From: Desulfomicrobium baculatum DSM 4028
GTDB lineage: Bacteria > Desulfobacterota > Desulfovibrionia > Desulfovibrionales > Desulfomicrobiaceae
Direction of reading: 5' to 3'
Assembly: GCF_000023225.1 (NCBI RefSeq)
Contig: NC_013173.1
Coordinates: 1,986,501 to 2,050,500, forward strand
Length of the DNA stretch: 64,000 bases
Shown: piece after piece, positions 1 through 64,000 of the stretch
Layout: every line of letters begins with the position of its first letter
Numbering within the stretch: the stretch's first letter is position 1
The notes under the pieces: generated by a model
Databases searched by the model: none
Told to the model about the DNA's origin: nothing
Seen by the model: the letters and a program-made list of their open reading frames with translations, nothing else
Translations under genes and position numbers: made by a program

Positions 1-283
1 GGGCCTGGGGGTTGCCTTTGACCGCCTCCCAGGCGCGATCGATGTCGCTGGGCAGCGCCCGGCAAAGCCCGGCCACCTGACAGTTCTGCACGGCCAGGGC
101 GATGTCGCGCACGGCCTCGAAGTCGCCCTGGCTGGCCGCCGGGAAACCGGCCTCGATGATGTCGACGCCGAGTATTTCAAGCTGCCGGGCCAGGCGCACC
201 TTTTCGTCACGGTTCATGGTTGCGCCGGGTGACTGTTCGCCATCACGCAAGGTTGTGTCGAAAATGAAAATTCGTTCTGACAT
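1..283 (-). CDS. leuA: 2-isopropylmalate synthase, N-terminal part (runs off the window)
   Basis: Condenses acetyl-CoA with 2-oxoisovalerate in the first committed step of leucine synthesis. Only about 94 N-terminal residues are present; the rest lies left of base 1. The protein opens [19 protein letters not shown], the metal-binding opening of the alpha-isopropylmalate/homocitrate synthase TIM barrel, and continues with the family's [14 protein letters not shown] segment. The ATG is preceded by a good ribosome site (AGAAGGAG, 7 bases upstream). It follows psd and pssA on the same strand with a 127-bp gap that ends in an AT-rich stretch (about 300-335), which could hold its own promoter. Homocitrate or citramalate synthase cannot be excluded from this fragment alone, but the motifs fit LeuA best. 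Confidence 0.9.
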
Positions 284-410
284 GATGCACTCCTTCTGGT
301 GGATGATGTATAATCGATTATTTTTATAAAAAATCGCAGCTGATCCTGGCTGACTGTACGCCGGGATGGCCGTTTCCTGCAAACGATGCTGAGGGGGTTA
401 CGTGTTTCCT

Positions 411-1169
411 TTACGAGATCTTGTGAGAAGACTCTCGTAGGAAGGATTTCCCGCGTAGGGGCAAAAAGAAGTAGGTGTAGATGAGACCGGAAATAATGTA
501 ACCAATGAAAAACACAAAGCTCAGAAGCTTTGGTTCGGAAGCGACGAGCACGAAGACAAGCAATGCCGTGACCGTGGCGCTGAAACGGTGCGCGCGAATG
601 ACTTCGGCATCCTTGAAGGAGGCGTAGCGGACATTGCTGACCATCAGAATGGAAACCAGAAAAGCCAGTCCCAGCGTAATGCCGGGCACCAGTTCGGTCA
701 TGGTTTCGGGAATGTAGGAAGAAAAGAGAACAAAGGTCGCGAGGGTGCAGGCCGCAGCCGGAATGGGCAGACCGATGAAGAACTTCTTGCTGATCTTGCC
801 CGTCTGGATGTTGAAGCGGGCCAGCCTGAGCGCCCCGCAAGCCATGACCAAAAAGGAGGCCATGATGCCCAACCGACCGAATTCAAAAGTATTCCACTGG
901 TGAATCATGACGGCCGGACCGACGCCAAAAGCGATCAGATCGACCAGAGAGTCCAGCTGAACTCCGAAATCCGAGGCCGAATTGGTCAGTCGCGCCAGCT
1001 TTCCATCCAGTCCGTCGAAGACGCAACTGACGATGATGGCCACGGCCGCCATCTCGAAACGACCGTCGATGGACCACAGAATACCCATGAACCCGGCCAG
1101 CAAACTGGCCATGGTCATCATGTTGGGGAGCAGATAGTATCCCCGATGCTTGGGCTTCAAATGTTCCAT
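411..1169 (-). CDS. pssA: CDP-diacylglycerol--serine O-phosphatidyltransferase
   Basis: Makes phosphatidylserine from CDP-diacylglycerol and serine at the inner membrane. The protein is 252 aa and mostly hydrophobic. It carries the complete CDP-alcohol phosphatidyltransferase signature D-x2-D-G-x2-A-R-x8-G-x3-D-x3-D at residues 52-77 (D52, D55, A59-R60, G69, D73, D77), so all metal and substrate residues are present. The ATG at 1169 has AGGA upstream; the frame stays open further upstream but that would run back into psd. It lies 25 bp after psd, which decarboxylates its product, so the two form a phosphatidylethanolamine operon. The short, membrane-embedded form matches the Bacillus-type enzyme rather than the E. 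coli phospholipase-D-like PssA. Confidence 0.93.
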   Translation of the reverse strand: MEHLKPKHRGYYLLPNMMTMASLLAGFMGILWSIDGRFEMAAVAIIVSCVFDGLDGKLARLTNSASDFGVQLDSLVDLIAFGVGPAVMIHQWNTFEFGRLGIMASFLVMACGALRLARFNIQTGKISKKFFIGLPIPAAACTLATFVLFSSYIPETMTELVPGITLGLAFLVSILMVSNVRYASFKDAEVIRAHRFSATVTALLVFVLVASEPKLLSFVFFIGYIISGLIYTYFFLPLRGKSFLRESSHKIS

Positions 1170-1194
1170 AAACGGTCCTGAAAAAAGCTCTTTT

Positions 1195-1836
1195 TTATTT
1201 TTTGCGGGCCAAAATCGACTGCCCGGCAAAAACCTTGTCACCAATTCGAACTATTGGTTCATACTCTGCAGGAAGGTAAAGGTCAACTCTTGATCCGAAC
1301 TTGATTAGTCCGAAACGCTGACCCCGGACCAGAGAGTCGCCCTCCTCGCCCCAGCAGATGATGCGCCGCGCGATGAGCCCGGCGATCTGGACCATGGTCC
1401 AGGACCGGCCGTCACCGTCTTCGATCAGGAGCGAGTTGCGCTCGTTGTCGGTGGAGGCCTTGTCGAAGGATGCGTTCAGAAATTTTCCGCCAAAGTAGGA
1501 AATGCGAGCGATGCGGCCGGCCACGGGCATGCGGTTCACGTGCACGTTGAAGACGTTCATGAACACGCAGATCGCCGTACGGTCCTCGCCGGTCATGGGG
1601 TCACGCATGGTCTCGACCTTGATGACCTTTCCGTCGGCCGGAGACACGGCCACGCCCTGTTCCTGCGGGACCACGCGTTCCGGGTCGCGGAAGAAATTGA
1701 GCACAAGGAAAAGGGCCACAAGCAGGACAGTCGCCATGAACCAGCAGTCGAGCAGCGCGAAGGTCAAGGTGGCGATGGCGGTAAAGAAGATAAAGGGCAG
1801 GCCTTCAAGAGAAAGGCCGATGGACGGCTTGTACAT
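1195..1836 (-). CDS. psd: phosphatidylserine decarboxylase proenzyme
   Basis: Converts phosphatidylserine to phosphatidylethanolamine using a pyruvoyl group made by self-cleavage. It is 213 aa, typical of the short Psd class. Hydrophobic segments lie at about residues 14-48, anchoring it to the membrane. The conserved NVHVNRMP motif is at 97-104 and the self-cleavage Gly181-Ser182 sits in KFGSRVDLYLP, leaving a short C-terminal alpha chain. The start has AGGAG five bases upstream. It leads the psd-pssA pair, with leuA following on the same strand. Confidence 0.95.
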   Translation of the reverse strand: MYKPSIGLSLEGLPFIFFTAIATLTFALLDCWFMATVLLVALFLVLNFFRDPERVVPQEQGVAVSPADGKVIKVETMRDPMTGEDRTAICVFMNVFNVHVNRMPVAGRIARISYFGGKFLNASFDKASTDNERNSLLIEDGDGRSWTMVQIAGLIARRIICWGEEGDSLVRGQRFGLIKFGSRVDLYLPAEYEPIVRIGDKVFAGQSILARKK

Positions 1837-1862
1837 GAGAACTCCTGGTCAATTATTGGCAA

Positions 1863-1900
1863 TGGCTTGACTACTCGCGGGCGCCGCGAGTTTCAAGCCA
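1863..1900 (-). other. hairpin between glycosyltransferase gene and psd
   Basis: An interrupted inverted repeat: 8-bp outer arms (1863-1870 with 1893-1900) and 8-bp GC-rich inner arms (1873-1880 with 1884-1891) around a 3-base loop. It lies just downstream of the glycosyltransferase stop and upstream of psd. No T-run follows it in the direction of these genes, so it is a poor intrinsic terminator on the minus strand. It may slow read-through or protect the 3' end of the upstream message. A short T-run follows on the plus strand. Confidence 0.45.
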
Positions 1901-1911
1901 ATTTTTCGTGG

Positions 1912-3186
1912 TTATTTCCCCGGCCGTGGGCCAGCGTACAGTTTTTTCCATTCATCAAGAAAGAGGATGGCGGTTTCCAGACGATCAAGACGGCCTTCCC
2001 GGCTACGCACGGCCCAGACCAGATCCTCGAAACTCACCGTGGGCGCAAGGCTCAAGCGCGCCAGAAGGGCTTCCACTTCCGCGCGCAGGTGCGGCGCGAT
2101 CTGAGCACGCCAATCCTCGGGCTGGATTTCCTTGACCTGCATGAACGCCGAGGCGTGCTGCAAAAGGGTTTGCATGCGGTGCGCGTAGGTGTGCTCGGCC
2201 AGAACCCTGGCCTGCCCCCTGGCCGCGACCTCGGACCGGGCCTCGGGGTGGGCCAGGTAAAATTCGATGCTTTGCCGCAACTCGGCCATGTCGGAAAATA
2301 GGGCCAGCTCGCCATCGGCGAAAAGTTCGGACAAAAGTGCCCGCCGGTCCACCAACTGAAACGCTCCGCAGGCCGCGAGCTCAAAGGTGCGCGGGTTGAC
2401 GAAATCCCCGTCCCCGACCAATACGCCCGGCCTGACGGAGGAATGCAGGTTCACGTTGATGGTCGTGGCGTTGAAGATGCGCACCACCTCATCGGTATCT
2501 ATGCGTGCCCCTTCCCGTTGCAGATAGGGAGCAAGGGTCGTCTCCCCGTCCCAGTCATTGCCCCAGATGCGCAAGGCATGCCCGGTCAGTTGCCGGAAAG
2601 CCAGTCTGCGATTGGGATAGCCCGCGCCCACAAAGGATATCTCGCTGCCGTACTTGCGCCGCTCCACGGCGGAGAGTTCGAGGGGGCGATGCACTCCCGG
2701 GTCGGCGGCCAAAGGAAGGTAGAAGGAATTGGGCTGTCCCAGGGCCGCGAGCTGCTGCGCGAAATCACCTTTCTGGATGACCGCGAACAGGTCGTAGAAG
2801 GGCGCAAAGGCCTTCCAATACGGAAAAACCTCGCGGTCCTCCACGAACCACATGGCCGTGGGCACCTTGTCGCGTCGCAGGCGCTTCAGTGCCTGCCGCG
2901 ACAGGGGCGCCTGGGCCATGGCCAGGACCAGATCCGGACCAAAGGCCTCGACCTTGGCCAGGATAGCCTGGGACACGACCTGCAGGAAGCTGTTCTCCAG
3001 ATAATCAAGGCGGTCCGTGCCCACGCGCAAGGTCTTCAGCGCCGAAAAGGCTCCAAAAAAATCCGGGGCCTCGAAATATTCCACCACATGCCCAAGCTCC
3101 CGCAGGGCATTGCCGCAATAGCGTCCAATGGGCAGGGAGCCGCCGTACATGGGCAGCACAACCAGAATTCGCCGAGTCTCAGTCAT
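1912..3186 (-). CDS. glycosyltransferase, CgeB-like (GT-B fold)
   Basis: A 424-aa protein resembling CgeB/DUF3880 glycosyltransferases, which have a GT-B fold and a C-terminal glycosyl-transferase group 1-like domain. The N-terminus ILVVLPMYGGSLPIG looks like the first Rossmann strand. The C-terminal part has a nucleotide-sugar-site-like stretch around NPRTFELAACGAF, followed by the usual terminal helices. The ATG overlaps the end of the upstream heptosyltransferase-like gene by 8 bases, so the two are probably co-translated and act on the same envelope glycan. The frame is open about 100 bases further upstream but that codes a Cys/Arg-rich shadow of the neighbour. Donor and acceptor are unknown. 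Confidence 0.75.
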   Translation of the reverse strand: MTETRRILVVLPMYGGSLPIGRYCGNALRELGHVVEYFEAPDFFGAFSALKTLRVGTDRLDYLENSFLQVVSQAILAKVEAFGPDLVLAMAQAPLSRQALKRLRRDKVPTAMWFVEDREVFPYWKAFAPFYDLFAVIQKGDFAQQLAALGQPNSFYLPLAADPGVHRPLELSAVERRKYGSEISFVGAGYPNRRLAFRQLTGHALRIWGNDWDGETTLAPYLQREGARIDTDEVVRIFNATTINVNLHSSVRPGVLVGDGDFVNPRTFELAACGAFQLVDRRALLSELFADGELALFSDMAELRQSIEFYLAHPEARSEVAARGQARVLAEHTYAHRMQTLLQHASAFMQVKEIQPEDWRAQIAPHLRAEVEALLARLSLAPTVSFEDLVWAVRSREGRLDRLETAILFLDEWKKLYAGPRPGK

Positions 3187-4441
3187 GGGCCCTTCCTCGC
3201 AGTGTTTGGGGCAGCATCCAGTCCCGCTCCCGCATCCAGTTCTCCTCCGGCAAGAGTTCCGCGCTGTCCGGCATGCGCACCCCGGCATAGGCGGCGGCCA
3301 TGGCCCTGAAAGCCCTGCGCCGCGCGGCTGCGGGGTCCAATCCGGCGACAGCGGTAAAAATCAGGCCCAACTCGTCGAAGCCGCTCGCCATGATCGCGCA
3401 TCCGGGAGCAAGCTCCCGGGTCGTGTGGCCGCTGACATGGCGCAACACGGACGGATCGCCAAAAACCCGGCGACAGGAGATCCCGTGCGGACAGGAGGCG
3501 GTTTCCAGACAGGGCGCGCACTCTTGCGTGGCCTGCAGCACCAGATGCCCCCGGCCATAAGGCCCGGTCTCGTGACACCAGGCCGAAGAAAGAAAAAACG
3601 CCAGCACCGGCACGCCCAGGTGGGCAGCCAGATGCATGGTTCCGGTGTCCGGGGAGACGAGCAGATCGAGTCCGCTCACGGTGTCGTGGAGCTCCTGCCA
3701 GCCGGTACGGCCGACCAGGTCGCGAACCTCTCCCCGGAGCGTCGCGGGCAACAGGGCGGCAAGCTCCTTGGCGGCCCGCCGCTCCCCTCCGGAGCCAAGC
3801 AGGTAGACGGGACCGCGCCCGACACGGCCGAAAGCGGCCTGGACAAGGGGGGCCAGCATCCCGGCAGGAAGGGATCTGCGCGCATTCTGCCCCGCCATGA
3901 CCACCCCTATCCCGCCGCCGCGCGGAGCCGCATCGGGATTGACCAGTTCCGGAAGGACCGGCTGCTCGGCGTAGAGCCCCCAGACGTCAATCAGATTGAG
4001 GCCGGTCAACGCCCGCGCCCTGGTCCAGCGCATGACCTGGTCGGGCCAGGAGTCCACGAGTCGCTGCCCATGATGCCAGCGGTATCCGCGAACCGCGGAA
4101 CATGAAAACATCCCGGCCAGTGCGAAACTCGGCCCGGAAAAATTGAGATTGTAGACGCGGTGGAAATCAAGTTCCATGACGCCGCCCAGATCTTCATGTA
4201 CCTGCGCCAGAATATCGGGGCCATGCGTACCGTGGGCGGCGATGCCGTGTACCTGAGTCCCCGGATAAACGATGTGGGCCAGGGCTTTGAGGGAGCTGTC
4301 CACCAGCAAATGCACCTCGCCGCCCAGCTGCAGGGATCGCAGCAGACGTTTTGTCTGGAGCAGGTCGCCAAACCTCGCCAGCTGAATGACCAGATACTTG
4401 GGAACGGACTGGCCGCGCATATCGGAATCGCCGGAATTCAT
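3179..4441 (-). CDS. glycosyltransferase family 9 (heptosyltransferase-like)
   Basis: A 420-aa GT9 protein, the family of ADP-heptose:LPS heptosyltransferases. It opens with the typical LVIQLARFGDLLQTKRLLR strand and loop. The donor-site region around SPDTGTMHLAAHLGVPVLAFF is the family hallmark. It is followed by a cysteine-rich stretch (ECAPCLETASCPHG) and a C-terminal extension of about 100 residues longer than classic WaaC/WaaF. A second in-frame ATG lies 7 codons in; the first has AAGG upstream and is kept. It precedes the CgeB-like gene with an 8-base overlap, suggesting a two-step glycan assembly unit. The true donor may not be heptose. Confidence 0.82.
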   Translation of the reverse strand: MNSGDSDMRGQSVPKYLVIQLARFGDLLQTKRLLRSLQLGGEVHLLVDSSLKALAHIVYPGTQVHGIAAHGTHGPDILAQVHEDLGGVMELDFHRVYNLNFSGPSFALAGMFSCSAVRGYRWHHGQRLVDSWPDQVMRWTRARALTGLNLIDVWGLYAEQPVLPELVNPDAAPRGGGIGVVMAGQNARRSLPAGMLAPLVQAAFGRVGRGPVYLLGSGGERRAAKELAALLPATLRGEVRDLVGRTGWQELHDTVSGLDLLVSPDTGTMHLAAHLGVPVLAFFLSSAWCHETGPYGRGHLVLQATQECAPCLETASCPHGISCRRVFGDPSVLRHVSGHTTRELAPGCAIMASGFDELGLIFTAVAGLDPAAARRRAFRAMAAAYAGVRMPDSAELLPEENWMRERDWMLPQTLRGRAHD

Positions 4442-4612
4442 GGCCCTTCATCTGGCAAAAAGCTGTAAAAGTCCAGAACTCCCCGGATTTTCAGACCGTC
4501 TCGCCTGTTCGGATCAGACCGGACCGCTTCGGTCCAGCCCTTACCGAATCAAACCGGGCTGACCGGGGCGGACGTCTTGGACAAGTGGGACCTGCTCTGC
4601 TAGACGGCACTC
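4442..4612. other. divergent intergenic region
   Basis: 171 bp between the minus-strand glycosyltransferase operon and the plus-strand tetrapyrrole operon. Both promoters should lie here. A small perfect inverted repeat, GGACCG-CTT-CGGTCC, is at 4521-4535. I saw no recognisable riboswitch or clear -35/-10 pair. Confidence 0.4.
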
Positions 4613-5302
4613 ATGCGTTATTATCCTCTGCTTTTGGACCTGACCGACATGCATTGCCTGGTCATCGGCGCGGGCGAAGTCGGCCTGCGCAAGATCCAGG
4701 GGCTGCTGCAATGCAGAGCCGCGCTGGTCACAGCCATCGACCCCGCGCCGCCAAGCCGTGAGCTGACCGAGCTTCTTGCAAGGCAGGACAACTTCTCGTA
4801 TGAACAGCGGCCCTTTGCCGAAAAGGACCTTGACCGGGCGCGGATTGTCTTTGCCTGCACCTCCGACCGCGAGGTGAACGCCGCCATCGGCAGGGCCTGC
4901 GCGCAGCGGGGGATTCTGTGCAACATGACCGATGCCCCGGAGCTTGGCACTTTCGTGCTCCCCGCCAGCATCACCCGCGGCGACCTGACCATCTCCATTT
5001 CCACCAGCGGTGCCAGTCCGGCCCTGGCCCGGGTCATCCGCCAGGATCTGGAGAAGCGATACGGACCGGAGTACGAGGCCATGACCCGTCTTCTGGCCGA
5101 CATCAGGACCGCGCTGCTGGCCATGGGGCGCGGCAGTGATGAAAACAGGGAGATCTTCCGCAGGCTGGCCGCCTCTTCCCTGCCGGACCTGATCAAAAAC
5201 GACGATCGGCACGCCTGCCTGGAACTGCTCCGGCGCGTGCTACCCACTGACCTGCACACACGAATCGGAGAATGGTGTGATGACTGCTTCCCGACTTTTT
5301 GA
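4613..5302 (+). CDS. precorrin-2 dehydrogenase / sirohydrochlorin ferrochelatase (Met8/CysG-N type)
   Basis: Oxidises precorrin-2 to sirohydrochlorin and probably inserts iron to give siroheme. Siroheme is the cofactor of dissimilatory sulfite reductase and, in sulfate reducers, a heme precursor. The 229-aa protein starts with an NAD-binding Rossmann fold (VIGAGEVGLRK, residues 17-27). It then carries the CysG/Met8 signature region NMTDAPELGTFVLPAS and GDLTISISTSGASPALAR, where S and D residues support dehydrogenation and chelation. The C-terminal helical dimerisation part is present. There is no uroporphyrinogen methyltransferase domain, so this is the stand-alone form. Its last 23 bases overlap the following CcsA-like gene, which in turn precedes hemA. 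Confidence 0.9.
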   Translation: MRYYPLLLDLTDMHCLVIGAGEVGLRKIQGLLQCRAALVTAIDPAPPSRELTELLARQDNFSYEQRPFAEKDLDRARIVFACTSDREVNAAIGRACAQRGILCNMTDAPELGTFVLPASITRGDLTISISTSGASPALARVIRQDLEKRYGPEYEAMTRLLADIRTALLAMGRGSDENREIFRRLAASSLPDLIKNDDRHACLELLRRVLPTDLHTRIGEWCDDCFPTF

Positions 5303-6107
5303 ACTGATCATAGCACTGCTCTACCTGACCGGATCGGTCTCGTACCCCCTCGGGCTGGTCCTGCGCCGCGCGTTCCTGAAACGCATCGCGGCCTGGACAT
5401 CGGCAGCGGCCTTTGGGCTGCATACCGTGGACCTGGCCTTGCGTTTTCAGGAACTGGGAGCCGCCAACCTGCAGCACGGCCAGTTCTACATGAGCCTCCT
5501 AGCCTGGTTTTTCGTGCTCATCTTTTTTGTGCTGTGGTGGCGCCTCAAACACGATTTTCTGTCCATGATCACCGCGCCCTTGGCGCTGATCCTCTTTTCC
5601 TCGTCCCTGGCGGTGCGCACCCAGGTCCTGGCCGTGCCCGAACACTTCAGCGCGCTGTGGTTCAGCCTGCACGTCGGCACCATCTTCGTTTCGCTGGCGC
5701 TCATCGCCATGGCCTTTGGCGCCGGGGTGGCCTATCTGCATCTGGAACGGCTGATCAAGACCAAAGCCAAGCTGCCCGGATTCTCCAAGGAGCTGCCCTC
5801 CCTGGAAACCTTCGACAGGGCCAATCACTGGGCCGTGAGCATCGGATTTCCCCTGTACTCCATAAGCGTGCTGGCCGGTTTCCTGTGGGCGTCCTTCACC
5901 TGGAAGAAGGTCATCAGCTGGGATCCGAAGGAACTGATCACCATCGTGATCTGGGCTCTTTTCGCCCTGCTTTTCCACCAGCGCATGGTCCTGGGCTGGC
6001 GGGGCCGCAAACCGGCCCGGACGGCCATAATCCTTTTCATACTTTGTCTTGTGTCCCTGGTCGGGGTCAACTTCCTGTTGCCGTCACACCACAGCTTTAG
6101 ACAGTAA
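5280..6107 (+). CDS. cytochrome c assembly protein, CcsA/HemX family
   Basis: A 275-aa polytopic membrane protein with about eight hydrophobic segments. The segment SWDPKELITIVIWALF matches the tryptophan-rich heme-handling loop of CcsA/CcmC/HemX proteins, and several membrane-embedded histidines are present. The ATG at 5280 directly follows a GTG in frame. Both lie inside the end of the siroheme synthase gene, so translation is coupled. In many bacteria a protein of this shape (HemX) sits next to hemA and affects glutamyl-tRNA reductase levels. In c-type-cytochrome-rich sulfate reducers a heme-delivery role is also plausible. The sequence does not settle which. Confidence 0.85.
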   Translation: MTASRLFELIIALLYLTGSVSYPLGLVLRRAFLKRIAAWTSAAAFGLHTVDLALRFQELGAANLQHGQFYMSLLAWFFVLIFFVLWWRLKHDFLSMITAPLALILFSSSLAVRTQVLAVPEHFSALWFSLHVGTIFVSLALIAMAFGAGVAYLHLERLIKTKAKLPGFSKELPSLETFDRANHWAVSIGFPLYSISVLAGFLWASFTWKKVISWDPKELITIVIWALFALLFHQRMVLGWRGRKPARTAIILFILCLVSLVGVNFLLPSHHSFRQ

Positions 6108-6127
6108 TCTTTAGACATCACATATCC

Positions 6128-7456
6128 ATGAATCAGGAAATCTATCTCGTTGGTTTGAATCACAAGACTGCTGGTGTCGATGTCAGGGAACGCTTCGCCC
6201 TGGCCGATTGCGACCCTGCCGCCGCCGGGCTGGTCAGCGACGCCGGAGCCGTGAGCGAAGTCATGATCCTTTCGACCTGCAACCGCGTCGAATTTTTGGT
6301 TGTCGGATCCAGCGACACCGACATGCGCGCAAAAATCCTGCGCTTTTGGGCCGACCAATGCGGGCAGCCCAAAAGCGATCTGGAAAACCACACCTACTGC
6401 CACGTAGGCCTTGATGCCGTGAACCACCTCTTCACCGTAGCCTCAAGCCTCGACTCCATGATCCTGGGCGAGCCCCAGATCCTGGGCCAGCTCAAGACGG
6501 CCTACCGGAACGCCGTGGAAAAAGGCGTGGCCAAGGTCATCGTCAACCGTTTGCTGCACAAGGCCTTTTCCGTGGCCAAAAGGGTCCGCACCGAGACGGC
6601 CATCGCCTCCAGCGCCGTGTCCATCAGCTATGCGGCCGTGGAACTGGCACGCAAGATCTTCACCGACCTGACCAACCACCGCGCCCTCTTGATCGGCGCC
6701 GGAGAGATGGCCGAGCTGGCGGCGACGCATCTGCTTTCCGCCGGCGTGCGCGACATCACCGTGGTCAACCGCACCCTGGCCAAGGGCGAGGAGCTGGCCA
6801 AGCAGTTCAAAGGACGCGCCATGCCCTTCGAAGAGCTGCCTCAGGCGCTGCTTGAAACGGACATCGTCATCAGCTCCACGGGCTCGCCCACGGCCATCAT
6901 CCGTGCCAAGGACATGAAGGAGGTGCTGCGCAAGCGCCGCCACAGGGCGATCTTCTTCATCGACATCGCCGTGCCCCGCGACATCGACCCCGACATCAAC
7001 GGCCTCGACAACGTCTATCTGTACGATATCGACGACCTCAAAGAAGTGGTCGAGGAAAACCTGGCCGGAAGGCAGCAGGAAGCGCAGAAGGCCAGAGGCA
7101 TCGTCGCCGAGGAGGTCGGAGCCTTCATGCGCTGGCGGGACGGCCTGGAGTTGCAGCCAACCATCGTTGCGCTGCTGGATCAGGGCGAATGCATCGCGCG
7201 CAAGGAGCTCAGGAAATCCATCAAGCAGCTCGGCCCCAATCCGGACCCGCAGATGGTCGCCATCCTGGAACGACTGGCCAAATCCCTGTGCCATAAAATC
7301 TATCACGAACCCATCAGCTACCTCAAGCGCCGCTCCCTGGAAGAGGGCTCGGCCCAGCGCTTCATCCACAATGCCCGCCGGATGTTCAACCTGGACGAGG
7401 AAGCCATCCCCGAAGACGCCCATCTGGACCGAAAAATCCCGAGCGGCAGCAAATAA
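6128..7456 (+). CDS. hemA: glutamyl-tRNA reductase
   Basis: NADPH-dependent reduction of glutamyl-tRNA(Glu) to glutamate-1-semialdehyde, the first step of C5 tetrapyrrole synthesis. The 442-aa length is normal. The N-terminal catalytic domain opens IYLVGLNHKTAGVDVRERF and has the nucleophile Cys51 in STCNRVEF. The nucleotide-binding domain shows LIGAGEMAELAA near residue 185. A long helical dimerisation domain follows. The ribosome site is weak (no clear GGAG before ATG 6128), which fits translation coupled to or limited by the upstream genes. It is the entry enzyme for the siroheme and heme made by its neighbours. Confidence 0.97.
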   Translation: MNQEIYLVGLNHKTAGVDVRERFALADCDPAAAGLVSDAGAVSEVMILSTCNRVEFLVVGSSDTDMRAKILRFWADQCGQPKSDLENHTYCHVGLDAVNHLFTVASSLDSMILGEPQILGQLKTAYRNAVEKGVAKVIVNRLLHKAFSVAKRVRTETAIASSAVSISYAAVELARKIFTDLTNHRALLIGAGEMAELAATHLLSAGVRDITVVNRTLAKGEELAKQFKGRAMPFEELPQALLETDIVISSTGSPTAIIRAKDMKEVLRKRRHRAIFFIDIAVPRDIDPDINGLDNVYLYDIDDLKEVVEENLAGRQQEAQKARGIVAEEVGAFMRWRDGLELQPTIVALLDQGECIARKELRKSIKQLGPNPDPQMVAILERLAKSLCHKIYHEPISYLKRRSLEEGSAQRFIHNARRMFNLDEEAIPEDAHLDRKIPSGSK

Positions 7457-7467
7457 CGGAGAATTCC

Positions 7468-7800
7468 ATGCGCGCCTTTGTCATCGACGAAATCACTCCG
7501 GAAGACATGGAGAAGCTCGAAAGCCGTCTCAAGGAGCAGGAGCTTTTGAGCATCGAGCACCTTTACCACTTCAACCTGCCGCCCGCACTTCTCTCGCCCA
7601 TGCAGCAGGAGCACGCCCCTGAATGCGGCCCGTTCTACATGGCCGTCGAAACAGGCCGCGACTGGGTCCGGCTTGAACTCCTGGTCCGGGCCAAACGCAT
7701 CCTGCGTTGCGCGTGCATCGCCTACGCAACGCCCGCGCAACAGGAGCACATGATCTCCTACCTGGAAAACCTGCTCACAGACCTCAGTATTCCCCTCTGA
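7468..7800 (+). CDS. conserved hypothetical protein, 110 aa, in the hemA operon
   Basis: I do not recognise this family. It is a soluble, acidic protein with an N-terminal MRAFVIDEITPEDMEKL segment, a central LPPALLSPMQQEH stretch and a mixed alpha/beta look. It has a good ribosome site (CGGAG, 6 bases before ATG) 12 bp after hemA, and tilS starts 11 bp after it, so it is co-transcribed with both. It has no signal peptide, membrane segment or obvious metal site; cysteines sit at CGP and CAC. A small accessory role in tetrapyrrole or tRNA metabolism is a guess from position only. Confidence 0.7.
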   Translation: MRAFVIDEITPEDMEKLESRLKEQELLSIEHLYHFNLPPALLSPMQQEHAPECGPFYMAVETGRDWVRLELLVRAKRILRCACIAYATPAQQEHMISYLENLLTDLSIPL

Positions 7801-7811
7801 TCCCCAAAGTC

Positions 7812-8816
7812 ATGCGACTTCAGGACATCCCTCGACACCTGGCCCGGCGCTGCCTTGGCATCCCACGCTTTTGCAGGGAGAGCCTGGGGGTCGAACTGCG
7901 CGGCACGCGCCTTGTCGTCGCCTATTCCGCCGGTCTTGACTCCACCGCCCTGTTGCATCTGCTACACCTGTTGCGCGCGCCCCTGAACCTGACCCTCATC
8001 GCGGCCCACGCCCACCACGGCCTGCGGCCCGAATCGGACCGGGAACTGGAGCATGCCCGGGAAGTCTGTTCCCGTCTGAGCATTGCCTTCCAAGCGGCGC
8101 ACCTCGACATCCCTTCGCTCCAGGCCGCGTCGGGACGCGGTCTGGAAGAATGCGCACGCCAGGCGCGCTATGCGTTTTTGGAATCCGTGCGGCAGGAGCA
8201 TCAGGCGGATTGGATCACCACGGCGCACCATGGCGACGATCTGGCCGAAGACATCGTCATGCGTCTCTTGCGCGGCACGGGCTGGCCTGGTCTGGGCGGA
8301 ATGCCGGGCGTGGACCCGAAACGCGGACTGCTGCGGCCGCTGCTGGATTGGGAAAAAAACGGACTACGCAGCTTTCTGGAAGAAACCGGGACAGGCTGGT
8401 GTGAAGACCAGTCCAACGCCTCGCCGGACCGCACCCGCAACAGGGTTCGCCATGACATCCTGCCGCTCCTGCGCCGCGAGAACCCATCGTTTGCCAAGAC
8501 CTCCATGCAGCTGTGGACCCTGGCCCAAATCGACGAGGAGTACTGGAGCCAGGCGCTCCCCCTCCTGCCCGCTCCGATGCGGAATTTCCTTCTGGCTTCG
8601 GCACTGCTCGACGTGCACCAGGCAAAGCGCCTGCGCCTCTATAAAACCATCCTTGACTCCATGGGACCGGGCCAGGTCCTGGCGAGCCATCTTTTGCGCC
8701 TCGACACGGCCTGGATGCGCAAAAATTGTGGCCGCGCCATCCAGTTTCCCGGCGACAAGGTCGCCTCCGTGCAACCCGAAGGCATCCGCTTCCACTTTCA
8801 AAAGCGTTCCTCGTAA
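7812..8816 (+). CDS. tilS: tRNA(Ile)-lysidine synthetase
   Basis: ATP-dependent conversion of wobble cytidine 34 to lysidine in tRNA(Ile2)(CAU). It is 334 aa, a short TilS with a reduced C-terminal region. The N-type ATP-pyrophosphatase P-loop is at residues 37-44 as AYSAGLDS, with Ala where SGGxDS normally has Gly. The conserved HHGDDLAEDIVMRLLRGTG and RNRVRHDILPLLRR motifs follow, typical of TilS. The ATG at 7812 is chosen because the frame further upstream is a shadow of the preceding gene; the ribosome site is poor. It is last in the hemA operon. Confidence 0.93.
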   Translation: MRLQDIPRHLARRCLGIPRFCRESLGVELRGTRLVVAYSAGLDSTALLHLLHLLRAPLNLTLIAAHAHHGLRPESDRELEHAREVCSRLSIAFQAAHLDIPSLQAASGRGLEECARQARYAFLESVRQEHQADWITTAHHGDDLAEDIVMRLLRGTGWPGLGGMPGVDPKRGLLRPLLDWEKNGLRSFLEETGTGWCEDQSNASPDRTRNRVRHDILPLLRRENPSFAKTSMQLWTLAQIDEEYWSQALPLLPAPMRNFLLASALLDVHQAKRLRLYKTILDSMGPGQVLASHLLRLDTAWMRKNCGRAIQFPGDKVASVQPEGIRFHFQKRSS

Positions 8817-9127
8817 AATCCACAATTTCCGGAAACAACCCCGCCATCGCCGCGACGATCTGAAAAGACAGCATTTTTTATCACTACTCTTCCAAAATTT
8901 ATAACAGCTATATTCCACCACCTGTTTCGCTGAAAAAATCCCCCACCCGAAAATTATCCGGAAAAACTGGAACAGGTTATTAATCCTGCGCATAATTCAC
9001 GCCGTAATCGTACTTAAACAGATGGGCCCAAAACACAAAACTACCCGGCATATATTTTGCTAACACCTACGCGAAATACGTAGTTCAGATACAGAGAGCC
9101 TGATGCCGGAGCAAGAACGAGGTGCGC
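8817..9127. other. AT-rich intergenic region upstream of the PilZ gene
   Basis: 311 bp with no convincing gene. It is clearly richer in A and T than its surroundings. A short inverted repeat (CTACG-7 nt-CTACG complement) is at 9067-9083, about 45 bp before the PilZ start, and could be an operator or chance. It should hold the PilZ promoter and the end of the tilS message. I saw no known riboswitch fold by eye. Confidence 0.4.
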
Positions 9128-9472
9128 ATGAGAGTCAGAAACAAAGGGGATAATCGCGAAAAAAATCGCATTCCACAAGAGGCCATCATTCGCTTTTGTA
9201 CCGGAGAACAGGAAGAATGCCGGCTTGCCAGGATGATCAATTACAGCAGCACCGGCATGTACCTGGAATTGAACTACCCGCCTCCAAAGCTTGGCGCCAA
9301 TCTGCTCATCGAAGTTCTGGAGGAAGACGCGCTCCTGGACCCTCTGGTAGAATATCAGAACCCGAAAACATGCTATTACGCAAAAGTCGTCTGGAAAAAG
9401 AACCTGCCTGACTCAAACGCCGAGTTCGGCGTCGGGTTGCGCTACCTTTCCTCGGTTCCTCAGGAAAGTTGA
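9128..9472 (+). CDS. PilZ domain protein (cyclic di-GMP binding)
   Basis: A 114-aa stand-alone PilZ domain. It has the two c-di-GMP-binding elements: RxxxR as REKNR (residues 10-14) and (D/N)xSxxG as NYSSTG (38-43). A beta-barrel follows, ending with FGVGLRYL. ATG 9128 is preferred over a GTG two codons earlier because GAGG lies five bases before it. It is monocistronic, with a terminator after it and an AT-rich leader before it. Such proteins usually relay c-di-GMP to motility, adhesion or secretion machinery; no partner is adjacent. Confidence 0.88.
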   Translation: MRVRNKGDNREKNRIPQEAIIRFCTGEQEECRLARMINYSSTGMYLELNYPPPKLGANLLIEVLEEDALLDPLVEYQNPKTCYYAKVVWKKNLPDSNAEFGVGLRYLSSVPQES

Positions 9473-9488
9473 GGTTGCGCGACTGCTT

Positions 9489-9510
9489 TGGCCCCTTGCG
9501 GGGCCATTTT
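9489..9510 (+). terminator. intrinsic terminator of the PilZ gene
   Basis: A perfect 7-bp stem TGGCCCC/GGGGCCA (9489-9495 with 9500-9506), loop TTGC, followed by TTTT on the plus strand. It lies 17 bp after the PilZ stop and abuts the end of the convergent reductase gene. Confidence 0.75.
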
Positions 9511-11153
9511 CATGCCTTGCGCGCCGCCGCTTCCGTCTTGCGTCTGGTCAAATCCTCGAAAACGGCCATGGCCGCCGAAGCGCCCTCGCTGACAGCCGTG
9601 ACGATCTGCTGCACCCCGCCGGTTATGTCTCCGGCCGCATAGATGCGCGGGATGCTGGTGCGGCCCAGTCTGTCGACGCGGATATAGCCGCCCGGCTCCT
9701 GTGCCAAGCCCAGATGAGACACGGCCTCGACATTGGGCACGATGCCGATGGCCAGAAAAACTCCGTCCACGGGGATGCGCTCTGTTTCACCGGTCTTGAC
9801 GTGCCGGACGCTTATGAACGTAAGCGTCTCTTTTCCGCCGATCTCCTCGACAACGCTGTTCCAATGCACGGGAATCTCCTCCCTGAGCACGGAATCGACA
9901 AGATGCTGTTCGGCCCGGAAACTGTCGCGGCGATGCACGATGAATACATCCACACCCAGATTCTTCAGGTGCAGGGCGTCGGTCAGGGCGGTGTTTCCGC
10001 CGCCGACCACGGCGACCTTTTTGCCCTTGAACATGAATCCGTCACACGACGCGCAAAAGGACACACCCTTGCTCATGAAGCGGTCCTCGCCGGGCACGTC
10101 CAGCTTCTTCCAGGACGCACCCGCCGCATATATGACGGCATCCGCCACATATACCAGATCCTGGGTCAAAACTTCCAGTTTCCTGCCGACCTTGATCTCC
10201 TCGACGGTCTGACCGGTGATGACGTCCACGTACTGTTTGGCCTGCTCGTGGATCATGTCCATGAGCATCTTGCCGCCGATGTTGATGAAGCCGGGATAGT
10301 TCTCCACTTCCGGAGTGATGCTGACCAGGCCGCCGACAATGCCTTTTTCCAGCACCACGGCGTCAAGACCTGCGCGTTTGGCGTATATTCCGGCCGTAAG
10401 ACCCGCAGGTCCGGAGCCGATAATGACCACGTCATGATAGCTTGCATCTGCACTGTCTTTCCCGCTCCTTTCCTCCGCCATGTCCTTGGCGGCCTTGAGC
10501 GTCACGAGTTGCAGAACAAAGGCCAGCTCCGACTCCATGCCCACGGTGGACAACTTTTCGTCGTCATAAACCGTGTGCGGGATGGAGCCCACGGAGTACT
10601 CTTCCGCGTACTCCGGGTTTTCCCCGGTCTCGACGCATTCGACACTGACCAAAAGCGGTTTCTCGATGGCCGCCTTGATGGCGTTGACGCACTGCCCGGG
10701 GCAATACGGACAGGTCGGGCTGACAAAAACCTTGACCTGGCGGGGCTCCTCCAATTCCTGCAGCAGCTCCTTGCTGCGCGCGGACAAGAAGCTGTTGCCC
10801 GTTGAGGCCATCATCAGGGCGTGCAAAAAGGCCTGCCCTTCCTCACCGGCCGGAGCGCCGGTAAAACGAATGGAATATTTTTCGGGTGCGATGAGCAGCG
10901 TCGGGAACCGCTCCACGCCAAACTTTTCGTTGGCCTTTTCATCTGCGGAATGCAGGTTGAGGGTGACCTTGTCGGTTAGGCGAACAAGATCCTTCATCAG
11001 ATTGCGCGCGAAGTCGGCGTAGGCATCGTTCTGCCCGGGCGTAACGAACAGATGCACGGGCACCACTTCCTTGAAATCCTTCAGATAGGAGGCCAGAGCC
11101 TTGCGCTGATCCTCAGGCAGAAACCATTCGTCTTTGTTGCTTGCTTTGGTCAT
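9510..11153 (-). CDS. thioredoxin reductase-like flavoprotein with N-terminal double thioredoxin fold (AhpF-like)
   Basis: A 547-aa fusion. Residues about 1-225 form two thioredoxin folds like those of AhpF or archaeal protein disulfide oxidoreductase. The first fold lacks a CxxC; the second has C148-P-Y-C151. Residues 240-547 are a thioredoxin reductase: FAD motif GSGPAG (246-251), redox pair C367-A-S-C370, NADPH motif GGGNTA (384-389) and HRRDSFRAE, indicating NADPH preference. Electrons should flow NADPH to FAD to CASC to CPYC to an external partner. No peroxiredoxin gene is adjacent, so the partner is unknown. ATG 11153 has GGAGG just upstream; the frame extends 38 codons further without support. 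Monocistronic. Confidence 0.9.
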   Translation of the reverse strand: MTKASNKDEWFLPEDQRKALASYLKDFKEVVPVHLFVTPGQNDAYADFARNLMKDLVRLTDKVTLNLHSADEKANEKFGVERFPTLLIAPEKYSIRFTGAPAGEEGQAFLHALMMASTGNSFLSARSKELLQELEEPRQVKVFVSPTCPYCPGQCVNAIKAAIEKPLLVSVECVETGENPEYAEEYSVGSIPHTVYDDEKLSTVGMESELAFVLQLVTLKAAKDMAEERSGKDSADASYHDVVIIGSGPAGLTAGIYAKRAGLDAVVLEKGIVGGLVSITPEVENYPGFINIGGKMLMDMIHEQAKQYVDVITGQTVEEIKVGRKLEVLTQDLVYVADAVIYAAGASWKKLDVPGEDRFMSKGVSFCASCDGFMFKGKKVAVVGGGNTALTDALHLKNLGVDVFIVHRRDSFRAEQHLVDSVLREEIPVHWNSVVEEIGGKETLTFISVRHVKTGETERIPVDGVFLAIGIVPNVEAVSHLGLAQEPGGYIRVDRLGRTSIPRIYAAGDITGGVQQIVTAVSEGASAAMAVFEDLTRRKTEAAARKA

Positions 11154-11334
11154 AAGAACCTCCGGAGAAAGAGTAACGAGGATTGCGAACTTTTTCTCTA
11201 ACGTCTTATGCGAATTTGTCAAAGCGCGACCAATGGTTGCGACGAATCGCCACACTGGTCCCGGCATAAAAAACGAGAATTTGAGGGAGGGTCACGAAAG
11301 AAGAAGCATGAAGACCATGCGCATCCGGCACGAC

Positions 11335-12411
11335 TTAAACAGGAAGAGCCGAGGCATAGGCCCGAAGATAGGCCGCATGCATCCCGGATGCATCATACGC
11401 CGCGACATCAAGGATCCCTGCCGAAACGAGCTTTTCGACCAGGGCGGAATTTTCCCGCAGGCGATCAAGTTGCCGCGCCAGGGAGGCAGGGTCCCCGTTG
11501 GAAAAGACGAGCCCGTTGACCTCGTCGCGAACCAACTCAAGGTTGGCAGGAAGATCGGAACAGACCACGGGCACGCCCGCGGCCCATCCTTCCTTGATGA
11601 CCCCGCTTGAACCCTCGCCATGAGCCGATGGCACAACCAGAACGTCAAGGCTGGGCAGAATGAGAGAACTCTCGACCCGCCCTTTCCACGCGATGTGTTC
11701 TGAAAGGCCCAGGTTTTCGGCCTGACGCTTCAGGTCCGCCTCCAAGGCCCCATCGCCGACCACCCAGACCTTTGGCACATGTGCCAGCAGCGAGAGGGCC
11801 CTGAAAAACTGGGCGTGGCCCTTTTGTGGGGAAAGAGCGCCGATGATGCCCACCCGCCCGAAGTTTCCGGGTTCCCGGCGGGAGTATCTATCAAGCACGA
11901 TGGCGCTGGGGATGACCGCTGTGCGGCGAACTCCGGCTCCGCGAACCACATCCTCCACCTCCCGGCTGACACAGACCACCAGGGTTCCGAGCCGGTATTT
12001 CCAGCGACTCCATCCCTGGCCCAGAGCATAGGACACCCGCCGGGTATGGATCAGGGTCAGGTCCCGTCGGAAGAGGTGCGCCAAGGCCCCAAGAGAGGCG
12101 GCGCGGGCGTCGTGAGTGTGCAGGATGGTAGGCGAGGAAGGAAGTATGCGGAGCAGTGCGAGCAGATTGAGGGGATGATAATCACGTCTGCGAGGCAGCG
12201 TCGCAATCTTTATCCCGAGTTCAAGAGCGGCATCAAGAATGGGTGCGCCTTGCGGCGCGGCCACGCGCACCTCTACCCCGGCCTTGTGCTGTTCGCCGGC
12301 AAGATAGATGACCTGCCGTTGTCCGCCCCTGAATTCGCAGCCAAGATCCAGATGCGTCACTCCTATAGCCGCAAGCGACGCCATCTCCCGGTCTGCCGCC
12401 TGACGTATCAT
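11335..12411 (-). CDS. glycosyltransferase family 4
   Basis: A 358-aa GT-B retaining glycosyltransferase of the GT4 type. Residues 16-35 (HLDLGCEFRGGQRQVIYLA) form the acceptor-side first strand with the glycine loop. The C-terminal half has the group-1 pattern: RVGIIGALSPQKGHAQF, then VVPSAHGEGSSGVIKEGWAAG with the conserved E-x7-E-type donor-binding region. Its ATG overlaps the stop of the upstream aminotransferase (ATGA). Target glycan unknown; lipopolysaccharide or exopolysaccharide is likely given the other envelope genes in the window. Confidence 0.85.
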   Translation of the reverse strand: MIRQAADREMASLAAIGVTHLDLGCEFRGGQRQVIYLAGEQHKAGVEVRVAAPQGAPILDAALELGIKIATLPRRRDYHPLNLLALLRILPSSPTILHTHDARAASLGALAHLFRRDLTLIHTRRVSYALGQGWSRWKYRLGTLVVCVSREVEDVVRGAGVRRTAVIPSAIVLDRYSRREPGNFGRVGIIGALSPQKGHAQFFRALSLLAHVPKVWVVGDGALEADLKRQAENLGLSEHIAWKGRVESSLILPSLDVLVVPSAHGEGSSGVIKEGWAAGVPVVCSDLPANLELVRDEVNGLVFSNGDPASLARQLDRLRENSALVEKLVSAGILDVAAYDASGMHAAYLRAYASALPV

Positions 12412-13358
12412 GCCCGCAGCAGCCGCTGGCCGTGGGCCTTGCGGTCCTCCACCAGCAACCCGCGCAGGCGCAGGCCGACAGGACCGGGGACGCCGTCGCC
12501 CACGACACGGCCATTGTAGCGAACCACGCCCACCGCGTCGATGCTGGTGCCAAGAAGAATGATTTCACGGCAGTCGTACAGCTCGGATTCGGGCACGGGG
12601 CGGGTGGCGACCGGCATGAAACCCTCGGCCAGGCTCATGGCCCGCTTCAGGGTGGTGCCCATGAGGGCGTTCTTGAGCTCGGGCACGACGAAAACCCCGT
12701 CCCTGTCCACCAGCACCGCGTTCTCCGTGGAGCCTTCGGCCAGAAAGCCGTCCCCGTCGAAGCAGAGCGGATAGTCCGCGCCCTGCTCCACGGCGTCCTT
12801 TTTCATCAGCACGTTGGGCAGGTAATTCACGCTCTTGATCTGGGACATCCAGCCCTGCTTGGCCGGAATGCGCGTACGCACTGCGCTGACCCCGACAGTC
12901 CAGAAGGATTCGGGCTTGCGGACGAAACGCTTGGCCGCGATGTACAGGCTCGACTGCGGGCATTCACGAGTGTCGAGGGTGAAGCCGCCCGGGCCGCGTC
13001 CCACAAAGACCATGACGTTGCCTTCGCTCGCGCCGCTGGCCAGGCAGACCTGCCGGATCAGATCGTCCAGTTCGGCGGTGCCGATCGGCAAGGCAAGTTC
13101 AATAGCGCCGGCGGAACGCTCCAGACGCAGCAAATGCTCGTCCAGCTGATAGATGGCTCCGTCCTCAAAACGCAGCGCCTCGAAAACGCCGTCGCCGCGG
13201 TGCACAAGGTGGTCATCGAGGGGTATGAGCATGAGGCGCGGATTGGTGAAAATCGCACCCAGCCGATGATCGTAGAAAGCCAGAAAATTCTCCTCGCCGG
13301 GGCGCGGGGTAGCCTGCAAACGTTCCCAAAAGAGCTGCTCGTTTCCGATTTCAACCAT
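12408..13358 (-). CDS. class IV PLP-dependent aminotransferase
   Basis: A 316-aa fold-type IV PLP enzyme, the family of branched-chain aminotransferase, D-amino-acid aminotransferase and aminodeoxychorismate lyase. The catalytic lysine is in QIKSVNYLPNVLMKK, and the PLP-phosphate loop is represented by FLAEGSTENAVLV and GTTLKRAM. HRGDGVFEALRFEDG near residue 65 is the usual N-terminal substrate-domain motif. ATG 13358 is chosen because GGAGG lies five bases before it. The gene follows asd, with a terminator between them, and overlaps the GT4 gene. Substrate cannot be told: ilvE, dat and pabC all look similar at this level. Confidence 0.85.
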   Translation of the reverse strand: MVEIGNEQLFWERLQATPRPGEENFLAFYDHRLGAIFTNPRLMLIPLDDHLVHRGDGVFEALRFEDGAIYQLDEHLLRLERSAGAIELALPIGTAELDDLIRQVCLASGASEGNVMVFVGRGPGGFTLDTRECPQSSLYIAAKRFVRKPESFWTVGVSAVRTRIPAKQGWMSQIKSVNYLPNVLMKKDAVEQGADYPLCFDGDGFLAEGSTENAVLVDRDGVFVVPELKNALMGTTLKRAMSLAEGFMPVATRPVPESELYDCREIILLGTSIDAVGVVRYNGRVVGDGVPGPVGLRLRGLLVEDRKAHGQRLLRA

Positions 13359-13404
13359 CTTTCCCTCCATGACGGCATGGGCCACCCCGCTGCGCGTCGC
13401 TCGC

Positions 13405-13441
13405 AAAACACGCCCCGAGCCGTTTTTAGGTTCGGGGCGTG
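13405..13441 (-). terminator. intrinsic terminator downstream of asd
   Basis: A 10-bp stem CACGCCCCGA/TCGGGGCGTG (13409-13418 with 13432-13441), which can extend by a CC/GG pair, followed on the minus strand by TTTTG. It sits 26 bp after the asd stop and ahead of the aminotransferase start, so it should separate these two transcripts at least partly. Confidence 0.8.
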
Positions 13442-13466
13442 CGGACAACTAGAAACGTGTAGGAAC

Positions 13467-14492
13467 TTACGAAATGCGCAAAAGATCGCGTTCCAGGAGC
13501 ACCTCCGCGATCTGGACGGCGTTCAGAGCCGCGCCCTTGCGGATATTGTCGGCCACGATGAACATGTTCAGGCCGTTCTCGATGCTCTCGTCCTCGCGGA
13601 TGCGGCCCACGAAGGTCTCATCCTCGCCCGCGGCGAAAATGGGCATGGGATAGATCTTCTCGCCGGGATTATCGAGGACGCGCACGCCGGGAGCCTGAGA
13701 CAGGATGGCGCGGGCCTCCTTGGAGGTGAGCTTCTTTTCGGTCTCGATGTTCACGCTTTCGCTGTGGCCGTAGAAAACCGGCACGCGCACGGCGGTGGCG
13801 GTGACCCGAATGGAATCGTCGCCCATGATCTTCTTGGTCTCAAGGACCATCTTCATCTCTTCCTTGGTGTACTCGTTGTCCAGGAAGACGTCGATCTGGG
13901 GCAGGCAGTTGAAGGCGATGCGGTGCGGATAAACCGTATTGGTGGCTTCCTGGCCGTTGAAAAGCTGACGCACCTGATTTTCCAGTTCGACGATGGCCTT
14001 CTGGCCGGTGCCGGAAACAGCCTGATAGGTGGAGACCACGACGCGCTTGATGCGGGCGGCGTCATGCAGCGGTTTTAAGGCCACGACCATCTGGATGGTC
14101 GAACAATTGGGGTTGGCGATGATGCCCTTGTGCCAGGCGAGATCATCGGGGTTGACCTCGGGGACGACCAGGGGAACGGCCGGGTCCATGCGCCAGGCGC
14201 TGGAGTTGTCGACCACCACGCAACCGGCCTTGACCGCGCAGGGCGCGAATTTTTCGGACGTGGAACCGCCGGCGGAAAAAAGGGCCAGATCAACGCCGAC
14301 AAAGGAATCTTCGGTCAATTCCTGCACCGTCAGTTTTTTCGCGCCGAATTCCACTTTGGTACCCGCGGAGCGCGAAGAGGCAAGAGCCCGCACTTCCGCA
14401 TGGGGGAAATTCCGGCGAACCAACGTATCGAGCATCTCTCTGCCAACGGCGCCAGTCGCGCCAACCACGGCCACTACGGGAATCTTCTTCAT
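13467..14492 (-). CDS. asd: aspartate-semialdehyde dehydrogenase
   Basis: NADPH reduction of aspartyl phosphate to aspartate semialdehyde, the branch point to lysine/diaminopimelate, threonine and methionine. It is 341 aa, the usual length. Rossmann motif GATGAVGREM (residues 11-20) and active-site C130 in ANPNCSTIQ are present. NTVYPHRIAFNCLPQID and RVPVFYGHSESV supply the substrate-binding and catalytic region of the family. The ATG at 14492 has GGAGG five bases before it. It follows metF on the same strand by a short gap, so methionine-related genes cluster here. Confidence 0.97.
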   Translation of the reverse strand: MKKIPVVAVVGATGAVGREMLDTLVRRNFPHAEVRALASSRSAGTKVEFGAKKLTVQELTEDSFVGVDLALFSAGGSTSEKFAPCAVKAGCVVVDNSSAWRMDPAVPLVVPEVNPDDLAWHKGIIANPNCSTIQMVVALKPLHDAARIKRVVVSTYQAVSGTGQKAIVELENQVRQLFNGQEATNTVYPHRIAFNCLPQIDVFLDNEYTKEEMKMVLETKKIMGDDSIRVTATAVRVPVFYGHSESVNIETEKKLTSKEARAILSQAPGVRVLDNPGEKIYPMPIFAAGEDETFVGRIREDESIENGLNMFIVADNIRKGAALNAVQIAEVLLERDLLRIS

Positions 14493-14510
14493 CGTCGCCT
14501 CCAAAATATG

Positions 14511-15398
14511 TTACTTCAGCCCATCCCTGCTCGAAAAATCCTTCCAGATATCCAGGCAGGTATCGGCTTTATTAAGAGTGTAGAGATGCACTCCAGGGGC
14601 TCCCCGGTCAAGCAGATTTCGGATCTGGCTCTTGGCGTAACCCAGTCCCAGCCCGCGCACCCCGCTCTCGCCGTAAACCTTGTGCACATGCTCCAGATCG
14701 CGCATGTACCCTTCAGGCACGGAAGCCCCGCAAAAGGTCAGCATGCGCTGCAGGGCCCCAAGGTTCTGGACCGGCAGAATGCCCGGGATGATGGGCACGC
14801 CGATGCCCGCCGCCCTGGCCCTAACCACGAAATCGAAATACCTGTCGTTATCGAAAAAAAGCTGTGTGATGACGAAATCGGCGCCGCTTGCGACCTTGTG
14901 TCGCAAACGCTCCAGATCATCCGCCATGCTCGGGGCTTCGGGATGTTTTTCAGGATAGCCCGCAACGCCGATGCACAGATCGGAAAACTCCTGCCGGATG
15001 AAGGAGACCAGGTCGCTGCCGTGCTGAAACTCTTCACTGTCGGGGGTGAAGGATGTTTCACCCCGAGGCGGGTCGCCACGCAGAGCAAGCACGTTATCGA
15101 CGCCGGCCTCACCCAGGCCGGACAAAAAGGAGCCAAGCCTGGCCCGGTCCGCTCCGACACAGGTCAGATGCGCCAAAGGCTCCAGGCCATATTCCTGCTT
15201 CATGCGGGTCACTATCTCCAGCGTGTTGTGCTGGGTGCTGCCGCCCGCGCCATAGGTCACGGAACAAAACAGGGGCGCGAGCGCTCTGAGCTGACGCACG
15301 ACATCAAAAAAACCGGGCCACTGCGCCCGGTCTTTGGGGGGAAAGAACTCCAGCGACAGGAAAGGTTCCTGCCGCTGAAGCAACTGGGAAATACGCAC
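14511..15398 (-). CDS. metF: 5,10-methylenetetrahydrofolate reductase
   Basis: Reduces methylene-THF to methyl-THF for methionine synthesis, and in acetogenic or acetate-oxidising anaerobes for C1 flow. It is a 295-aa FAD TIM-barrel. Motifs are SLEFFPPKD with the catalytic-type Glu, VTYGAGGST, HLTCVGADR, and LALRGDPP. The start is GTG with GGGAG upstream. It is tightly spaced between pilC and asd (16 and 18 bp). No corrinoid-linked MetV partner is adjacent. Confidence 0.95.
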   Translation of the reverse strand: MRISQLLQRQEPFLSLEFFPPKDRAQWPGFFDVVRQLRALAPLFCSVTYGAGGSTQHNTLEIVTRMKQEYGLEPLAHLTCVGADRARLGSFLSGLGEAGVDNVLALRGDPPRGETSFTPDSEEFQHGSDLVSFIRQEFSDLCIGVAGYPEKHPEAPSMADDLERLRHKVASGADFVITQLFFDNDRYFDFVVRARAAGIGVPIIPGILPVQNLGALQRMLTFCGASVPEGYMRDLEHVHKVYGESGVRGLGLGYAKSQIRNLLDRGAPGVHLYTLNKADTCLDIWKDFSSRDGLK

Positions 15399-15414
15399 GA
15401 AAAACTCCCTGAAC

Positions 15415-16620
15415 TTACGCTACGGTGTCGGCGATGGAGAAGATGGGCAGGTACATGCTGATGACCAGTCCACCAACGACCACGCCCAGAAAAACGATCA
15501 TGATCGGCTCGATGAGAGAGGTCAGGGCGTCAACGGCCACGTCGACCTCGTCATCATAGAAATCCGCGATTTTTGTCAGCATGGAATCGAGCGCGCCCGT
15601 GGTTTCGCCGATGGCGATCATGTGGATGACCATGGGCGGGAAGACCCCGGTGTCATCAAGCGGTTCGGCCAGGCTCTGGCCTTCGGCGATGGATTTCTTG
15701 GCTTCGAGCACGCCCTTTTCAACGGTCTTGTTGCCCGATGTGCGCGAGACGATATCCAGCGCGTTCAATATCGGCACGCCGCTTGAAACCATGGTCGCCA
15801 GCGTCCGGCTGAACTTGGCCACGGCGGCCTTGCGCAGCAGGGGGCCGAAGACGGGCAGAAAAAGAACCCAGCGATCGACAAGGATCTTCCCCTTCTCCCA
15901 TTTGTAGAAAAACTTGAAGGCGACAATAAAAGCGATGATGCCGCCCACCAGCAACATGAAATTGTTGATGACGAAATTACTCATGTTGATGACTATCTGG
16001 GTCGGCAGGGGAAGCGCGCCGCCGGATTCGGTGAACATCTGCTCAAAAGTCGGGATGACGAAGATGAGGATGACCGCGATGACCGCCACGGCCACGGTCA
16101 CGACCACGCCCGGGTAGATCATGGCGCCCTTGATCTTGGCTTTGAGCTTGGCGGCCTTCTCGATGTATTCGGCCAGACGTATGAGGACCTGGTCCAGAAT
16201 ACCGCCTGTCTCACCGGCGTTGACCATGTTGGAATAGAGCGCGTCAAAAATGTCGGGATGTTTTTTGAGGGCCTCGTACAGGGAGCTGCCGCCCTCGATG
16301 TCGTTTCTGACCGCATAGAGCTTGCGGCGCAGCTTGGGGTTCTCGGTCTGCTCGCACATGATCTGCAAGGCCTGCAGGATGGGCACGCCTGCGTTGATCA
16401 TGGTGGCGAACTGCCGGCTGAAGACGACCATGTCGCGATCGGACACACCGCCCTCAAGAAAGGTGCCTTCCAGAATGTCCTTGGGTTTCGGCTTGACCCG
16501 GACATTGCCATATCCTTTGCGTCGCAGGATATTTTCGGCAAATTCAAGGCTTGGAGCGTCCAAATCCCCTTTGACCGATCTACCGCCGCGTGTTTTTGCC
16601 TTATAGATAAAGACAGGCAT
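15415..16620 (-). CDS. pilC: type IV pilus / type II secretion inner-membrane platform protein (PilC/GspF family)
   Basis: The platform protein that couples the assembly ATPase to pilin polymerisation. It is 401 aa, normal length. Two T2SSF repeats are visible: about residues 70-190 (FSRQFATMINAGVPILQAL) and 270-395 (FSRTLATMVSSGVPILNAL). Three membrane segments are present, the first near VVTVAVAVIAVILIFVI and the last at the C-terminus. The N-terminus MPVFIYKAKTRGGRSVKGDL is typical of PilC. GGAGG precedes the ATG. No pilB, pilT or pilin gene is adjacent, so the gene is split from its usual cluster. Confidence 0.92.
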   Translation of the reverse strand: MPVFIYKAKTRGGRSVKGDLDAPSLEFAENILRRKGYGNVRVKPKPKDILEGTFLEGGVSDRDMVVFSRQFATMINAGVPILQALQIMCEQTENPKLRRKLYAVRNDIEGGSSLYEALKKHPDIFDALYSNMVNAGETGGILDQVLIRLAEYIEKAAKLKAKIKGAMIYPGVVVTVAVAVIAVILIFVIPTFEQMFTESGGALPLPTQIVINMSNFVINNFMLLVGGIIAFIVAFKFFYKWEKGKILVDRWVLFLPVFGPLLRKAAVAKFSRTLATMVSSGVPILNALDIVSRTSGNKTVEKGVLEAKKSIAEGQSLAEPLDDTGVFPPMVIHMIAIGETTGALDSMLTKIADFYDDEVDVAVDALTSLIEPIMIVFLGVVVGGLVISMYLPIFSIADTVA

Positions 16621-16686
16621 GAACGTCCTCCAGAAGTTGGGTCGGAAAAATACGTAACCAATCGCTACCGCGAGTCCGGTGGGGGT

Positions 16687-17091
16687 TCAACGCGTTTGCA
16701 GGCATGCGGAAAGTTCGGACAGAATTTCCTCGTCAGCCGGCAAAAAAGAATACCCCCGGGCTTCTTCACATGTGATCCATGCCAATTCCTGGCCTTCACG
16801 CGGCGTTGGTGCGCCGGAAAATTCAGTCACAAGATGAAAGAAAAGCCGAATTGCACGTCCTTTAACCTTTTTTTCCTTTACTTTCCAGAGGGAAAAAGCA
16901 TCTATTGCAATGGATAATTCCTCTTCCAGTTCCCGGGCAAGAGCCTGCCCAAGCGTCTCTTCAGCCTCGACCTTGCCGCCCGGAAATTCCCAGAATCCGG
17001 ACTCGGACATGGATAGAGATCGCCGGGCGGCCAGAAACCTGTCGTCGCGCACGATGATCCCGGCCACCACGTCAATGCTGCCGACCGTCAT
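16687..17091 (-). CDS. Nudix hydrolase, MutT-like
   Basis: A 134-aa Nudix protein. The Nudix box G-x5-E-x7-R-E-x-x-E-E is complete, as GGKVEAEETLGQALARELEEE. The GFWEFPGGK lead-in is typical of MutT, which hydrolyses 8-oxo-dGTP. The start overlaps the stop of the ABC-F gene (ATGA), so it is translationally coupled. Other nucleoside diphosphate-linked substrates are possible. Confidence 0.88.
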   Translation of the reverse strand: MTVGSIDVVAGIIVRDDRFLAARRSLSMSESGFWEFPGGKVEAEETLGQALARELEEELSIAIDAFSLWKVKEKKVKGRAIRLFFHLVTEFSGAPTPREGQELAWITCEEARGYSFLPADEEILSELSACLQTR

Positions 17092-19031
17092 GCATCCCTC
17101 TGAATTTCAAGCTCCTGCAGTTCCTTTTCCAGATAAGCCAGATCCGACATCAAATCTTCGGCCCTGTTCTGCAAGGCCGCGAAGCGCTGCCCCAGTTCGC
17201 GGGACAGGGACACGTCCTCGTAGGTGACCGGGTCAGCCAGCTGCGTCTCCAGCGTTTCCTGCTCGACCAGATTGGCTTCCAGTTCCGCTTCGAGCTTCTC
17301 GTATTTTTTGCGCAGGGGTTTGAGCTGCTGGTAGATCCTGTTGCGCATCTCCGCCTGCTCGCGCTTCTTGAGCTTCTGCTCGTTGCGCACCGCGCGAGTC
17401 ATGTCCGGTTTTTCCAGTTCCTGCGCCTCGCGAGCCTTCTTGCGGGCATGATACTCATCAAAGCCGCACTGATGCATCTCGATGCCGTCGGCATGCAGTT
17501 CCCAGATTTCGCTCACCACCTCGCTCAGGAGATAGCGGTCGTGGGCGACCACCAGCATGGTGCCCTGGTAGGCCGAGAGGGCATCCATGAGGGCCTCGCG
17601 GCTCTCCATGTCCAGGTGGTTGGTCGGTTCGTCAAGAATGAGGAAATTGGCGCGGCTGAGGAAAAGGGTGCTCAGCACCAGACGATTCTTTTCGCCGCCG
17701 CTCAGGTCCTCGACCTTCTTTTCCCAGTAGCGTTCGCCGAGCATGAACAGGCCGAGGGCGGATTTGAGCTGCAGGTCCGTGCATGACGGCGAGGCCAGGC
17801 GCTTGATCTCGGACATGACCGTGGAGGCCGGTCGCACGATGTCGGTCTGGTGCTGGCTGAAGTACCCGGTGACGATGCTTGAGCCCATGTTGATGTGGCC
17901 CTGGCTGGGCTTTAATTGACCGTTGATGAGCTTGATCAAGGTCGATTTACCCCGGCCATTGGGACCGACCAGCCCAATTTTCTGACCGCGATAGAGGTTG
18001 AAGGACAGATCGGAAAAAAGGGCCGCGTCCGGAAAGGAAAAGGACAGCTCCACTGCGGACAGCACGGTCTGATTGCCCCGCTCGGGCTCGGGCCAGCTGA
18101 AAGACAGGGTGCGGGCGCGGGTCTCGGGGGTCAGAGTCTGAAGTTCGCTCTGGAGCTTGCCAATCTGGCCGAGCCTGCTCTGGGCCTGCCTGGCTTTGGT
18201 GGCCTTGGCCCGAAAGCGGTCCACGAAGGCCTGCTTCTTGCTGATCTCCGTGCGCAATTTTTCGGCTTGCCGCCGGAGCTGATCGCTCCGCTCGGCGTTC
18301 CATTCCAGAAATTGGGAAAAATTGCCGTCGCGCAAAAAAGGCTTTTCCCCGCCAAGAAACAGCACCTTGTTTGCGACCCGGTCCAGAAAATAGCGATCGT
18401 GAGCCACAAAGACGAGGACGCCCTCGAAGCCCAGCACGTAGGACTCAAGCCACTCCACCGCCTCAAGATCGAGATGGTTGGTCGGTTCGTCCAGAAAGAG
18501 GATGTCGGCCCCGGCCACCAGCACCCGGGCCAGCTTGGCCCGTTCGCGCCAACCACCGCTCAGTTCGCCCACGGGGCGGGAAAAGACCGCAGGGGCAAAG
18601 CCCAGTCCGGACAGGATGGCGTGGGCCCTGTGCTCGGGATTATACCCGTATTGATGCTCCAGCTCCTCCTGCCGGTCATGCAACCGGATCAGGGCGGCTT
18701 CGTCGTTCTGATCCAGGGCGGCACGCCACTGGGTCCAGAATTCCCCCCACGAGGGCAGCACCTCGAGCACGAAATCCTGCAGGGGTTTGGCGAGATCGGC
18801 CGCCCCCAGTTCCTGCTGCACGAACCCTATCTGCGAGCCCTTGGGCACGGTCACCTTGCCGGAGTCGGGCGAAGTCTCCCCGGCCATGATCTTCAGCAGC
18901 GTGGACTTGCCGCACCCGTTGGGGCCAACCAGCGCAAGCCTGGTCCCGGAATGGACCTCCATGGACAGGCCCATGAAGAGATCCACTCCGGAATACGCCT
19001 TGGAAACAGCTTGAACAGTAATCTTGGACAT
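17088..19031 (-). CDS. ABC-F family ATPase (ribosome-associated, Uup/YheS-like)
   Basis: A 647-aa soluble protein with two ABC domains and no membrane segment. Domain 1 has Walker A GPNGCGKST (36-44), signature LSGGWRERAKLA and Walker B ILFLDEPTNHLD. Domain 2 has GPNGRGKST, LSGGEKNRLVLS and ILDEPTNHLD. A charged linker (about 240-300) and a C-terminal coiled coil (about 535-645) are typical of ABC-F proteins, which act at the ribosomal E site. It follows a 140-aa unknown gene with a TAATG overlap and is followed by the Nudix gene with an ATGA overlap. No antibiotic-resistance specificity can be inferred. Confidence 0.92.
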   Translation of the reverse strand: MSKITVQAVSKAYSGVDLFMGLSMEVHSGTRLALVGPNGCGKSTLLKIMAGETSPDSGKVTVPKGSQIGFVQQELGAADLAKPLQDFVLEVLPSWGEFWTQWRAALDQNDEAALIRLHDRQEELEHQYGYNPEHRAHAILSGLGFAPAVFSRPVGELSGGWRERAKLARVLVAGADILFLDEPTNHLDLEAVEWLESYVLGFEGVLVFVAHDRYFLDRVANKVLFLGGEKPFLRDGNFSQFLEWNAERSDQLRRQAEKLRTEISKKQAFVDRFRAKATKARQAQSRLGQIGKLQSELQTLTPETRARTLSFSWPEPERGNQTVLSAVELSFSFPDAALFSDLSFNLYRGQKIGLVGPNGRGKSTLIKLINGQLKPSQGHINMGSSIVTGYFSQHQTDIVRPASTVMSEIKRLASPSCTDLQLKSALGLFMLGERYWEKKVEDLSGGEKNRLVLSTLFLSRANFLILDEPTNHLDMESREALMDALSAYQGTMLVVAHDRYLLSEVVSEIWELHADGIEMHQCGFDEYHARKKAREAQELEKPDMTRAVRNEQKLKKREQAEMRNRIYQQLKPLRKKYEKLEAELEANLVEQETLETQLADPVTYEDVSLSRELGQRFAALQNRAEDLMSDLAYLEKELQELEIQRDA

Positions 19032-19453
19032 TATTCCGCTTCGAAGAAAATGGACATCTGAGTCATAAGAGAAGTGACGGACTTGTTGAACATGTCTTCG
19101 GAGAAATCCGTGGCCACGAACTTGGTCTGCAGCATGAGGAACTCTTCCTGCTCTTCGCCCAGCGGCGGGGTGATGGTCAGGGACGCGCCGAGCAGGTCGC
19201 CATTGATGATCAGAAGGTCCATCAGATCTTCCTTGCTGACCTCTTCGATGGAGCCCAGGGACAGGGAAACGGTCACCGTGGGCACATCGAGGGTGCCCTC
19301 GTTGGATTCCAGGGACAAAAAGCCGCTGGCGTCCTCGCCAAGTTCAAATCCCCAGATGGCGCCGTCTTCCGAGGCCGGAGAAACCAGCTCGCTCTCGGTC
19401 GCGGCCGCTTTGAGTACGGTCTCCATTTCTTTGGCAAACTTAATCAGATCCAT
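19031..19453 (-). CDS. hypothetical acidic protein, 140 aa
   Basis: Not confidently recognised. It is an acidic, soluble, alpha/beta protein with two-faced strands (GFLSLESNEGT, TVTVSLSLGSI, GASLTITPPLG). Its size and shape recall small CesT/YbjN-type chaperone folds, but no signature is present. GAGG lies 7 bases before the ATG. Its stop overlaps the ABC-F start (TAATG), so the two are probably made together. There is no signal peptide. Confidence 0.7.
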   Translation of the reverse strand: MDLIKFAKEMETVLKAAATESELVSPASEDGAIWGFELGEDASGFLSLESNEGTLDVPTVTVSLSLGSIEEVSKEDLMDLLIINGDLLGASLTITPPLGEEQEEFLMLQTKFVATDFSEDMFNKSVTSLMTQMSIFFEAE

Positions 19454-19491
19454 ATATCCACCTCAACGTGTAAAAGTGTGATGCCGGCCCT

Positions 19492-20493
19492 TCAGGCGGC
19501 CAGCAGAAAATGTATCCCGGCAATCCAGCCTCGCTCTTCAAGTTCCGAGGCGATGCGCGCCCCGGCTCCCCTGCTCCCCACATAGGACACAAGAAATTCC
19601 CCCTGCGGAGCGCCCACGTCGTGCCACGAACAGACCGGACGGCCGCCGGCCCGTTGACCGATCTTGTCCGGATCGACCTCCAGCCAGCAATCGATGACAA
19701 TGCCGTGTTCCTCAAGCATCAGGGCCCGACGCCGGGTGATGCGCCCGCCGCCGATGATCGACACCCGGCCTATGCCCCTGGAAGCAAGCCACCGGGCCAG
19801 GTATCCGGCCTTGGTGCGGTAGAATGCATCGGGATCATAGCGGGGGTCCGTGCGCGTCAGCCGGGAAGGCGGATCGTTCCAGATCAGCACCTCCCGGGGA
19901 ATCTTGTCCATGCGCACGCCGGCGGCCATCAGGCGCAGCAGAAATTCGTAATCTTCCGGAAACGGGCCGTCATAAAACGGGCCGCACCGGCTGACAAGCT
20001 CTTTGCGGAACATTATGCTAGGATTGGCATAAGGCGACTCCACAAAGCGGGACACAGAAATTTCCTCTTCCGTGACCAGGGTGTTGGTCCAATCCACGTA
20101 GGCTTTGTAGCCCCGACCTGTCTCGGGATCACCGCCGAAACGGACCAGTCCGCCGACCAGGCCCAGGTGGGGGTGACGGTCCAGATGGGCCTTTTGCAGG
20201 GCCAGGCGCTCGGGCAGGCAGACATCGTCGCTGTCCATGCGGGCCACATACTCGCCCCGGCAGTGCTCTACGGCAAAATTCATGGCCTGCACCACGCCCC
20301 CGTGCGGACGGTCGAAGACACGGATTCTGGAATCCCGGGCCGCGTATCTCCGGAGCAGGGCCAGGGTGTCGTCCAGGGATCCATCGTTGACGGCCACAAC
20401 CTCGAAATCCTCCCAGGTCTGGGCCAGCAGACTCTCCAGGCAGGCCTCAAGACCTTCCTTGGAATTGTAGCACGGCAAGGCAACGGAAATCAT
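19492..20493 (-). CDS. glycosyltransferase family 2 with C-terminal Rossmann-like domain
   Basis: A 333-aa protein. Residues 1-220 are a GT2 (GT-A) domain: ISVALPCYNSKEGLEACL, VAVNDGSLDDT and the metal/nucleotide motif DSDD (87-90), with acceptor-side PFPEDYEFLLRL. From about residue 235 a second domain starts with VSIIGGGRITRRRALMLEEHG, a glycine-rich beta-alpha-beta like a dinucleotide-binding fold, ending with FLVSYVGSRGAGARIASELEERGW. That pattern resembles the N-terminal domain of sugar-acetyltransferase PglD-like proteins. ATG 20493 is preferred over a TTG seven codons upstream. Monocistronic. Confidence 0.83.
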   Translation of the reverse strand: MISVALPCYNSKEGLEACLESLLAQTWEDFEVVAVNDGSLDDTLALLRRYAARDSRIRVFDRPHGGVVQAMNFAVEHCRGEYVARMDSDDVCLPERLALQKAHLDRHPHLGLVGGLVRFGGDPETGRGYKAYVDWTNTLVTEEEISVSRFVESPYANPSIMFRKELVSRCGPFYDGPFPEDYEFLLRLMAAGVRMDKIPREVLIWNDPPSRLTRTDPRYDPDAFYRTKAGYLARWLASRGIGRVSIIGGGRITRRRALMLEEHGIVIDCWLEVDPDKIGQRAGGRPVCSWHDVGAPQGEFLVSYVGSRGAGARIASELEERGWIAGIHFLLAA

Positions 20494-20702
20494 GCCCAGC
20501 CCCTGCCAAGCCAATGATCATCGACACGGACCTCGCTCACGGCCGCAAGGCAAACACAGGCAAAAGACATCAACCCCCCGGAACGTCAATTTCGGACCGG
20601 CCTTGACAGCGCTCCAAGCGCTGACCAAAGCAAAGCACAGATTTCATATTTCCCGCATAAGGTAAATCAATCCCGCCAACCCGGAACCACGGAAGCCCGT
20701 CA

Positions 20703-21827
20703 ATGCCTTCACCGCCCCGAAGCAACGCAGCTTCAGAGAAACACATGGCCGCAGCCCTCTTGGACTGGTTTTCCCGTCACAAGCGCGACCTGCCCTGGCG
20801 TGAGACCTACAGCCCCTATCATGTCTGGATCTCGGAGATCATGCTCCAGCAGACGCAGATGGAACGCGGCGTGGACTATTTCAACCGCTGGATCGCCCGC
20901 TTCCCCGATCTGACCAGCCTGGCCACGGCCCAACAGGACGAGGTCCTGAAACTCTGGGAAGGTCTTGGCTACTATTCGCGCGCCCGCAATCTGCACAAGG
21001 CGGCGCAAATCGTCATGGACCAGCACGGCGGAACCCTGCCGACCTCCACGGAAGCGCTGCTGTCCCTGCCGGGCATCGGTCCGTACACGGCACGGGCCAT
21101 CGCCAGCATCGCCTTCAAACAGGATGTCTGCGTCGTGGACGCCAACGTCGAACGGGTCGTTAGCCGCCTGTACGACATCGAGCAACCCATAAAATCCCGC
21201 CAGGCGCAGGAGGAAGTCGGCAAATTCGCGCTCCGGCTCCTGCCAAAAGGCCATGCGCGGGACTTCAACCAGGCGCTGATGGAATTCGGCAGCCTCGTCT
21301 GCTCCCCCCGCAATCCCGCCTGCACCGGGTGCTGTCTGGCAGATTTCTGCCTGGCCAGGAAAAACGGCGTGCAGGAGGATCGCCCCGTCATCGTCAAGGC
21401 GCCCTCGCCCATCTACATATCCATGGCCACGGGAGTCCTGATCCATGACGGCCGCATCCTGACCCAGAAACGTAAGGCCGACGACATCTGGGGAAATCTA
21501 TGGGAGTTTCCAGGCGGGGTCGTGGAGGCCGGTGAGACGCCAGGTCAGGCAGTAATCCGCGAATACCTGGAAGAAACAGGGCTGATCGTAAACCATCCCG
21601 AGCCCATCGCCTCCTTCAAGCATTCCTTCACGCGCTACCGGGTCACCTTGCACGCCTTCCGCGTCACCCTGCTCTCAAGCCCGGAGGAACTGATTCTGAA
21701 GGCCGCCCAGGAGCATCGCTGGGCCGGGTGGTCCGAAATCATGAAGCTGGCCTTTCCGGCCGGTCATCGCAAACTCGTCCGCCACCTTCATAACGACTCG
21801 AAATTCCTGGCAAAGGTAAACCCATGA
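20703..21827 (+). CDS. mutY: A/G-specific adenine DNA glycosylase
   Basis: Removes adenine mispaired with 8-oxoguanine. It is 374 aa. Catalytic E45 (SEIMLQQTQ) and D146 (VVDANVERVVSR) are present. The helix-hairpin-helix LPGIGPYTA (122-130) follows. The four [4Fe-4S] cysteines C200-x6-C207-x2-C210-x5-C216 are intact. The C-terminal 8-oxoG-recognition domain is Nudix-like with a near-canonical box, GGVVEAGETPGQAVIREYLEE. The ribosome site GGAAG lies 7 bases before ATG. Its last codon overlaps the next gene (ATGA). Confidence 0.96.
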   Translation: MPSPPRSNAASEKHMAAALLDWFSRHKRDLPWRETYSPYHVWISEIMLQQTQMERGVDYFNRWIARFPDLTSLATAQQDEVLKLWEGLGYYSRARNLHKAAQIVMDQHGGTLPTSTEALLSLPGIGPYTARAIASIAFKQDVCVVDANVERVVSRLYDIEQPIKSRQAQEEVGKFALRLLPKGHARDFNQALMEFGSLVCSPRNPACTGCCLADFCLARKNGVQEDRPVIVKAPSPIYISMATGVLIHDGRILTQKRKADDIWGNLWEFPGGVVEAGETPGQAVIREYLEETGLIVNHPEPIASFKHSFTRYRVTLHAFRVTLLSSPEELILKAAQEHRWAGWSEIMKLAFPAGHRKLVRHLHNDSKFLAKVNP

Positions 21828-22678
21828 TCACATTTCTGCTGACCATCCTGCTCACGGCGATACTCATTCTCGCCCTCTTGACCTACACCCTGTTCTGCTA
21901 CGAGGAGACCAACCAGACAGGCAAGCCGCTGCGGCCGTACCTGGCCCTGGCCGCAAAAACCGCTCTGCGCAGCATGCTGAGCGAGATCATAATCCTGCTT
22001 CTGCACCCTTTGGGCCTCTGGCCCCGCCTCTGGAAGAAGCCCGCCGGGGGGCGGGATCTGGTCGTGCTCGCGCATGGACTTTTCCACAACCAAAGCGCCT
22101 GGATCCTCTTTCGCCGCTGGCTGCAGGGCCACGGTTTCGCCCCGGTCTGTTTATCCTACGCAAGCTGGGGAGCCGAGTGGAACGAGACCGTCGACGCGCT
22201 GCGGGAGGATCTTAAAGCCCTCTTGGCCACGCATCCGGACCGGGAAGTGCATCTGGTCGGGCACAGCATGGGCGGCCTTTTGCTGTGGTCGGCCCTGGCC
22301 CAACTCGACGACAAGGACAGCAGACGCATCAAGAGCCTGGTCACCATGGGCACGCCCTTTGCCGGGAGCAAGCTCTCCCCCTTCGGCCTGTCCTCGCTGG
22401 GCAGGTATCTTGGATATGAGGGCGAGACCGTGCGCCGCGTGACAGGCTTGCCCCTGCCCGCCCATGTGCGCCGCCTGGCCCTGCATTCCCCCGCGGACAA
22501 CATGGTGCTGCCGAACTCGGCCCTGCGCTGCCAGGCTCCCGGATGGCATGAATTGGAGACAACGCCCGTCAGCCATGTCGCCATGCTCCATTCTCGCGGC
22601 GTATTCCGGGAAGTCCAGCGCTGGCTCAGCGCTGCCTGCGCAGACGAAAGGCCACAAGCCGCTCGGGAACGCGCCTGA
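21824..22678 (+). CDS. alpha/beta hydrolase, membrane-anchored
   Basis: A 284-aa protein with an N-terminal transmembrane helix (about residues 3-24), then an alpha/beta-hydrolase fold. LVVLAHGLFHNQSAW is the oxyanion-hole strand. S148 is the nucleophile in GHSMGG, with D225 (HSPADNMV) and H251 (PVSHVAML) as likely triad partners. The lipase-like layout suggests an esterase or lipase acting at the membrane surface; the substrate is unknown. Start overlaps mutY stop (ATGA). Confidence 0.82.
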   Translation: MITFLLTILLTAILILALLTYTLFCYEETNQTGKPLRPYLALAAKTALRSMLSEIIILLLHPLGLWPRLWKKPAGGRDLVVLAHGLFHNQSAWILFRRWLQGHGFAPVCLSYASWGAEWNETVDALREDLKALLATHPDREVHLVGHSMGGLLLWSALAQLDDKDSRRIKSLVTMGTPFAGSKLSPFGLSSLGRYLGYEGETVRRVTGLPLPAHVRRLALHSPADNMVLPNSALRCQAPGWHELETTPVSHVAMLHSRGVFREVQRWLSAACADERPQAARERA

Positions 22679-22714
22679 CCCATGCCTGTCCCGTCTGTCC
22701 GGGATGGGCATGGG
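22679..22714. other. hairpin between convergent genes
   Basis: Inverted repeat in the 42-bp gap between the hydrolase and potC, which converge. Outer 8-bp arms CCCATGCC/GGCATGGG (22679-22686, 22707-22714) and inner 5-bp arms TCCCG/CGGGA flank a 6-base loop, with a 2-base internal mismatch. No T-run follows on either strand. It may still limit read-through in both directions. Confidence 0.5.
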
Positions 22715-22720
22715 CTGTCC

Positions 22721-23581
22721 TTACTTGAGGCCTTCCTTGCGATCGATGTACAGATTGGTCAGGGCCAGAATGGACGTACCGACGATGAGCAGGAGCGAGA
22801 TGGCGTTTATGACCGGGGTGGAACCGTCGCGGACCTGCAGGTACAGATTGATGGGCAGGGTGGGCTGTGAGCCGACCAGAAAGAGGGTGGTGTTGAAATT
22901 CTCGAAGCTCATCAAAAAGGCCACGGCCCCGGAGCCGATGATCGATGAGCGCAGATAGCGCAGGGTGATGTGCCAGATGACCTGAAAGCGGGTCGCGCCG
23001 AGATTCAGCGCCGCCTCTTCCAGGGAATGGTCGAATTTGCGCAGCTTGGCCGAAACCACCAGGGTCACAAAGGTGGTGATGAAGGAAAACTGCCCCACCA
23101 CCACCAGCCAGAAGCTGGGCCGGAACAGTTCGACGTCCAGGTTCCAGTGGTCCTCGAAATAGATGCCCGCCGTGGTCGCGCCAAGCAGGATGGAAATGCC
23201 CAGGATCACGCCCGGAATGACCAGCGGAGCGAGCATCAGAAAATACAGAAAATTCTTGCCCTTGAAATTTTCCTGCTCGAACAGGAACGCGGCGCAGACT
23301 CCCACCACCACGCACGAGGCCGAGACCCACAGCGCGGTCTTGAAACTGACCCAGATGGCGCGCAGGTTGTCCGCGTCCTCGAAGATGCCGACCCGTTTCG
23401 GCCCGGCGGAGAAGAACCAGTCCAGGGTGAAACCGCGCCAGGGCAGGGACGGGAAATCGGAATTGTTGAAGGCCAGCACGCAGGTCACCAGGAGCGGCGC
23501 GAAAAGAAAAATGAAATACAGCAGGATGAAAACCACGAAAGCGCGGTCATAGGCCCGGGATCTGGGCAGGGAGCGGATCAT
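22721..23581 (-). CDS. potC: polyamine-type ABC transporter permease (PotC/PotI)
   Basis: A 286-aa inner-membrane permease with six expected membrane segments. The cytoplasmic EAA loop EEAALNLGATRFQVIWHITL couples it to the ATPase. Residues 13-30 form the first membrane helix. ATG 23581 overlaps the stop of potB (ATGA); the frame runs on upstream but only as a shadow of potB. It is last in potD-potA-potB-potC. Polyamine specificity is inferred from gene order and family similarity. Confidence 0.88.
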   Translation of the reverse strand: MIRSLPRSRAYDRAFVVFILLYFIFLFAPLLVTCVLAFNNSDFPSLPWRGFTLDWFFSAGPKRVGIFEDADNLRAIWVSFKTALWVSASCVVVGVCAAFLFEQENFKGKNFLYFLMLAPLVIPGVILGISILLGATTAGIYFEDHWNLDVELFRPSFWLVVVGQFSFITTFVTLVVSAKLRKFDHSLEEAALNLGATRFQVIWHITLRYLRSSIIGSGAVAFLMSFENFNTTLFLVGSQPTLPINLYLQVRDGSTPVINAISLLLIVGTSILALTNLYIDRKEGLK

Positions 23582-24414
23582 GACGCCACCTCGCCCAAAC
23601 GCTGGCCGGAAATCTTCAGCCCGACCCAGATGATGCCCGAGCTTAACAGCAGCAGCAGAAAGCCGAAGGCCGCTCCCTGATTCCAGTTGAAGCTGGCGAT
23701 GAACTGGTTGTAGATCTGCTCCGTGAACCACAGGGAGTTCTTGCCGCCCATGAGGTTGGGGGTCAGGTAGTTGCCGAGCACCAGCATGAAGACCACGATG
23801 GCGCCGGAGGTAATGCCCGGCTTGCAGTGCGGGATGATGATCGTGCGCCAGATGCAGGACTTGCTTGCGCCCAGGTCGTAGGCGGCCTCGACCAGGCTGT
23901 CGTCCAGGCTCTCCATGACCGAGACCAGGGGCACGACCATGAAGAGCATGGACGTGTAGACCAGACCCATGATCATGGTCGCGTCATTGTAGAGCATCTC
24001 GATGGGGCGCTCCACCAGGCCAAGCTGCAGCAAAAAATAATTGATGACCCCGGATTCGCGCAGCAGGATCATCCAGCCGTAGACCCGCACCAGCTCGCTG
24101 ACCCAGAACGGCAGCAGCAACAAAACCATCAGGAAACCGCGCACGCCCGGCCGGGAAAGCTTGGTGATGTAGAAGGCCACGGGCAGGGACACGACGAGGG
24201 TCAAAAACGTGGTGATGATGGAATAGGCCGCCGTGCGCACGAAGGTCAGCCAGTAAATGGGCTCCAGAAAGAAATTGCCGTAATTTTCAAGACTCCAGCT
24301 CTTGCCGACCCGAAAGCTCAGGATCAGGAGGTCCAGATGCGGCAGCACGATGAGCAGAAAAAGCCACATCAGAACGGGAGCCAGGAAGATCCAGAACAGA
24401 CCGGAGCGCTTCAT
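23578..24414 (-). CDS. potB: polyamine-type ABC transporter permease (PotB/PotH)
   Basis: A 278-aa permease and partner of PotC. Six membrane segments are expected, with the first at residues 6-28. The EAA loop is VEAAYDLGASKSCIWRTIIIPHCKPGI. The start overlaps potA (ATGA) and the stop overlaps potC (ATGA), so the ATPase and both permeases are translated as a unit. Confidence 0.88.
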   Translation of the reverse strand: MKRSGLFWIFLAPVLMWLFLLIVLPHLDLLILSFRVGKSWSLENYGNFFLEPIYWLTFVRTAAYSIITTFLTLVVSLPVAFYITKLSRPGVRGFLMVLLLLPFWVSELVRVYGWMILLRESGVINYFLLQLGLVERPIEMLYNDATMIMGLVYTSMLFMVVPLVSVMESLDDSLVEAAYDLGASKSCIWRTIIIPHCKPGITSGAIVVFMLVLGNYLTPNLMGGKNSLWFTEQIYNQFIASFNWNQGAAFGFLLLLLSSGIIWVGLKISGQRLGEVAS

Positions 24415-25496
24415 GCCGTCTCCTCCCGCGCAAAGGCGACGCCGGACTGCGGGTGCCAGCCCAGGGTGATGTTCTCGCCGGGGCGGATGTGATCGAAGGC
24501 GCGGTTCTGGGGCAGGGCCACGAGCAGTTCGTGACCGGCGGCGGTGGCGGTCAGCAGTCGGCTGTTGGCCCCGTCGAAGAGGATGGCCTTGACCGTGACG
24601 CCGAAGGTGTTGAGGCCATCCCTTTCGGCCGGTTCGATGACCATGGCCTCGGGACGCAGAAAAAGGGTGGCCGGTCCCTTGCGCGCATCGGCCTTTTTGC
24701 GGGCGCGGAAAATCAGGTTTTCATCGGTGCGTATCAGCACCGTCTCGTCATCCATCTCCTCCACGTTCCCGGCCCAGCGGTTGTTGTCGCCCACGAACCC
24801 CGCCACGAAGGGGGTATGCGGGTCGCCGTAGAGCTCCTGCGGGGAGCCGACCTGCTCGAAGCGCCCCCTGTTCATGACCGCCACGGTGTCGGACATGACC
24901 AGGGCTTCGGACTGGTCGTGGGTGATGTAGACAAAGGTCGTGCCGATCTTGGCCTGCAGCTTCTTGAGCTCGACCTTCATTTGCTCCCGGAGTTTCAGAT
25001 CAAGCGCGCCGAGCGGTTCGTCCAGCAGCAAGACCTTGGGTTCGAGCACCAGGCAGCGGGCAATGGCCACGCGCTGTTTCTGGCCGCCGGAGAGCTGCTG
25101 GATGCGCTTGGCCCCGAACCCGGGCAGGTCGACCCGTTCCAGGATCTCATCCGTACGGCGGCGAATCTCGGCGGAAGGAAAATTGCGGCGTTTCAGGCCA
25201 AAGGCGATGTTCTCGGCTACGTCCATCATCGGAAAAAGGGCCAGATGCTGGAAAACCAGATTGACAGGCCGGTTGTTGGGCGTGACCCCGCGCATGTCCT
25301 GCCCGCTTATCTCGATGCTCCCGCTGGTGGACTCCTCGAATCCGGCGATCATGCGAAGCAGCGTGGTCTTGCCGCAGCCCGAAGGCCCGAGGATGGAGAA
25401 GAAAGAGCCTTTGGGCACGGAAAAGGAGACGTCGTCCACGGCGACAAACGTCCCGAACTTCTTGACCAGACTGGTAATGACCAAATCGAATTGCAT
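24411..25496 (-). CDS. potA: polyamine-type ABC transporter ATPase
   Basis: A 361-aa import ATPase. Walker A GPSGCGKTT (about 37-45), Q-loop LVFQHLALFP, signature LSGGQKQRVAIAR, Walker B VLLLDEPLGALD and H-loop THDQSEA are all present. A C-terminal TOBE-type regulatory region from about residue 240 is typical of PotA/MalK. It follows potD after a hairpin terminator, so expression probably depends on read-through from the potD promoter. Confidence 0.92.
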   Translation of the reverse strand: MQFDLVITSLVKKFGTFVAVDDVSFSVPKGSFFSILGPSGCGKTTLLRMIAGFEESTSGSIEISGQDMRGVTPNNRPVNLVFQHLALFPMMDVAENIAFGLKRRNFPSAEIRRRTDEILERVDLPGFGAKRIQQLSGGQKQRVAIARCLVLEPKVLLLDEPLGALDLKLREQMKVELKKLQAKIGTTFVYITHDQSEALVMSDTVAVMNRGRFEQVGSPQELYGDPHTPFVAGFVGDNNRWAGNVEEMDDETVLIRTDENLIFRARKKADARKGPATLFLRPEAMVIEPAERDGLNTFGVTVKAILFDGANSRLLTATAAGHELLVALPQNRAFDHIRPGENITLGWHPQSGVAFAREETA

Positions 25497-25511
25497 GCGA
25501 CTTTCCGTTGT

Positions 25512-25549
25512 AAAAAAATGAGGTCCGAAGCCTGCGGGGCTTCGGACCT
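25512..25549 (-). terminator. intercistronic terminator between potD and potA
   Basis: A perfect 12-bp stem AGGTCCGAAGCC/GGCTTCGGACCT (25521-25532 with 25538-25549) with a 5-base loop. On the minus strand a run of seven T follows (complement of 25512-25518) after CA. It lies 6 bp after the potD stop. It should end most transcripts after potD and let a fraction continue into potABC. Confidence 0.9.
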
Positions 25550-25555
25550 TCTTGC

Positions 25556-26611
25556 TTAGTTGGAGGCTTTGACCTTGTCCAGCACCTTGCCTTCCATGGC
25601 TTCAAGGTTGGCCGGGACCGGCGGGTACCATTTGATGTTGTCGATGGTCGCCTGCGGGAAGGAACGGTCGAAATTGGCCTGGAAAGCAGGGTCGATGAAC
25701 GGACCTGCGCCCTTGGAGGCCGTAGGGGTCTTCTCGGCGGAAGTGAAATAGCCGCTGTTTTCCGGCTTCAGCATGAAGTTGATCCACTTGTAGGCGGCTT
25801 CCACATTCTTGGCCTTGGCCGGTATGGTGAAGGTGTCGATCCAGCCCAGAGCGCCCTCGCTCGGAGCCACGAAGTCGATATCCTTGTTGTCTTCATGCAG
25901 TTTCCATCCGCCGTTGTCCCAGGCCTCGGCCACGGTCACTTCGCCGGAGCGCACGGATTCCAGCAGCTGGTCGCCGTTGGCCCAATAGTTCTTGACCAGA
26001 GGCTTGGCCTTGATCAGCTCGGCCTCGATCTTGGAAAGCATCTCGGCGTAGGCCTTTTCGTCACCGTAGAGGGCAAAGGGGTCGTAACCCAGCGCAAAAC
26101 CCAGGCCGATGAGAGCAGGCCGTTTCAGGCGGTAGCTGATGCGTCCCTTGTACTGCGGATCGATGAGCGCCTTCCAGGAGGTCGCGCCCGAAGCCTGGGC
26201 GGTGTTGACCACCAACCCGGATGTGCCCCAACAAAACGGCACCGCGTAGGACTTGCCGCCGACCAGGGTGTTCTTCTTCACGGCTTCAAGCATGGAGGGG
26301 ATGAACAGGCCTTCCTCAATTTTGGAGTAGTCGATGGGCTGATAGATGCCGAACTCCTCCTGCACCGAGGAGATGCGGTCCTGGCTGGGCTGGGCCAGAT
26401 CAAAACCCGCCCCGCGCGTAGCCCGCAGCTTGGCGATCATTTCCTCGTTATTGGAATAGGTTACCTCGACCTTTACGCCCGTCTCGGCCTCGAACTTGTC
26501 CACCAGCTCTTTGGGCGCATAGCCTTTCCAGGTCAGCAGCTGCAGAGTGTCGGCCATGGCCAGGGATGAACCGAACATCAGAAAAACGACCATCAAGACA
26601 ATCCGTTTCAT
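25556..26611 (-). CDS. potD: polyamine-type periplasmic binding protein
   Basis: A 351-aa extracellular solute-binding protein. A Sec signal peptide covers about residues 1-20 (KR then a hydrophobic core, ending AMA before DTLQLL). The mature start LQLLTWKGYAPKELVDKFEAETGVKVEVTYSNNEEM is typical of PotD/PotF. AAGGAG lies 8 bases before ATG. It is first in the operon and is followed by a strong terminator. Polyamine is the likely ligand by family; related proteins bind other small cations or amino acids. Confidence 0.9.
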   Translation of the reverse strand: MKRIVLMVVFLMFGSSLAMADTLQLLTWKGYAPKELVDKFEAETGVKVEVTYSNNEEMIAKLRATRGAGFDLAQPSQDRISSVQEEFGIYQPIDYSKIEEGLFIPSMLEAVKKNTLVGGKSYAVPFCWGTSGLVVNTAQASGATSWKALIDPQYKGRISYRLKRPALIGLGFALGYDPFALYGDEKAYAEMLSKIEAELIKAKPLVKNYWANGDQLLESVRSGEVTVAEAWDNGGWKLHEDNKDIDFVAPSEGALGWIDTFTIPAKAKNVEAAYKWINFMLKPENSGYFTSAEKTPTASKGAGPFIDPAFQANFDRSFPQATIDNIKWYPPVPANLEAMEGKVLDKVKASN

Positions 26612-26816
26612 GCGTAATTCTCCTTATAAATGTGTAGGAAAAAACAAACATGTACCAATCACAGCCAATTCCGACAAGAGCGTGGCAGGCTGAAGTCAAG
26701 ACAAAGGCAGGGCGATTCCCAGGAAAATCCGTACACGTCATACGCCGAAAATACTATCGAATCTGTACAGGTTCCGGCAGGAAATCTAGGCCCTTCAGTC
26801 CTGGGGACAATCACCC

Positions 26817-29045
<2,229 letters not shown>

Positions 29046-29196
29046 GGAAACCTCCCAGGTTCAAGGCAAAGCCCTGACAAACTGATGAACTCCCCATAGC
29101 CTGCTGAAATGAAAAAGGGAAGAAAAGTGCGCCCATCTCTGAGCACCTTGGGGCGAACAAATCCCGCGCGACCGGACGCGCAGAACGACCAGTCCG

Positions 29197-30234
29197 CTAC
29201 CAGCCTATGATCATTCTGCTTTTTTCGGGAAAAGCTTTCTTCACTCTCTTGGCGACGGCATAGGAAGCCCAAATGACCAAAGGGGACAGAATGGGCAAGA
29301 GGTGCACCCCGTAAAAAGGCTTGTAATAGGACTGGACCGTCGAGATGAGATAGATAATCCAACCGTGCAAAAAGTAGATGGCAAAACTTGATGCAGCCAG
29401 GGTCTTCAGAAGAGGGCTGTCGATGTGCTCGTACTTATGCAAGAACACCATGAAATAAACACACAAAATCTGCTTTTGTATATAAGCTATATCTATCCAG
29501 TTAAAATCGAATGGATTTTTCTGCAAATTTCCGGACGCATCAAAAAACAAAGCCTGCACTATCGCCAGGAACAAAACACATCCTAAAAGATGAAAATCCT
29601 TTCCTTTGAATTTTTCATATATATAATCTCGCTCAATGGAACACAATATTCCAAACATATAAACTGGAGAAAAATATATTACGGACTGCAATATTGACCA
29701 ATTATTAATTGGCCTATGCATAAAAATTGATATGATCGACATAAATATCAATACATATATTTTATATCTCGTAGTCATTTTTATAAAAAATATAAAAACT
29801 GGAGATATGACAAACATGGCCATTATGAACGGTATATACCAGTAAACCATCACACCGCCATACCAATAATAAAGAAAAATGGGACGAATAATTTTGTCAT
29901 AGAAAGAATCGCCCGGCCCAAAGTAAAATTCAGGAAAAGGCTCTTTGAGAATCAAAGCCAGCACTATGGGAAGCGCCGACAAAATAAGATATGGAATGTA
30001 TACGTTCCTGAACTTCTTTTCCAAAAACTTACGGTAGACAAATTTTGGATAGAAAACATGATGAAAAAGAAATCCGGAAATGAACACAAACAGCGATGTC
30101 CCACCCGAAATGAGATTAGCCAGCACCCGTTCGCCAAAGCTGTCGATCCACCAGCCGGAGATACCGTAGGAGTGGCCGATGACTATCAGAACAATGGACA
30201 CTGCACGAAAATACTCAAAAGATCTCAGGTGCAT
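29197..30234 (-). CDS. acyltransferase family 3 membrane protein
   Basis: A 345-aa, very hydrophobic protein with about ten membrane segments. It opens RSFEYFRAVSIVLIVIGHSYG, the family's catalytic-histidine helix (H20 in GHS), and keeps the GGTSLFVFISGFLF segment. This family transfers acetyl or other acyl groups to sugars of O-antigen or exopolysaccharide. The interior (about 29440-30060) is strikingly AT-rich, unlike everything around it, which suggests recent horizontal transfer. It stands alone, divergent from the lysozyme-like gene. Confidence 0.87.
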   Translation of the reverse strand: MHLRSFEYFRAVSIVLIVIGHSYGISGWWIDSFGERVLANLISGGTSLFVFISGFLFHHVFYPKFVYRKFLEKKFRNVYIPYLILSALPIVLALILKEPFPEFYFGPGDSFYDKIIRPIFLYYWYGGVMVYWYIPFIMAMFVISPVFIFFIKMTTRYKIYVLIFMSIISIFMHRPINNWSILQSVIYFSPVYMFGILCSIERDYIYEKFKGKDFHLLGCVLFLAIVQALFFDASGNLQKNPFDFNWIDIAYIQKQILCVYFMVFLHKYEHIDSPLLKTLAASSFAIYFLHGWIIYLISTVQSYYKPFYGVHLLPILSPLVIWASYAVAKRVKKAFPEKSRMIIGW

Positions 30235-30434
30235 AAAATCTCACTCAAGAGGTTTGCCGGCAGTCGCTCTGCCGAAATCGACACCACAAAAAAACACCGG
30301 AACAAAATTCCCGGTCCAGGTCTGGCCATGCCGACCGTCCCGCGGCATGCCGCTGGCAGCCAGGGCTGGCCCGAAATCTGCTAAGACCGGACTGAAGCCT
30401 TGGCAGCGACATGATTTTGACACGGAGACGTTAC

Positions 30435-31331
30435 ATGAGCCTTCTTGATCCCATCCAACTGATGACCCTCATGGGCACCACCCCCGACCGCAAGAGCCAT
30501 AAAGCCGCGCTGGCCGGCGGATTTCAAAGCCACATGCGCCAGGCTCTGGGAAGCAGGGACATAAACGCCTTGAGTTCGAGCATGGGGGGAAGCTCCATGG
30601 AAAACTCCCTCATGCAGGACGCCCTGCATGGATTGGCCGCGATCATGAGGCATGAACAGGCGGGTATCCGGAGCGGAAGCGGCACCGGCAAGCAACCCGC
30701 CATCGGCGCCCTGTCCTCGACCTTCGAGTCCGGCACCGAGGGCGTGAACGCCATCGGATACGACAGGAATGGCGGCACCTCCTATGGTACCTACCAGATC
30801 GCGTCCAAGCCCGGGACCATGAAAGGCTTCATCGAATTCCTGCGCGAAAAAGAGCCCGCATGGGCCGGAAAACTCAAAGCCGCCGGACCTGCGGACACGG
30901 GCTCGACCAAAGGGCGCATGCCCGATGCCTGGCGGAGCATCGCGGCCGAGGACCCGGAAAAATTCGGCCAACTGCAACGGGATTTCATCGAAGCGACCCA
31001 CTACGCCCCCGCGCGTGACAAGATTTTGGCAAGAACCGGCGTGGACATGGACACCATGCCCGCAGCTGCCCGTGAAGCCCTGTGGAGCACCTCGGTGCAA
31101 CACGGACCGGCTGGAGCGGCCAGAATATTCAGCCGGGCCATCAAATCCTTAGGCACTGACCAGTCCGAACACGAATTTGCGCAAAAACTCATCGACACGG
31201 TCTACGACAACCGCAAGTCGCAGTTCGGCTCTTCCACGGCCAGCGTGCAGGCCAGCGTGAAAAACCGCATGAACGTCGAAAAAGAGATGGTCCTGGCCAT
31301 GCTCGACGACGAAAGTCAGTCCCAGGCCTGA
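30435..31331 (+). CDS. lysozyme-like protein related to the VgrG3 C-terminal effector domain
   Basis: A 298-aa soluble protein with no signal peptide. Residues about 90-265 match, by eye, the peptidoglycan-hydrolase domain at the C-terminus of T6SS VgrG-3 spikes: LSSTFESGTEGVNAIGYD, then RNGGTSYGTYQIASKPGTM. E98 and D110 are likely catalytic residues. ALWSTSVQHGPAGAARIF follows in the usual order. Residues 1-85 are a Ser/Gly/Met-rich unknown region that could bind a carrier. No VgrG, Hcp or phage tail gene is nearby. GGAG lies 7 bases before ATG 30435. Its 3' end overlaps the convergent GNAT gene by 16 bp. It could also be an autolysin or rod-type enzyme. Confidence 0.75.
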   Translation: MSLLDPIQLMTLMGTTPDRKSHKAALAGGFQSHMRQALGSRDINALSSSMGGSSMENSLMQDALHGLAAIMRHEQAGIRSGSGTGKQPAIGALSSTFESGTEGVNAIGYDRNGGTSYGTYQIASKPGTMKGFIEFLREKEPAWAGKLKAAGPADTGSTKGRMPDAWRSIAAEDPEKFGQLQRDFIEATHYAPARDKILARTGVDMDTMPAAAREALWSTSVQHGPAGAARIFSRAIKSLGTDQSEHEFAQKLIDTVYDNRKSQFGSSTASVQASVKNRMNVEKEMVLAMLDDESQSQA

Positions 31332-31822
31332 TCGCGGCCTATCTTCTTGGTGAAATACAGGATGTCCTCGCCGGGGGCGTAATAGTCGCCAATGCGGGCT
31401 TCCTGCTTAAACCCGCAGGACAGATAGAATCGGTGCGTCGGCGCATACTGCTGCCTGGACGATGTTTCAGCGATGAGCTTGCCGCCGCCCATGCCCTTCA
31501 GCCTGTCCTCCACTTCAACAAGCAGCAATTTCCCCAGTCCCCGTCCGCGCATGGATTCGTGCACCGCCACCCAATAGAGATCAAAGGTACAGGCGGTGCA
31601 TGGCGTGGGTCCGTAGCAGGCGTAGCCCAGGCTGCGGCCTTGCGGGGAGTCGGCGAAGACGAAGAGATACCCGCTCTCCTCCCCTTTGGCCAAATGCTCG
31701 GCCACCAGTTCTTCCGCCACATCCACTTCCGCCCCTGAAAAAAACGCCGTGGAGGTCACGATCTCGCGTACGGCCAGACGATCATCTTCACGCACCCGGT
31801 CCCGGAAGAGTATTTCAGACAT
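31316..31822 (-). CDS. GNAT family N-acetyltransferase
   Basis: A 168-aa GNAT. The acetyl-CoA pyrophosphate loop is RGRGLGKLLL (R/Q-x-x-G-x-G/A). Core strands are FDLYWVAVHESM and a final RFYLSCGFKQEARIGDYY. GGAAGG lies before ATG 31822; the frame stays open 75 codons further only as a shadow. It is last in the kamA/ATP-grasp operon, overlapping the preceding ligase by 8 bases. It is shorter than AblB, the beta-lysine acetyltransferase (about 270 aa), so it may acetylate a different amine in the same pathway. Confidence 0.85.
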   Translation of the reverse strand: MSEILFRDRVREDDRLAVREIVTSTAFFSGAEVDVAEELVAEHLAKGEESGYLFVFADSPQGRSLGYACYGPTPCTACTFDLYWVAVHESMRGRGLGKLLLVEVEDRLKGMGGGKLIAETSSRQQYAPTHRFYLSCGFKQEARIGDYYAPGEDILYFTKKIGRDQAWD

Positions 31823-32837
31823 GGCGTCCTTCCTGCGTTTTTCCCGAACGTTCCAAGGCATCGAACACGATCTCTTGGACCAGCGCCGCGTGGTCCAGAC
31901 CCGCGCGCTGGGCTGCGGCCGCGAAACCCGCGTCCGGCGTAATGCAGGGGTTCGGATTGACGTCGATGACGTAGATTTGGCCCGGACCCGCGACCCGAAA
32001 GTCAATTCGCGCATACCCGGCCAGGTTGAAAAGCTCCCAGCAGGCACGACCGATCCGTTTCATTTCCAAGACCAGATCCTCTTCCCCGTCCAGATCGAAA
32101 CTGCGAACCGAGGCGGCGTAGTCCGCGCTGCCCTGGTCCCACTTGGCCGCATAATGCAGGATGGCCGGCCCGGGCATCGCGGAATCGAAAACCATCTCGG
32201 CCAAAGGCAGGTCGCGCACTCCACCGCCAGGCTCGGCCAAGAGGGCCAGATTGAATTCCCGTCCTCGCACATACCCCTCGGCCACGCAGTCGCCGCCCAT
32301 GCGCGGCGCGAATTCCCGCATGGCCGCCAGTAATTCCGCACCTTCCCGCACATCCACGACGCAGTCCGGACCCAGCCCCAGGGACGCGTCCTCGAACCTC
32401 GCTTTGATTATATAGGTACCGGGGCCGGGGAAAACACCCCGTTGCAGCTCTCCCATGGTCACTCCGGGAGGAACGGGCAGACCGGCCGCATGCAGCAGGC
32501 GTCTGGCCAAGGCCTTGTCTCCGGCCAGGGCCATGCTGCCCTCGTCCGCGCCGGTAAAGGGAAAACCGGCCTTGCGAAAAAGTGCCGGAGCCAGACAGGC
32601 CAGGCTGGCCAGCCCGTGGCAGGACTCGACCAGGTTGAAGATGACGTTTGGCCTGCGATGCGCAAGGCTGGTCTCCAGGGCCGACGGGTCGGAGCCGAGA
32701 ACGTGCTCCGACGTGCGCCAGCCACACCGGGCCAGGCTCTCCCGCACGCTGCGGGCCTGCGCCACCGTGTCGAGGGCGTCGGGAGAGGCGGCGTCGGGGA
32801 TGCTTTCACGAACCACGGCCACATGCAAACCCGTCAT
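31815..32837 (-). CDS. ATP-grasp ligase, D-alanine--D-alanine ligase-like (second of pair)
   Basis: A 340-aa ATP-grasp enzyme of the D-Ala-D-Ala ligase type. ATP-grasp features are YIIKARFEDASLGLGPDCVV (lysine and loop holding ATP), CVAEGYVRGREFNLALL, and the metal-binding YARIDFRVAGPGQIYVIDVNPNPCI with the D-x-N pattern. The N-terminus VAVVRESIPDAASPDALD is a Rossmann-like strand. Start overlaps the first ligase's stop (ATGA). Two such ligases in tandem beside kamA suggest amide-bond formation on a beta-amino acid. They are probably not cell-wall Ddl, whose gene usually sits with mur genes. Confidence 0.82.
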   Translation of the reverse strand: MTGLHVAVVRESIPDAASPDALDTVAQARSVRESLARCGWRTSEHVLGSDPSALETSLAHRRPNVIFNLVESCHGLASLACLAPALFRKAGFPFTGADEGSMALAGDKALARRLLHAAGLPVPPGVTMGELQRGVFPGPGTYIIKARFEDASLGLGPDCVVDVREGAELLAAMREFAPRMGGDCVAEGYVRGREFNLALLAEPGGGVRDLPLAEMVFDSAMPGPAILHYAAKWDQGSADYAASVRSFDLDGEEDLVLEMKRIGRACWELFNLAGYARIDFRVAGPGQIYVIDVNPNPCITPDAGFAAAAQRAGLDHAALVQEIVFDALERSGKTQEGRHV

Positions 32838-33829
32838 GAACGGTTCCCATGCCGCTTCCCGGCCCTGGCCATGGCCGAGTCCATGATGGACGCGATCAGC
32901 TCGTCGTAACCCAGCCCGATCTTGCCGCAGAGAATGGGCAGATCCGAACTCTCCGGATTGAGCCCGGCCAGCGGGTTGACCTCGATGAAACGGGGCTGAC
33001 CCTGCGCGTCCAGACGCACGTCGATCCGCCCCGCGTCCAGACATCCCAGGGCCTGCCAGGCGGCGCGGGCCACTTCGGCGGCCTGCGCGGCCCGGTCGTC
33101 GCCGGCCAGTTCGTAGAGCGCCCGCTCCCGCCACTCCTGCTTGTTGGCGTAGGTGTAGGCGCAGGCGTCGCCCCGGGCCGTGGCAAGCACCTCCATGACC
33201 CCAAGCACGCGGCACTGCGGGCCGCTGCCCAAAATGCCCACGGTGAACTCCCGGCCCGGCAGAAAAGTCTCCACCAGCGCAGGCTGGTGGAAAGTTTTGA
33301 GGACATGGGCGCAGATATCGCGCAATTCCCACCGGTCCTTGACCAATGACTTGTCGCTCACGCCCTTGCTGGACCCTTCGGCCACGGGTTTGACAAAGAG
33401 CGGAAAGGGCAGATCGATGGCGTCCACCTCCTCCACGCTGTTCACGATCCTGAAATCGGCCGTGGGCACGCCGTGCGCCCGCAGCACCGCGTTGGTCCAG
33501 CCCTTGTGCAGGGACAGGGCCAGTACTTCGGGTCCGGAAAAGGTATAGGGAATGTCCCAGGCGTCGAGCAGGGCCGGGACCTGGGCCTCGCGGGCCAGGC
33601 CGCGCATGCCCTCGGCGAAATTGAAGACCATGTCCCAACGACGGCCGTCGGCCAGGGCACGCGCGAGCGGCATCACCCCGCCGACCAGCTCCACCTCGTG
33701 GCCCTGGGATGCAAGCGCCTGCCGGATGGCCTCGACGGTGACGGGGCTGTCCAGCTCCGCCACCTCGTCCTTGCCGTATCCCCTGTCCAGATATTCCTGC
33801 TGCAGGTCATAGGTCATACCAACGAGCAC
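32834..33829 (-). CDS. ATP-grasp ligase, D-alanine--D-alanine ligase-like (first of pair)
   Basis: A 331-aa ATP-grasp protein. The first strand VGMTYDLQQEYLDRGYGKDE is the family N-terminus; homologs begin M-x-VG-x-TYDL. I therefore chose the GTG at 33829, which has GGAGG four bases upstream. An ATG at 33817 would overlap the kamA stop but cut the strand. LPFPLFVKPVAEGSSKGVSDKSLV is the ATP loop, and RIDVRLDAQGQPRFIEVNPLAGL supplies metal ligands. It shares only general similarity with the second ligase, so each may add a different residue. Product unknown. Confidence 0.82.
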   Translation of the reverse strand: MLVGMTYDLQQEYLDRGYGKDEVAELDSPVTVEAIRQALASQGHEVELVGGVMPLARALADGRRWDMVFNFAEGMRGLAREAQVPALLDAWDIPYTFSGPEVLALSLHKGWTNAVLRAHGVPTADFRIVNSVEEVDAIDLPFPLFVKPVAEGSSKGVSDKSLVKDRWELRDICAHVLKTFHQPALVETFLPGREFTVGILGSGPQCRVLGVMEVLATARGDACAYTYANKQEWRERALYELAGDDRAAQAAEVARAAWQALGCLDAGRIDVRLDAQGQPRFIEVNPLAGLNPESSDLPILCGKIGLGYDELIASIMDSAMARAGKRHGNRS

Positions 33830-35049
33830 GGGGCCTCCCGCAAACCGAGCTGATCGGGATAATGGAAAATCCGGTCTTCGTAATTGCGCAGCACCACGCC
33901 CTGTTCGTCGCGGCCCTGGAAATAGCCCGGCTGCAAAGGCACCTTGCCCCCGCCGCCGGGAGCGTCGATGACATAGGTCGGGATGCAGTAGCCCGAGGTA
34001 TGTCCGCGCAGCCCCTGGATGATGGAAAGTCCGGTGTCCACCGGAGTGCGGAAATGGCTCGACCCGGGAATCGGGTCGCACTGATACATATAGTATGGGC
34101 GAACCCGGTTGCGGACCAGACCGTGCATGAGCCGCTTCATGGTCTCCACGTCGTCGTTGACGCCGGAAAGCAGCACGGTCTGGCTGCCGAGCGGGATGCC
34201 GCCGTCGGCCAGGCGGTTGCAGGCCAGGGCCGTGTCGGGGGTGATCTCGTCGGGATGGGTGAAATGCAGGCTGATGAACAAGGGATGGTAGCGACGCAGC
34301 ATGCGCACCAGATTGGGCGTGATGCGCTGGGGCAGCACGGCCGGAACCTTGGAGCCGATGCGAACGATCTCCACATGGGGAATGGCGCGCAGCTGGGACA
34401 GGAGCCACTCGATCTTCATGGCCGGCAGGGTCAACGGGTCGCCGCCGGAAAGGAGCACGTCGCGCACCTCGTCATGCTGGCGGATGTAGTCCAGGGCGAC
34501 CTGCCAGCTGCGCATGTCGGAGCGGTGTCCGGCCTTGCCCACCAGCCGGGAGCGCGTGCAATAGCGGCAATAGGTGGAACAGAATTCCGTGACCAGAAAG
34601 AGCACCCGGTCCGGGTAGCGGTGCACGATGCCCGGCACGGGGCTGTGCCCCTCCTCTCCGAGCGGATCGGAGGTCTCGAAAGGCAGGACCTGCGTCTCTC
34701 GGACATCGGGCAGGATGCAGCGGCGCAGAGCCTCGCTGCGGGAAGCGACCCACAGGTAATACGGCGTGGCCGCGGCAGGCAGACGGCGCCGGCTCTTCTC
34801 GAACACCGGCGCATCCACCCCGAGAATCCCGGCCATGGCCTGAACGGACGTCACGCGGTGCTTGAGCTGCCAGCGCCAGCTGTCCCAGTCCTTTTGCACG
34901 GCCCCGGGAAAATGGGTGTTCATGAAATTTTTGCGATGGGCCCAGATGCTGAGCTCAAGGTCTTCGGAAGGGGAGGATAAAGAGGGGGGTTCGGCCAGCT
35001 CCGGGCCTAATTCTGTAGGCTGTGTTGCGACAATTTCGACAACGTCCAT
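33814..35049 (-). CDS. kamA: lysine 2,3-aminomutase (radical SAM, PLP)
   Basis: Converts L-lysine to L-beta-lysine. The 411-aa enzyme has the radical SAM motif C157-x3-C161-x2-C164 and PLP-binding K369 in VIDAPGGGGKVPL. D325 and D362 align by spacing from that lysine with the two aspartates that bind the substrate epsilon-amine in Clostridium LAM (Asp293, Asp330). That favours lysine over glutamate as substrate. QCDPIPGSSHFRTPV and LRGHTSGYCIPTYV are typical. ATG 35049 has GAGGAAACC before it; a TTG ten codons upstream is less likely. First gene of a four-gene overlapping operon with two ligases and a GNAT. Confidence 0.92.
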   Translation of the reverse strand: MDVVEIVATQPTELGPELAEPPSLSSPSEDLELSIWAHRKNFMNTHFPGAVQKDWDSWRWQLKHRVTSVQAMAGILGVDAPVFEKSRRRLPAAATPYYLWVASRSEALRRCILPDVRETQVLPFETSDPLGEEGHSPVPGIVHRYPDRVLFLVTEFCSTYCRYCTRSRLVGKAGHRSDMRSWQVALDYIRQHDEVRDVLLSGGDPLTLPAMKIEWLLSQLRAIPHVEIVRIGSKVPAVLPQRITPNLVRMLRRYHPLFISLHFTHPDEITPDTALACNRLADGGIPLGSQTVLLSGVNDDVETMKRLMHGLVRNRVRPYYMYQCDPIPGSSHFRTPVDTGLSIIQGLRGHTSGYCIPTYVIDAPGGGGKVPLQPGYFQGRDEQGVVLRNYEDRIFHYPDQLGLREAPCSLV

Positions 35050-35367
35050 GGTTTCCTCTGCGCACGTAAAAGTATTCAAGTGATGAAAACGCGCCTATCC
35101 AAAACAACATATTTAAATAATTACATATTACTGACAGCATTCTTGCATGCGCGCCCGCCCTTGAAGTCGGGACAAAACGCATGTCCGCTGATGCGACGGC
35201 TCATATTCCTTTCCTATATCCTTGTCATCAGATTGGAAGGTACGACAGCGCAATTATTTTGAAATTTCGTGAATTAATTTGGAAACGGCGCGGCAGGCCG
35301 AAACACGGAGGCGAAAAAATCGGTTGATCGAATGTCTTTCCGACGCGGCAGGAGCAAAAAAGCCTGT
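35050..35367. other. kamA leader and intergenic region
   Basis: 318 bp between the J-domain gene and kamA. The half next to kamA is AT-rich (about 35080-35135). A 27-codon frame on the minus strand (35121-35204) starts with ATG after AAAGG and encodes MSRRISGHAFCPDFKGG then a short tail. It could be a leader peptide or chance. The kamA promoter should lie here. No riboswitch was recognised by eye. Confidence 0.35.
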
Positions 35368-36342
35368 CTATTCGGGCTTTGAGGCCACGATGCACTTGTA
35401 GGTTTCAAGCAGTTCCACAAAGGCGTCATGGTCCCCGCCCTTGTCCGGATGCATGGACATGGCCTTCTTGCGGAAGACGCGCGCGAACTCGCGCCGAGTC
35501 ATGCTTCGGATCTCGGACATGCCCATGCCGAAGAGTTCACGCACACGCTCCGGGGCCACTGGTTTGGGACGCGGTCGGTGACGGCGGAAGTCGTTCATGA
35601 AATCCTGAAAGATGCGCTCGAAACCGCCCGCGGTAGCAAAATAGAAATCAAAATGCAGGCACGCGTAGCGCCGCAGATACGCGTGGACGCCGCCTGGCAG
35701 GCCGAACCCGAAGGCGGCGTCATCATGCAGGCGGCAGAATTCGTGCATGAACGCCTCGTCCAGCTGCTTCTGGTCCTGGGCTTCGGGCATGGTCCGAGCC
35801 GTGAGATTGGCGAAATGGCGTTGCAGATTGAGCGAGGCGTGGACATAGTGCCGCGCTTCGTCACCGGATAGGGAGCGCTCCATGCGCAAAAAAAGCTGTT
35901 CCAGCTCGTCGCGGCTCTTGCCCAAAAGTCGCAGAAAAAGCTTGGGGCTTATCTCGTCGATGCGGCTCAGGTTGACTTCGCCCGAACGCAGGTAGGCCAT
36001 GCGTCTGCGGTCGAAAGGATGCAGGAGGCGGATGGCGTCCTCCTGCGCGCGGGTCGGCACCGTCCGCTGCCACGCGCCGCCGCGGGAAGCACGGTCCATG
36101 AAACCCGCAGGCGCGAACGGGCCAAAGGCCTCGTCCAGGGCGTCCATGTCGAGGTCCAGATGGGCGAGGCGCTCAAGCAGGCTCTCGGCGTAGGATATGC
36201 CGAAGCGTCCGAAATGGACCACGCGCCCGGGATCCGGACCCAGGTCCGCCAGCGTCTCGAACCCGAGGCCGCCGGTACGGGGCACCGTGCGCCGCAGTTC
36301 ATAGCGTACGCTTCGCCCTTCCCTGAGCACCGCCACGTACAT
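35368..36342 (-). CDS. J-domain protein with large unknown N-terminal region
   Basis: A 324-aa protein. The C-terminal 60 residues form a J domain with the Hsp70-stimulating motif HPD at 298-300 (RKKAMSMHPDKGGDHDAF). J domains are usually N-terminal; here about 260 residues of unknown, Arg/Leu-rich helical sequence precede it (LFLRLLGKSRDELEQLF, CRLHDDAAFGFGLPGG). Start ATG 36342 lies one base after the pyrC stop, so it is translationally coupled to pyrC. It should recruit DnaK to a specific, unknown client. No zinc-finger or Gly/Phe region is present. Confidence 0.8.
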   Translation of the reverse strand: MYVAVLREGRSVRYELRRTVPRTGGLGFETLADLGPDPGRVVHFGRFGISYAESLLERLAHLDLDMDALDEAFGPFAPAGFMDRASRGGAWQRTVPTRAQEDAIRLLHPFDRRRMAYLRSGEVNLSRIDEISPKLFLRLLGKSRDELEQLFLRMERSLSGDEARHYVHASLNLQRHFANLTARTMPEAQDQKQLDEAFMHEFCRLHDDAAFGFGLPGGVHAYLRRYACLHFDFYFATAGGFERIFQDFMNDFRRHRPRPKPVAPERVRELFGMGMSEIRSMTRREFARVFRKKAMSMHPDKGGDHDAFVELLETYKCIVASKPE

Positions 36343-36343
36343 G

Positions 36344-37327
36344 TCAGTCCACCACCCGCCAGTCCAGGGACTGTCCGGCCAGATAGGGCACGACGCACCC
36401 GATGCTCTGTGGCACGGTCCAGGCGCTCCGCTCAAGCCGCACGTCCCTGGCCATGGGAGTCAGGCCATAGGCCGCGCAGGCCCGGTCCGAGACAAAGGCC
36501 TGCAGTCTGTCCAGGGCGTCCAGTTCCTCGAAGAGTCCGGCCAGGGCGGGCAGGGCCACGGGCGCGGAAAAGATTCCGGCAGCGCAGCCCGGCGCTTCCT
36601 TGGCCGTGACCGGATGCGGGGCCGTGTCGCTGCCGAAGAACGCCTGGGGATGGTCAAGGGCCGCCCGGCGCAGGGCGTCGCGGTCTTCGGGCCGCTTGGC
36701 CACGGGCTTGCAAAAAAGATGCGGGCGCATCAGTCCGCCGAGAACATCGTCGAGGGTGATGAACAGATGATGCAGGGTGATGGTGGCGAAAAGGTTCTCG
36801 AAACGGTCCAAAAGCTTCACCCCGGCCTCGGTGGTGACGTGTTCGAGGACGATACGCAGGCGCGGAAATGCTCCTGCCCATTCCCGGACCACGGGCAGAA
36901 ACGCCGCTTCGCGGTCCATGACGAACCCGCAGCCCTCACCGTGGATGAGCAGCGGAATGCCCAGCTCCTCCATGATGGCCAAAGTCGCGTTGGCCTGTCT
37001 CATGTCGGCCAGACCGTCCTCGGAGTTGGTCGTCATTCCGGCGGGATAGAGTTTGAGTCCGATGATGTGCGGCCTTGCGGCCAGCAGTTCTTCCCTGGAG
37101 TAGGCCCGAAAAAAAAGAGTCATGAACGGGGTGAAGGACTCTCCCGTCACGCGAAGTATTTCCTGCCGATAGTCCAAAACCTGCGCGAGGCTGGTCACGG
37201 GCGGGGTCAGGTTGGGCATGACCACGGCGGCGGCGAAATCCCGGGCCGTGTGCGGCGCGACCAGGGCCAGCATGTCGCCCTGACGCAGATGGACATGCAT
37301 GTCCATGGGGGAATGCAGAATCAGCAT
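36344..37327 (-). CDS. pyrC: dihydroorotase
   Basis: Cyclises carbamoyl-aspartate to dihydroorotate in pyrimidine synthesis. It is 327 aa, class II. Zinc motif H11-x-H13 (DMHVHLR) and GLKLYPAG for the carboxylated lysine are present. LIHGEG and LEHVTT supply metal histidines, and FFGSDTAPHP the catalytic Asp. GGAGG lies before ATG 37327. It precedes the J-domain gene with a one-base gap; a YqaA-like gene precedes it in the same direction. Confidence 0.95.
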   Translation of the reverse strand: MLILHSPMDMHVHLRQGDMLALVAPHTARDFAAAVVMPNLTPPVTSLAQVLDYRQEILRVTGESFTPFMTLFFRAYSREELLAARPHIIGLKLYPAGMTTNSEDGLADMRQANATLAIMEELGIPLLIHGEGCGFVMDREAAFLPVVREWAGAFPRLRIVLEHVTTEAGVKLLDRFENLFATITLHHLFITLDDVLGGLMRPHLFCKPVAKRPEDRDALRRAALDHPQAFFGSDTAPHPVTAKEAPGCAAGIFSAPVALPALAGLFEELDALDRLQAFVSDRACAAYGLTPMARDVRLERSAWTVPQSIGCVVPYLAGQSLDWRVVD

Positions 37328-37352
37328 AAAACCTCCAGGAACCATTATTATA

Positions 37353-37787
37353 TCAGGAAAGAAGATAGGCAAGTCCGGCATACCGCGCCAGCTTGCCCAG
37401 CAGTACCGGAGGAATGAAGCGTTTCAAAGTCAGCCCGAAAAGACCGGCCACGGCGCAAAGCGGATCCCCGATTATGGGCGTCCAGGCCAGCAGCAGACTC
37501 CACGAGCCGTAACGGGCGAAAATGCGCACCGCCCGCTCCCGCTGCGCAGCGGAGAGACCCAGCAGGCGGGTCAGAAACGGTTCGCTGCCCCACCGCCCCA
37601 CTCCCCAGGTGGTCACGGCGCCCACGGTGTTGCCGATCGTGGCCACCGCCACGCAGGCATACGGATCGGCGCCGGCCAGGATCAACCCTCCCAGCGCGGC
37701 CTCTGAAGCCACGGGCAGAAACGTGGCGGCCAGGAAGGACAGGACAAAAAGCCCGTACAGCCCGTATTCAAGCAGCAGCTCTTCCAT
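37353..37787 (-). CDS. YqaA-like membrane protein (DedA/VTT family)
   Basis: A 144-aa membrane protein with three or four hydrophobic segments. The pattern FLAATFLPVASEAALGGLILAG and IGNTVGAVTTWGVGR matches YqaA-type short DedA/SNARE-associated proteins, with an amphipathic re-entrant loop and an Arg. The family acts in membrane lipid or envelope homeostasis. Start is one base after the dus stop, so it is co-translated. Confidence 0.85.
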   Translation of the reverse strand: MEELLLEYGLYGLFVLSFLAATFLPVASEAALGGLILAGADPYACVAVATIGNTVGAVTTWGVGRWGSEPFLTRLLGLSAAQRERAVRIFARYGSWSLLLAWTPIIGDPLCAVAGLFGLTLKRFIPPVLLGKLARYAGLAYLLS

Positions 37788-37788
37788 G

Positions 37789-38811
37789 TCAGGACGTGAA
37801 CAGGAAGGCGTTGGGGGTGGAAGCGACGGCAGGCCTTTTTCCCAGAATCCGCGCCGCGTTGTGCGTCATCTCCTCCCGGGTCGTCCCGCGCGCCAGCTCA
37901 GGCCACAGGCTGTGTCCATAGACGAAATTGGCGGCCAGGTAGGGAAGATACTTCTTGTACATCTTGATGGCCCTAGCCTGCTCGAAATGCCTCCAGATGG
38001 CGTCGATCAGTTCCAGCGCGGTGCGCAGGAAAATATCCTCGTCCGGCTCGAAACCATGCGCCAGTTGGGCGAAAATCCAGGGCCGGGCGATGGCCATGCG
38101 CCCGATGGACACGCCGTCGCAGCCCGTCTCTTCCATCATCCTCAAACAATCGGCGGCGCAAAAGGCGTTGCCGTTGCCAAGCACGGGGATGGACACGGCC
38201 TCGACCACAGCCCGGATATGCGCCCATTTGGGCGGACGTGATCTGCGATCCGGGGCGATGCGCGGGTGAAAGGTCAAAAGGTCCGCGCCCGCGTCCTCGA
38301 AACGTCTGGCCAGATCCACGGCCAGGTCCGGTGAATTTTCCCAGCCGCTGCGAAACTTGACCATGACGGGGCAGCGCACGGCCCGGCGCACGGCCCGCAC
38401 CATGGCCACGGCGCGTTCGGGGTCTTTGAGCAGCGCCGCCCCATAGCCCTTCTTGCAGATGGCGGCCACGGAGCAGCCCATGTTGATGTCAACGCCCATG
38501 AGCCCTTCGGCCTCGATGCGCCGGGCCGCCGCGGCCATGACCTCAGGCTCCCCGCCGAAAATCTGGCAGACCAGGCTTGCCGCCTCCTCGTCGCGCCAGC
38601 GGAACACGGGGGAATGATGACGGCTCTCCTGCGGCACGGCGCGGGCGTTGCACATCTCCGTGACCATGAACCCAAAACCCCCGAAGCGGCCCAGCACTTC
38701 GCGATACGCCACATGCCCCAGCCCGGCCATGGGCGCGAGCACAAGGCGCGAGGGCAGGCTGCGGGAGCCTACGTTCAGGGGGAGGGAAAACAGGGGATTC
38801 AGCGACGGCAT
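37789..38811 (-). CDS. dus: tRNA-dihydrouridine synthase
   Basis: FMN enzyme that reduces uridines in the tRNA D-loop. It is 340 aa with a TIM barrel. LVLAPMAGLGHVAYRE opens the barrel. DINMGCSVAAICKKGYGAALL carries the catalytic Cys (GCS instead of the usual GCP). VMVKFRSGW and HPRIAPDRRSRPPKWAHI provide substrate/FMN contacts, and VLGNGNAF the phosphate site. The subtype (DusA, B or C) is unclear. First in a chain with the YqaA-like gene. Confidence 0.92.
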   Translation of the reverse strand: MPSLNPLFSLPLNVGSRSLPSRLVLAPMAGLGHVAYREVLGRFGGFGFMVTEMCNARAVPQESRHHSPVFRWRDEEAASLVCQIFGGEPEVMAAAARRIEAEGLMGVDINMGCSVAAICKKGYGAALLKDPERAVAMVRAVRRAVRCPVMVKFRSGWENSPDLAVDLARRFEDAGADLLTFHPRIAPDRRSRPPKWAHIRAVVEAVSIPVLGNGNAFCAADCLRMMEETGCDGVSIGRMAIARPWIFAQLAHGFEPDEDIFLRTALELIDAIWRHFEQARAIKMYKKYLPYLAANFVYGHSLWPELARGTTREEMTHNAARILGKRPAVASTPNAFLFTS

Positions 38812-38830
38812 AAAAGCAAAACGCCCGGGT

Positions 38831-38861
38831 AAAAAAAAGCGCCCCCGATGAAGAGACGCTT
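38831..38861 (-). terminator. probable terminator after the DUF4079-like gene
   Basis: On the minus strand a 9-bp stem with two G-T pairs (38853-38861 with 38837-38845) is followed by a run of T (complement of 38831-38838). It lies between the DUF4079-like stop and the dus start, so dus probably has its own promoter. Confidence 0.6.
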
Positions 38862-38884
38862 GTGCTTGACGGTCATCATCGTTC

Positions 38885-39310
38885 TCAAGCCAGCATGAAA
38901 TCCCGGATGACGGCGATTCCGGTGACCACCTGCGCCAGGGCCAGGATCAAGGCCACGATATTGAAAACTGCATGCGCCAGCGGCAGGTAGCGGCGCTTCG
39001 CCCGGTTGCGGTCCATGATCACGCCCGTGACGTAGCCCCCGGCGATGCAGGGCATCATGGACTGGCCGATCCAGTAGTGGCCCCCGGTAATCGTGTTCTG
39101 GCCCCATGCCTGGCCCACGGCGTAAAGGCCCAGGACCAGCCCGGCCATCCACAGGATGTGCACGTACTTGCCGAGCCGGACATGCTCCGCCCACATGAAC
39201 TTGCCTTTCCTGCCCAGATGGTTGGCCTGAAAGCGGGGCCAGCCCAGGTGCAGGACGTAGAGGGCCAAAGCGGTGGCGGCGAGTTGAAGCAGGGGATGAA
39301 TCCAGAGCAT
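38885..39310 (-). CDS. DUF4079-like membrane protein
   Basis: A 141-aa protein with four hydrophobic segments, starting MLWIHPLLQLAATALALY. WAEHVRLGKYVHILWMAGL and GGHYWIGQSMMPCIAGGYVTG carry histidines in membrane or near-membrane positions, a layout like cytochrome b561-type or DUF4079 proteins. Heme binding is therefore possible but not proved. AAGGAG lies before ATG 39310. Function unknown. Confidence 0.75.
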   Translation of the reverse strand: MLWIHPLLQLAATALALYVLHLGWPRFQANHLGRKGKFMWAEHVRLGKYVHILWMAGLVLGLYAVGQAWGQNTITGGHYWIGQSMMPCIAGGYVTGVIMDRNRAKRRYLPLAHAVFNIVALILALAQVVTGIAVIRDFMLA

Positions 39311-39430
39311 GAGGCACTCCTTGCGGGCGTTTTGTGAAAGAAAGAAGCCGGGACCGAAATGAACAGGGAAGTGAATAGATGAGGGGGGCAGAATTGACAA
39401 GGTCCACAAGCCCCCTCTTCCGGCGCGCCG

Positions 39431-42400
39431 TCACGTCCTGGCGACAGCCTCACCGGCCTTGCCGGACCGGCGCCGGGTCAGCCACGCCCTGCCGCCATCC
39501 TGCAGGGAGCAGAGCACCGGCACCACGACCAGAGTCAGCAGAGTGGCCACAAGAAGCCCGAAGATGACCGCCACGGCCATGGGTCCCCACCACTGCGCCG
39601 ACTCCGACTCCGTGATCAGCTTCCACTTGAAAAAGTCGAAGCTCACCCCCAGGGCCATGGGCAAAAGACCGAGGATGGTGGTCACGGCCGTGAGCAGCAC
39701 CGGGCGGAAACGGGTCAGCCCGGCCTCGAGCAGGGCCTCGCGCGTCTGCATGCCTTTGGCCTTGAGCTGCTCGAAATAGTCGATGAGCACGATGGCGTTG
39801 TTGACGACCACGCCGGCCAGGGAGATGACGCCAACGCCAGTCATGATGATCCCGAAAGCCGTGCCGGTGATCAGCAGGCCCGTGAAGACCCCGATGAAGG
39901 ACAACACCACCGAGGTCAGCACGATAAGCGGGGTGACCATGGAATTGAACTGGGCCACCAGCACCATGAAGATGAGAAAAATGGCGGCGACAAAGGCCTC
40001 GCTCAAGAATTCCTGGGCCTTGCGCTGCTCTTCCTGCTCACCGGCAAAGCTGTAGGTGTACCCGCGCGGCCAGGCCAGGGCCCCCAGCTTGCCGTCAAGC
40101 TCGCGGATGATGTCGTTGGCGAGCCTGCCGCTGACATCGGACGAGACCGTGACCACCCTCTTTTGATCCTTGTGGTTGATGGCCCCGAGGCCGCTGGCCA
40201 GATCCACCCGGGCCAGGGTGGTCAGGGGCACGGGCTCGCCGTCCAGACCGGAGACTGTGATGCGGCGCAGGGACTCCACCGACTCCCTGTCCTTGCGGGG
40301 CAGCTTGGCGACGATATCGTATTCGTCCTTGCCCTCGCGAAACACCCCGACCTTGGCCCCGTTGATGGCGGCCTTCACGGTGTAGGCCACGGTGTAGGTG
40401 TCCAGGCCCAGGAGCGATGTTTTCTCCTTGTCCACTCGAATCTGGATCTCCGGCTTTCCGGTGACCAGGTTGTCCTTCATGTCGACGATGCCGGGGATGT
40501 CGCGCATGAGCGCGCGAACCTGCTCCACGATCCCGGCCAGCACCTGCATGTCGTCGCCGTAAATTTCCAGACTGACGGGGTCGCCGGTGGGCGGTCCCTC
40601 GTCTTCCTTCTCCACGCGCAGCTCCGCGCCGGTGATCAGCGCGGAGAGCCTGTCCCGAACCTCCGAGATAATCTCCGAGGAGTGTCGCGAGCGCTCGCCG
40701 ATGGGTACGAAATCCAGGGTCACGGAGCCCAGATGCGTGCCGCTTCCGCCGCCGCCGAAATCTCCCCCCGTGGCCGCGCCGGTGCTGCCGATGACATAGC
40801 GCACGTCTGCATATTCGGAGCAGACGTCTTCGATGATCCGGATGTAACGATCCGTGGCGTCAAGATTGGTGCCCACGGGCAGCTTCACGTTGGCATAAGC
40901 CCGCTTGGGCTCGGTTTCGGGAAAAAACTCGACGCCCTTGCCGAATTTGCCAAAGGCCAGGGCCGAGCCAAGCAACATGACCACGCAAACCCCGAGGACC
41001 AGCGCCCGGTGGTTCAGGGCCCATTCCAAAAGCCACAGGTAGGCCCTCTTGGACCTGGACCGGACGACATTCCCGTCAACGGCGAGCGCGGGCGCGGCGG
41101 TCTGGTAACGCGCGGAGAGGACCGGGTTGATCACCAGGGCCACAAAAAGGGAGCCCGCGAGCGCCAGAATGACCGTCTTGGGCAGAAAGGACATGAACCC
41201 GCCCATGATGCCGGGCCAGAAGATCATGGGAAAGAACGCCCCAACGGTGGTCAGGGTCGAGGTTATGACCGGCCAGGCCACTTCGCTGGTCCCGTCAAGG
41301 GCGGCCTGGAAGCGGTCCTTGCCCTCCTGCATGTGGCGGTAGATATTCTCCACGATGACGATGCCATTGTCGACCAGCATGCCGAGCGCCAGAATGAGGG
41401 AAAAAAGAACGACCATGTTCAGGGTGATGTCCAGCAGGCGCAGGAGCGCAAAGGTGATGAGCATGGACACCGGGATGGCCACGGACACGAACACGGCGGA
41501 GCGGCCACCGATGAAAATGAGCACCACGCCCAGAACCAGTATGAGACCGGTCAGGATGTTGTTTTCCAGGTCGGCGACCATGTTGCGGATGTCCTCGGCC
41601 ATGTCCGCGGTCAGGCTGATGGTAAGCGTGGGCGGCAGAAGAAGGCGCATCTCCTCCACCACGGCGGCAACGCGGTCGTTGATGTCGATGATGTTCTCGC
41701 CGCTGCGCTTGATCACCTGCAGAGTCACCGCGTTCTCGCCGTTCAGGCGGCTGAGCGTCGTAATATCCTTGTAGTGATCGCGAATGGCGGCCACGTCACG
41801 CAGATAGACGGGCTTGCCGTCGCGCACGAAGGCCACGATGGAATCGATCTCCGCCGGACTGCGAAAATCTTCGGGCACACGCACCTGATAACGCATGTCG
41901 CCGATGTCCATGGAGCCGCCGGGCATGTTCACGTTACCCCGCTCCACCGACTGCAGCATAGCTGCGAAGGGCACCTTGTAGGCGCCGACGCGGTCCAGGT
42001 CGAACTCGACGTGGATTTCGCGCTCAAGGCCTCCGATGATCCGGGCGTCGAGCACCCCGGAAATGGACTCGAAACGATCTTCCAGATCCTCGGCGAAGAC
42101 CTTGAGGCGCTTCAGGCTAAAAGGGCCGGACAAGACCACCTGGATGATGGGCATGTCGGAAAAATTCATCTCGCTGACCAGCGGATCGTCTTCAAGGTCC
42201 GACGGCAGGTCGCCCGAGGCCTGATCGACCTTGTCGCGGACCTTCTGCAGGGCATCGTCGATGTCCTCGCTGGGCAAAAACTTGATGGCGATGGTGGACG
42301 TGCCGTCGTCGGACTGCGAGGTCAGTTCCTCCACGCCCTCCAGGCCTTTTAGCTTGCGCTCCAGAGGGACGGTGATGAGCTTCTCCATGTCCTCCGGCGC

Positions 42401-42562
42401 AACGCCCTCGTAGTCCGTGGTCACGAAGATGTAGGGAATCTGGATGTCGGGTGCGGCCTCGCGCGGAAGATTGGCGTAGCTGTACAGCCCCGCCACGATG
42501 ATCAGCAGCAGGGAGACCAGGACCAACGGTTGGCGACGCTGCGCGGCTTCGTTGACGATCAT
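39431..42562 (-). CDS. RND multidrug efflux transporter (AcrB family)
   Basis: A 1043-aa inner-membrane proton antiporter with twelve expected membrane segments and two large periplasmic loops. It opens with VNEAAQRRQPLVLVSLLL and YANLPREAAPDIQIPY. The proton-relay helix has LALGMLVDNGIVIVENI, with Asp and then Asn where AcrB has two Asp. LAGVVVNNAIVLIDY appears in the second half. Start overlaps the adaptor gene stop (ATGA). No outer-membrane TolC gene is adjacent, so an unlinked one would be used. Confidence 0.93.
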   Translation of the reverse strand: MIVNEAAQRRQPLVLVSLLLIIVAGLYSYANLPREAAPDIQIPYIFVTTDYEGVAPEDMEKLITVPLERKLKGLEGVEELTSQSDDGTSTIAIKFLPSEDIDDALQKVRDKVDQASGDLPSDLEDDPLVSEMNFSDMPIIQVVLSGPFSLKRLKVFAEDLEDRFESISGVLDARIIGGLEREIHVEFDLDRVGAYKVPFAAMLQSVERGNVNMPGGSMDIGDMRYQVRVPEDFRSPAEIDSIVAFVRDGKPVYLRDVAAIRDHYKDITTLSRLNGENAVTLQVIKRSGENIIDINDRVAAVVEEMRLLLPPTLTISLTADMAEDIRNMVADLENNILTGLILVLGVVLIFIGGRSAVFVSVAIPVSMLITFALLRLLDITLNMVVLFSLILALGMLVDNGIVIVENIYRHMQEGKDRFQAALDGTSEVAWPVITSTLTTVGAFFPMIFWPGIMGGFMSFLPKTVILALAGSLFVALVINPVLSARYQTAAPALAVDGNVVRSRSKRAYLWLLEWALNHRALVLGVCVVMLLGSALAFGKFGKGVEFFPETEPKRAYANVKLPVGTNLDATDRYIRIIEDVCSEYADVRYVIGSTGAATGGDFGGGGSGTHLGSVTLDFVPIGERSRHSSEIISEVRDRLSALITGAELRVEKEDEGPPTGDPVSLEIYGDDMQVLAGIVEQVRALMRDIPGIVDMKDNLVTGKPEIQIRVDKEKTSLLGLDTYTVAYTVKAAINGAKVGVFREGKDEYDIVAKLPRKDRESVESLRRITVSGLDGEPVPLTTLARVDLASGLGAINHKDQKRVVTVSSDVSGRLANDIIRELDGKLGALAWPRGYTYSFAGEQEEQRKAQEFLSEAFVAAIFLIFMVLVAQFNSMVTPLIVLTSVVLSFIGVFTGLLITGTAFGIIMTGVGVISLAGVVVNNAIVLIDYFEQLKAKGMQTREALLEAGLTRFRPVLLTAVTTILGLLPMALGVSFDFFKWKLITESESAQWWGPMAVAVIFGLLVATLLTLVVVPVLCSLQDGGRAWLTRRRSGKAGEAVART

Positions 42563-43623
42563 CGCACGTTCACCTGCGTCCCGTCCTCGACCTCGGCGTG
42601 CCCGGCCACGATAAGCCTGTCACCGGCGGCCAGTCCTTCCAGCACCTGCACGCGGTCGCCTTCGATGATGCCGAGCTTTACGGTGCGCGCCCGGGCCACT
42701 CCGCCCTGCTCCACGAAAATGATCCGCTCCCCGCCCTTGTCCTGCACGGTGAAGAGCGGCGCGGTCACGGCACCCTCAATCAGACGACGCAGAAATGCGC
42801 CCCGCGCGATCATGCCGGGCCGGATCATACCGCCCTCATTGTCCACCACCACCCTGACCTGAAAGGTACGGGTCGCGGAGTCGGCCTTCCAGGCCACGAA
42901 ATCAATCGTCCCTGTCCACCGCCCCTCGGGATAGGTGTCGACAAGCACCGTGACCTCTTGCCCTTTGGCCAGGAAACGCACGTCGCCTTCAGGCACGGAA
43001 AAGTTGATGCGCATGGTGGCCACATTGACGATATCCGCCACAGGCCCACCCTCGGCCACGAATTCTCCGGGATCGACATGGACCTTGTTGACCACGCCTT
43101 CCAGGGTCGAGGCCACCGTGCCGTACTCGTATTCAACCTCGGTCTCGCGCAGCCGCGTCCTGGCCGAAGTCAGCTCGTTGCGGGCCTGATCCAGCTCCTC
43201 CCGGGCAAGAACGCCCTGCGCATGAAGCGCTTGCCTGCGCCGCAGCTGATCGTCGGCCAACTGCACGTTCGCCCGCGCGCGATCACGGGCGGCGCCCAAG
43301 GCCGACAGGTCGATGCGGGCGACATGATCTCCCGTGCGCACGGCGCTCCCTTCGGTCACGCCGACCCACTCCACGACGCCGCCGCGCTGAGCGGCCAGGC
43401 GCACATCATGCAGGGCCTCGGTCTCCCCAGGCAGGACCAGAATGTCGCGCATGGTGACGGCCTTGACCTCCTCGGTCAGGACATTGACCACGTAAGCCGG
43501 CCTGGCCGGTTCCGAGGCATTGGAAACCGGAGAATCCGCCGGCCCATCGGAGCACCCGGCAGAAAAAACGCCCAGACAAAGGACAAGACCCAAAAACAGA
43601 TTCTTTCCCCAAACCATATTCAT
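42559..43623 (-). CDS. RND efflux periplasmic adaptor lipoprotein
   Basis: A 354-aa membrane-fusion protein with a lipoprotein signal peptide ending in the lipobox FSAGC (about residues 20-24). The barrel-sandwich half-motifs are DVRLAAQRGGVVEWVGVTEGSAV and TLEGVVNKVHVDPGEFV, flanking a coiled-coil hairpin rich in Arg/Gln/Glu (about 110-160). It bridges the RND pump and an outer-membrane channel. AAGGA precedes the ATG. It leads the two-gene operon; repeats lie upstream. Confidence 0.92.
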   Translation of the reverse strand: MNMVWGKNLFLGLVLCLGVFSAGCSDGPADSPVSNASEPARPAYVVNVLTEEVKAVTMRDILVLPGETEALHDVRLAAQRGGVVEWVGVTEGSAVRTGDHVARIDLSALGAARDRARANVQLADDQLRRRQALHAQGVLAREELDQARNELTSARTRLRETEVEYEYGTVASTLEGVVNKVHVDPGEFVAEGGPVADIVNVATMRINFSVPEGDVRFLAKGQEVTVLVDTYPEGRWTGTIDFVAWKADSATRTFQVRVVVDNEGGMIRPGMIARGAFLRRLIEGAVTAPLFTVQDKGGERIIFVEQGGVARARTVKLGIIEGDRVQVLEGLAAGDRLIVAGHAEVEDGTQVNVR

Positions 43624-43633
43624 TAGCTGTATT

Positions 43634-43709
43634 CCTTAAACCGCCCACGGTCCTGAAGGTAAGGGGCTGGAAAGGTTCAAGTGCAAGGCGCTAGGCCAAA
43701 ATCTTCCCC
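43634..43709. repeat. repeat unit 1 (truncated copy, left arm only)
   Basis: Shares the left part of the next two units: a CCGCCCACGGTCCT-type lead, GGTAAGGGGCTGG, AAGGTTC, AGTGCAAGGCGC and GGCCAAAAT. It stops there without the central hairpin and runs straight into the next unit. It looks like a deletion derivative. It lies just upstream of the RND adaptor start. Confidence 0.8.
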
Positions 43710-43885
43710 TTAAAACCGACCACGGTCCTCACGGTAAGGGGCTGGGAAGGTCCGAGTGCAAGGCGCAAGGCCAAAATGCAAGCCGAAGTGTAGCCGACTA
43801 CATGAGGCTTGCATTTTGGCCGCAGCAACGCAGCAATCGCACCATTCGCACAGATTCATACGCAACCCGAACCAAAATCTCTTCC
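43710..43885. repeat. repeat unit 2, palindromic core
   Basis: A full unit with a perfect 16-bp stem, GGCCAAAATGCAAGCC at 43769-43784 with its complement at 43806-43821. The 21-nt centre (43785-43805) holds TGTAG-CCGA-CTACA. The right flank keeps CGCAGCAATCG but diverges further out. The outer arms are only partly complementary in this copy. Confidence 0.85.
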
Positions 43886-44035
43886 TTAAAACCGCCCACG
43901 GTCCTGGAGGTAAGGGGCTGGGAAGGTTCGAGTGCAAGGAGCGCGAGAAAAAACGGAGCCGAAGTGTAGCCGACTACATGAGGCTCCGTTTTTTCTCGCG
44001 GCGACGCAGCAATCGGACCTTCCCAGCCCCTTACC
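43886..44035. repeat. repeat unit 3, long palindrome overlapping the end of manC
   Basis: Outer 23-nt arms (43909-43931 with 44013-44035) match with one difference. The inner perfect 19-bp stem is 43942-43960 with 43982-44000 (CGCGAGAAAAAACGGAGCC and complement). The centre (43961-43981) is the same 21 nt as in unit 2, while the stem arms differ in sequence. The right arm contains the manC stop codon (44031-44033). Confidence 0.88.
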
Positions 44036-45440
44036 GGCCGTAGAGATCTTCGAAGCGGACGATATCATCTTCTCCGAGGTAGCTTCCAACCTGCACTTCA
44101 ATAAGCTCCAGCGGAATCTTGCCCGGATTGGCCAGACGGTGCACTGCGCCGAGCGGCAGGTAGACGGATTCGTTCTCGCGCAGCAGGATTTCCTCGCTGT
44201 CCCGGGTCACCACCGCGGTGCCCTGGACCACGACCCAGTGCTCGGCGCGGTGGAAATGCTTCTGCAGCGACAAAACCTGACCCGACGTGACCACGATGCG
44301 TTTGACCTGATAGCGCGCGCCGTCGCCTATGGACTCGTAGTGGCCCCAGGGCCGGAAGACCTTTTTATGAGACACGGCCTCGATGCGGTTCTCGGCTTTA
44401 AGCTTGTCCACGATCTTCTTGACTTCCTGCACCCGGTCGCGCGGGGAGATGAGCACCGCGTCGGAGGTCTCGACCACGATGTGGTTCTCAAGTCCCACGG
44501 CGGCCAAAAGGCGCGTCTCGGCGTGCAGATAGGAATCGTGAACGTCGCAGAGCACCACGTCCCCTTTGGTCACGTTGCCACTCTCGTCCTTGCCTCCGGC
44601 CTGCCACAGGGCGTCCCAGGAGCCCAGGTCGTTCCAGCCGCAGGACAGGGGGACCATCACGCCCCGTTCCGTCTGCTCCATGACCGCGTAATCGACGGAG
44701 TCCTCGGGACAGGCGGCAAAGGCCTCACGGTCCAGCCGCAGAAAGTCCAGATCCCGCCCGGCCAGGGCCAGGGCCTTGCGGCAGGACTCCACGATGGCCG
44801 GTGCGAATCGTTCCAGTTCGGACAGCACGGCCTGCGCCCTGAACACGAACATGCCCGAGTTCCAGAAATATTGCCCCGAGGCGACATAGCCCTCGGCCGT
44901 CGCCAGGTCCGGCTTTTCCACGAAACGCTCGATGGCACGGGCCGCCGAGTCCGGAAGCGCCGGTCCTTGCAGGATATAGCCGTACCCGGTCTCGGGAGCC
45001 GAAGGAACGATGCCGAAGGTGACCAGGTGATCCGCGGCGGCATGCGCGACGGCCTGACGCACTGCCTCGTGAAACTGCGCCGGATCACCGATGAGATGGT
45101 CCGCCGGCAGGACGAGGAGAACCGCCTCGGGGTCGGCGACCAAGGCCTGCAGAGCCGCGATAGTCACGGCCGGAGCAGTGTTTCTGCCGACGGGCTCCAG
45201 AATGATCGCGGCCGGGGACACGCCCATGGCCCGCATCTGCTCGGCGATGATAAAACGGTGCTCTTCGTTGCAGATGATGATCGGGTCCGCAACCTCGTCC
45301 AGGCCTTGCAAGCGCAAAAGCGTGTTCTGGACCAGGGTCCGGTCGTCGATGAGCGGCAGCAGCTGCTTGGGGTACAGTTTCCGCGAAAGAGGCCACAATC
45401 TGGTGCCGGACCCCCCGGCAAGAATGACTGGAATGATCAT
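44031..45440 (-). CDS. manC: mannose-1-phosphate guanylyltransferase / mannose-6-phosphate isomerase
   Basis: A bifunctional type II enzyme feeding GDP-mannose to glycan synthesis. It is 469 aa. The nucleotidyltransferase part opens VILAGGSGTRLWPLSRKLYPKQ (5-26), with ERFVEKP further on. The C-terminal cupin (about 350-469) with KHFHRAEHWVVVQGTA is the isomerase. GGAG lies before ATG 45440. The stop lies inside palindromic repeat unit 3, so the mRNA 3' end would fold into a long stem. Supplies the glycosyltransferases seen elsewhere in the window. Confidence 0.95.
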   Translation of the reverse strand: MIIPVILAGGSGTRLWPLSRKLYPKQLLPLIDDRTLVQNTLLRLQGLDEVADPIIICNEEHRFIIAEQMRAMGVSPAAIILEPVGRNTAPAVTIAALQALVADPEAVLLVLPADHLIGDPAQFHEAVRQAVAHAAADHLVTFGIVPSAPETGYGYILQGPALPDSAARAIERFVEKPDLATAEGYVASGQYFWNSGMFVFRAQAVLSELERFAPAIVESCRKALALAGRDLDFLRLDREAFAACPEDSVDYAVMEQTERGVMVPLSCGWNDLGSWDALWQAGGKDESGNVTKGDVVLCDVHDSYLHAETRLLAAVGLENHIVVETSDAVLISPRDRVQEVKKIVDKLKAENRIEAVSHKKVFRPWGHYESIGDGARYQVKRIVVTSGQVLSLQKHFHRAEHWVVVQGTAVVTRDSEEILLRENESVYLPLGAVHRLANPGKIPLELIEVQVGSYLGEDDIVRFEDLYGR

Positions 45441-45658
45441 GTTCTGCTCCAAAAAATAAAGAAATAAGGACATGCGTGCCAAAACCCGGCTTATGTACCG
45501 TGGATGATGACAAAATCAAATGGCAATTTCGCGGCCCTGGGCACGTGGGGCGGGCCATGCGCTTCCCGCCGGTCCCGGCCCGGCAAGGGGTCTGGATTTG
45601 TGAATGCCTTTGCCGTACAGGGAGGGTTAACGCCAACCGCGGCACATAAAGAGGCAGG

Positions 45659-46495
45659 ATGATGACCAGACAAGTGATCGATATCTTTCCCGATGAACTG
45701 GAAGAATTCAAGAACAAGACCAGAGAGCGCGACTACCTTCTGATTGACGTCCGCCAGCCTTCGGAATTCGCAGAGGTCCATATTCCCGGTGCCCAGCTCA
45801 TCCCGCTGCCGGAAATCGAAAACCGCATCGCGGAGCTGGACGGGGAAAAAAATCTGGTCCTGTATTGCCGCACCGGCGGCAGGTCATCCGTCGCCGCAGC
45901 CCTGATCAAGGACGCCGGGGCCCGGCAGGGCGCGATCTACAATCTGGTCGGCGGAATCGCCGGCTGGGAAGGCAAGGGCCTCAAAGACATCCCGCATCTG
46001 GAGCTCTTTCCCCGGGACATGGCCCTGAACCAGACCCTCTACAGGGCCATGAACATGGAAAAAGGGGCCTGGCTTTTCTACAACGATCTCGCTCAAGAGT
46101 ACAAGGGCACGGAACTTGGCGACATGATCGAAGATATTGGCGGCATGGAAGAGGTTCATGCCCGCAGCATCTTCACATACTGGAAGAAGAACAACCCGGC
46201 ATCCATCACCGACAGCTTCGATGAAACATTCGAGCGCCTGGACGGCCGGATCATGGAAGGCGGCAAGCCCATTTCCGCCTGGATGGCCCGTCTGGGCAAA
46301 GACCCCAAGGATCGCATGCTGCGGCTCCTGGAGTTGGCCTGCGAGATCGAGTACTATGCCTACGATCTTTACCGGGGCCTGGCCAAACGTGACCGCGACA
46401 CCGAAGCGGTCCAGACCTACCTGCTGCTGGCCGAGCAGGAAAAAGCCCACATCCGCGTCATTACCAAGGCTCTGGACCGGTTTTTTGGTGATTAA
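45659..46495 (+). CDS. rhodanese-ferritin-like fusion protein
   Basis: A 278-aa two-domain protein. Residues 1-115 form a rhodanese with active-site C70 in YCRTGGRSS, a persulfide carrier. Residues about 125-278 form a four-helix ferritin/rubrerythrin-like bundle with two E plus ExxH sets (MEKGAW, EEVHARS; LACEIEYY, EQEKAHIR), so a di-iron site is complete. It has no rubredoxin domain. Two adjacent ATGs are at 45659 and 45662 with GAGG before them. Its 3' end overlaps the DUF362 gene by 8 bases. It may link sulfane sulfur with iron or peroxide handling; this is inference. Confidence 0.85.
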   Translation: MMTRQVIDIFPDELEEFKNKTRERDYLLIDVRQPSEFAEVHIPGAQLIPLPEIENRIAELDGEKNLVLYCRTGGRSSVAAALIKDAGARQGAIYNLVGGIAGWEGKGLKDIPHLELFPRDMALNQTLYRAMNMEKGAWLFYNDLAQEYKGTELGDMIEDIGGMEEVHARSIFTYWKKNNPASITDSFDETFERLDGRIMEGGKPISAWMARLGKDPKDRMLRLLELACEIEYYAYDLYRGLAKRDRDTEAVQTYLLLAEQEKAHIRVITKALDRFFGD

Positions 46496-47399
46496 GGTCT
46501 TTTTGAGGCAGACGCCGGACTACACCCATGCCGCAAGCATGATTCCGAATCTGCTCGACAGCGTGCTTCCGGACATTTCCGGCTTGCGTCTGCTCATCAA
46601 ACCCAACTTCGTGGCTCTGCGAAACGCGCATCTGTGCTGTACCCATCCCGCCGTCATCGACGCGGCCGCAAGGCACTGCGTCGAACGCGGAGCCCGCGTC
46701 ACCGTCGGAGATTCCCCGGCCTTCGGCACGGCCCAGTCCATCGCCCAGGCCATCGGGCTGCCCGAACTGCTGCGCCCCCTTGGAGTCGAGGTCGTGACGC
46801 TGGCCCGCGGGGTCTGCATCAAGAGCGGACCTGTGCGGGTCCAGGTCTCTGCCGCCGCGCTGGACGCGGACCTGATCCTAAATCTCCCCAAATTCAAGGC
46901 CCACTCGCAGATGCGCTTCAGCGGCGCAGTGAAAAACCTGTTCGGATGCGTGACCGGCGTACGCAAGGCCTGGCTGCACGCCCGGCACGGTGACAAAAAG
47001 AACCGTTTCGTTGCGATGATCTGCGGACTCATGAACGTGTTGCCACCCACGGTCAGCCTCATGGACGGGGTGGAGGCCATGCATCGCACCGGCCCCATAG
47101 CCGGCGAAGCCTTTGCGCTTGGTTTCATGGGAGCAAGCGCGAGCCCCGTGGCCCTGGACACGGCGGCGGGCATGGTTTTGGGCGCACGGCCGGAACGTTT
47201 CCCCATCTGGGACCACTGCCTGCGCGAGAAGCTGCCCGGAGCCGATGCAACAGCCCTGGACTTTCCCCTGCACAGGCCCGAGGATTTCGACGCCACGGAC
47301 TTCATCCTCCCGGCGTCGCTCAAACCGGAGTCGTTTCGGCCGGACATCCTGCTGACAAGCCTCATCAAACGCATGTGGCTGGCACGATTCAGACGCTGA
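46488..47399 (+). CDS. DUF362 family protein
   Basis: A 303-aa protein of the DUF362 family, starting at GTG 46488 inside the end of the previous gene. The family motif is LLIKPNFVALRNAHLCCTHP, with KFKAHSQMRFSGAVKNLFGCV and GASASPVALDTAAGMVLG further on. Some DUF362 proteins have a C-terminal ferredoxin domain; this one has none. The ribosome site is weak, as expected for coupled translation. Function unknown; the family is common in anaerobes near redox genes. Confidence 0.8.
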   Translation: MIKVFLRQTPDYTHAASMIPNLLDSVLPDISGLRLLIKPNFVALRNAHLCCTHPAVIDAAARHCVERGARVTVGDSPAFGTAQSIAQAIGLPELLRPLGVEVVTLARGVCIKSGPVRVQVSAAALDADLILNLPKFKAHSQMRFSGAVKNLFGCVTGVRKAWLHARHGDKKNRFVAMICGLMNVLPPTVSLMDGVEAMHRTGPIAGEAFALGFMGASASPVALDTAAGMVLGARPERFPIWDHCLREKLPGADATALDFPLHRPEDFDATDFILPASLKPESFRPDILLTSLIKRMWLARFRR

Positions 47400-47435
47400 C
47401 CCGGCGAGGCATCTGAACAAACAAGGACATCGCAC

Positions 47436-49736
47436 ATGCTCATGCAACGCTGGAAATGGATCATCACCGGAGGAGTGCAGGGAGTAGGATTTCGGCCCTT
47501 CGTCTACAAGGCCGCCCTGCACGCCAGGGTCACGGGACGGGTCCTGAACACCCCCGAAGGCGTGCTCATCGAAGTCCAGGGCGCGCCGGATCAGCTCGGC
47601 CTCTTCGAAGACACGTTTCAGGCCACCATCCCGCCTCTGGCCCGCATCGTGACCTGGGACCGGGAAACCCTCGACCCTCTGCCCGGCGAGGACGCCTTCC
47701 AAATACTCAAAAGCACGGGCGGGCATGGGCACCAGGTGCTCATCAGCCCGGACGTGGCCACCTGCGACGACTGCATCGCGGACATCCGCGACCCCGAAAA
47801 CCGCAGATACCGCTACGCGTTCACCAACTGCACCAATTGCGGCCCGCGATACACCATCACCCGCGCCATCCCCTACGACCGCGCCTGCACGTCCATGAGC
47901 TGTTTCCCGCTCTGCCCGGACTGCCTGGAAGAATACGAAAACCCGCTGGACCGGCGCTTCCATGCCCAACCCAACGCCTGCCCCGTGTGCGGGCCGAAAC
48001 TGTGGTTGACGGACAGAACCGGCCGGACCTTGGGCGAAAACGACGACGCCATCCGCGCCACGGCCAGATTGCTTATGGATGGCGGACTGGTGGCCATGAA
48101 GGGGCTCGGAGGCTTCCACCTCGTCTGCAATGCCCGCGACCAGGAGGCGGTGCAACGGCTGCGGGACCGCAAAAAAAGACAGGACAAGCCGCTGGCCATC
48201 ATGGTCCGGGACCTGGACGCGGCCCGGAGCCTCTGCGCCCTACGCGAGGCCGAAGGAGATCTGCTGACAAGCAGGCAGAGGCCCATCGTGCTCGCCCAGG
48301 CCCGCCCGGACAGGGGCCTCGCGCCGGGACTTTCCCCGGACACCGCCTATCTGGGCGTGATGCTGCCCTATACACCCCTGCACCATGTGCTTTTCGACGA
48401 ACTGTCGCATTGCGGCGCAGGGCCCACAGCCCTGGTCATGACCTCCGGCAATCTGAGCTCCGAGCCCATCTGCCTCGGCAATCGGGAGGCACTGCAACGT
48501 CTGGGGAGCATTGCCGACACTTTTCTGCTGCACAACCGCGACATCCTGATCCGCTGCGACGATTCGGTACTGCGGGTGGTGGACGAAAGGCCCCAGTTCA
48601 TCCGCCGGGCGCGCGGCTACACGCCCGCCCCCATCGACCTGGCCCAGGACGGCCCCGTGGTGCTCGGCGTCGGCCCCCTGCTCAAGAACACCCTCTGCCT
48701 GACCAAGGGGCGGCAAGCCTTTGTTTCGCAACATATCGGCGACCTGGAGCACCTCGAAGCCTACGGTTTTTTCCGCGAAACCCGCGCCCATCTGCAGGAC
48801 ATCCTGCAAGTCCAGCCCCAGGCCGTGGTCCATGACCTGCACCCGGATTTTTTGAGCACGGCCTTCGCCCGCGAGTCCGGGCTGCCCTGCCTGCCGCTGC
48901 AGCACCATTTTGCGCACATCCACGCGGTCCTGGCCGAAAACAAATACATGGGGACGGCCATCGGACTGGCCCTGGACGGAGTGGGGCTGGGCGACGACGG
49001 CACCCTGTGGGGCGGAGAAGCCCTGCTGGTCGACACGCAAAAAATCCGGCACCAGAGGCTGGCCCGCTTTTCTCAGGTCATGCTGCCCGGCGGGGACGCG
49101 GCCACGCGCGAACCCTGGCGGCTGGCGCGGGCGTTTCTGCATGCCCTGAACATCCATGCTCCAGCGGACAAGCCGTGGCCGTGGCTTGCGGACTTCGCCG
49201 GCGCCGACAAGGTGGTCGGGCAGGTGCTGGAACGCCGCATCAATTCGCCCCTCTCCTCCAGCTGCGGACGACTTTTCGATGCAGTGTCGGCCATGCTCGG
49301 CCTGTGTGGACGCATCTCCTATGAGGGTCAGGCGGCAATCCGACTGGAAGCCATACAAGACAAGGATGAAAAAGGTGTTTATACGTGCTCTGTAATTGAA
49401 TATGAGGGGATTGTGGAACTTGATACCCTGGAACTTTTTGCGCAGGTTCACGCCGAGTGGCTCGGCGGCGAATGCCCGGCAAAAATCAGCAGGCGCTTTC
49501 ATCTGGGTCTCATTGACGGCCTGGCCAGGCTCTGTGTCCTCCTGGCCGAAAAGTGCTCCTGCCGCACGGTGGCCTTGAGCGGAGGGGTCATGCAGAATCT
49601 GACCCTGGCCGCCGGGCTGCCCCGGGCACTGCACGCGCATGGGCTGACCGTGCTGACCCACCGGGAACTGCCGCCCAACGACGCCTGCATCTCTCTTGGC
49701 CAGGCCGCCTACGGCCAACTGGTCCTGCAACCCTAA
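47436..49736 (+). CDS. hypF: [NiFe]-hydrogenase maturation carbamoyltransferase
   Basis: Makes the thiocarbamate cyanide precursor on HypE for the Fe(CN)2CO centre. It is 766 aa, full length. The acylphosphatase domain has GVQGVGFRPFVY (13-24). Two zinc fingers follow: CDDC with CTNC, and CPDC with CPVC. A YrdC-like domain comes next with LGGFHLVCNA, KKRQDKPLAIM and TSGNLSSEP. The Kae1/TobZ-like C-terminus has LPLQHHFAHIHAVLAE, HFAH being the metal site. No other hyp genes are adjacent in the window. Confidence 0.95.
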   Translation: MLMQRWKWIITGGVQGVGFRPFVYKAALHARVTGRVLNTPEGVLIEVQGAPDQLGLFEDTFQATIPPLARIVTWDRETLDPLPGEDAFQILKSTGGHGHQVLISPDVATCDDCIADIRDPENRRYRYAFTNCTNCGPRYTITRAIPYDRACTSMSCFPLCPDCLEEYENPLDRRFHAQPNACPVCGPKLWLTDRTGRTLGENDDAIRATARLLMDGGLVAMKGLGGFHLVCNARDQEAVQRLRDRKKRQDKPLAIMVRDLDAARSLCALREAEGDLLTSRQRPIVLAQARPDRGLAPGLSPDTAYLGVMLPYTPLHHVLFDELSHCGAGPTALVMTSGNLSSEPICLGNREALQRLGSIADTFLLHNRDILIRCDDSVLRVVDERPQFIRRARGYTPAPIDLAQDGPVVLGVGPLLKNTLCLTKGRQAFVSQHIGDLEHLEAYGFFRETRAHLQDILQVQPQAVVHDLHPDFLSTAFARESGLPCLPLQHHFAHIHAVLAENKYMGTAIGLALDGVGLGDDGTLWGGEALLVDTQKIRHQRLARFSQVMLPGGDAATREPWRLARAFLHALNIHAPADKPWPWLADFAGADKVVGQVLERRINSPLSSSCGRLFDAVSAMLGLCGRISYEGQAAIRLEAIQDKDEKGVYTCSVIEYEGIVELDTLELFAQVHAEWLGGECPAKISRRFHLGLIDGLARLCVLLAEKCSCRTVALSGGVMQNLTLAAGLPRALHAHGLTVLTHRELPPNDACISLGQAAYGQLVLQP

Positions 49737-49750
49737 CAGGAGTGCATTCC

Positions 49751-51586
49751 GTGGAAATACTCGACCGCATAAAATCAATCCTGAGCATCCTGTGGAAGGT
49801 TTTGAGCACCACCAGAGTCGTCGTTGCCAACATCTTCTTCCTGCTGGTGGTCATCATACTCTTCGGAGTCTTTTTTACCGACACGGAAGAGACGCTAAGG
49901 CAGAACTCGGTGCTGGTCGTCAATCCGGCCGGAGCCCTGGTCGAGCAGCGCAACGCGCCGAAACCGGCCGAAGCCCTGCTCAGGAAAATGGGCCGGGAGA
50001 CGGCCAAGGCCGATGAGACCAAAACCCAGGACATCATCGACGCCATCCGCAAAGCCGCCACGGACTCCAATATCCTGGCCATGGTCATCGACCCCCGGGA
50101 CCTGCAGGGCTGCGACACGACCAAACTTCTCGACATCGGCAAGGCCATCCTGGACTTCAAGGAAACGGGCAAACCCGTGCTGGCCCACTCCATGGTCTAC
50201 ACCCAGGGACAATACCTGCTGGCGTCCTATGCCGACACGATCTCGGTCAATCCGCTGGGCGGGGTGATGATCACGGGATTCGGCATGTACCAGACCTATT
50301 TCAAGGGCCTGCTGGACAAGACGCGCATCAATTTTCACGTCTTCCGCGTCGGCGACTACAAGACCGCCGTGGAACCTTTCGTGCGCGAATCCATGTCCGA
50401 AGAAGCAAAAGAGGCCGGACGGGAATGGCTGGGCGGGCTCTGGCAGGCCTATCTTGATGAAGCTTCCAAAAACCGGGGCGTCTCCCCTTCCGACATAACG
50501 TCCTACGTGGAGAACATCGACACCAGACTTGCTGCGGTGGGCGGCGATGCCGCACGCCTGGCCGTAACTGCGAAACTGGTTGACGAAATCAAGACATCCA
50601 CCCAGTTCGACCAGCTGCTGGCCGGCAAGACCGGAAAGAAAGTCGAAGACCTGAACCGGGTCGACTTTCAGGACTATCTCGCCATGTCGCCCTCCGGGCA
50701 GACGGCGAGCAAGGAAGTCATCGGCATCATCAGAGCCCGGGGGGCCATCCTGCCCGGCAAGCAGCCGGAAAACATGACCGGCAGCGAATCCATCGCCGAA
50801 CTTTTCCAGATGGCGCGGCAGGATCCGACGGTTCTGGCCGTGGTGCTGCGCCTGGACAGCCCCGGCGGAAGCGCGGCCGCGTCCGAGGAGATTCATCACG
50901 AGATCGCCCGTACCCAGGAAGCGGGCAAGCCCGTGGTGGTCTCCATGGGCAGCGTGGCCGCCTCGGGAGCGTACTGGATCGCGGCCGGGGCCAACCGCAT
51001 CGTGGCCGCGCCGACCACTCTGACCGGCTCCATCGGCATTTTCGCGGCCTTCCCCACTTTTGAAGACACGGCCATGAACCTGGGCATCACCACCGACGGT
51101 ATCGGCACGACCCCTCTTGCCGATCTCGGCAACCCCCTGCGCCCCCTGTCCGCCCAAAGCGAGAGGGCCATAGGGCACTTGCTGCGCTTCGGCTACGACC
51201 TCTTCATCGACCGCGTGGCCAGCGGCCGCAGGCTGCCTGCGGCCGACGTCGAAAACTCGGCCCAGGGCAGGGTTTTCCTGGGACAGGAGGCTCTCAGCCG
51301 CAAACTGGTCGACCAACTCGGCGATCTGGACGACGCCTTGAAGACCGCCGCCAGCCTGGCGGGATTGACCGTGGTCAACAGCAAGGAGTTGCGCCGCGCC
51401 CCATCGTCCCACGAAAAACTGCTGCAGACCTTTTTCTCGACGGCCCAGGCCCTCTTCACGCAACAGTCCCCGGCCATCTCCAAAATGCTGAACATGGTCG
51501 AAACCCAGGCCCGGATTTTCGAAAGTTTCGCCGATCCGAATCATATCTATGCGCGCAGCCTGGAGTGCGAAGGGTCGCTGTTCTGA
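49751..51586 (+). CDS. sppA: signal peptide peptidase SppA, 67K type
   Basis: A 611-aa membrane protease that degrades cleaved signal peptides. The N-terminal membrane helix is about residues 25-42. The long form has two S49 domains: K204 in GDYKTAVEPF is the general base and S405 in SVAASGAYW the nucleophile, matching E. coli K209/S409. The start is GTG with AGGAG 8 bases upstream; another in-frame GTG lies 9 bases earlier but too close to that site. A strong terminator follows. Confidence 0.93.
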   Translation: MEILDRIKSILSILWKVLSTTRVVVANIFFLLVVIILFGVFFTDTEETLRQNSVLVVNPAGALVEQRNAPKPAEALLRKMGRETAKADETKTQDIIDAIRKAATDSNILAMVIDPRDLQGCDTTKLLDIGKAILDFKETGKPVLAHSMVYTQGQYLLASYADTISVNPLGGVMITGFGMYQTYFKGLLDKTRINFHVFRVGDYKTAVEPFVRESMSEEAKEAGREWLGGLWQAYLDEASKNRGVSPSDITSYVENIDTRLAAVGGDAARLAVTAKLVDEIKTSTQFDQLLAGKTGKKVEDLNRVDFQDYLAMSPSGQTASKEVIGIIRARGAILPGKQPENMTGSESIAELFQMARQDPTVLAVVLRLDSPGGSAAASEEIHHEIARTQEAGKPVVVSMGSVAASGAYWIAAGANRIVAAPTTLTGSIGIFAAFPTFEDTAMNLGITTDGIGTTPLADLGNPLRPLSAQSERAIGHLLRFGYDLFIDRVASGRRLPAADVENSAQGRVFLGQEALSRKLVDQLGDLDDALKTAASLAGLTVVNSKELRRAPSSHEKLLQTFFSTAQALFTQQSPAISKMLNMVETQARIFESFADPNHIYARSLECEGSLF

Positions 51587-51594
51587 TTCAATTC

Positions 51595-51635
51595 CCCGCC
51601 CGGCGCCGGTCGCCGGGCGGGACCCATCTTTTTGC
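51595..51635 (+). terminator. intrinsic terminator after sppA
   Basis: A perfect 11-bp GC stem (51595-51605 with 51611-51621), 5-base loop, then ACCCATCTTTTT. It ends the block from the rhodanese-ferritin gene to sppA. Confidence 0.85.
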
Positions 51636-51752
51636 GTCTTGCCAACCCCTCGCCTTGTGATTAAAAAATAAGGTTTGCCTGACAGCGAACCCTCTTTTTG
51701 CGTCCTGTCTCAAACCACAACGCCGCCTGCCGGCCTTACATATGGAACCAAC

Positions 51753-54700
51753 ATGCCTCAAAAAGGACCACATATCTCCTTGGCCCCCGAACGCCTGGTC
51801 AAGCGCGTTCTGGGACTCCCGCTTGAAGAATTCCAGACCTGGCCCGAATATCTGCAGCAACTGGCCCTGGATCTGGCGGAAGAACTGTTCATCATCCGCT
51901 ACAATCCCTTCATTCCGGCCAAGGATGTACGCCAGAGCGTAAACGCCAGGCTGCAGGCCGAACGCGCGGCCCTGTCTCCGGAGTACTACCGCGAGCTGTC
52001 CGGTTGCCTGGAACGTTTCTGGCAAAGCTACGAAGCAGACCAGAAATTCAAGACCACGCTGATCTCCCGCCTGTCCTCCATCATGAACAAGGAGCAGGTC
52101 GTCTCGACCTCGAACAACCTCATCGAGTGCTCCACCGACGCCACCGACCTGCGCATGGAATTGCCGGCCCTGGTCGTTTTTCCGGAAAACACCTCCCAGA
52201 TCCAGGGCATCATCCGTCTGGCCAACGAGATGGGCTTTCCCATCGTGCCCCGCGGCGGGGGCTCCGGCCTGACCGGCGGCGCCGTGCCCGCCAAGCCGCG
52301 CAGCGTGATTTTGAGTCTGAGCCGCTTCAAGGAAATCCTCGACATCGACGTGCAGGCCCGGACCATCACCGTGCAGTCCGGGGTGATCACCCTGACCGCC
52401 ATCCAGGCGGCAGCGGCCAAGGGGCTGCTCCTGACCGTGGACCCAGCCTCCAAGGCCGCGTCGTCCATCGGCGGCAACGTCTCGGAGAACGCCGGCGGTC
52501 CTTTCGCCTTCGAATACGGGACCACTCTCGACAACCTGCTGTCCTACAAGATGGTCATGCCCACGGGCGACGTGATCCAGATCAACCGCGTGAACCATCC
52601 CCGGCACAAGATTATGCCGGAAGACACCGCGGTGTTTGAGGTCATGGACGAATTCGGCAACAGCCGCGATGTCATCACCCTGCAGGGCGACGAGATCCGG
52701 GGCACGGCGCTGGGCAAGGACGTGACCAACAAGTTTCTGGGCGGCCTGCCCGGCGTGCAGAAAGAGGGCGTTGACGGCATCATCACCGAGGCCACCTTCA
52801 CCCTCTACCCCATCCTGCGTCACTCGCGAGTCATGTGTTTGGAATTTTACGGAAATTCCATGCGCAACGCCATGTACGTCATAAAAGACATCGTGGCCCT
52901 GCGCGACGAGATCCGCACCCAGGGCGACCTGGTCAAGCTCTCGGCTCTGGAGGAATTCGGGATCAAGTACGTCCAGGCCATCGAGTATTCCAAGAAATCA
53001 CAAAAATTCGACGGCATCCCCATTTCGGTCCTCATCGTGCAGCTTGACTCCGTGGATGAAGAGGCCGTCTTCGAGGCGGTGCGCCGCATCACCGGGATCT
53101 GCGAACGTTACGACAACGTGGACAGCTTCGTGGCCGCCGACGCCCAGGAGGCGGAGGTGTTCTGGCACGACCGCCATCAGCTCTCGGCCATCTCCAAGCG
53201 CACCAGCGGATTCAAGCTCAACGAGGACATCGTCATTCCCCTTGAGGTCATCCCGGATTTCGCGGATTTTCTGGAAGAACAGAACCTCTATTATCTGGCC
53301 ATAGCCTACCGCGATGCCCTGCAACAGGTACAAATCCTGCCGGGCATCGAGGTCGACGACGAGTTCATCCGCATGGAGATGGACGTGGCCTCGGCCATCA
53401 TCAAGGGCAAAACCTCCAAGGAGGACCTGCCCGAACAGGAACTGCAGCTGCAGACCTCCTTCTTCTTCCAGCACTTGAAATCCAAATATTCCAAACTGCA
53501 TGAAGAACTGACCAAGATCTTCGACACCATGCAGAGCACCCGCGTGGTCATCGCCAACCATATGCACGCGGGCGACGGCAACTGCCACGTCAACCTGCCG
53601 GTCAACTCCAACGACCCGCGCATGCTGGGCCTGGCCGAAGAAGCGGTGGAAAAGATCTTTCACAAGGTGCTAGAGTTCAAGGGCCAGGTCTCGGGCGAGC
53701 ACGGCATCGGCATCACCAAGATCGGCTTTCTGGCCGAAGAAAAGATCGCAGCCCTTCGGACCTACAAGAAGAAGGTCGACCCCAACAACATCTTCAACCC
53801 CGGCAAGCTGACCCAGCGCGACCTGGTGGTCGTGCCCTACACCTTTTCCTTCAACCGGCTCATAAAGGACATCAACAAGACGGCGCTGCCGGGCAAGGAA
53901 AGTCTGATCAATCTGCTCCTGAACGTGCAGACCTGCACCCGCTGCGGCAAATGCAAGCAGGTCTGCCCCATGTATCTGCCCCAGAAGGGGCTGCTCTTCC
54001 ACCCGCGTAACAAGAACATCACCCTCGGCGCACTGGTCGAGGCCATCTACTACTCGCAACTCCAGAACGGCGAACCCGAAACCCGCCTTTTGGGCGAACT
54101 GCGCAAGATCCTGGAGCACTGCACGGCCTGCGGCAAATGTTACGCCATCTGCCCGGTCAAGATCCGCACCCAGGACGTGACCCTGCAGATGCGCGCCTAT
54201 CTGGAGGAAAAAGGCGCGGGCGGACACCCGTTCAAGAACCGGGTCCTGAACCTATTGAGCCAGGACCCGCAGACAACCCTGCCCAAGATGGCCAAGATCG
54301 CCGGCATCGGGCAGGAAATGGGCAACCGCGCAGTAAACCTGCTGCCCGCCAAATGGCGCGAGCGCCTGGACAGCCCTCTGCTGCGCGGCAAGGGTCCGAG
54401 CACCCAGTTCAAGAACCTCAAGGAAGGCCTGAACCTGGACAAAGGCAACATCATCACCTCCGAAAATATCGGCAGCAAACGCGCGGTGATCTATTTTCCG
54501 GGCTGCGGCGCGGGCCTTTTCTACCAATCCATCGGCATGGCCTCGGTGCGTCTGCTGCTTGACGCGGGGGTGAGCGTGATCCTGCCGCCGAACCATCTCT
54601 GCTGCGGCTATCCGCTCCTGTCCTCGGGCTGCAAGGATCAGTTCGAGCGCATTGGCGCGGACAACCAGAAAGTCATGGAAGGGCTGATCCGCCAGGCCGA

Positions 54701-55304
54701 AGCGGCGGGGTTCGTCATCAAGGCGGTACTGACCGCCTGCGGCACCTGCCGTGAAGGCATCAAGGGCTATCGCCTCAAATCCCTGGAAACGCGGCAGGTG
54801 GAATTTCAGGACGTGGTCCAGTTCATCATCCAGCAAGGCAAGGGCGGATTCGGACAGGGCCCGGAGCAACTGCTCTACCATGCGGCCTGCCATCACGAAT
54901 GGACCGGCGTCGCGCCGCTCAAGGCCGGAGAAATCTACGCATCCGAGCTGGGCAAGATGGTCGGCTCGAAAGTGGGCATCTCGCCGTTCTGCTGCGGCGA
55001 ATCGGGCCTGGGCGCGCTGACCTCGCCCAAAATCTACAACCGCCTGCGCATGCGCAAGAAGGAACAGCTCACCGTTGATCTCGCCGGATACCCCGCCGAG
55101 AGCCCGGTGATCGTCGGCTGCCCGTCCTGCAAGATCGGCATCAGCCGCACGCTGCTTGAAATGGGAGTAAAGCGCGATGTCGTGCACACTCTCGAATTCC
55201 TGGCCCGCCTCAGACATGGTGATGCGTGGCGCAAGAATTTCCACAAGCAGCTGGCCAAGGCCTCCGTCCAGAACACTGTGCAGACGATTACGCAGGCACC
55301 ATGA
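51753..55304 (+). CDS. FAD-linked oxidase / Fe-S / CCG-domain dehydrogenase (D-lactate dehydrogenase type)
   Basis: A 1183-aa fusion of GlcD-type and GlpC/LldE-type modules. Residues about 140-350 bind FAD (PRGGGSGLTGGAVP), followed by the FAD-linked oxidase C domain with NHMHAGDGNCHVN and SGEHGIGITK. Two 4Fe-4S clusters are CTRCGKCKQVCPMY and CTACGKCYAICPVK. Two CCG-type motifs are visible, in the regions YFPGCGAGLFY to LCCGYPL and YHAACHHEW to FCCGESGLG. Such proteins oxidise D-lactate or related 2-hydroxyacids and pass electrons to the membrane. Start ATG 51753 after GGAACC. Overlaps ruvX by ATGA. Substrate not proved. Confidence 0.9.
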   Translation: MPQKGPHISLAPERLVKRVLGLPLEEFQTWPEYLQQLALDLAEELFIIRYNPFIPAKDVRQSVNARLQAERAALSPEYYRELSGCLERFWQSYEADQKFKTTLISRLSSIMNKEQVVSTSNNLIECSTDATDLRMELPALVVFPENTSQIQGIIRLANEMGFPIVPRGGGSGLTGGAVPAKPRSVILSLSRFKEILDIDVQARTITVQSGVITLTAIQAAAAKGLLLTVDPASKAASSIGGNVSENAGGPFAFEYGTTLDNLLSYKMVMPTGDVIQINRVNHPRHKIMPEDTAVFEVMDEFGNSRDVITLQGDEIRGTALGKDVTNKFLGGLPGVQKEGVDGIITEATFTLYPILRHSRVMCLEFYGNSMRNAMYVIKDIVALRDEIRTQGDLVKLSALEEFGIKYVQAIEYSKKSQKFDGIPISVLIVQLDSVDEEAVFEAVRRITGICERYDNVDSFVAADAQEAEVFWHDRHQLSAISKRTSGFKLNEDIVIPLEVIPDFADFLEEQNLYYLAIAYRDALQQVQILPGIEVDDEFIRMEMDVASAIIKGKTSKEDLPEQELQLQTSFFFQHLKSKYSKLHEELTKIFDTMQSTRVVIANHMHAGDGNCHVNLPVNSNDPRMLGLAEEAVEKIFHKVLEFKGQVSGEHGIGITKIGFLAEEKIAALRTYKKKVDPNNIFNPGKLTQRDLVVVPYTFSFNRLIKDINKTALPGKESLINLLLNVQTCTRCGKCKQVCPMYLPQKGLLFHPRNKNITLGALVEAIYYSQLQNGEPETRLLGELRKILEHCTACGKCYAICPVKIRTQDVTLQMRAYLEEKGAGGHPFKNRVLNLLSQDPQTTLPKMAKIAGIGQEMGNRAVNLLPAKWRERLDSPLLRGKGPSTQFKNLKEGLNLDKGNIITSENIGSKRAVIYFPGCGAGLFYQSIGMASVRLLLDAGVSVILPPNHLCCGYPLLSSGCKDQFERIGADNQKVMEGLIRQAEAAGFVIKAVLTACGTCREGIKGYRLKSLETRQVEFQDVVQFIIQQGKGGFGQGPEQLLYHAACHHEWTGVAPLKAGEIYASELGKMVGSKVGISPFCCGESGLGALTSPKIYNRLRMRKKEQLTVDLAGYPAESPVIVGCPSCKIGISRTLLEMGVKRDVVHTLEFLARLRHGDAWRKNFHKQLAKASVQNTVQTITQAP

Positions 55305-55702
55305 AGATACTCGGCATCGATTACGGGCAAAAAAGAATCGGATTGGCCATGGCCCGGCAAGGCATGGCCTTTCCGTTCAAAACCCTGGACAAAAGCACCC
55401 GCGACAAGCTCTTCGCCGATCTCATGAGCATCATCGAGAGCGAAGGCGTGGAGGCCATCGTCCTGGGCCTGCCCCTTGACATGAACGGGGATGAGACCCT
55501 GACCACCCGGCAGGTGCTGAACTTTCGCGACAGCCTGGCCAGGCGAACGGAGCTTCCCATCCACCTGGTCAACGAGGCCCTGACCTCCTTTGATGCCCGG
55601 CAGCGTCTGCGGGAAGCCGGCGTGCCTGAACGAAAGCACAAGGAAATGCTCGATCAGATGGCCGCGGTCTGCATTCTGGAAACGTACCTGGAAAATTCAT
55701 GA
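55301..55702 (+). CDS. ruvX: YqgF/RuvX family protein (pre-16S rRNA nuclease)
   Basis: A 133-aa RNase H-fold protein. ILGIDYGQKRIGLAMA holds the first catalytic Asp (D7), IVLGLPLDMNGDET and VNEALTSFDARQRL follow, and the C-terminus has the DQMAAVCILETYL helix. The family matures 16S rRNA 5' ends and was once called putative Holliday junction resolvase. The ATG overlaps the previous stop (ATGA) and its stop overlaps mltG (ATGA). Confidence 0.92.
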   Translation: MKILGIDYGQKRIGLAMARQGMAFPFKTLDKSTRDKLFADLMSIIESEGVEAIVLGLPLDMNGDETLTTRQVLNFRDSLARRTELPIHLVNEALTSFDARQRLREAGVPERKHKEMLDQMAAVCILETYLENS

Positions 55703-56718
55703 AACTTTGGCTGAAGTTCTTCCTGGCAGGACTTGTGCTCGTGGCGTTGGCAGCCGGGGCGACACTGTTTGCGGCCCGGCAATTCATCGAAACGCCTCTG
55801 GACCCTGCCTCCAATAGCACGGTGATTTTCAATGTCGAACCGGGCGAGAACCTGTTCACGGTATCCTCGCGGCTGGAAAACGAGGGTCTGGTTCGCTGGG
55901 GCGAGGCTTTCCGAACCTACGGGCGTTTTCGCAAGGCCACGTTGCAGGCCGGAGAGTTCGAGCTTGCCGCGAACATGTCGCCACGGCAGATACTTGAAGT
56001 CCTGTCCTCCGGCCGGCCCATCCTCTATCGGCTGCACTTCCCCGAAGGGCTGACCATGCGTGAAGTGGCCCAGGCCGTGAACGCCACCGGACTGACCACG
56101 ACCGATAAATTTCTCGCCGCCTGCAACGACCGCGACTTTCTGCAGTCCCAGGGCATAAACGCCACCACTGCCGAAGGGTACCTTTTCCCGGAAACCTATT
56201 TTTTTCCGCGTATCCCGGGCCAGGATCCCTATCCCATCTTAAAAGCCCTTCTGGACCATTTCAGGGCCACGGTGGCAGAGCTTCCTCAGTCCAAGGACCC
56301 TGATGAGCTGCACCGCATGGTCATTCTGGCCTCGCTGGTGGAAAAAGAGACGGCCGTCCCGTCCGAGCGCGGTACAGTGGCCGGAGTGTATGCCAACCGC
56401 CTGCGGGTCGGCATGCTGCTGCAATGCGACCCGACCATCATCTACGGCCTGGGCGAGAAATTCGACGGCAACCTGCGCCGCTCGCACCTGCAGGACCCCA
56501 AAAACCCCTACAACACCTACGTCCACCCCGGCCTTCCCCCCGGCCCCATCTGCTCGCCCGGCGCGGCGGCGCTGCAGGCCGCATCCGACCCCGAAAAGCA
56601 CGATCTGTTCTATTTCGTGGCCAGACAGGACGGGTCCCACCACTTCAGCCGCTCCCTGCGCGAACACACCAACGCGGTCATCAAGTATCAGCGCAGGGGT
56701 AGGCCGTTCCCGCAATGA
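55699..56718 (+). CDS. mltG: endolytic murein transglycosylase
   Basis: Cuts nascent peptidoglycan glycan strands at the inner membrane. It is 339 aa. An N-terminal membrane helix (about 5-26) and a LysM-like region (FNVEPGENLFTVSSRL) precede the YceG domain. Catalytic E215 is in ASLVEKET. NPYNTYVHPGLPPGPICSPG is the conserved C-terminal motif. It follows ruvX, a common pairing. Confidence 0.94.
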   Translation: MKLWLKFFLAGLVLVALAAGATLFAARQFIETPLDPASNSTVIFNVEPGENLFTVSSRLENEGLVRWGEAFRTYGRFRKATLQAGEFELAANMSPRQILEVLSSGRPILYRLHFPEGLTMREVAQAVNATGLTTTDKFLAACNDRDFLQSQGINATTAEGYLFPETYFFPRIPGQDPYPILKALLDHFRATVAELPQSKDPDELHRMVILASLVEKETAVPSERGTVAGVYANRLRVGMLLQCDPTIIYGLGEKFDGNLRRSHLQDPKNPYNTYVHPGLPPGPICSPGAAALQAASDPEKHDLFYFVARQDGSHHFSRSLREHTNAVIKYQRRGRPFPQ

Positions 56719-57051
56719 CAACGGCCGGCTCGCTCCGCCACGCAGAGATGTCTGCGTTCCTTCGAGCCATCCGCGCAGTGAAATGCGCAACGGCGCAATG
56801 ACGTCTTAACCGGCAATGACGAAAACGCTGGAGCCGGGACCAAAAATAGATTATAGATACTCCAAGCTAATTTTTCGCTTCAGTTATTTCGAATAATCGG
56901 CTATGTTTATCGCCGCTTGCCCGTTCACGAACTGACAAGAATCAGCGTGTTTATCCAGACGCCTATCGACCAGACCACGCTCACGCGAGACCCCCCGCCG
57001 GGATGTTCCCGGCAGGACGCCATATCGATTCATCATTCAAGGAGGTTGTTT
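56719..57051. other. intergenic region and 5' leader of the peptide-binding protein gene
   Basis: 333 bp without a convincing gene. GCAATGAC occurs three times (near 56712, 56797 and 56813), which could be remnants of a short repeat. An AT-rich part (about 56845-56905) may hold the promoter. A small perfect hairpin GCCGGGA-TGT-TCCCGGC lies at 56997-57013, just upstream of the ribosome site. Confidence 0.4.
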
Positions 57052-58596
57052 GTGAAAAAACTGCTCTTTTTCGCGCTGGCATTCATCTTTCTGGCCACGG
57101 CTGCCCAAGGCAAAACCCTGAAGATGGCCCTCGACGCCGATCCGGAGTCCATGGACCCGCATGTCCAGCTCTCCGGCGGCATGCTGCAGTACACCCACCT
57201 GTGCTTTGATCCGCTGATCCGCTGGACCAAGGACATGAAATTCGAGCCCCGCTTGGCCACCAAGTGGGAGCGCATCGATGACCTGACCGTGCGTTTTTAT
57301 CTGCGCGAAGGCGTCAAGTTCCACTCCGGCAACCCCTTCACCGCCGCCGACGTGGTCTGGACCATCGACCGCCTGAAGAAAAGCGAAGATTTCAAAGGCC
57401 TCTTCACTTCCTTCGCAACCCCCAAGATCATCGACGACTACACCGTCGACATCATCACCACCGAGCCCTATCCGCTGGTGGAAAACATGGCCACCTACAT
57501 CTTCCCCCTTGATTCCAAGTTCTACACCGGCACCGACGAAAAGGGCCTGCCCAAAGACGCCATCGTCAAGACCGAATATTCCTTTGCCAACCAGAACGAG
57601 TCCGGCACCGGACCTTTCTATGTCGAGTCCCGCGAACAGGGCGTGAAGATGGTCTACAAGCGCTTCGCCGACTACTGGGACAAGGACAGCAAGGGTAACG
57701 TAAGCGAAATCATCCTCACCCCCATCAAGGAAAACGCGACCCGCACAGCGGCCCTCCTGTCCGGCGGCGTCGACTTCATCGCCCCTGTCCCCCCCCAGGA
57801 TTTCGAACGTCTGGGCAGCAACAAGGACATCAACCTGGTCTCCATGGCCGGCAGCCGCATCATCACCTTCCAGCTCAACCAGAAGAGAAAGCCTGAATTC
57901 GCGAACCTCAAAGTCCGTCAGGCCGTCATCGCGGCCATCGACAACGCCGGCATCGTGGCCAAGTTGATGAAGGGCACCGCCACCGCCGCCCAGCAGCAGG
58001 GCCCGGAAGGCTTTGACGGCTACGTGGAAGGCCTGGCCCCCCGCTTCGACCTGGCCAAGGCCAAGCAGCTGATGAAGGAAGCCGGTTTCGAGAACGGCTT
58101 CGAAGCGACCATGATCGCCCCCAACAACCGCTACGTGAACGACGAGAAGATCGCCGAAGCCGTGGTTTCCATGCTCTCCAAGATCGGCATCAAGGTCAGC
58201 CTGAAGACCATGCCCAAGGCCCAGTACTGGGATGAATTCGACGCCCAGGTGGCCGACATCCAGATGATCGGCTGGCACTCCGACACCGAGGACTCCGCCA
58301 ACTACTCCGAATACCTGCTCATGTGCCCCAACAAGGAAACCGGCAAGGGCCAGTACAACAGCGGCAACTATTGCAATGCCAAGCTCGACGAACTGGTCAA
58401 CCAGGCCAACGTCGAGAACGACCGCGTAAAGCGCAAGGCGCTGCTGCAGGAAGTTGAGAAGATCGCCTACGAAGACGCCGCCTATGTGCCCCTGCACTGG
58501 CAGAACCTGTCCTGGGCAGCCAAGAAGGGCGTGGATATCCAGCCCGTCGTCAACATCATGGACTTCCCGTACCTGGGCGACCTAGTCGTGGAATAG
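57052..58596 (+). CDS. oligopeptide-type ABC transporter binding protein (SBP family 5)
   Basis: A 514-aa periplasmic binding protein. A signal peptide covers about residues 1-20 (KK, hydrophobic core, AAQG). The start of the mature part, LKMALDADPESMDPHVQ, and EPRLATKWERIDDLTVRFYLREGVKFHSG are hallmarks of DppA/OppA/NikA-type proteins. The start is GTG with AAGGAGG six bases upstream, a strong site. A terminator separates it from the permease genes. Peptides are the default ligand; nickel or other substrates occur in this family. A run of eight C lies at 57789-57796. Confidence 0.9.
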   Translation: MKKLLFFALAFIFLATAAQGKTLKMALDADPESMDPHVQLSGGMLQYTHLCFDPLIRWTKDMKFEPRLATKWERIDDLTVRFYLREGVKFHSGNPFTAADVVWTIDRLKKSEDFKGLFTSFATPKIIDDYTVDIITTEPYPLVENMATYIFPLDSKFYTGTDEKGLPKDAIVKTEYSFANQNESGTGPFYVESREQGVKMVYKRFADYWDKDSKGNVSEIILTPIKENATRTAALLSGGVDFIAPVPPQDFERLGSNKDINLVSMAGSRIITFQLNQKRKPEFANLKVRQAVIAAIDNAGIVAKLMKGTATAAQQQGPEGFDGYVEGLAPRFDLAKAKQLMKEAGFENGFEATMIAPNNRYVNDEKIAEAVVSMLSKIGIKVSLKTMPKAQYWDEFDAQVADIQMIGWHSDTEDSANYSEYLLMCPNKETGKGQYNSGNYCNAKLDELVNQANVENDRVKRKALLQEVEKIAYEDAAYVPLHWQNLSWAAKKGVDIQPVVNIMDFPYLGDLVVE

Positions 58597-58639
58597 CCCT
58601 CTTTGACGACTTGATCCATTTGCCAAGACTGTGTACGCG

Positions 58640-58670
58640 GGGCAGGCTTTTCACAAAGCCTGCCCTTTTT
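58640..58670 (+). terminator. intercistronic terminator after the binding protein gene
   Basis: A perfect 11-bp stem GGGCAGGCTTT/AAAGCCTGCCC (58640-58650 with 58655-58665), TCAC loop, then TTTTT. It lies 43 bp after the binding protein stop and 68 bp before the permease start. It probably lowers expression of the permease and ATPase genes relative to the binding protein. Confidence 0.9.
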
Positions 58671-58738
58671 CGAACAAACACCCCCCGTCCGCGCGGCCGC
58701 AAGCGCGCTTGACCGCCAGGACGGCAACGGATTCACAC

Positions 58739-59716
58739 ATGTTTGCATTCACTGTCCGCCGTATTATCCAAGCCATCATCGTCATGCTCATCATCAGCTT
58801 CATCGGCTTCGCCCTCAAGCAGAACGTGGGCGACCCGGTGCGCGAACTGACCGGCATTTCGGTTTCAGCCGCCGAGCGCGACGCCATCCGCGAGAAGCTG
58901 GGACTCAACGACCCGTTCCTCATTCAGTACGGCCGTTTTTTGAAAGGCGCCGTGCTGGAAGGCAACATCGGCCAGTCCTTCTTCTACAAGAAGCCGGCCA
59001 TGGAAGTCATTTTGAACAAGGCTCCGGCGACCATCGAGCTGGTCATGTGCTGCACGGTTCTCATTGTCATCCTGTCCATCCCCATGGGCATCTACAGCGC
59101 CATCTACCCCAGGCGGCTGCTCTCCAGGCTGATCATGGGCCTGAGCACCATCGGCGTTTCCGTACCCATTTTTCTCATCGCCATCCTGCTCATCTATGTT
59201 TTCGCCATCGAGCTGAACTGGCTGCCGTCGTACGGACGCGGAGAAACGGTCAATGTCTGGGGCTGGGAATCAGGACTTTTGACTCTGGACGGCCTGAGGC
59301 ACCTCATCCTGCCGACCACGGCCTTGACCGCGCTGATGCTGCCGCTCTTCGTGCGCCTCATCCGCTCGGAAATGATGGAGGTGCTGCAGACCGAATACGT
59401 CAAGTTCGCCTGGGCCAAGGGACTGCCGCGCATGCGCATCTGGTTCGTGCATGCCTTCAAGAACACGCTGCTTCCGGTCATCACCGTGGGCGGCGTGCAG
59501 ATCGGGACCATGATCGCCTTCACCATTCTGACCGAGACCGTGTTCCAGTGGGGAGGCCTCGGCTTTCTGTTCCTCGAAGCCGTCGAGCGGGCGGACACGT
59601 CCCTTTTGGTGGCCTATCTCATTTTCGTCGGCATCATCTTCGTGGTGGTGAACACCGCCGTTGACATCATCTATGGCCTGGTCAATCCCATGGTCCGCAT
59701 CACAGGAAGGAAATAA
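58739..59716 (+). CDS. oligopeptide-type ABC transporter permease (DppB-like)
   Basis: A 325-aa permease with six expected membrane segments. FAFTVRRIIQAIIVMLIISFIGFAL... opens the family, and GLNDPFLIQYGRFLKG is the usual periplasmic part. The EAA-type loop is in the region VKFAWAKGLPRMRIWFVHAFKN. Its stop overlaps the next start (TAATG). The ribosome site is weak. Confidence 0.9.
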   Translation: MFAFTVRRIIQAIIVMLIISFIGFALKQNVGDPVRELTGISVSAAERDAIREKLGLNDPFLIQYGRFLKGAVLEGNIGQSFFYKKPAMEVILNKAPATIELVMCCTVLIVILSIPMGIYSAIYPRRLLSRLIMGLSTIGVSVPIFLIAILLIYVFAIELNWLPSYGRGETVNVWGWESGLLTLDGLRHLILPTTALTALMLPLFVRLIRSEMMEVLQTEYVKFAWAKGLPRMRIWFVHAFKNTLLPVITVGGVQIGTMIAFTILTETVFQWGGLGFLFLEAVERADTSLLVAYLIFVGIIFVVVNTAVDIIYGLVNPMVRITGRK

Positions 59717-60633
59717 TGAGACTTTGGAAGCAATTCCGCGGCTCGTACTTTTTGTACAGCTTTCTGCATGACCCGGTGGCCATGGGCAGTTTCATCGTGC
59801 TGGCTCTGCTGACCCTGGCCGCCTTCGGCGCGCCGGTCATCGCTCCGCACGATCCCTACGACACCACGACCATCAACATCATGGACTCGGAAATCCCGCC
59901 GGTGTGGATGGAGAACGGCGACCAGAACTTCACCCTCGGCACCGACGCCCAGGGCCGGGACATGCTCAGCACCATGCTCTACGGCATGCGCATCTCGCTG
60001 ATCATCGGCGTCGGCGCGACCTTCATGCAGGCCGTCATCGGCATCGTGCTCGGGCTCATCGCCGGATACAAGGGCGGCAGGGTCGACAACTTCCTGATGC
60101 GCATGGCCGACGTGCAGCTCAGTTTCTCGACCCTCATGGTGGCCATCTTTCTCTCGGCCATTTTTCAGGCCATTTTCGGAGTGGCCGCCTTCGAAAGCAT
60201 GGCCGTGCCTTTTCTGGTGCTGGTCATCGGCATCGCCGAATGGCCGCAGTACGCCCGCACCGTGCGCGCCTCGGTCCTGGCCGAAAAGAAGAAGGAATAC
60301 GTGGAGGCGGCCCGCGTCATGGGTCTGCCCGCGAACCGCATCATGTGGCGGCACATCCTCCCCAACACCATGTCGCCCATCCTGGTCCTGTCCACCGTGC
60401 AGGTGGCTCACGCCATCATGAGCGAGGCGGCCCTTTCCTTCCTGGGGCTGGGCATGCCCATCACCAAGCCGTCCCTGGGCTCGCTCATCAATTCGGGCTT
60501 CGACTACATTTTCAGCGGCTCATGGTGGATCACCATGTTCCCCGGATTTCTGCTCGTGCTCCTCATTCTGGTCATCAACCTGCTCGGCGACTGGGTGCAG
60601 GACGTTCTCAACCCCAAACTGTACAAAGGATGA
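59716..60633 (+). CDS. oligopeptide-type ABC transporter permease (DppC-like)
   Basis: A 305-aa permease and partner of the preceding one. Its N-terminal helix follows a cytoplasmic leader, and the loop DPYDTTTINIMDSEIPPVWM carries the family pattern. LGTDAQGRDMLSTMLYGMRISL is the signature, and EAARVMGLPANRIMWRHILPN the coupling loop. TAATG overlap with the previous gene. Confidence 0.92.
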   Translation: MRLWKQFRGSYFLYSFLHDPVAMGSFIVLALLTLAAFGAPVIAPHDPYDTTTINIMDSEIPPVWMENGDQNFTLGTDAQGRDMLSTMLYGMRISLIIGVGATFMQAVIGIVLGLIAGYKGGRVDNFLMRMADVQLSFSTLMVAIFLSAIFQAIFGVAAFESMAVPFLVLVIGIAEWPQYARTVRASVLAEKKKEYVEAARVMGLPANRIMWRHILPNTMSPILVLSTVQVAHAIMSEAALSFLGLGMPITKPSLGSLINSGFDYIFSGSWWITMFPGFLLVLLILVINLLGDWVQDVLNPKLYKG

Positions 60634-60636
60634 CCA

Positions 60637-61611
60637 ATGACCCATCTTCTTGAAGTGCAGGATCTGGTGGTCAAATTCGGGCTGCGTTCCGGAGACCTCA
60701 CTGCCCTGAACGGCATCAATTTCACCCTGAATCCCGGCGAGCGCATGGGGCTGGTGGGTGAATCGGGCGCGGGCAAATCCGTGGCCGGGTTTTCCATCAT
60801 CAACCTGATCAGCAGGCCCGGCTTCATCGCCTCGGGCCGCGTCCTCTTCGAGGGCGAAGAGATCAGCGCCTACCCGCTGGAACAGATGCGCGGCATTCGC
60901 GGCAACCGCATCAGCATGATCTTCCAGGACCCCATGATGACCCTGAACCCCGTGCTGACCATCGGCACGCAGATGGTCGAGACCATCCAGGCCCACAACC
61001 AGGTCAGCGCCGCCCATGCCCGCGAAATCGCGCTGGAAAAACTGCAAAAAGTCTATATCTCCTCTCCGGGCAAGCGCCTGGGGCAGTACCCGCACGAACT
61101 CTCGGGCGGCATGCGCCAGCGCGTGGTCATCGCCATTTCGCTTCTGACCAACCCGAGCCTGATTATCGCCGACGAGCCGACCACGGCGCTCGATGTGACC
61201 ATTCAGGCCGAGGTCATGGCTCTCTTGCTTGAGCTGTGCAAGCACGAGCACATGGGCCTCATCCTCATCACCCATGATCTGGGCGTGGTCTCGCAGGTCA
61301 CGGAGAAGATCGCGGTCATGTACGCCGGGCGCATCGTCGAGCAGGGTCCGACGGCCGGCATCGTCACAAACCCCAGGCATCCCTACACCAAGGGGCTGAT
61401 CCAGGCGTTGCCCCAGGGCGGAGGCGGACGCGGACGGCTGCACCAGATTCCGGGCATGATGCCCAACCTGACCAGCATCCCTCCGGGCTGCGCCTTCCAC
61501 CCGCGCTGCGAACACGCCATGGACATCTGTCAGCGTGAAGCGCCCCCGCTCTTCGGTGATTCTGAAAACTCGGGCCTGGTGGCCTGTCATCTTTACTCGC
61601 AATCCAGGTAG
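60637..61611 (+). CDS. oligopeptide-type ABC transporter ATPase (DppD-like)
   Basis: A 324-aa ATPase. Walker A GESGAGKSV, signature ELSGGMRQRVVIAI, Walker B LIIADEPTTALD and the OppD/F C-terminal cysteine motif GCAFHPRCEHAMDIC are present. The cysteines probably hold a 4Fe-4S-type or structural site as in other DppD/F proteins. Pairs with the DppF-like ATPase 3 bp downstream. Confidence 0.93.
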   Translation: MTHLLEVQDLVVKFGLRSGDLTALNGINFTLNPGERMGLVGESGAGKSVAGFSIINLISRPGFIASGRVLFEGEEISAYPLEQMRGIRGNRISMIFQDPMMTLNPVLTIGTQMVETIQAHNQVSAAHAREIALEKLQKVYISSPGKRLGQYPHELSGGMRQRVVIAISLLTNPSLIIADEPTTALDVTIQAEVMALLLELCKHEHMGLILITHDLGVVSQVTEKIAVMYAGRIVEQGPTAGIVTNPRHPYTKGLIQALPQGGGGRGRLHQIPGMMPNLTSIPPGCAFHPRCEHAMDICQREAPPLFGDSENSGLVACHLYSQSR

Positions 61612-61614
61612 ACC

Positions 61615-62631
61615 ATGACAGACAGTAAATCTCTCGTGCGCATCAGCAATGTGGTGAAGCACTTCGACATCTCCGGCGGCTTTCTGGACCGGATCAGTTT
61701 TTCCGGCGGCACGCCGACCCTGACCACGACCACAGTCAAGGCATTAAACGATGTTTCCCTCGACATCGTGCAGGGCGAAATCCTGTCCGTGGTCGGCGAA
61801 TCGGGCTGCGGCAAGTCCACGCTGGGGCGCACGGTGCTGGGCCTTTACCCGCCCACCAGCGGCGAAATCGCCTTTCGCGGACAGCGTATCGACAATCTCT
61901 CGCCAAAAGAAATGCTCCCCTACCGCCGCAAAATGCAGATGGTCTTCCAGGACCCCTACGCGTCGTTGAACCCGCGCATGACCGTGCGCCAGATCCTGGA
62001 AGAGCCGACGCATTTCCACTTTCCCGAGCTGTCCGGCTCCCAGGTTCAGGACAAGGTGGCCGAGGTCATGCGCCAGGTCGGCGTGGACCCGGCCTGGGCC
62101 GGACGCTTCCCGCACGAATTTTCCGGCGGCCAGCGCCAGCGCATCAGCATTGCCCGCGCGCTGATGGTCGACCCGGAATTCATCGTCGCTGACGAGCCCA
62201 TCTCGGCGCTGGACGTGTCCATCCAGGCCCAGATCCTGAACCTGATCATGGACTGCCAGGAGCGCTTCGGCCTGACCTACATGTTCATCACCCACGACCT
62301 GTCCGTGGTCGAGCACATCAGCACCCGGGTGGCCGTCATGTACCTCGGCACCCTGTGCGAACTGGCCGACAAGAAGAGCCTCTACGGCGACCCGCAGCAC
62401 CCCTATTCCCGCGCCCTGCTCTCAGCCATCCCCAAGCTCGGCGCCAAGGGCTTCGCCCACATCCGCCTGAAGGGCGAGGTGCCCACCCCCATCCATCTGC
62501 CCACGGGCTGCGTCTTCCACACCCGCTGCCCGTTCGTGGAGGAACGCTGCCGCCGCGAGATCCCGAAACTGCTGAAACGCCCGAACGGCAGCCAGGCCGC
62601 CTGTCACGCGCTGGAAGAAGGACGAATCTGA
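61615..62631 (+). CDS. oligopeptide-type ABC transporter ATPase (DppF-like)
   Basis: A 338-aa ATPase. Walker A GESGCGKST, signature EFSGGQRQRISIAR, Walker B FIVADEPISALD and C-terminal GCVFHTRCPFVEERC. A glycine/threonine-rich insertion (about residues 20-42) precedes the first strand. Its last base is shared with the thioesterase start (TGATG). Confidence 0.93.
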   Translation: MTDSKSLVRISNVVKHFDISGGFLDRISFSGGTPTLTTTTVKALNDVSLDIVQGEILSVVGESGCGKSTLGRTVLGLYPPTSGEIAFRGQRIDNLSPKEMLPYRRKMQMVFQDPYASLNPRMTVRQILEEPTHFHFPELSGSQVQDKVAEVMRQVGVDPAWAGRFPHEFSGGQRQRISIARALMVDPEFIVADEPISALDVSIQAQILNLIMDCQERFGLTYMFITHDLSVVEHISTRVAVMYLGTLCELADKKSLYGDPQHPYSRALLSAIPKLGAKGFAHIRLKGEVPTPIHLPTGCVFHTRCPFVEERCRREIPKLLKRPNGSQAACHALEEGRI

Positions 62632-63134
62632 TGACCGACACCGCCCGCAAAGTCAGCGAGAGCGAAACGCTCATGACCCACCGCGCCCTGCCCGAGGACG
62701 CCAACCCTGCCGGCAACGTGCATGGCGGGGTGATACTCAAACACCTCGACTTGGCCGGAGCGGTCTGCGCCATGCGCCACGCGCGCATGAGCGTGGTCAC
62801 GGCCTCCATCGACCGCATGGAGTTCAAGGCGGCCGTAAAGGTGGGAGAGCTCATGCTGCTGCACGCCAGCGTGAACAGGGCCGGAAAACAGTCCATGGAG
62901 ATCGGGGTGCGCGTGGTCGTGGAAGACCTCATGACCGGCGAGCAGCGTCACGCGGCCTCGGCCTACCTGACCTTCGTGGCCATGGGGCCGGACAAAAAAC
63001 CAGCGCTCGTGCCGGGCCTCATCCTGGAAACCCCGACCCACCAGCGCCGTAACCGCGAAGCAGGCATGCGCCGGGAACTGCGCCTGGAAGAACGCAAACG
63101 GGAGCGGCTGGCGCAGGAATCGGAAAAAGCCTGA
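62631..63134 (+). CDS. acyl-CoA thioesterase (hotdog fold, YciA-like)
   Basis: A 167-aa hotdog thioesterase. The active-site motif is NPAGNVHGGVILKHLDLAGAV, with Asp in the helix. DRMEFKAAVKVGELMLLHASVN and SAYLTFVAM follow. A basic, charged C-terminal helix (about 140-167) extends beyond the fold. Start overlaps the DppF-like stop, so it is co-expressed with the importer, perhaps by position only. Confidence 0.9.
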   Translation: MTDTARKVSESETLMTHRALPEDANPAGNVHGGVILKHLDLAGAVCAMRHARMSVVTASIDRMEFKAAVKVGELMLLHASVNRAGKQSMEIGVRVVVEDLMTGEQRHAASAYLTFVAMGPDKKPALVPGLILETPTHQRRNREAGMRRELRLEERKRERLAQESEKA

Positions 63135-63282
63135 CCGCCCGTTTCGACCGGCACGACCGTTACCCTCAGCGACCAGTGCGGCCGGCGCGGTGTGATTACC
63201 CCGCTGCCGCCTCAAAAACGGTATTTACAGGCCAGCCTCTTCGGTCTAGGGGAAAGCCCTATTTCATCGTTTGGAGCACCCC

Positions 63283-63906
63283 ATGCAAACCATCGTCGTC
63301 CTCGTGGCGTCCTATATCGCCCTGCAGATATTTTCCGATGTCGGATCTCTGCGCATTGTCATGCTCGGCGGCATGTCCATCGACGCCGGGACCTTCATCT
63401 ACCCCCTGACCTTCACCCTGCGCGACATGGTGCACAAGACCATGGGCAAGCAGGGGGCGCGGCTGATGATCATCACCGCCGCCGCCTTCAACCTGCTCAT
63501 GGCCGGATATTTCTGGCTGGTTTCCGTATTGCCTCCGGATATGGGAGTGGGCGCGCAGCCGGAGTTCGGCCAGGTGCTGGCGCCCCTGTGGAGGCTTGTT
63601 TTCGCGTCCATCATCGCCGAAGTCATTTCCGAACTGACCGACACGGAAATCTACAGCCTGTGGAAGAAAAAAGTCACGGCCGGCCACCAGTGGTCCAGAG
63701 TCCTGGCCAGCAATGCGGTCAGCATCCCGCTGGACAGCCTCATCTTCTGCTGGATCGCTTTTGGCGGTCTGTTTGAAGGATCGGTGGTATGGTCCATCTT
63801 CTTCAGCAACACCATCATCAAATTCGCCACCACCCTCGTTTCCCTGCCTGCCATTTATCTGGTCAAGGAAAAGGAAGCGTGTCCTACAGCGACGAATAAC
63901 TGCTGA
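63283..63906 (+). CDS. yhhQ: queuosine precursor transporter, YhhQ family
   Basis: A 207-aa membrane protein of the VUT/YhhQ family, which imports preQ0 or preQ1 for tRNA queuosine. About six membrane segments are visible. IFSDVGSLRIVMLGG, TFIYPLTFTLRDMVHK and ASIIAEVISELTDTEIYSLWKKK are family motifs, with the conserved Asp/Glu. ATG 63283 has GGAG upstream; a TTG four codons earlier is in frame. No preQ1 riboswitch was seen in the 148-bp leader by eye. A terminator follows. Confidence 0.9.
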   Translation: MQTIVVLVASYIALQIFSDVGSLRIVMLGGMSIDAGTFIYPLTFTLRDMVHKTMGKQGARLMIITAAAFNLLMAGYFWLVSVLPPDMGVGAQPEFGQVLAPLWRLVFASIIAEVISELTDTEIYSLWKKKVTAGHQWSRVLASNAVSIPLDSLIFCWIAFGGLFEGSVVWSIFFSNTIIKFATTLVSLPAIYLVKEKEACPTATNNC

Positions 63907-63948
63907 AATTTTCGAAGCAACAGATACGCGTCTGCATAAACGCTCTTC

Positions 63949-63975
63949 AAGCCGGGAAACCGGCTTTTCTTTTGT
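63949..63975 (+). terminator. intrinsic terminator after yhhQ
   Basis: A 7-bp stem AAGCCGG/CCGGCTT (63949-63955 with 63960-63966), GAAA loop, then TTCTTTTG. It lies about 43 bp after the yhhQ stop. Confidence 0.8.
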
Positions 63976-64000
63976 CGCCTTCCTTCTTTTTCAATAAATC

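Follow-up and report, generated by a model that had tools for sequence, protein, structure and literature searches.

Stop-codon-associated hairpin palindromes beside manC of Desulfomicrobium baculatum are probably old copies of a non-autonomous, MITE-like mobile element

REP sequences are palindromes of 20-40 bp that carry a GTAG or CGTC tag at one end (PMC3733652), and for those E. coli REPs that lie within 15 nt of stop codons a role in protecting the mRNA 3' end or in modulating translation termination has been proposed (PMC12306157). Longer palindromic repeats, of 100-170 bp, include the ERIC, YPAL, RUP and Rickettsia palindromic elements, and the RNA effect of ERIC depends on orientation (reviewed in PMC2229807). 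Insertion sequences of the IS5 type duplicate a 4-bp target, YTAR (PMC10359306). Also similar to the sequences reported here are the 'predicted short RNA elements' of Geobacter metallireducens, which are multicopy and intergenic, have the central palindrome GRCGTAGCGCTGCTACGCC, and were reported also in G. sulfurreducens, G. uraniireducens and Desulfotalea (PMC2700814); multicopy sequences appear as well in the papers on G. bemidjiensis and Pelobacter carbinolicus. Among the literature matches listed, there was no account of stop-codon-targeted palindromes of the present kind, or of this family as a mobile element, in these bacteria.

We analyzed three palindromic units beside manC in a 64,000-nt stretch (the window), which corresponds to positions 1986501-2050500 of the one-contig, 3.94-Mb genome of Desulfomicrobium baculatum (G000 in our numbering); their features are collected in Table 1. 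A sequence-only reading had noted the 21-nt centre common to units 2 and 3 and the different inner arms around it, and both observations were borne out, since the 16-nt arms of unit 2 and the 19-nt arms of unit 3 are each 100% complementary. The same reading described every unit as a nested palindrome, which holds for unit 3, where the 27-nt outer arms match at 93%, but not for unit 2, whose right outer arm is degraded and whose left outer arm pairs well only with the right arm of unit 3 (inverted repeat I1). It placed the repeats at 43710-44035, a range that takes in units 2 and 3 and leaves out the truncated unit 1, and its account lacked the manC stop codon at the end of the right outer arm of unit 3. 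The predicted RNA folds are stable, at -103 kcal/mol for unit 3 (z = -15.3 versus shuffles) and -64 kcal/mol for unit 2 (z = -5.4), and the centre pattern GTGTAG-N4-CTACA has four matches in the window with at most one mismatch (two sites, both strands), compared with 0.17 in shuffles.

Table 1. Features of the units beside manC, with the RAYT-like genes of the same genome. Positions are those of the window unless a G000 coordinate is given.
Feature	Position	Strand	Basis or remark
Unit 1, a truncated copy that retains just the left outer arm and the first conserved box	43638..43702	+	direct repeat family D2
Unit 2 core	43755..43836	+	R2 covariance-model match, 86.9 bits
Unit 2 core box GCAAGGCGC	43758-43766		inner stem and 21-nt centre lie between this box and the next
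Unit 2 core box GCAACGCAG	43825-43833
Unit 2 inner left arm, 16 nt	43769..43784	+	inverted repeat I5
Unit 2 centre, 21 nt, GAAGTGTAGCCGACTACATGA	43785..43805	+	identical to unit 3 centre
Unit 2 inner right arm, 16 nt	43806..43821	+	inverted repeat I5
Unit 3 left outer arm	43909..43935	+	inverted repeat I2
Unit 3 core	43931..44012	+	R2 covariance-model match, 73 bits
Unit 3 box variant GCAAGGAGC	43934-43942
Unit 3 inner left arm, 19 nt	43942..43960	+	inverted repeat I4
Unit 3 centre, 21 nt	43961..43981	+	same as unit 2 centre
Unit 3 inner right arm, 19 nt	43982..44000	+	inverted repeat I4
Unit 3 box variant GCGACGCAG	44001-44009
Unit 3 right outer arm	44009..44035	+	inverted repeat I2; spans manC stop codon (TTA 44031-44033)
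Abutting gene ManC (mannose-1-phosphate guanylyltransferase / mannose-6-phosphate isomerase)	44031..45482	-	Pfam NTP_transferase and MannoseP_isomer
Left-hand neighbour gene, HlyD-type membrane-fusion protein		- (like manC)	Pfam
RAYT-like Y1 transposase gene, locus L004	G000:1116095		PF01797
RAYT-like Y1 transposase gene, locus L005	G000:2924149		PF01797

To describe the family, we searched for the centre and for the folded core. Of the 61 genomes searched (D. baculatum included), 11 have the exact centre pattern, all of them in the same genus, and none has the reversed pattern. A covariance model built from 48 cores (R1) found 8 copies in the D. baculatum genome and copies in 11 of 16 Desulfomicrobium genomes; the further copies have complementary arms, so that neither outcome named beforehand as refuting the sequence-only reading, a centre confined to this place or copies with unpaired arms, occurred. 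Rescanning 99 fetched loci gave 124 matches, or 121 after removal of three in which the palindrome was read backwards, and 114 of these have full flanks, the remaining 7 being excluded from position counts. With a broader model built from 41 sequences (R2, scored without a decoy model), matches were found in 98 of 395 phylum genomes, 82 of 328 good genomes and 68 of 246 genera. R2 finds at least 9 copies in the D. baculatum genome, and its copy numbers are lower bounds because at most 11 candidates were scored per genome. Outside the phylum, the gammaproteobacterium Vibrio salinus has three near-identical copies (L069, L076, L083) with the same boxes and centre and a shorter inner stem; their common sequence extends ~50 nt further left and >100 nt further right. 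The form found in G422, a genome of the same order as D. baculatum, matches none of 72,556 plasmid records, and the window form none of 50,697 phage records; an exact-pattern scan of IMG/VR yielded one contig with a copy (L355). Four related loci in two genomes (L126, L133, L134 and L136; G318 and G357) are bounded by long inverted sequences that match almost perfectly, AATCCACCGGC...GCCGGTGGATT; none has a convincing stop codon beside it, and they perhaps represent a separate MITE-like lineage.

The phylum-wide copies include one (L122) with the sequence GGCGTAGCAGCGCTACG, which agrees in 17 of 19 letters with the reverse complement of the Geobacter palindrome. Because this centre is so near the Geobacter palindrome on the other strand, part of the family was probably seen before; the available text of the published account (PMC2700814) assigns it no function, and does not deal with movement, duplicated targets, the location at stop codons or the two strands. 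The ERIC, YPAL, RUP and Rickettsia elements are palindromic repeats of comparable length, a likeness by description only, and the available text of the review (PMC2229807) does not mention that any of them insert precisely at stop codons.

The conserved core is ~82 nt long. In each unit the outer arms enclose the boxes GCAAGGCGC on the left and GCAACGCAG on the right, the inner stem lies between these boxes, and within that stem GAA precedes and (T)GAG follows the centre stem-loop. The boxes (GCAAGGCGC / GCAACGCAG; GAA / GA) are not fully complementary, yet they are among the most conserved letters. The stems behave differently: within the genus 96.6% of their cells are paired, and double-sided change affects 124 cells, whereas shuffles give 25.4 and slid structures no more than 45. 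The wider phylum set has 161 double-changed cells (50.6 in shuffles, at most 103 in slid structures), with double-sided change in three of the four modelled centre pairs, and the GTAG of the centre is replaced elsewhere in the phylum by GTAC, ATAC and others. The differing arms of units 2 and 3 had been read as compensatory change that preserves the hairpin; the covariation agrees with this in that pairing persists while letters change, but a strand test is needed as well, because correction by template switching could likewise restore the arms.

Two unusual arrangements were seen among the copies. One unit (L062:1492-1573) is a hybrid, with a left arm of one type and a right arm of another, which probably arose by recombination between tandem units at the common centre. 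In one genus copy (L172:1551-1631 / L233; G015:C123:16750-16830), the centre GAAGTGCAGCCGTCAACATGA is inverted relative to the boxes, and the model matches both strands.

To locate the copies relative to genes, we measured the distance from the end of the core to the nearest stop codon, taking as the gene the longest open frame, not the annotation, of at least 80 codons (60 for the first phylum hits, 100 for G422). For 87 of the 114 genus copies, an open frame on the opposite strand has its stop 8-28 nt beyond the right-hand end of the core, and mirroring the test to the left yields 10 of 114; this control uses the same 8-28 nt and undercounts if left arms are longer, as they are in G422, but adding the 20 further left stops found at 43-69 nt in the genus leaves the total still far below 87. 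The 27 genus copies without an adjacent stop include, by eye, inner units of tandem arrays. Widening the distance to 5-36 nt gives 89 copies with a stop, distributed over 34 gene clusters. Outside the genus, 28 of 80 phylum copies have an adjacent stop compared with 1 of 80 mirrored, where the 80 are the best hits of ~40 genomes, near-identical and G422 copies included, and not a random draw; for the first phylum hits the numbers are 5 of 20 and 1 of 20 (8-28 nt).

The genes at which the copies end have little in common. Of 19 scanned, 17 have Pfam matches, which are unrelated and without a common theme (they include ManC, HypD, Usp, cytidylate kinase, ABC ATPase, NifH, UmuC-like, MetW, CorA and FBPase), and the orientation of the left-hand gene, by rough calls, is mixed. 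There are also gene clusters in which the outer arm contains the stop and extends into coding sequence, and in which the far arm is changed to match (L163, L167 and L179 versus L173). At genus TAG stops the flank on the stop side, the only side seen, reads CTAR in 37 of 39 copies (17 gene clusters, not all independent), whereas Y precedes TAG in 69 of 189 control TAG stops without an element (P = 3e-12), and three of the six TAA stops read TTAC. TGA accounts for 36 of the 87 stops, and its complement TCA falls outside YTAR; 13 of these 36 stops lie within the outer arm and the others at the arm end.

Evidence for mobility comes from two sources. The first is a comparison, by eye, of orthologous gene ends with and without the element at three genes. 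At the end of manC, a full copy is present in 5 of 16 genomes (G000, G010, G002, G001, G013), a decayed one in two (G014, G007) and none in eight, with one genome (G003) cut at a contig end. For a LivF-like gene, 11 close orthologues comprise 5 filled, 3 decayed and 3 empty sites, and for a Usp-family gene 14 orthologues comprise 7 filled and 6 empty sites and one in which the core was lost but the outer arms were kept. These comparisons show that copies are scattered among unrelated genes and that sister species differ in whether a given gene has one. At the manC ends that lack the element in G008, G009 and G015 (L218, L221, L219), unrelated-looking inverted repeats stand directly after the stop, for example GGGTCCTATAGGTCC...GGACC, and manC gene ends may be a hairpin hot spot.

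The second source is a burst of young copies in G422, where the left terminus has 37 matches and the reversed pattern none. Most copies are 150-151 bp long, with imperfect terminal inverted repeats GGAAGCACTGATT / AAATCAGCGTTTCC. For the analysis of flanks we dropped four copies whose right end was not recognised (L324, L346, L349, L353) and one without a left end (L270), and removed L264 as a duplicate of L338, which left 29 copies. The flanking 4-mers are identical in 14 of the 29, compared with 3.5 expected from shuffles and a maximum of 11 in 20,000; YTAR flanks stand on the left in 17 and on the right in 20, while only 0.27% of nearby positions are YTAR. At the right end, 18 copies have a stop codon no more than 1 nt away; at the left end, 4 do (one copy has both; P = 0.004), and 21 of the 29 have a stop codon in one or both flanks. 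By eye, the excluded copy L324 has CTAA on both sides. The target may be looser than YTAR, as L339 has an exact TTCA duplication. Two copies (L342, L350) have lost the core and kept the arms and YTAR or YTAR-like flanks. Another (L335, G422:C1:28500 +/- 1500) carries its core in the opposite orientation to its outer arms and flanks, as recombination between the arms might have produced.

The terminal repeats and flanking duplications of G422 fit the suggestion, made from the window alone, of a mobile palindromic unit of MITE type. The likeness is to IS5-group elements and IS5-derived MITEs, with which the G422 copies share the 4-bp YTAR duplication, the short length and the terminal inverted repeats. 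The present family differs from these in its long, conserved, asymmetric hairpin core, its strand-specific structure, its orientation bias at stop codons and the many TGA stops in the genus, and in that no autonomous IS5 partner was found. A search for PF01609 transposases gave none in D. baculatum and one, with an internal stop, in the draft genome of G422; across this search and that for PF01797 in D. baculatum, no autonomous partner was found.

To determine which strand is kept folded, we used the fact that a G.T pair on the strand that reads GTGTAG is an A.C mismatch on the other strand. Counted as combinations of gene cluster and stem position, genus sites show G.T and A.C in a ratio of 55:5, or ~10:1 (strand-neutral filter; 77 of 121 copies usable), and the ratio ranges from 67:12 to 52:4 across filters. 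Comparison of orthologous copies on the GTGTAG strand gave 41 single changes between Watson-Crick and G.T, 1 between Watson-Crick and A.C and 37 others, together with 128 Watson-Crick and 15 other double changes; these counts are pairwise and thus not independent. Of 73 usable genus copies, 71 have G.T as the first centre pair (with a filter that counts G.T as paired), as do 37 of 41 phylum-wide rows. The young G422 copies (28 in this set, one of them L335 with its inverted core) lack the strand asymmetry, with 35 G.T versus 27 A.C (P = 0.37), and their stem changes comprise 88 one-sided changes that give G.T, A.C or another non-Watson-Crick combination, 12 one-sided changes that give a Watson-Crick pair, 5 double Watson-Crick changes and 5 other double changes. 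The contrast between 55:5 in the genus and 35:27 in G422 indicates that old copies retain the fold of one strand while young copies drift. Mutational strand bias is a less likely cause of the asymmetry, as the + strand of the G422 stems has 19 C-to-T and 21 G-to-A changes, although G422 belongs to a different genus.

How far could copying of one arm onto the other by template switching during replication, which would produce complementarity without selection, account for these palindromes? Paralogues that differ over entire arms (units 2 and 3; the manC cluster) and the hybrid L062 unit point to recombination or copying, and the mostly one-sided stem changes of the young G422 copies also count in favour of this account. 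But such correction would wipe out the non-complementary boxes, which are instead strongly conserved, and it is strand-neutral, whereas the genus ratio is not. Neutral correction is therefore very unlikely to be the explanation, although the hybrid arms and the wholly different arms of paralogues suggest that copying between units also happens.

The strand asymmetry also bears on function. The favoured strand is antisense to the abutting gene, and the keeping of its fold argues against protection of that gene's mRNA end and, as the whole story, against strand-neutral correction. A hairpin adopted by the host to protect the abutting mRNA 3' end, or to modulate translation termination, would agree with the location at stop codons, the stable folds, the persistence at orthologous genes in several species and the precedent proposed for REPs (PMC12306157, as far as its available text goes). 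However, the mRNA-sense strand has A.C where the other has G.U, so that the mRNA fold is not the preserved one; the abutting genes have no common theme; and no U-tract follows the outer stem of unit 3. RNA 3'-end protection, which had been put forward from the sequence, is accordingly disfavoured, and we regard a host-adopted 3' element as quite unlikely. A terminator scan of 43600-44100 gave two short hits, both inside stems (1.0 expected), with none after the outer stem and no U-tract behind unit 3, and an intrinsic terminator was rejected on the lack of a U-run.

The same asymmetry could instead reflect a structured regulatory RNA made from the GTGTAG strand and mobile only incidentally. 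The G.U-specific pairing and the fixed GA-rich loops on that strand are consistent with this, as is the naming of the Geobacter relatives, in the available text, as predicted short RNA elements (PMC2700814). Against it, both flanking genes in the window are on the opposite strand, a scan of the + strand from 43600 to unit 3 found no sigma-70-like promoter, left-hand gene orientation is mixed, and an Rfam scan of 43300-44400 returned no family at the gathering score. A regulatory RNA is thus an unlikely origin of the family. Membership of a known Rfam RNA family was rejected, the best score being 25.1 bits against a gathering score of 82.

A strand-specific fold with asymmetric internal loops could also be the substrate of a Y1/HUH transposase, which would move the folded single strand of DNA as in REP-RAYT or IS200/IS605-like systems. 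The D. baculatum genome encodes two PF01797 proteins, and one of them lies ~3.1 kb from a copy. This is the only copy within the 15 kb and 12 kb surveyed around the two genes; 7 of the 8 copies in the genome are far from a PF01797 gene, and none lies within ~5 kb of the second one. The GTAG motif is inconstant, and G422 shows 4-nt flanking duplications and terminal inverted repeats, which are not known to be features of the Y1/HUH mechanism. We judge mobility of this kind improbable. REP/BIME sequences with their RAYT proteins resemble the present family in being dispersed palindromes, some of them near stop codons, and Desulfomicrobium copies have GTAG in the centre; here, however, the core is 82 nt and the whole ~150 bp, not 20-40 bp, and GTAG is variable and central, not at the stem foot. 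The REP/RAYT assignment that had been considered from the sequence was rejected because of the ~82-nt core, the variability of GTAG across the phylum and the inconsistent RAYT link in D. baculatum, where 1 of 8 copies is within 5 kb of a RAYT-like gene.

Together, these observations lead us to conclude that the units beside manC are probably old copies of a non-autonomous, MITE-like mobile palindrome, inserted at YTAR-like sites by IS5-type target choice. The ~82-nt core would lie between outer arms serving as terminal inverted repeats, and, to judge from the duplications and inverted ends, insertion would be performed by a DDE transposase with IS5-group-like target choice. Copies would pile up at gene ends because YTAR sites are scarce in the neighbouring sequence and because insertions within genes are presumably lost. 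In long-lived copies the GTGTAG strand, which is the one antisense to the abutting gene, appears to be kept able to fold; arm letters would be free to change provided that the arms pair, and the fixed, non-complementary boxes may form a recognition surface for the mobilising machinery or for another partner, which would read the single strand as RNA or DNA.

DDE transposition alone explains neither the selection on one strand nor the preferred orientation, which in G422 is 18 to the right and 4 to the left. Both features suggest that some partner recognises the strand in its folded form, be it DNA or RNA. A doubtful but possible extension is that the family, old and spread through the phylum and a Vibrio, has the stop codon itself as its target, with the folded strand read by a putative partner and this combined with a DDE-like duplication.

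If the units are indeed copies of a MITE-like mobile palindrome, then the delta-proteobacterial 'multicopy' and 'short RNA' sequences, previously unexplained in the available text of the papers cited, become a defined mobile element, one whose ends, target and orientation can be measured, and hairpins on stop codons are accounted for without regulation. The strand test, which compares G.T with A.C in the stems of old and young copies, is a simple and general tool for distinguishing selection on a folded strand from self-correction of a palindrome, and the core model provides a handle for the search for the mobiliser in the 98 matching phylum genomes.
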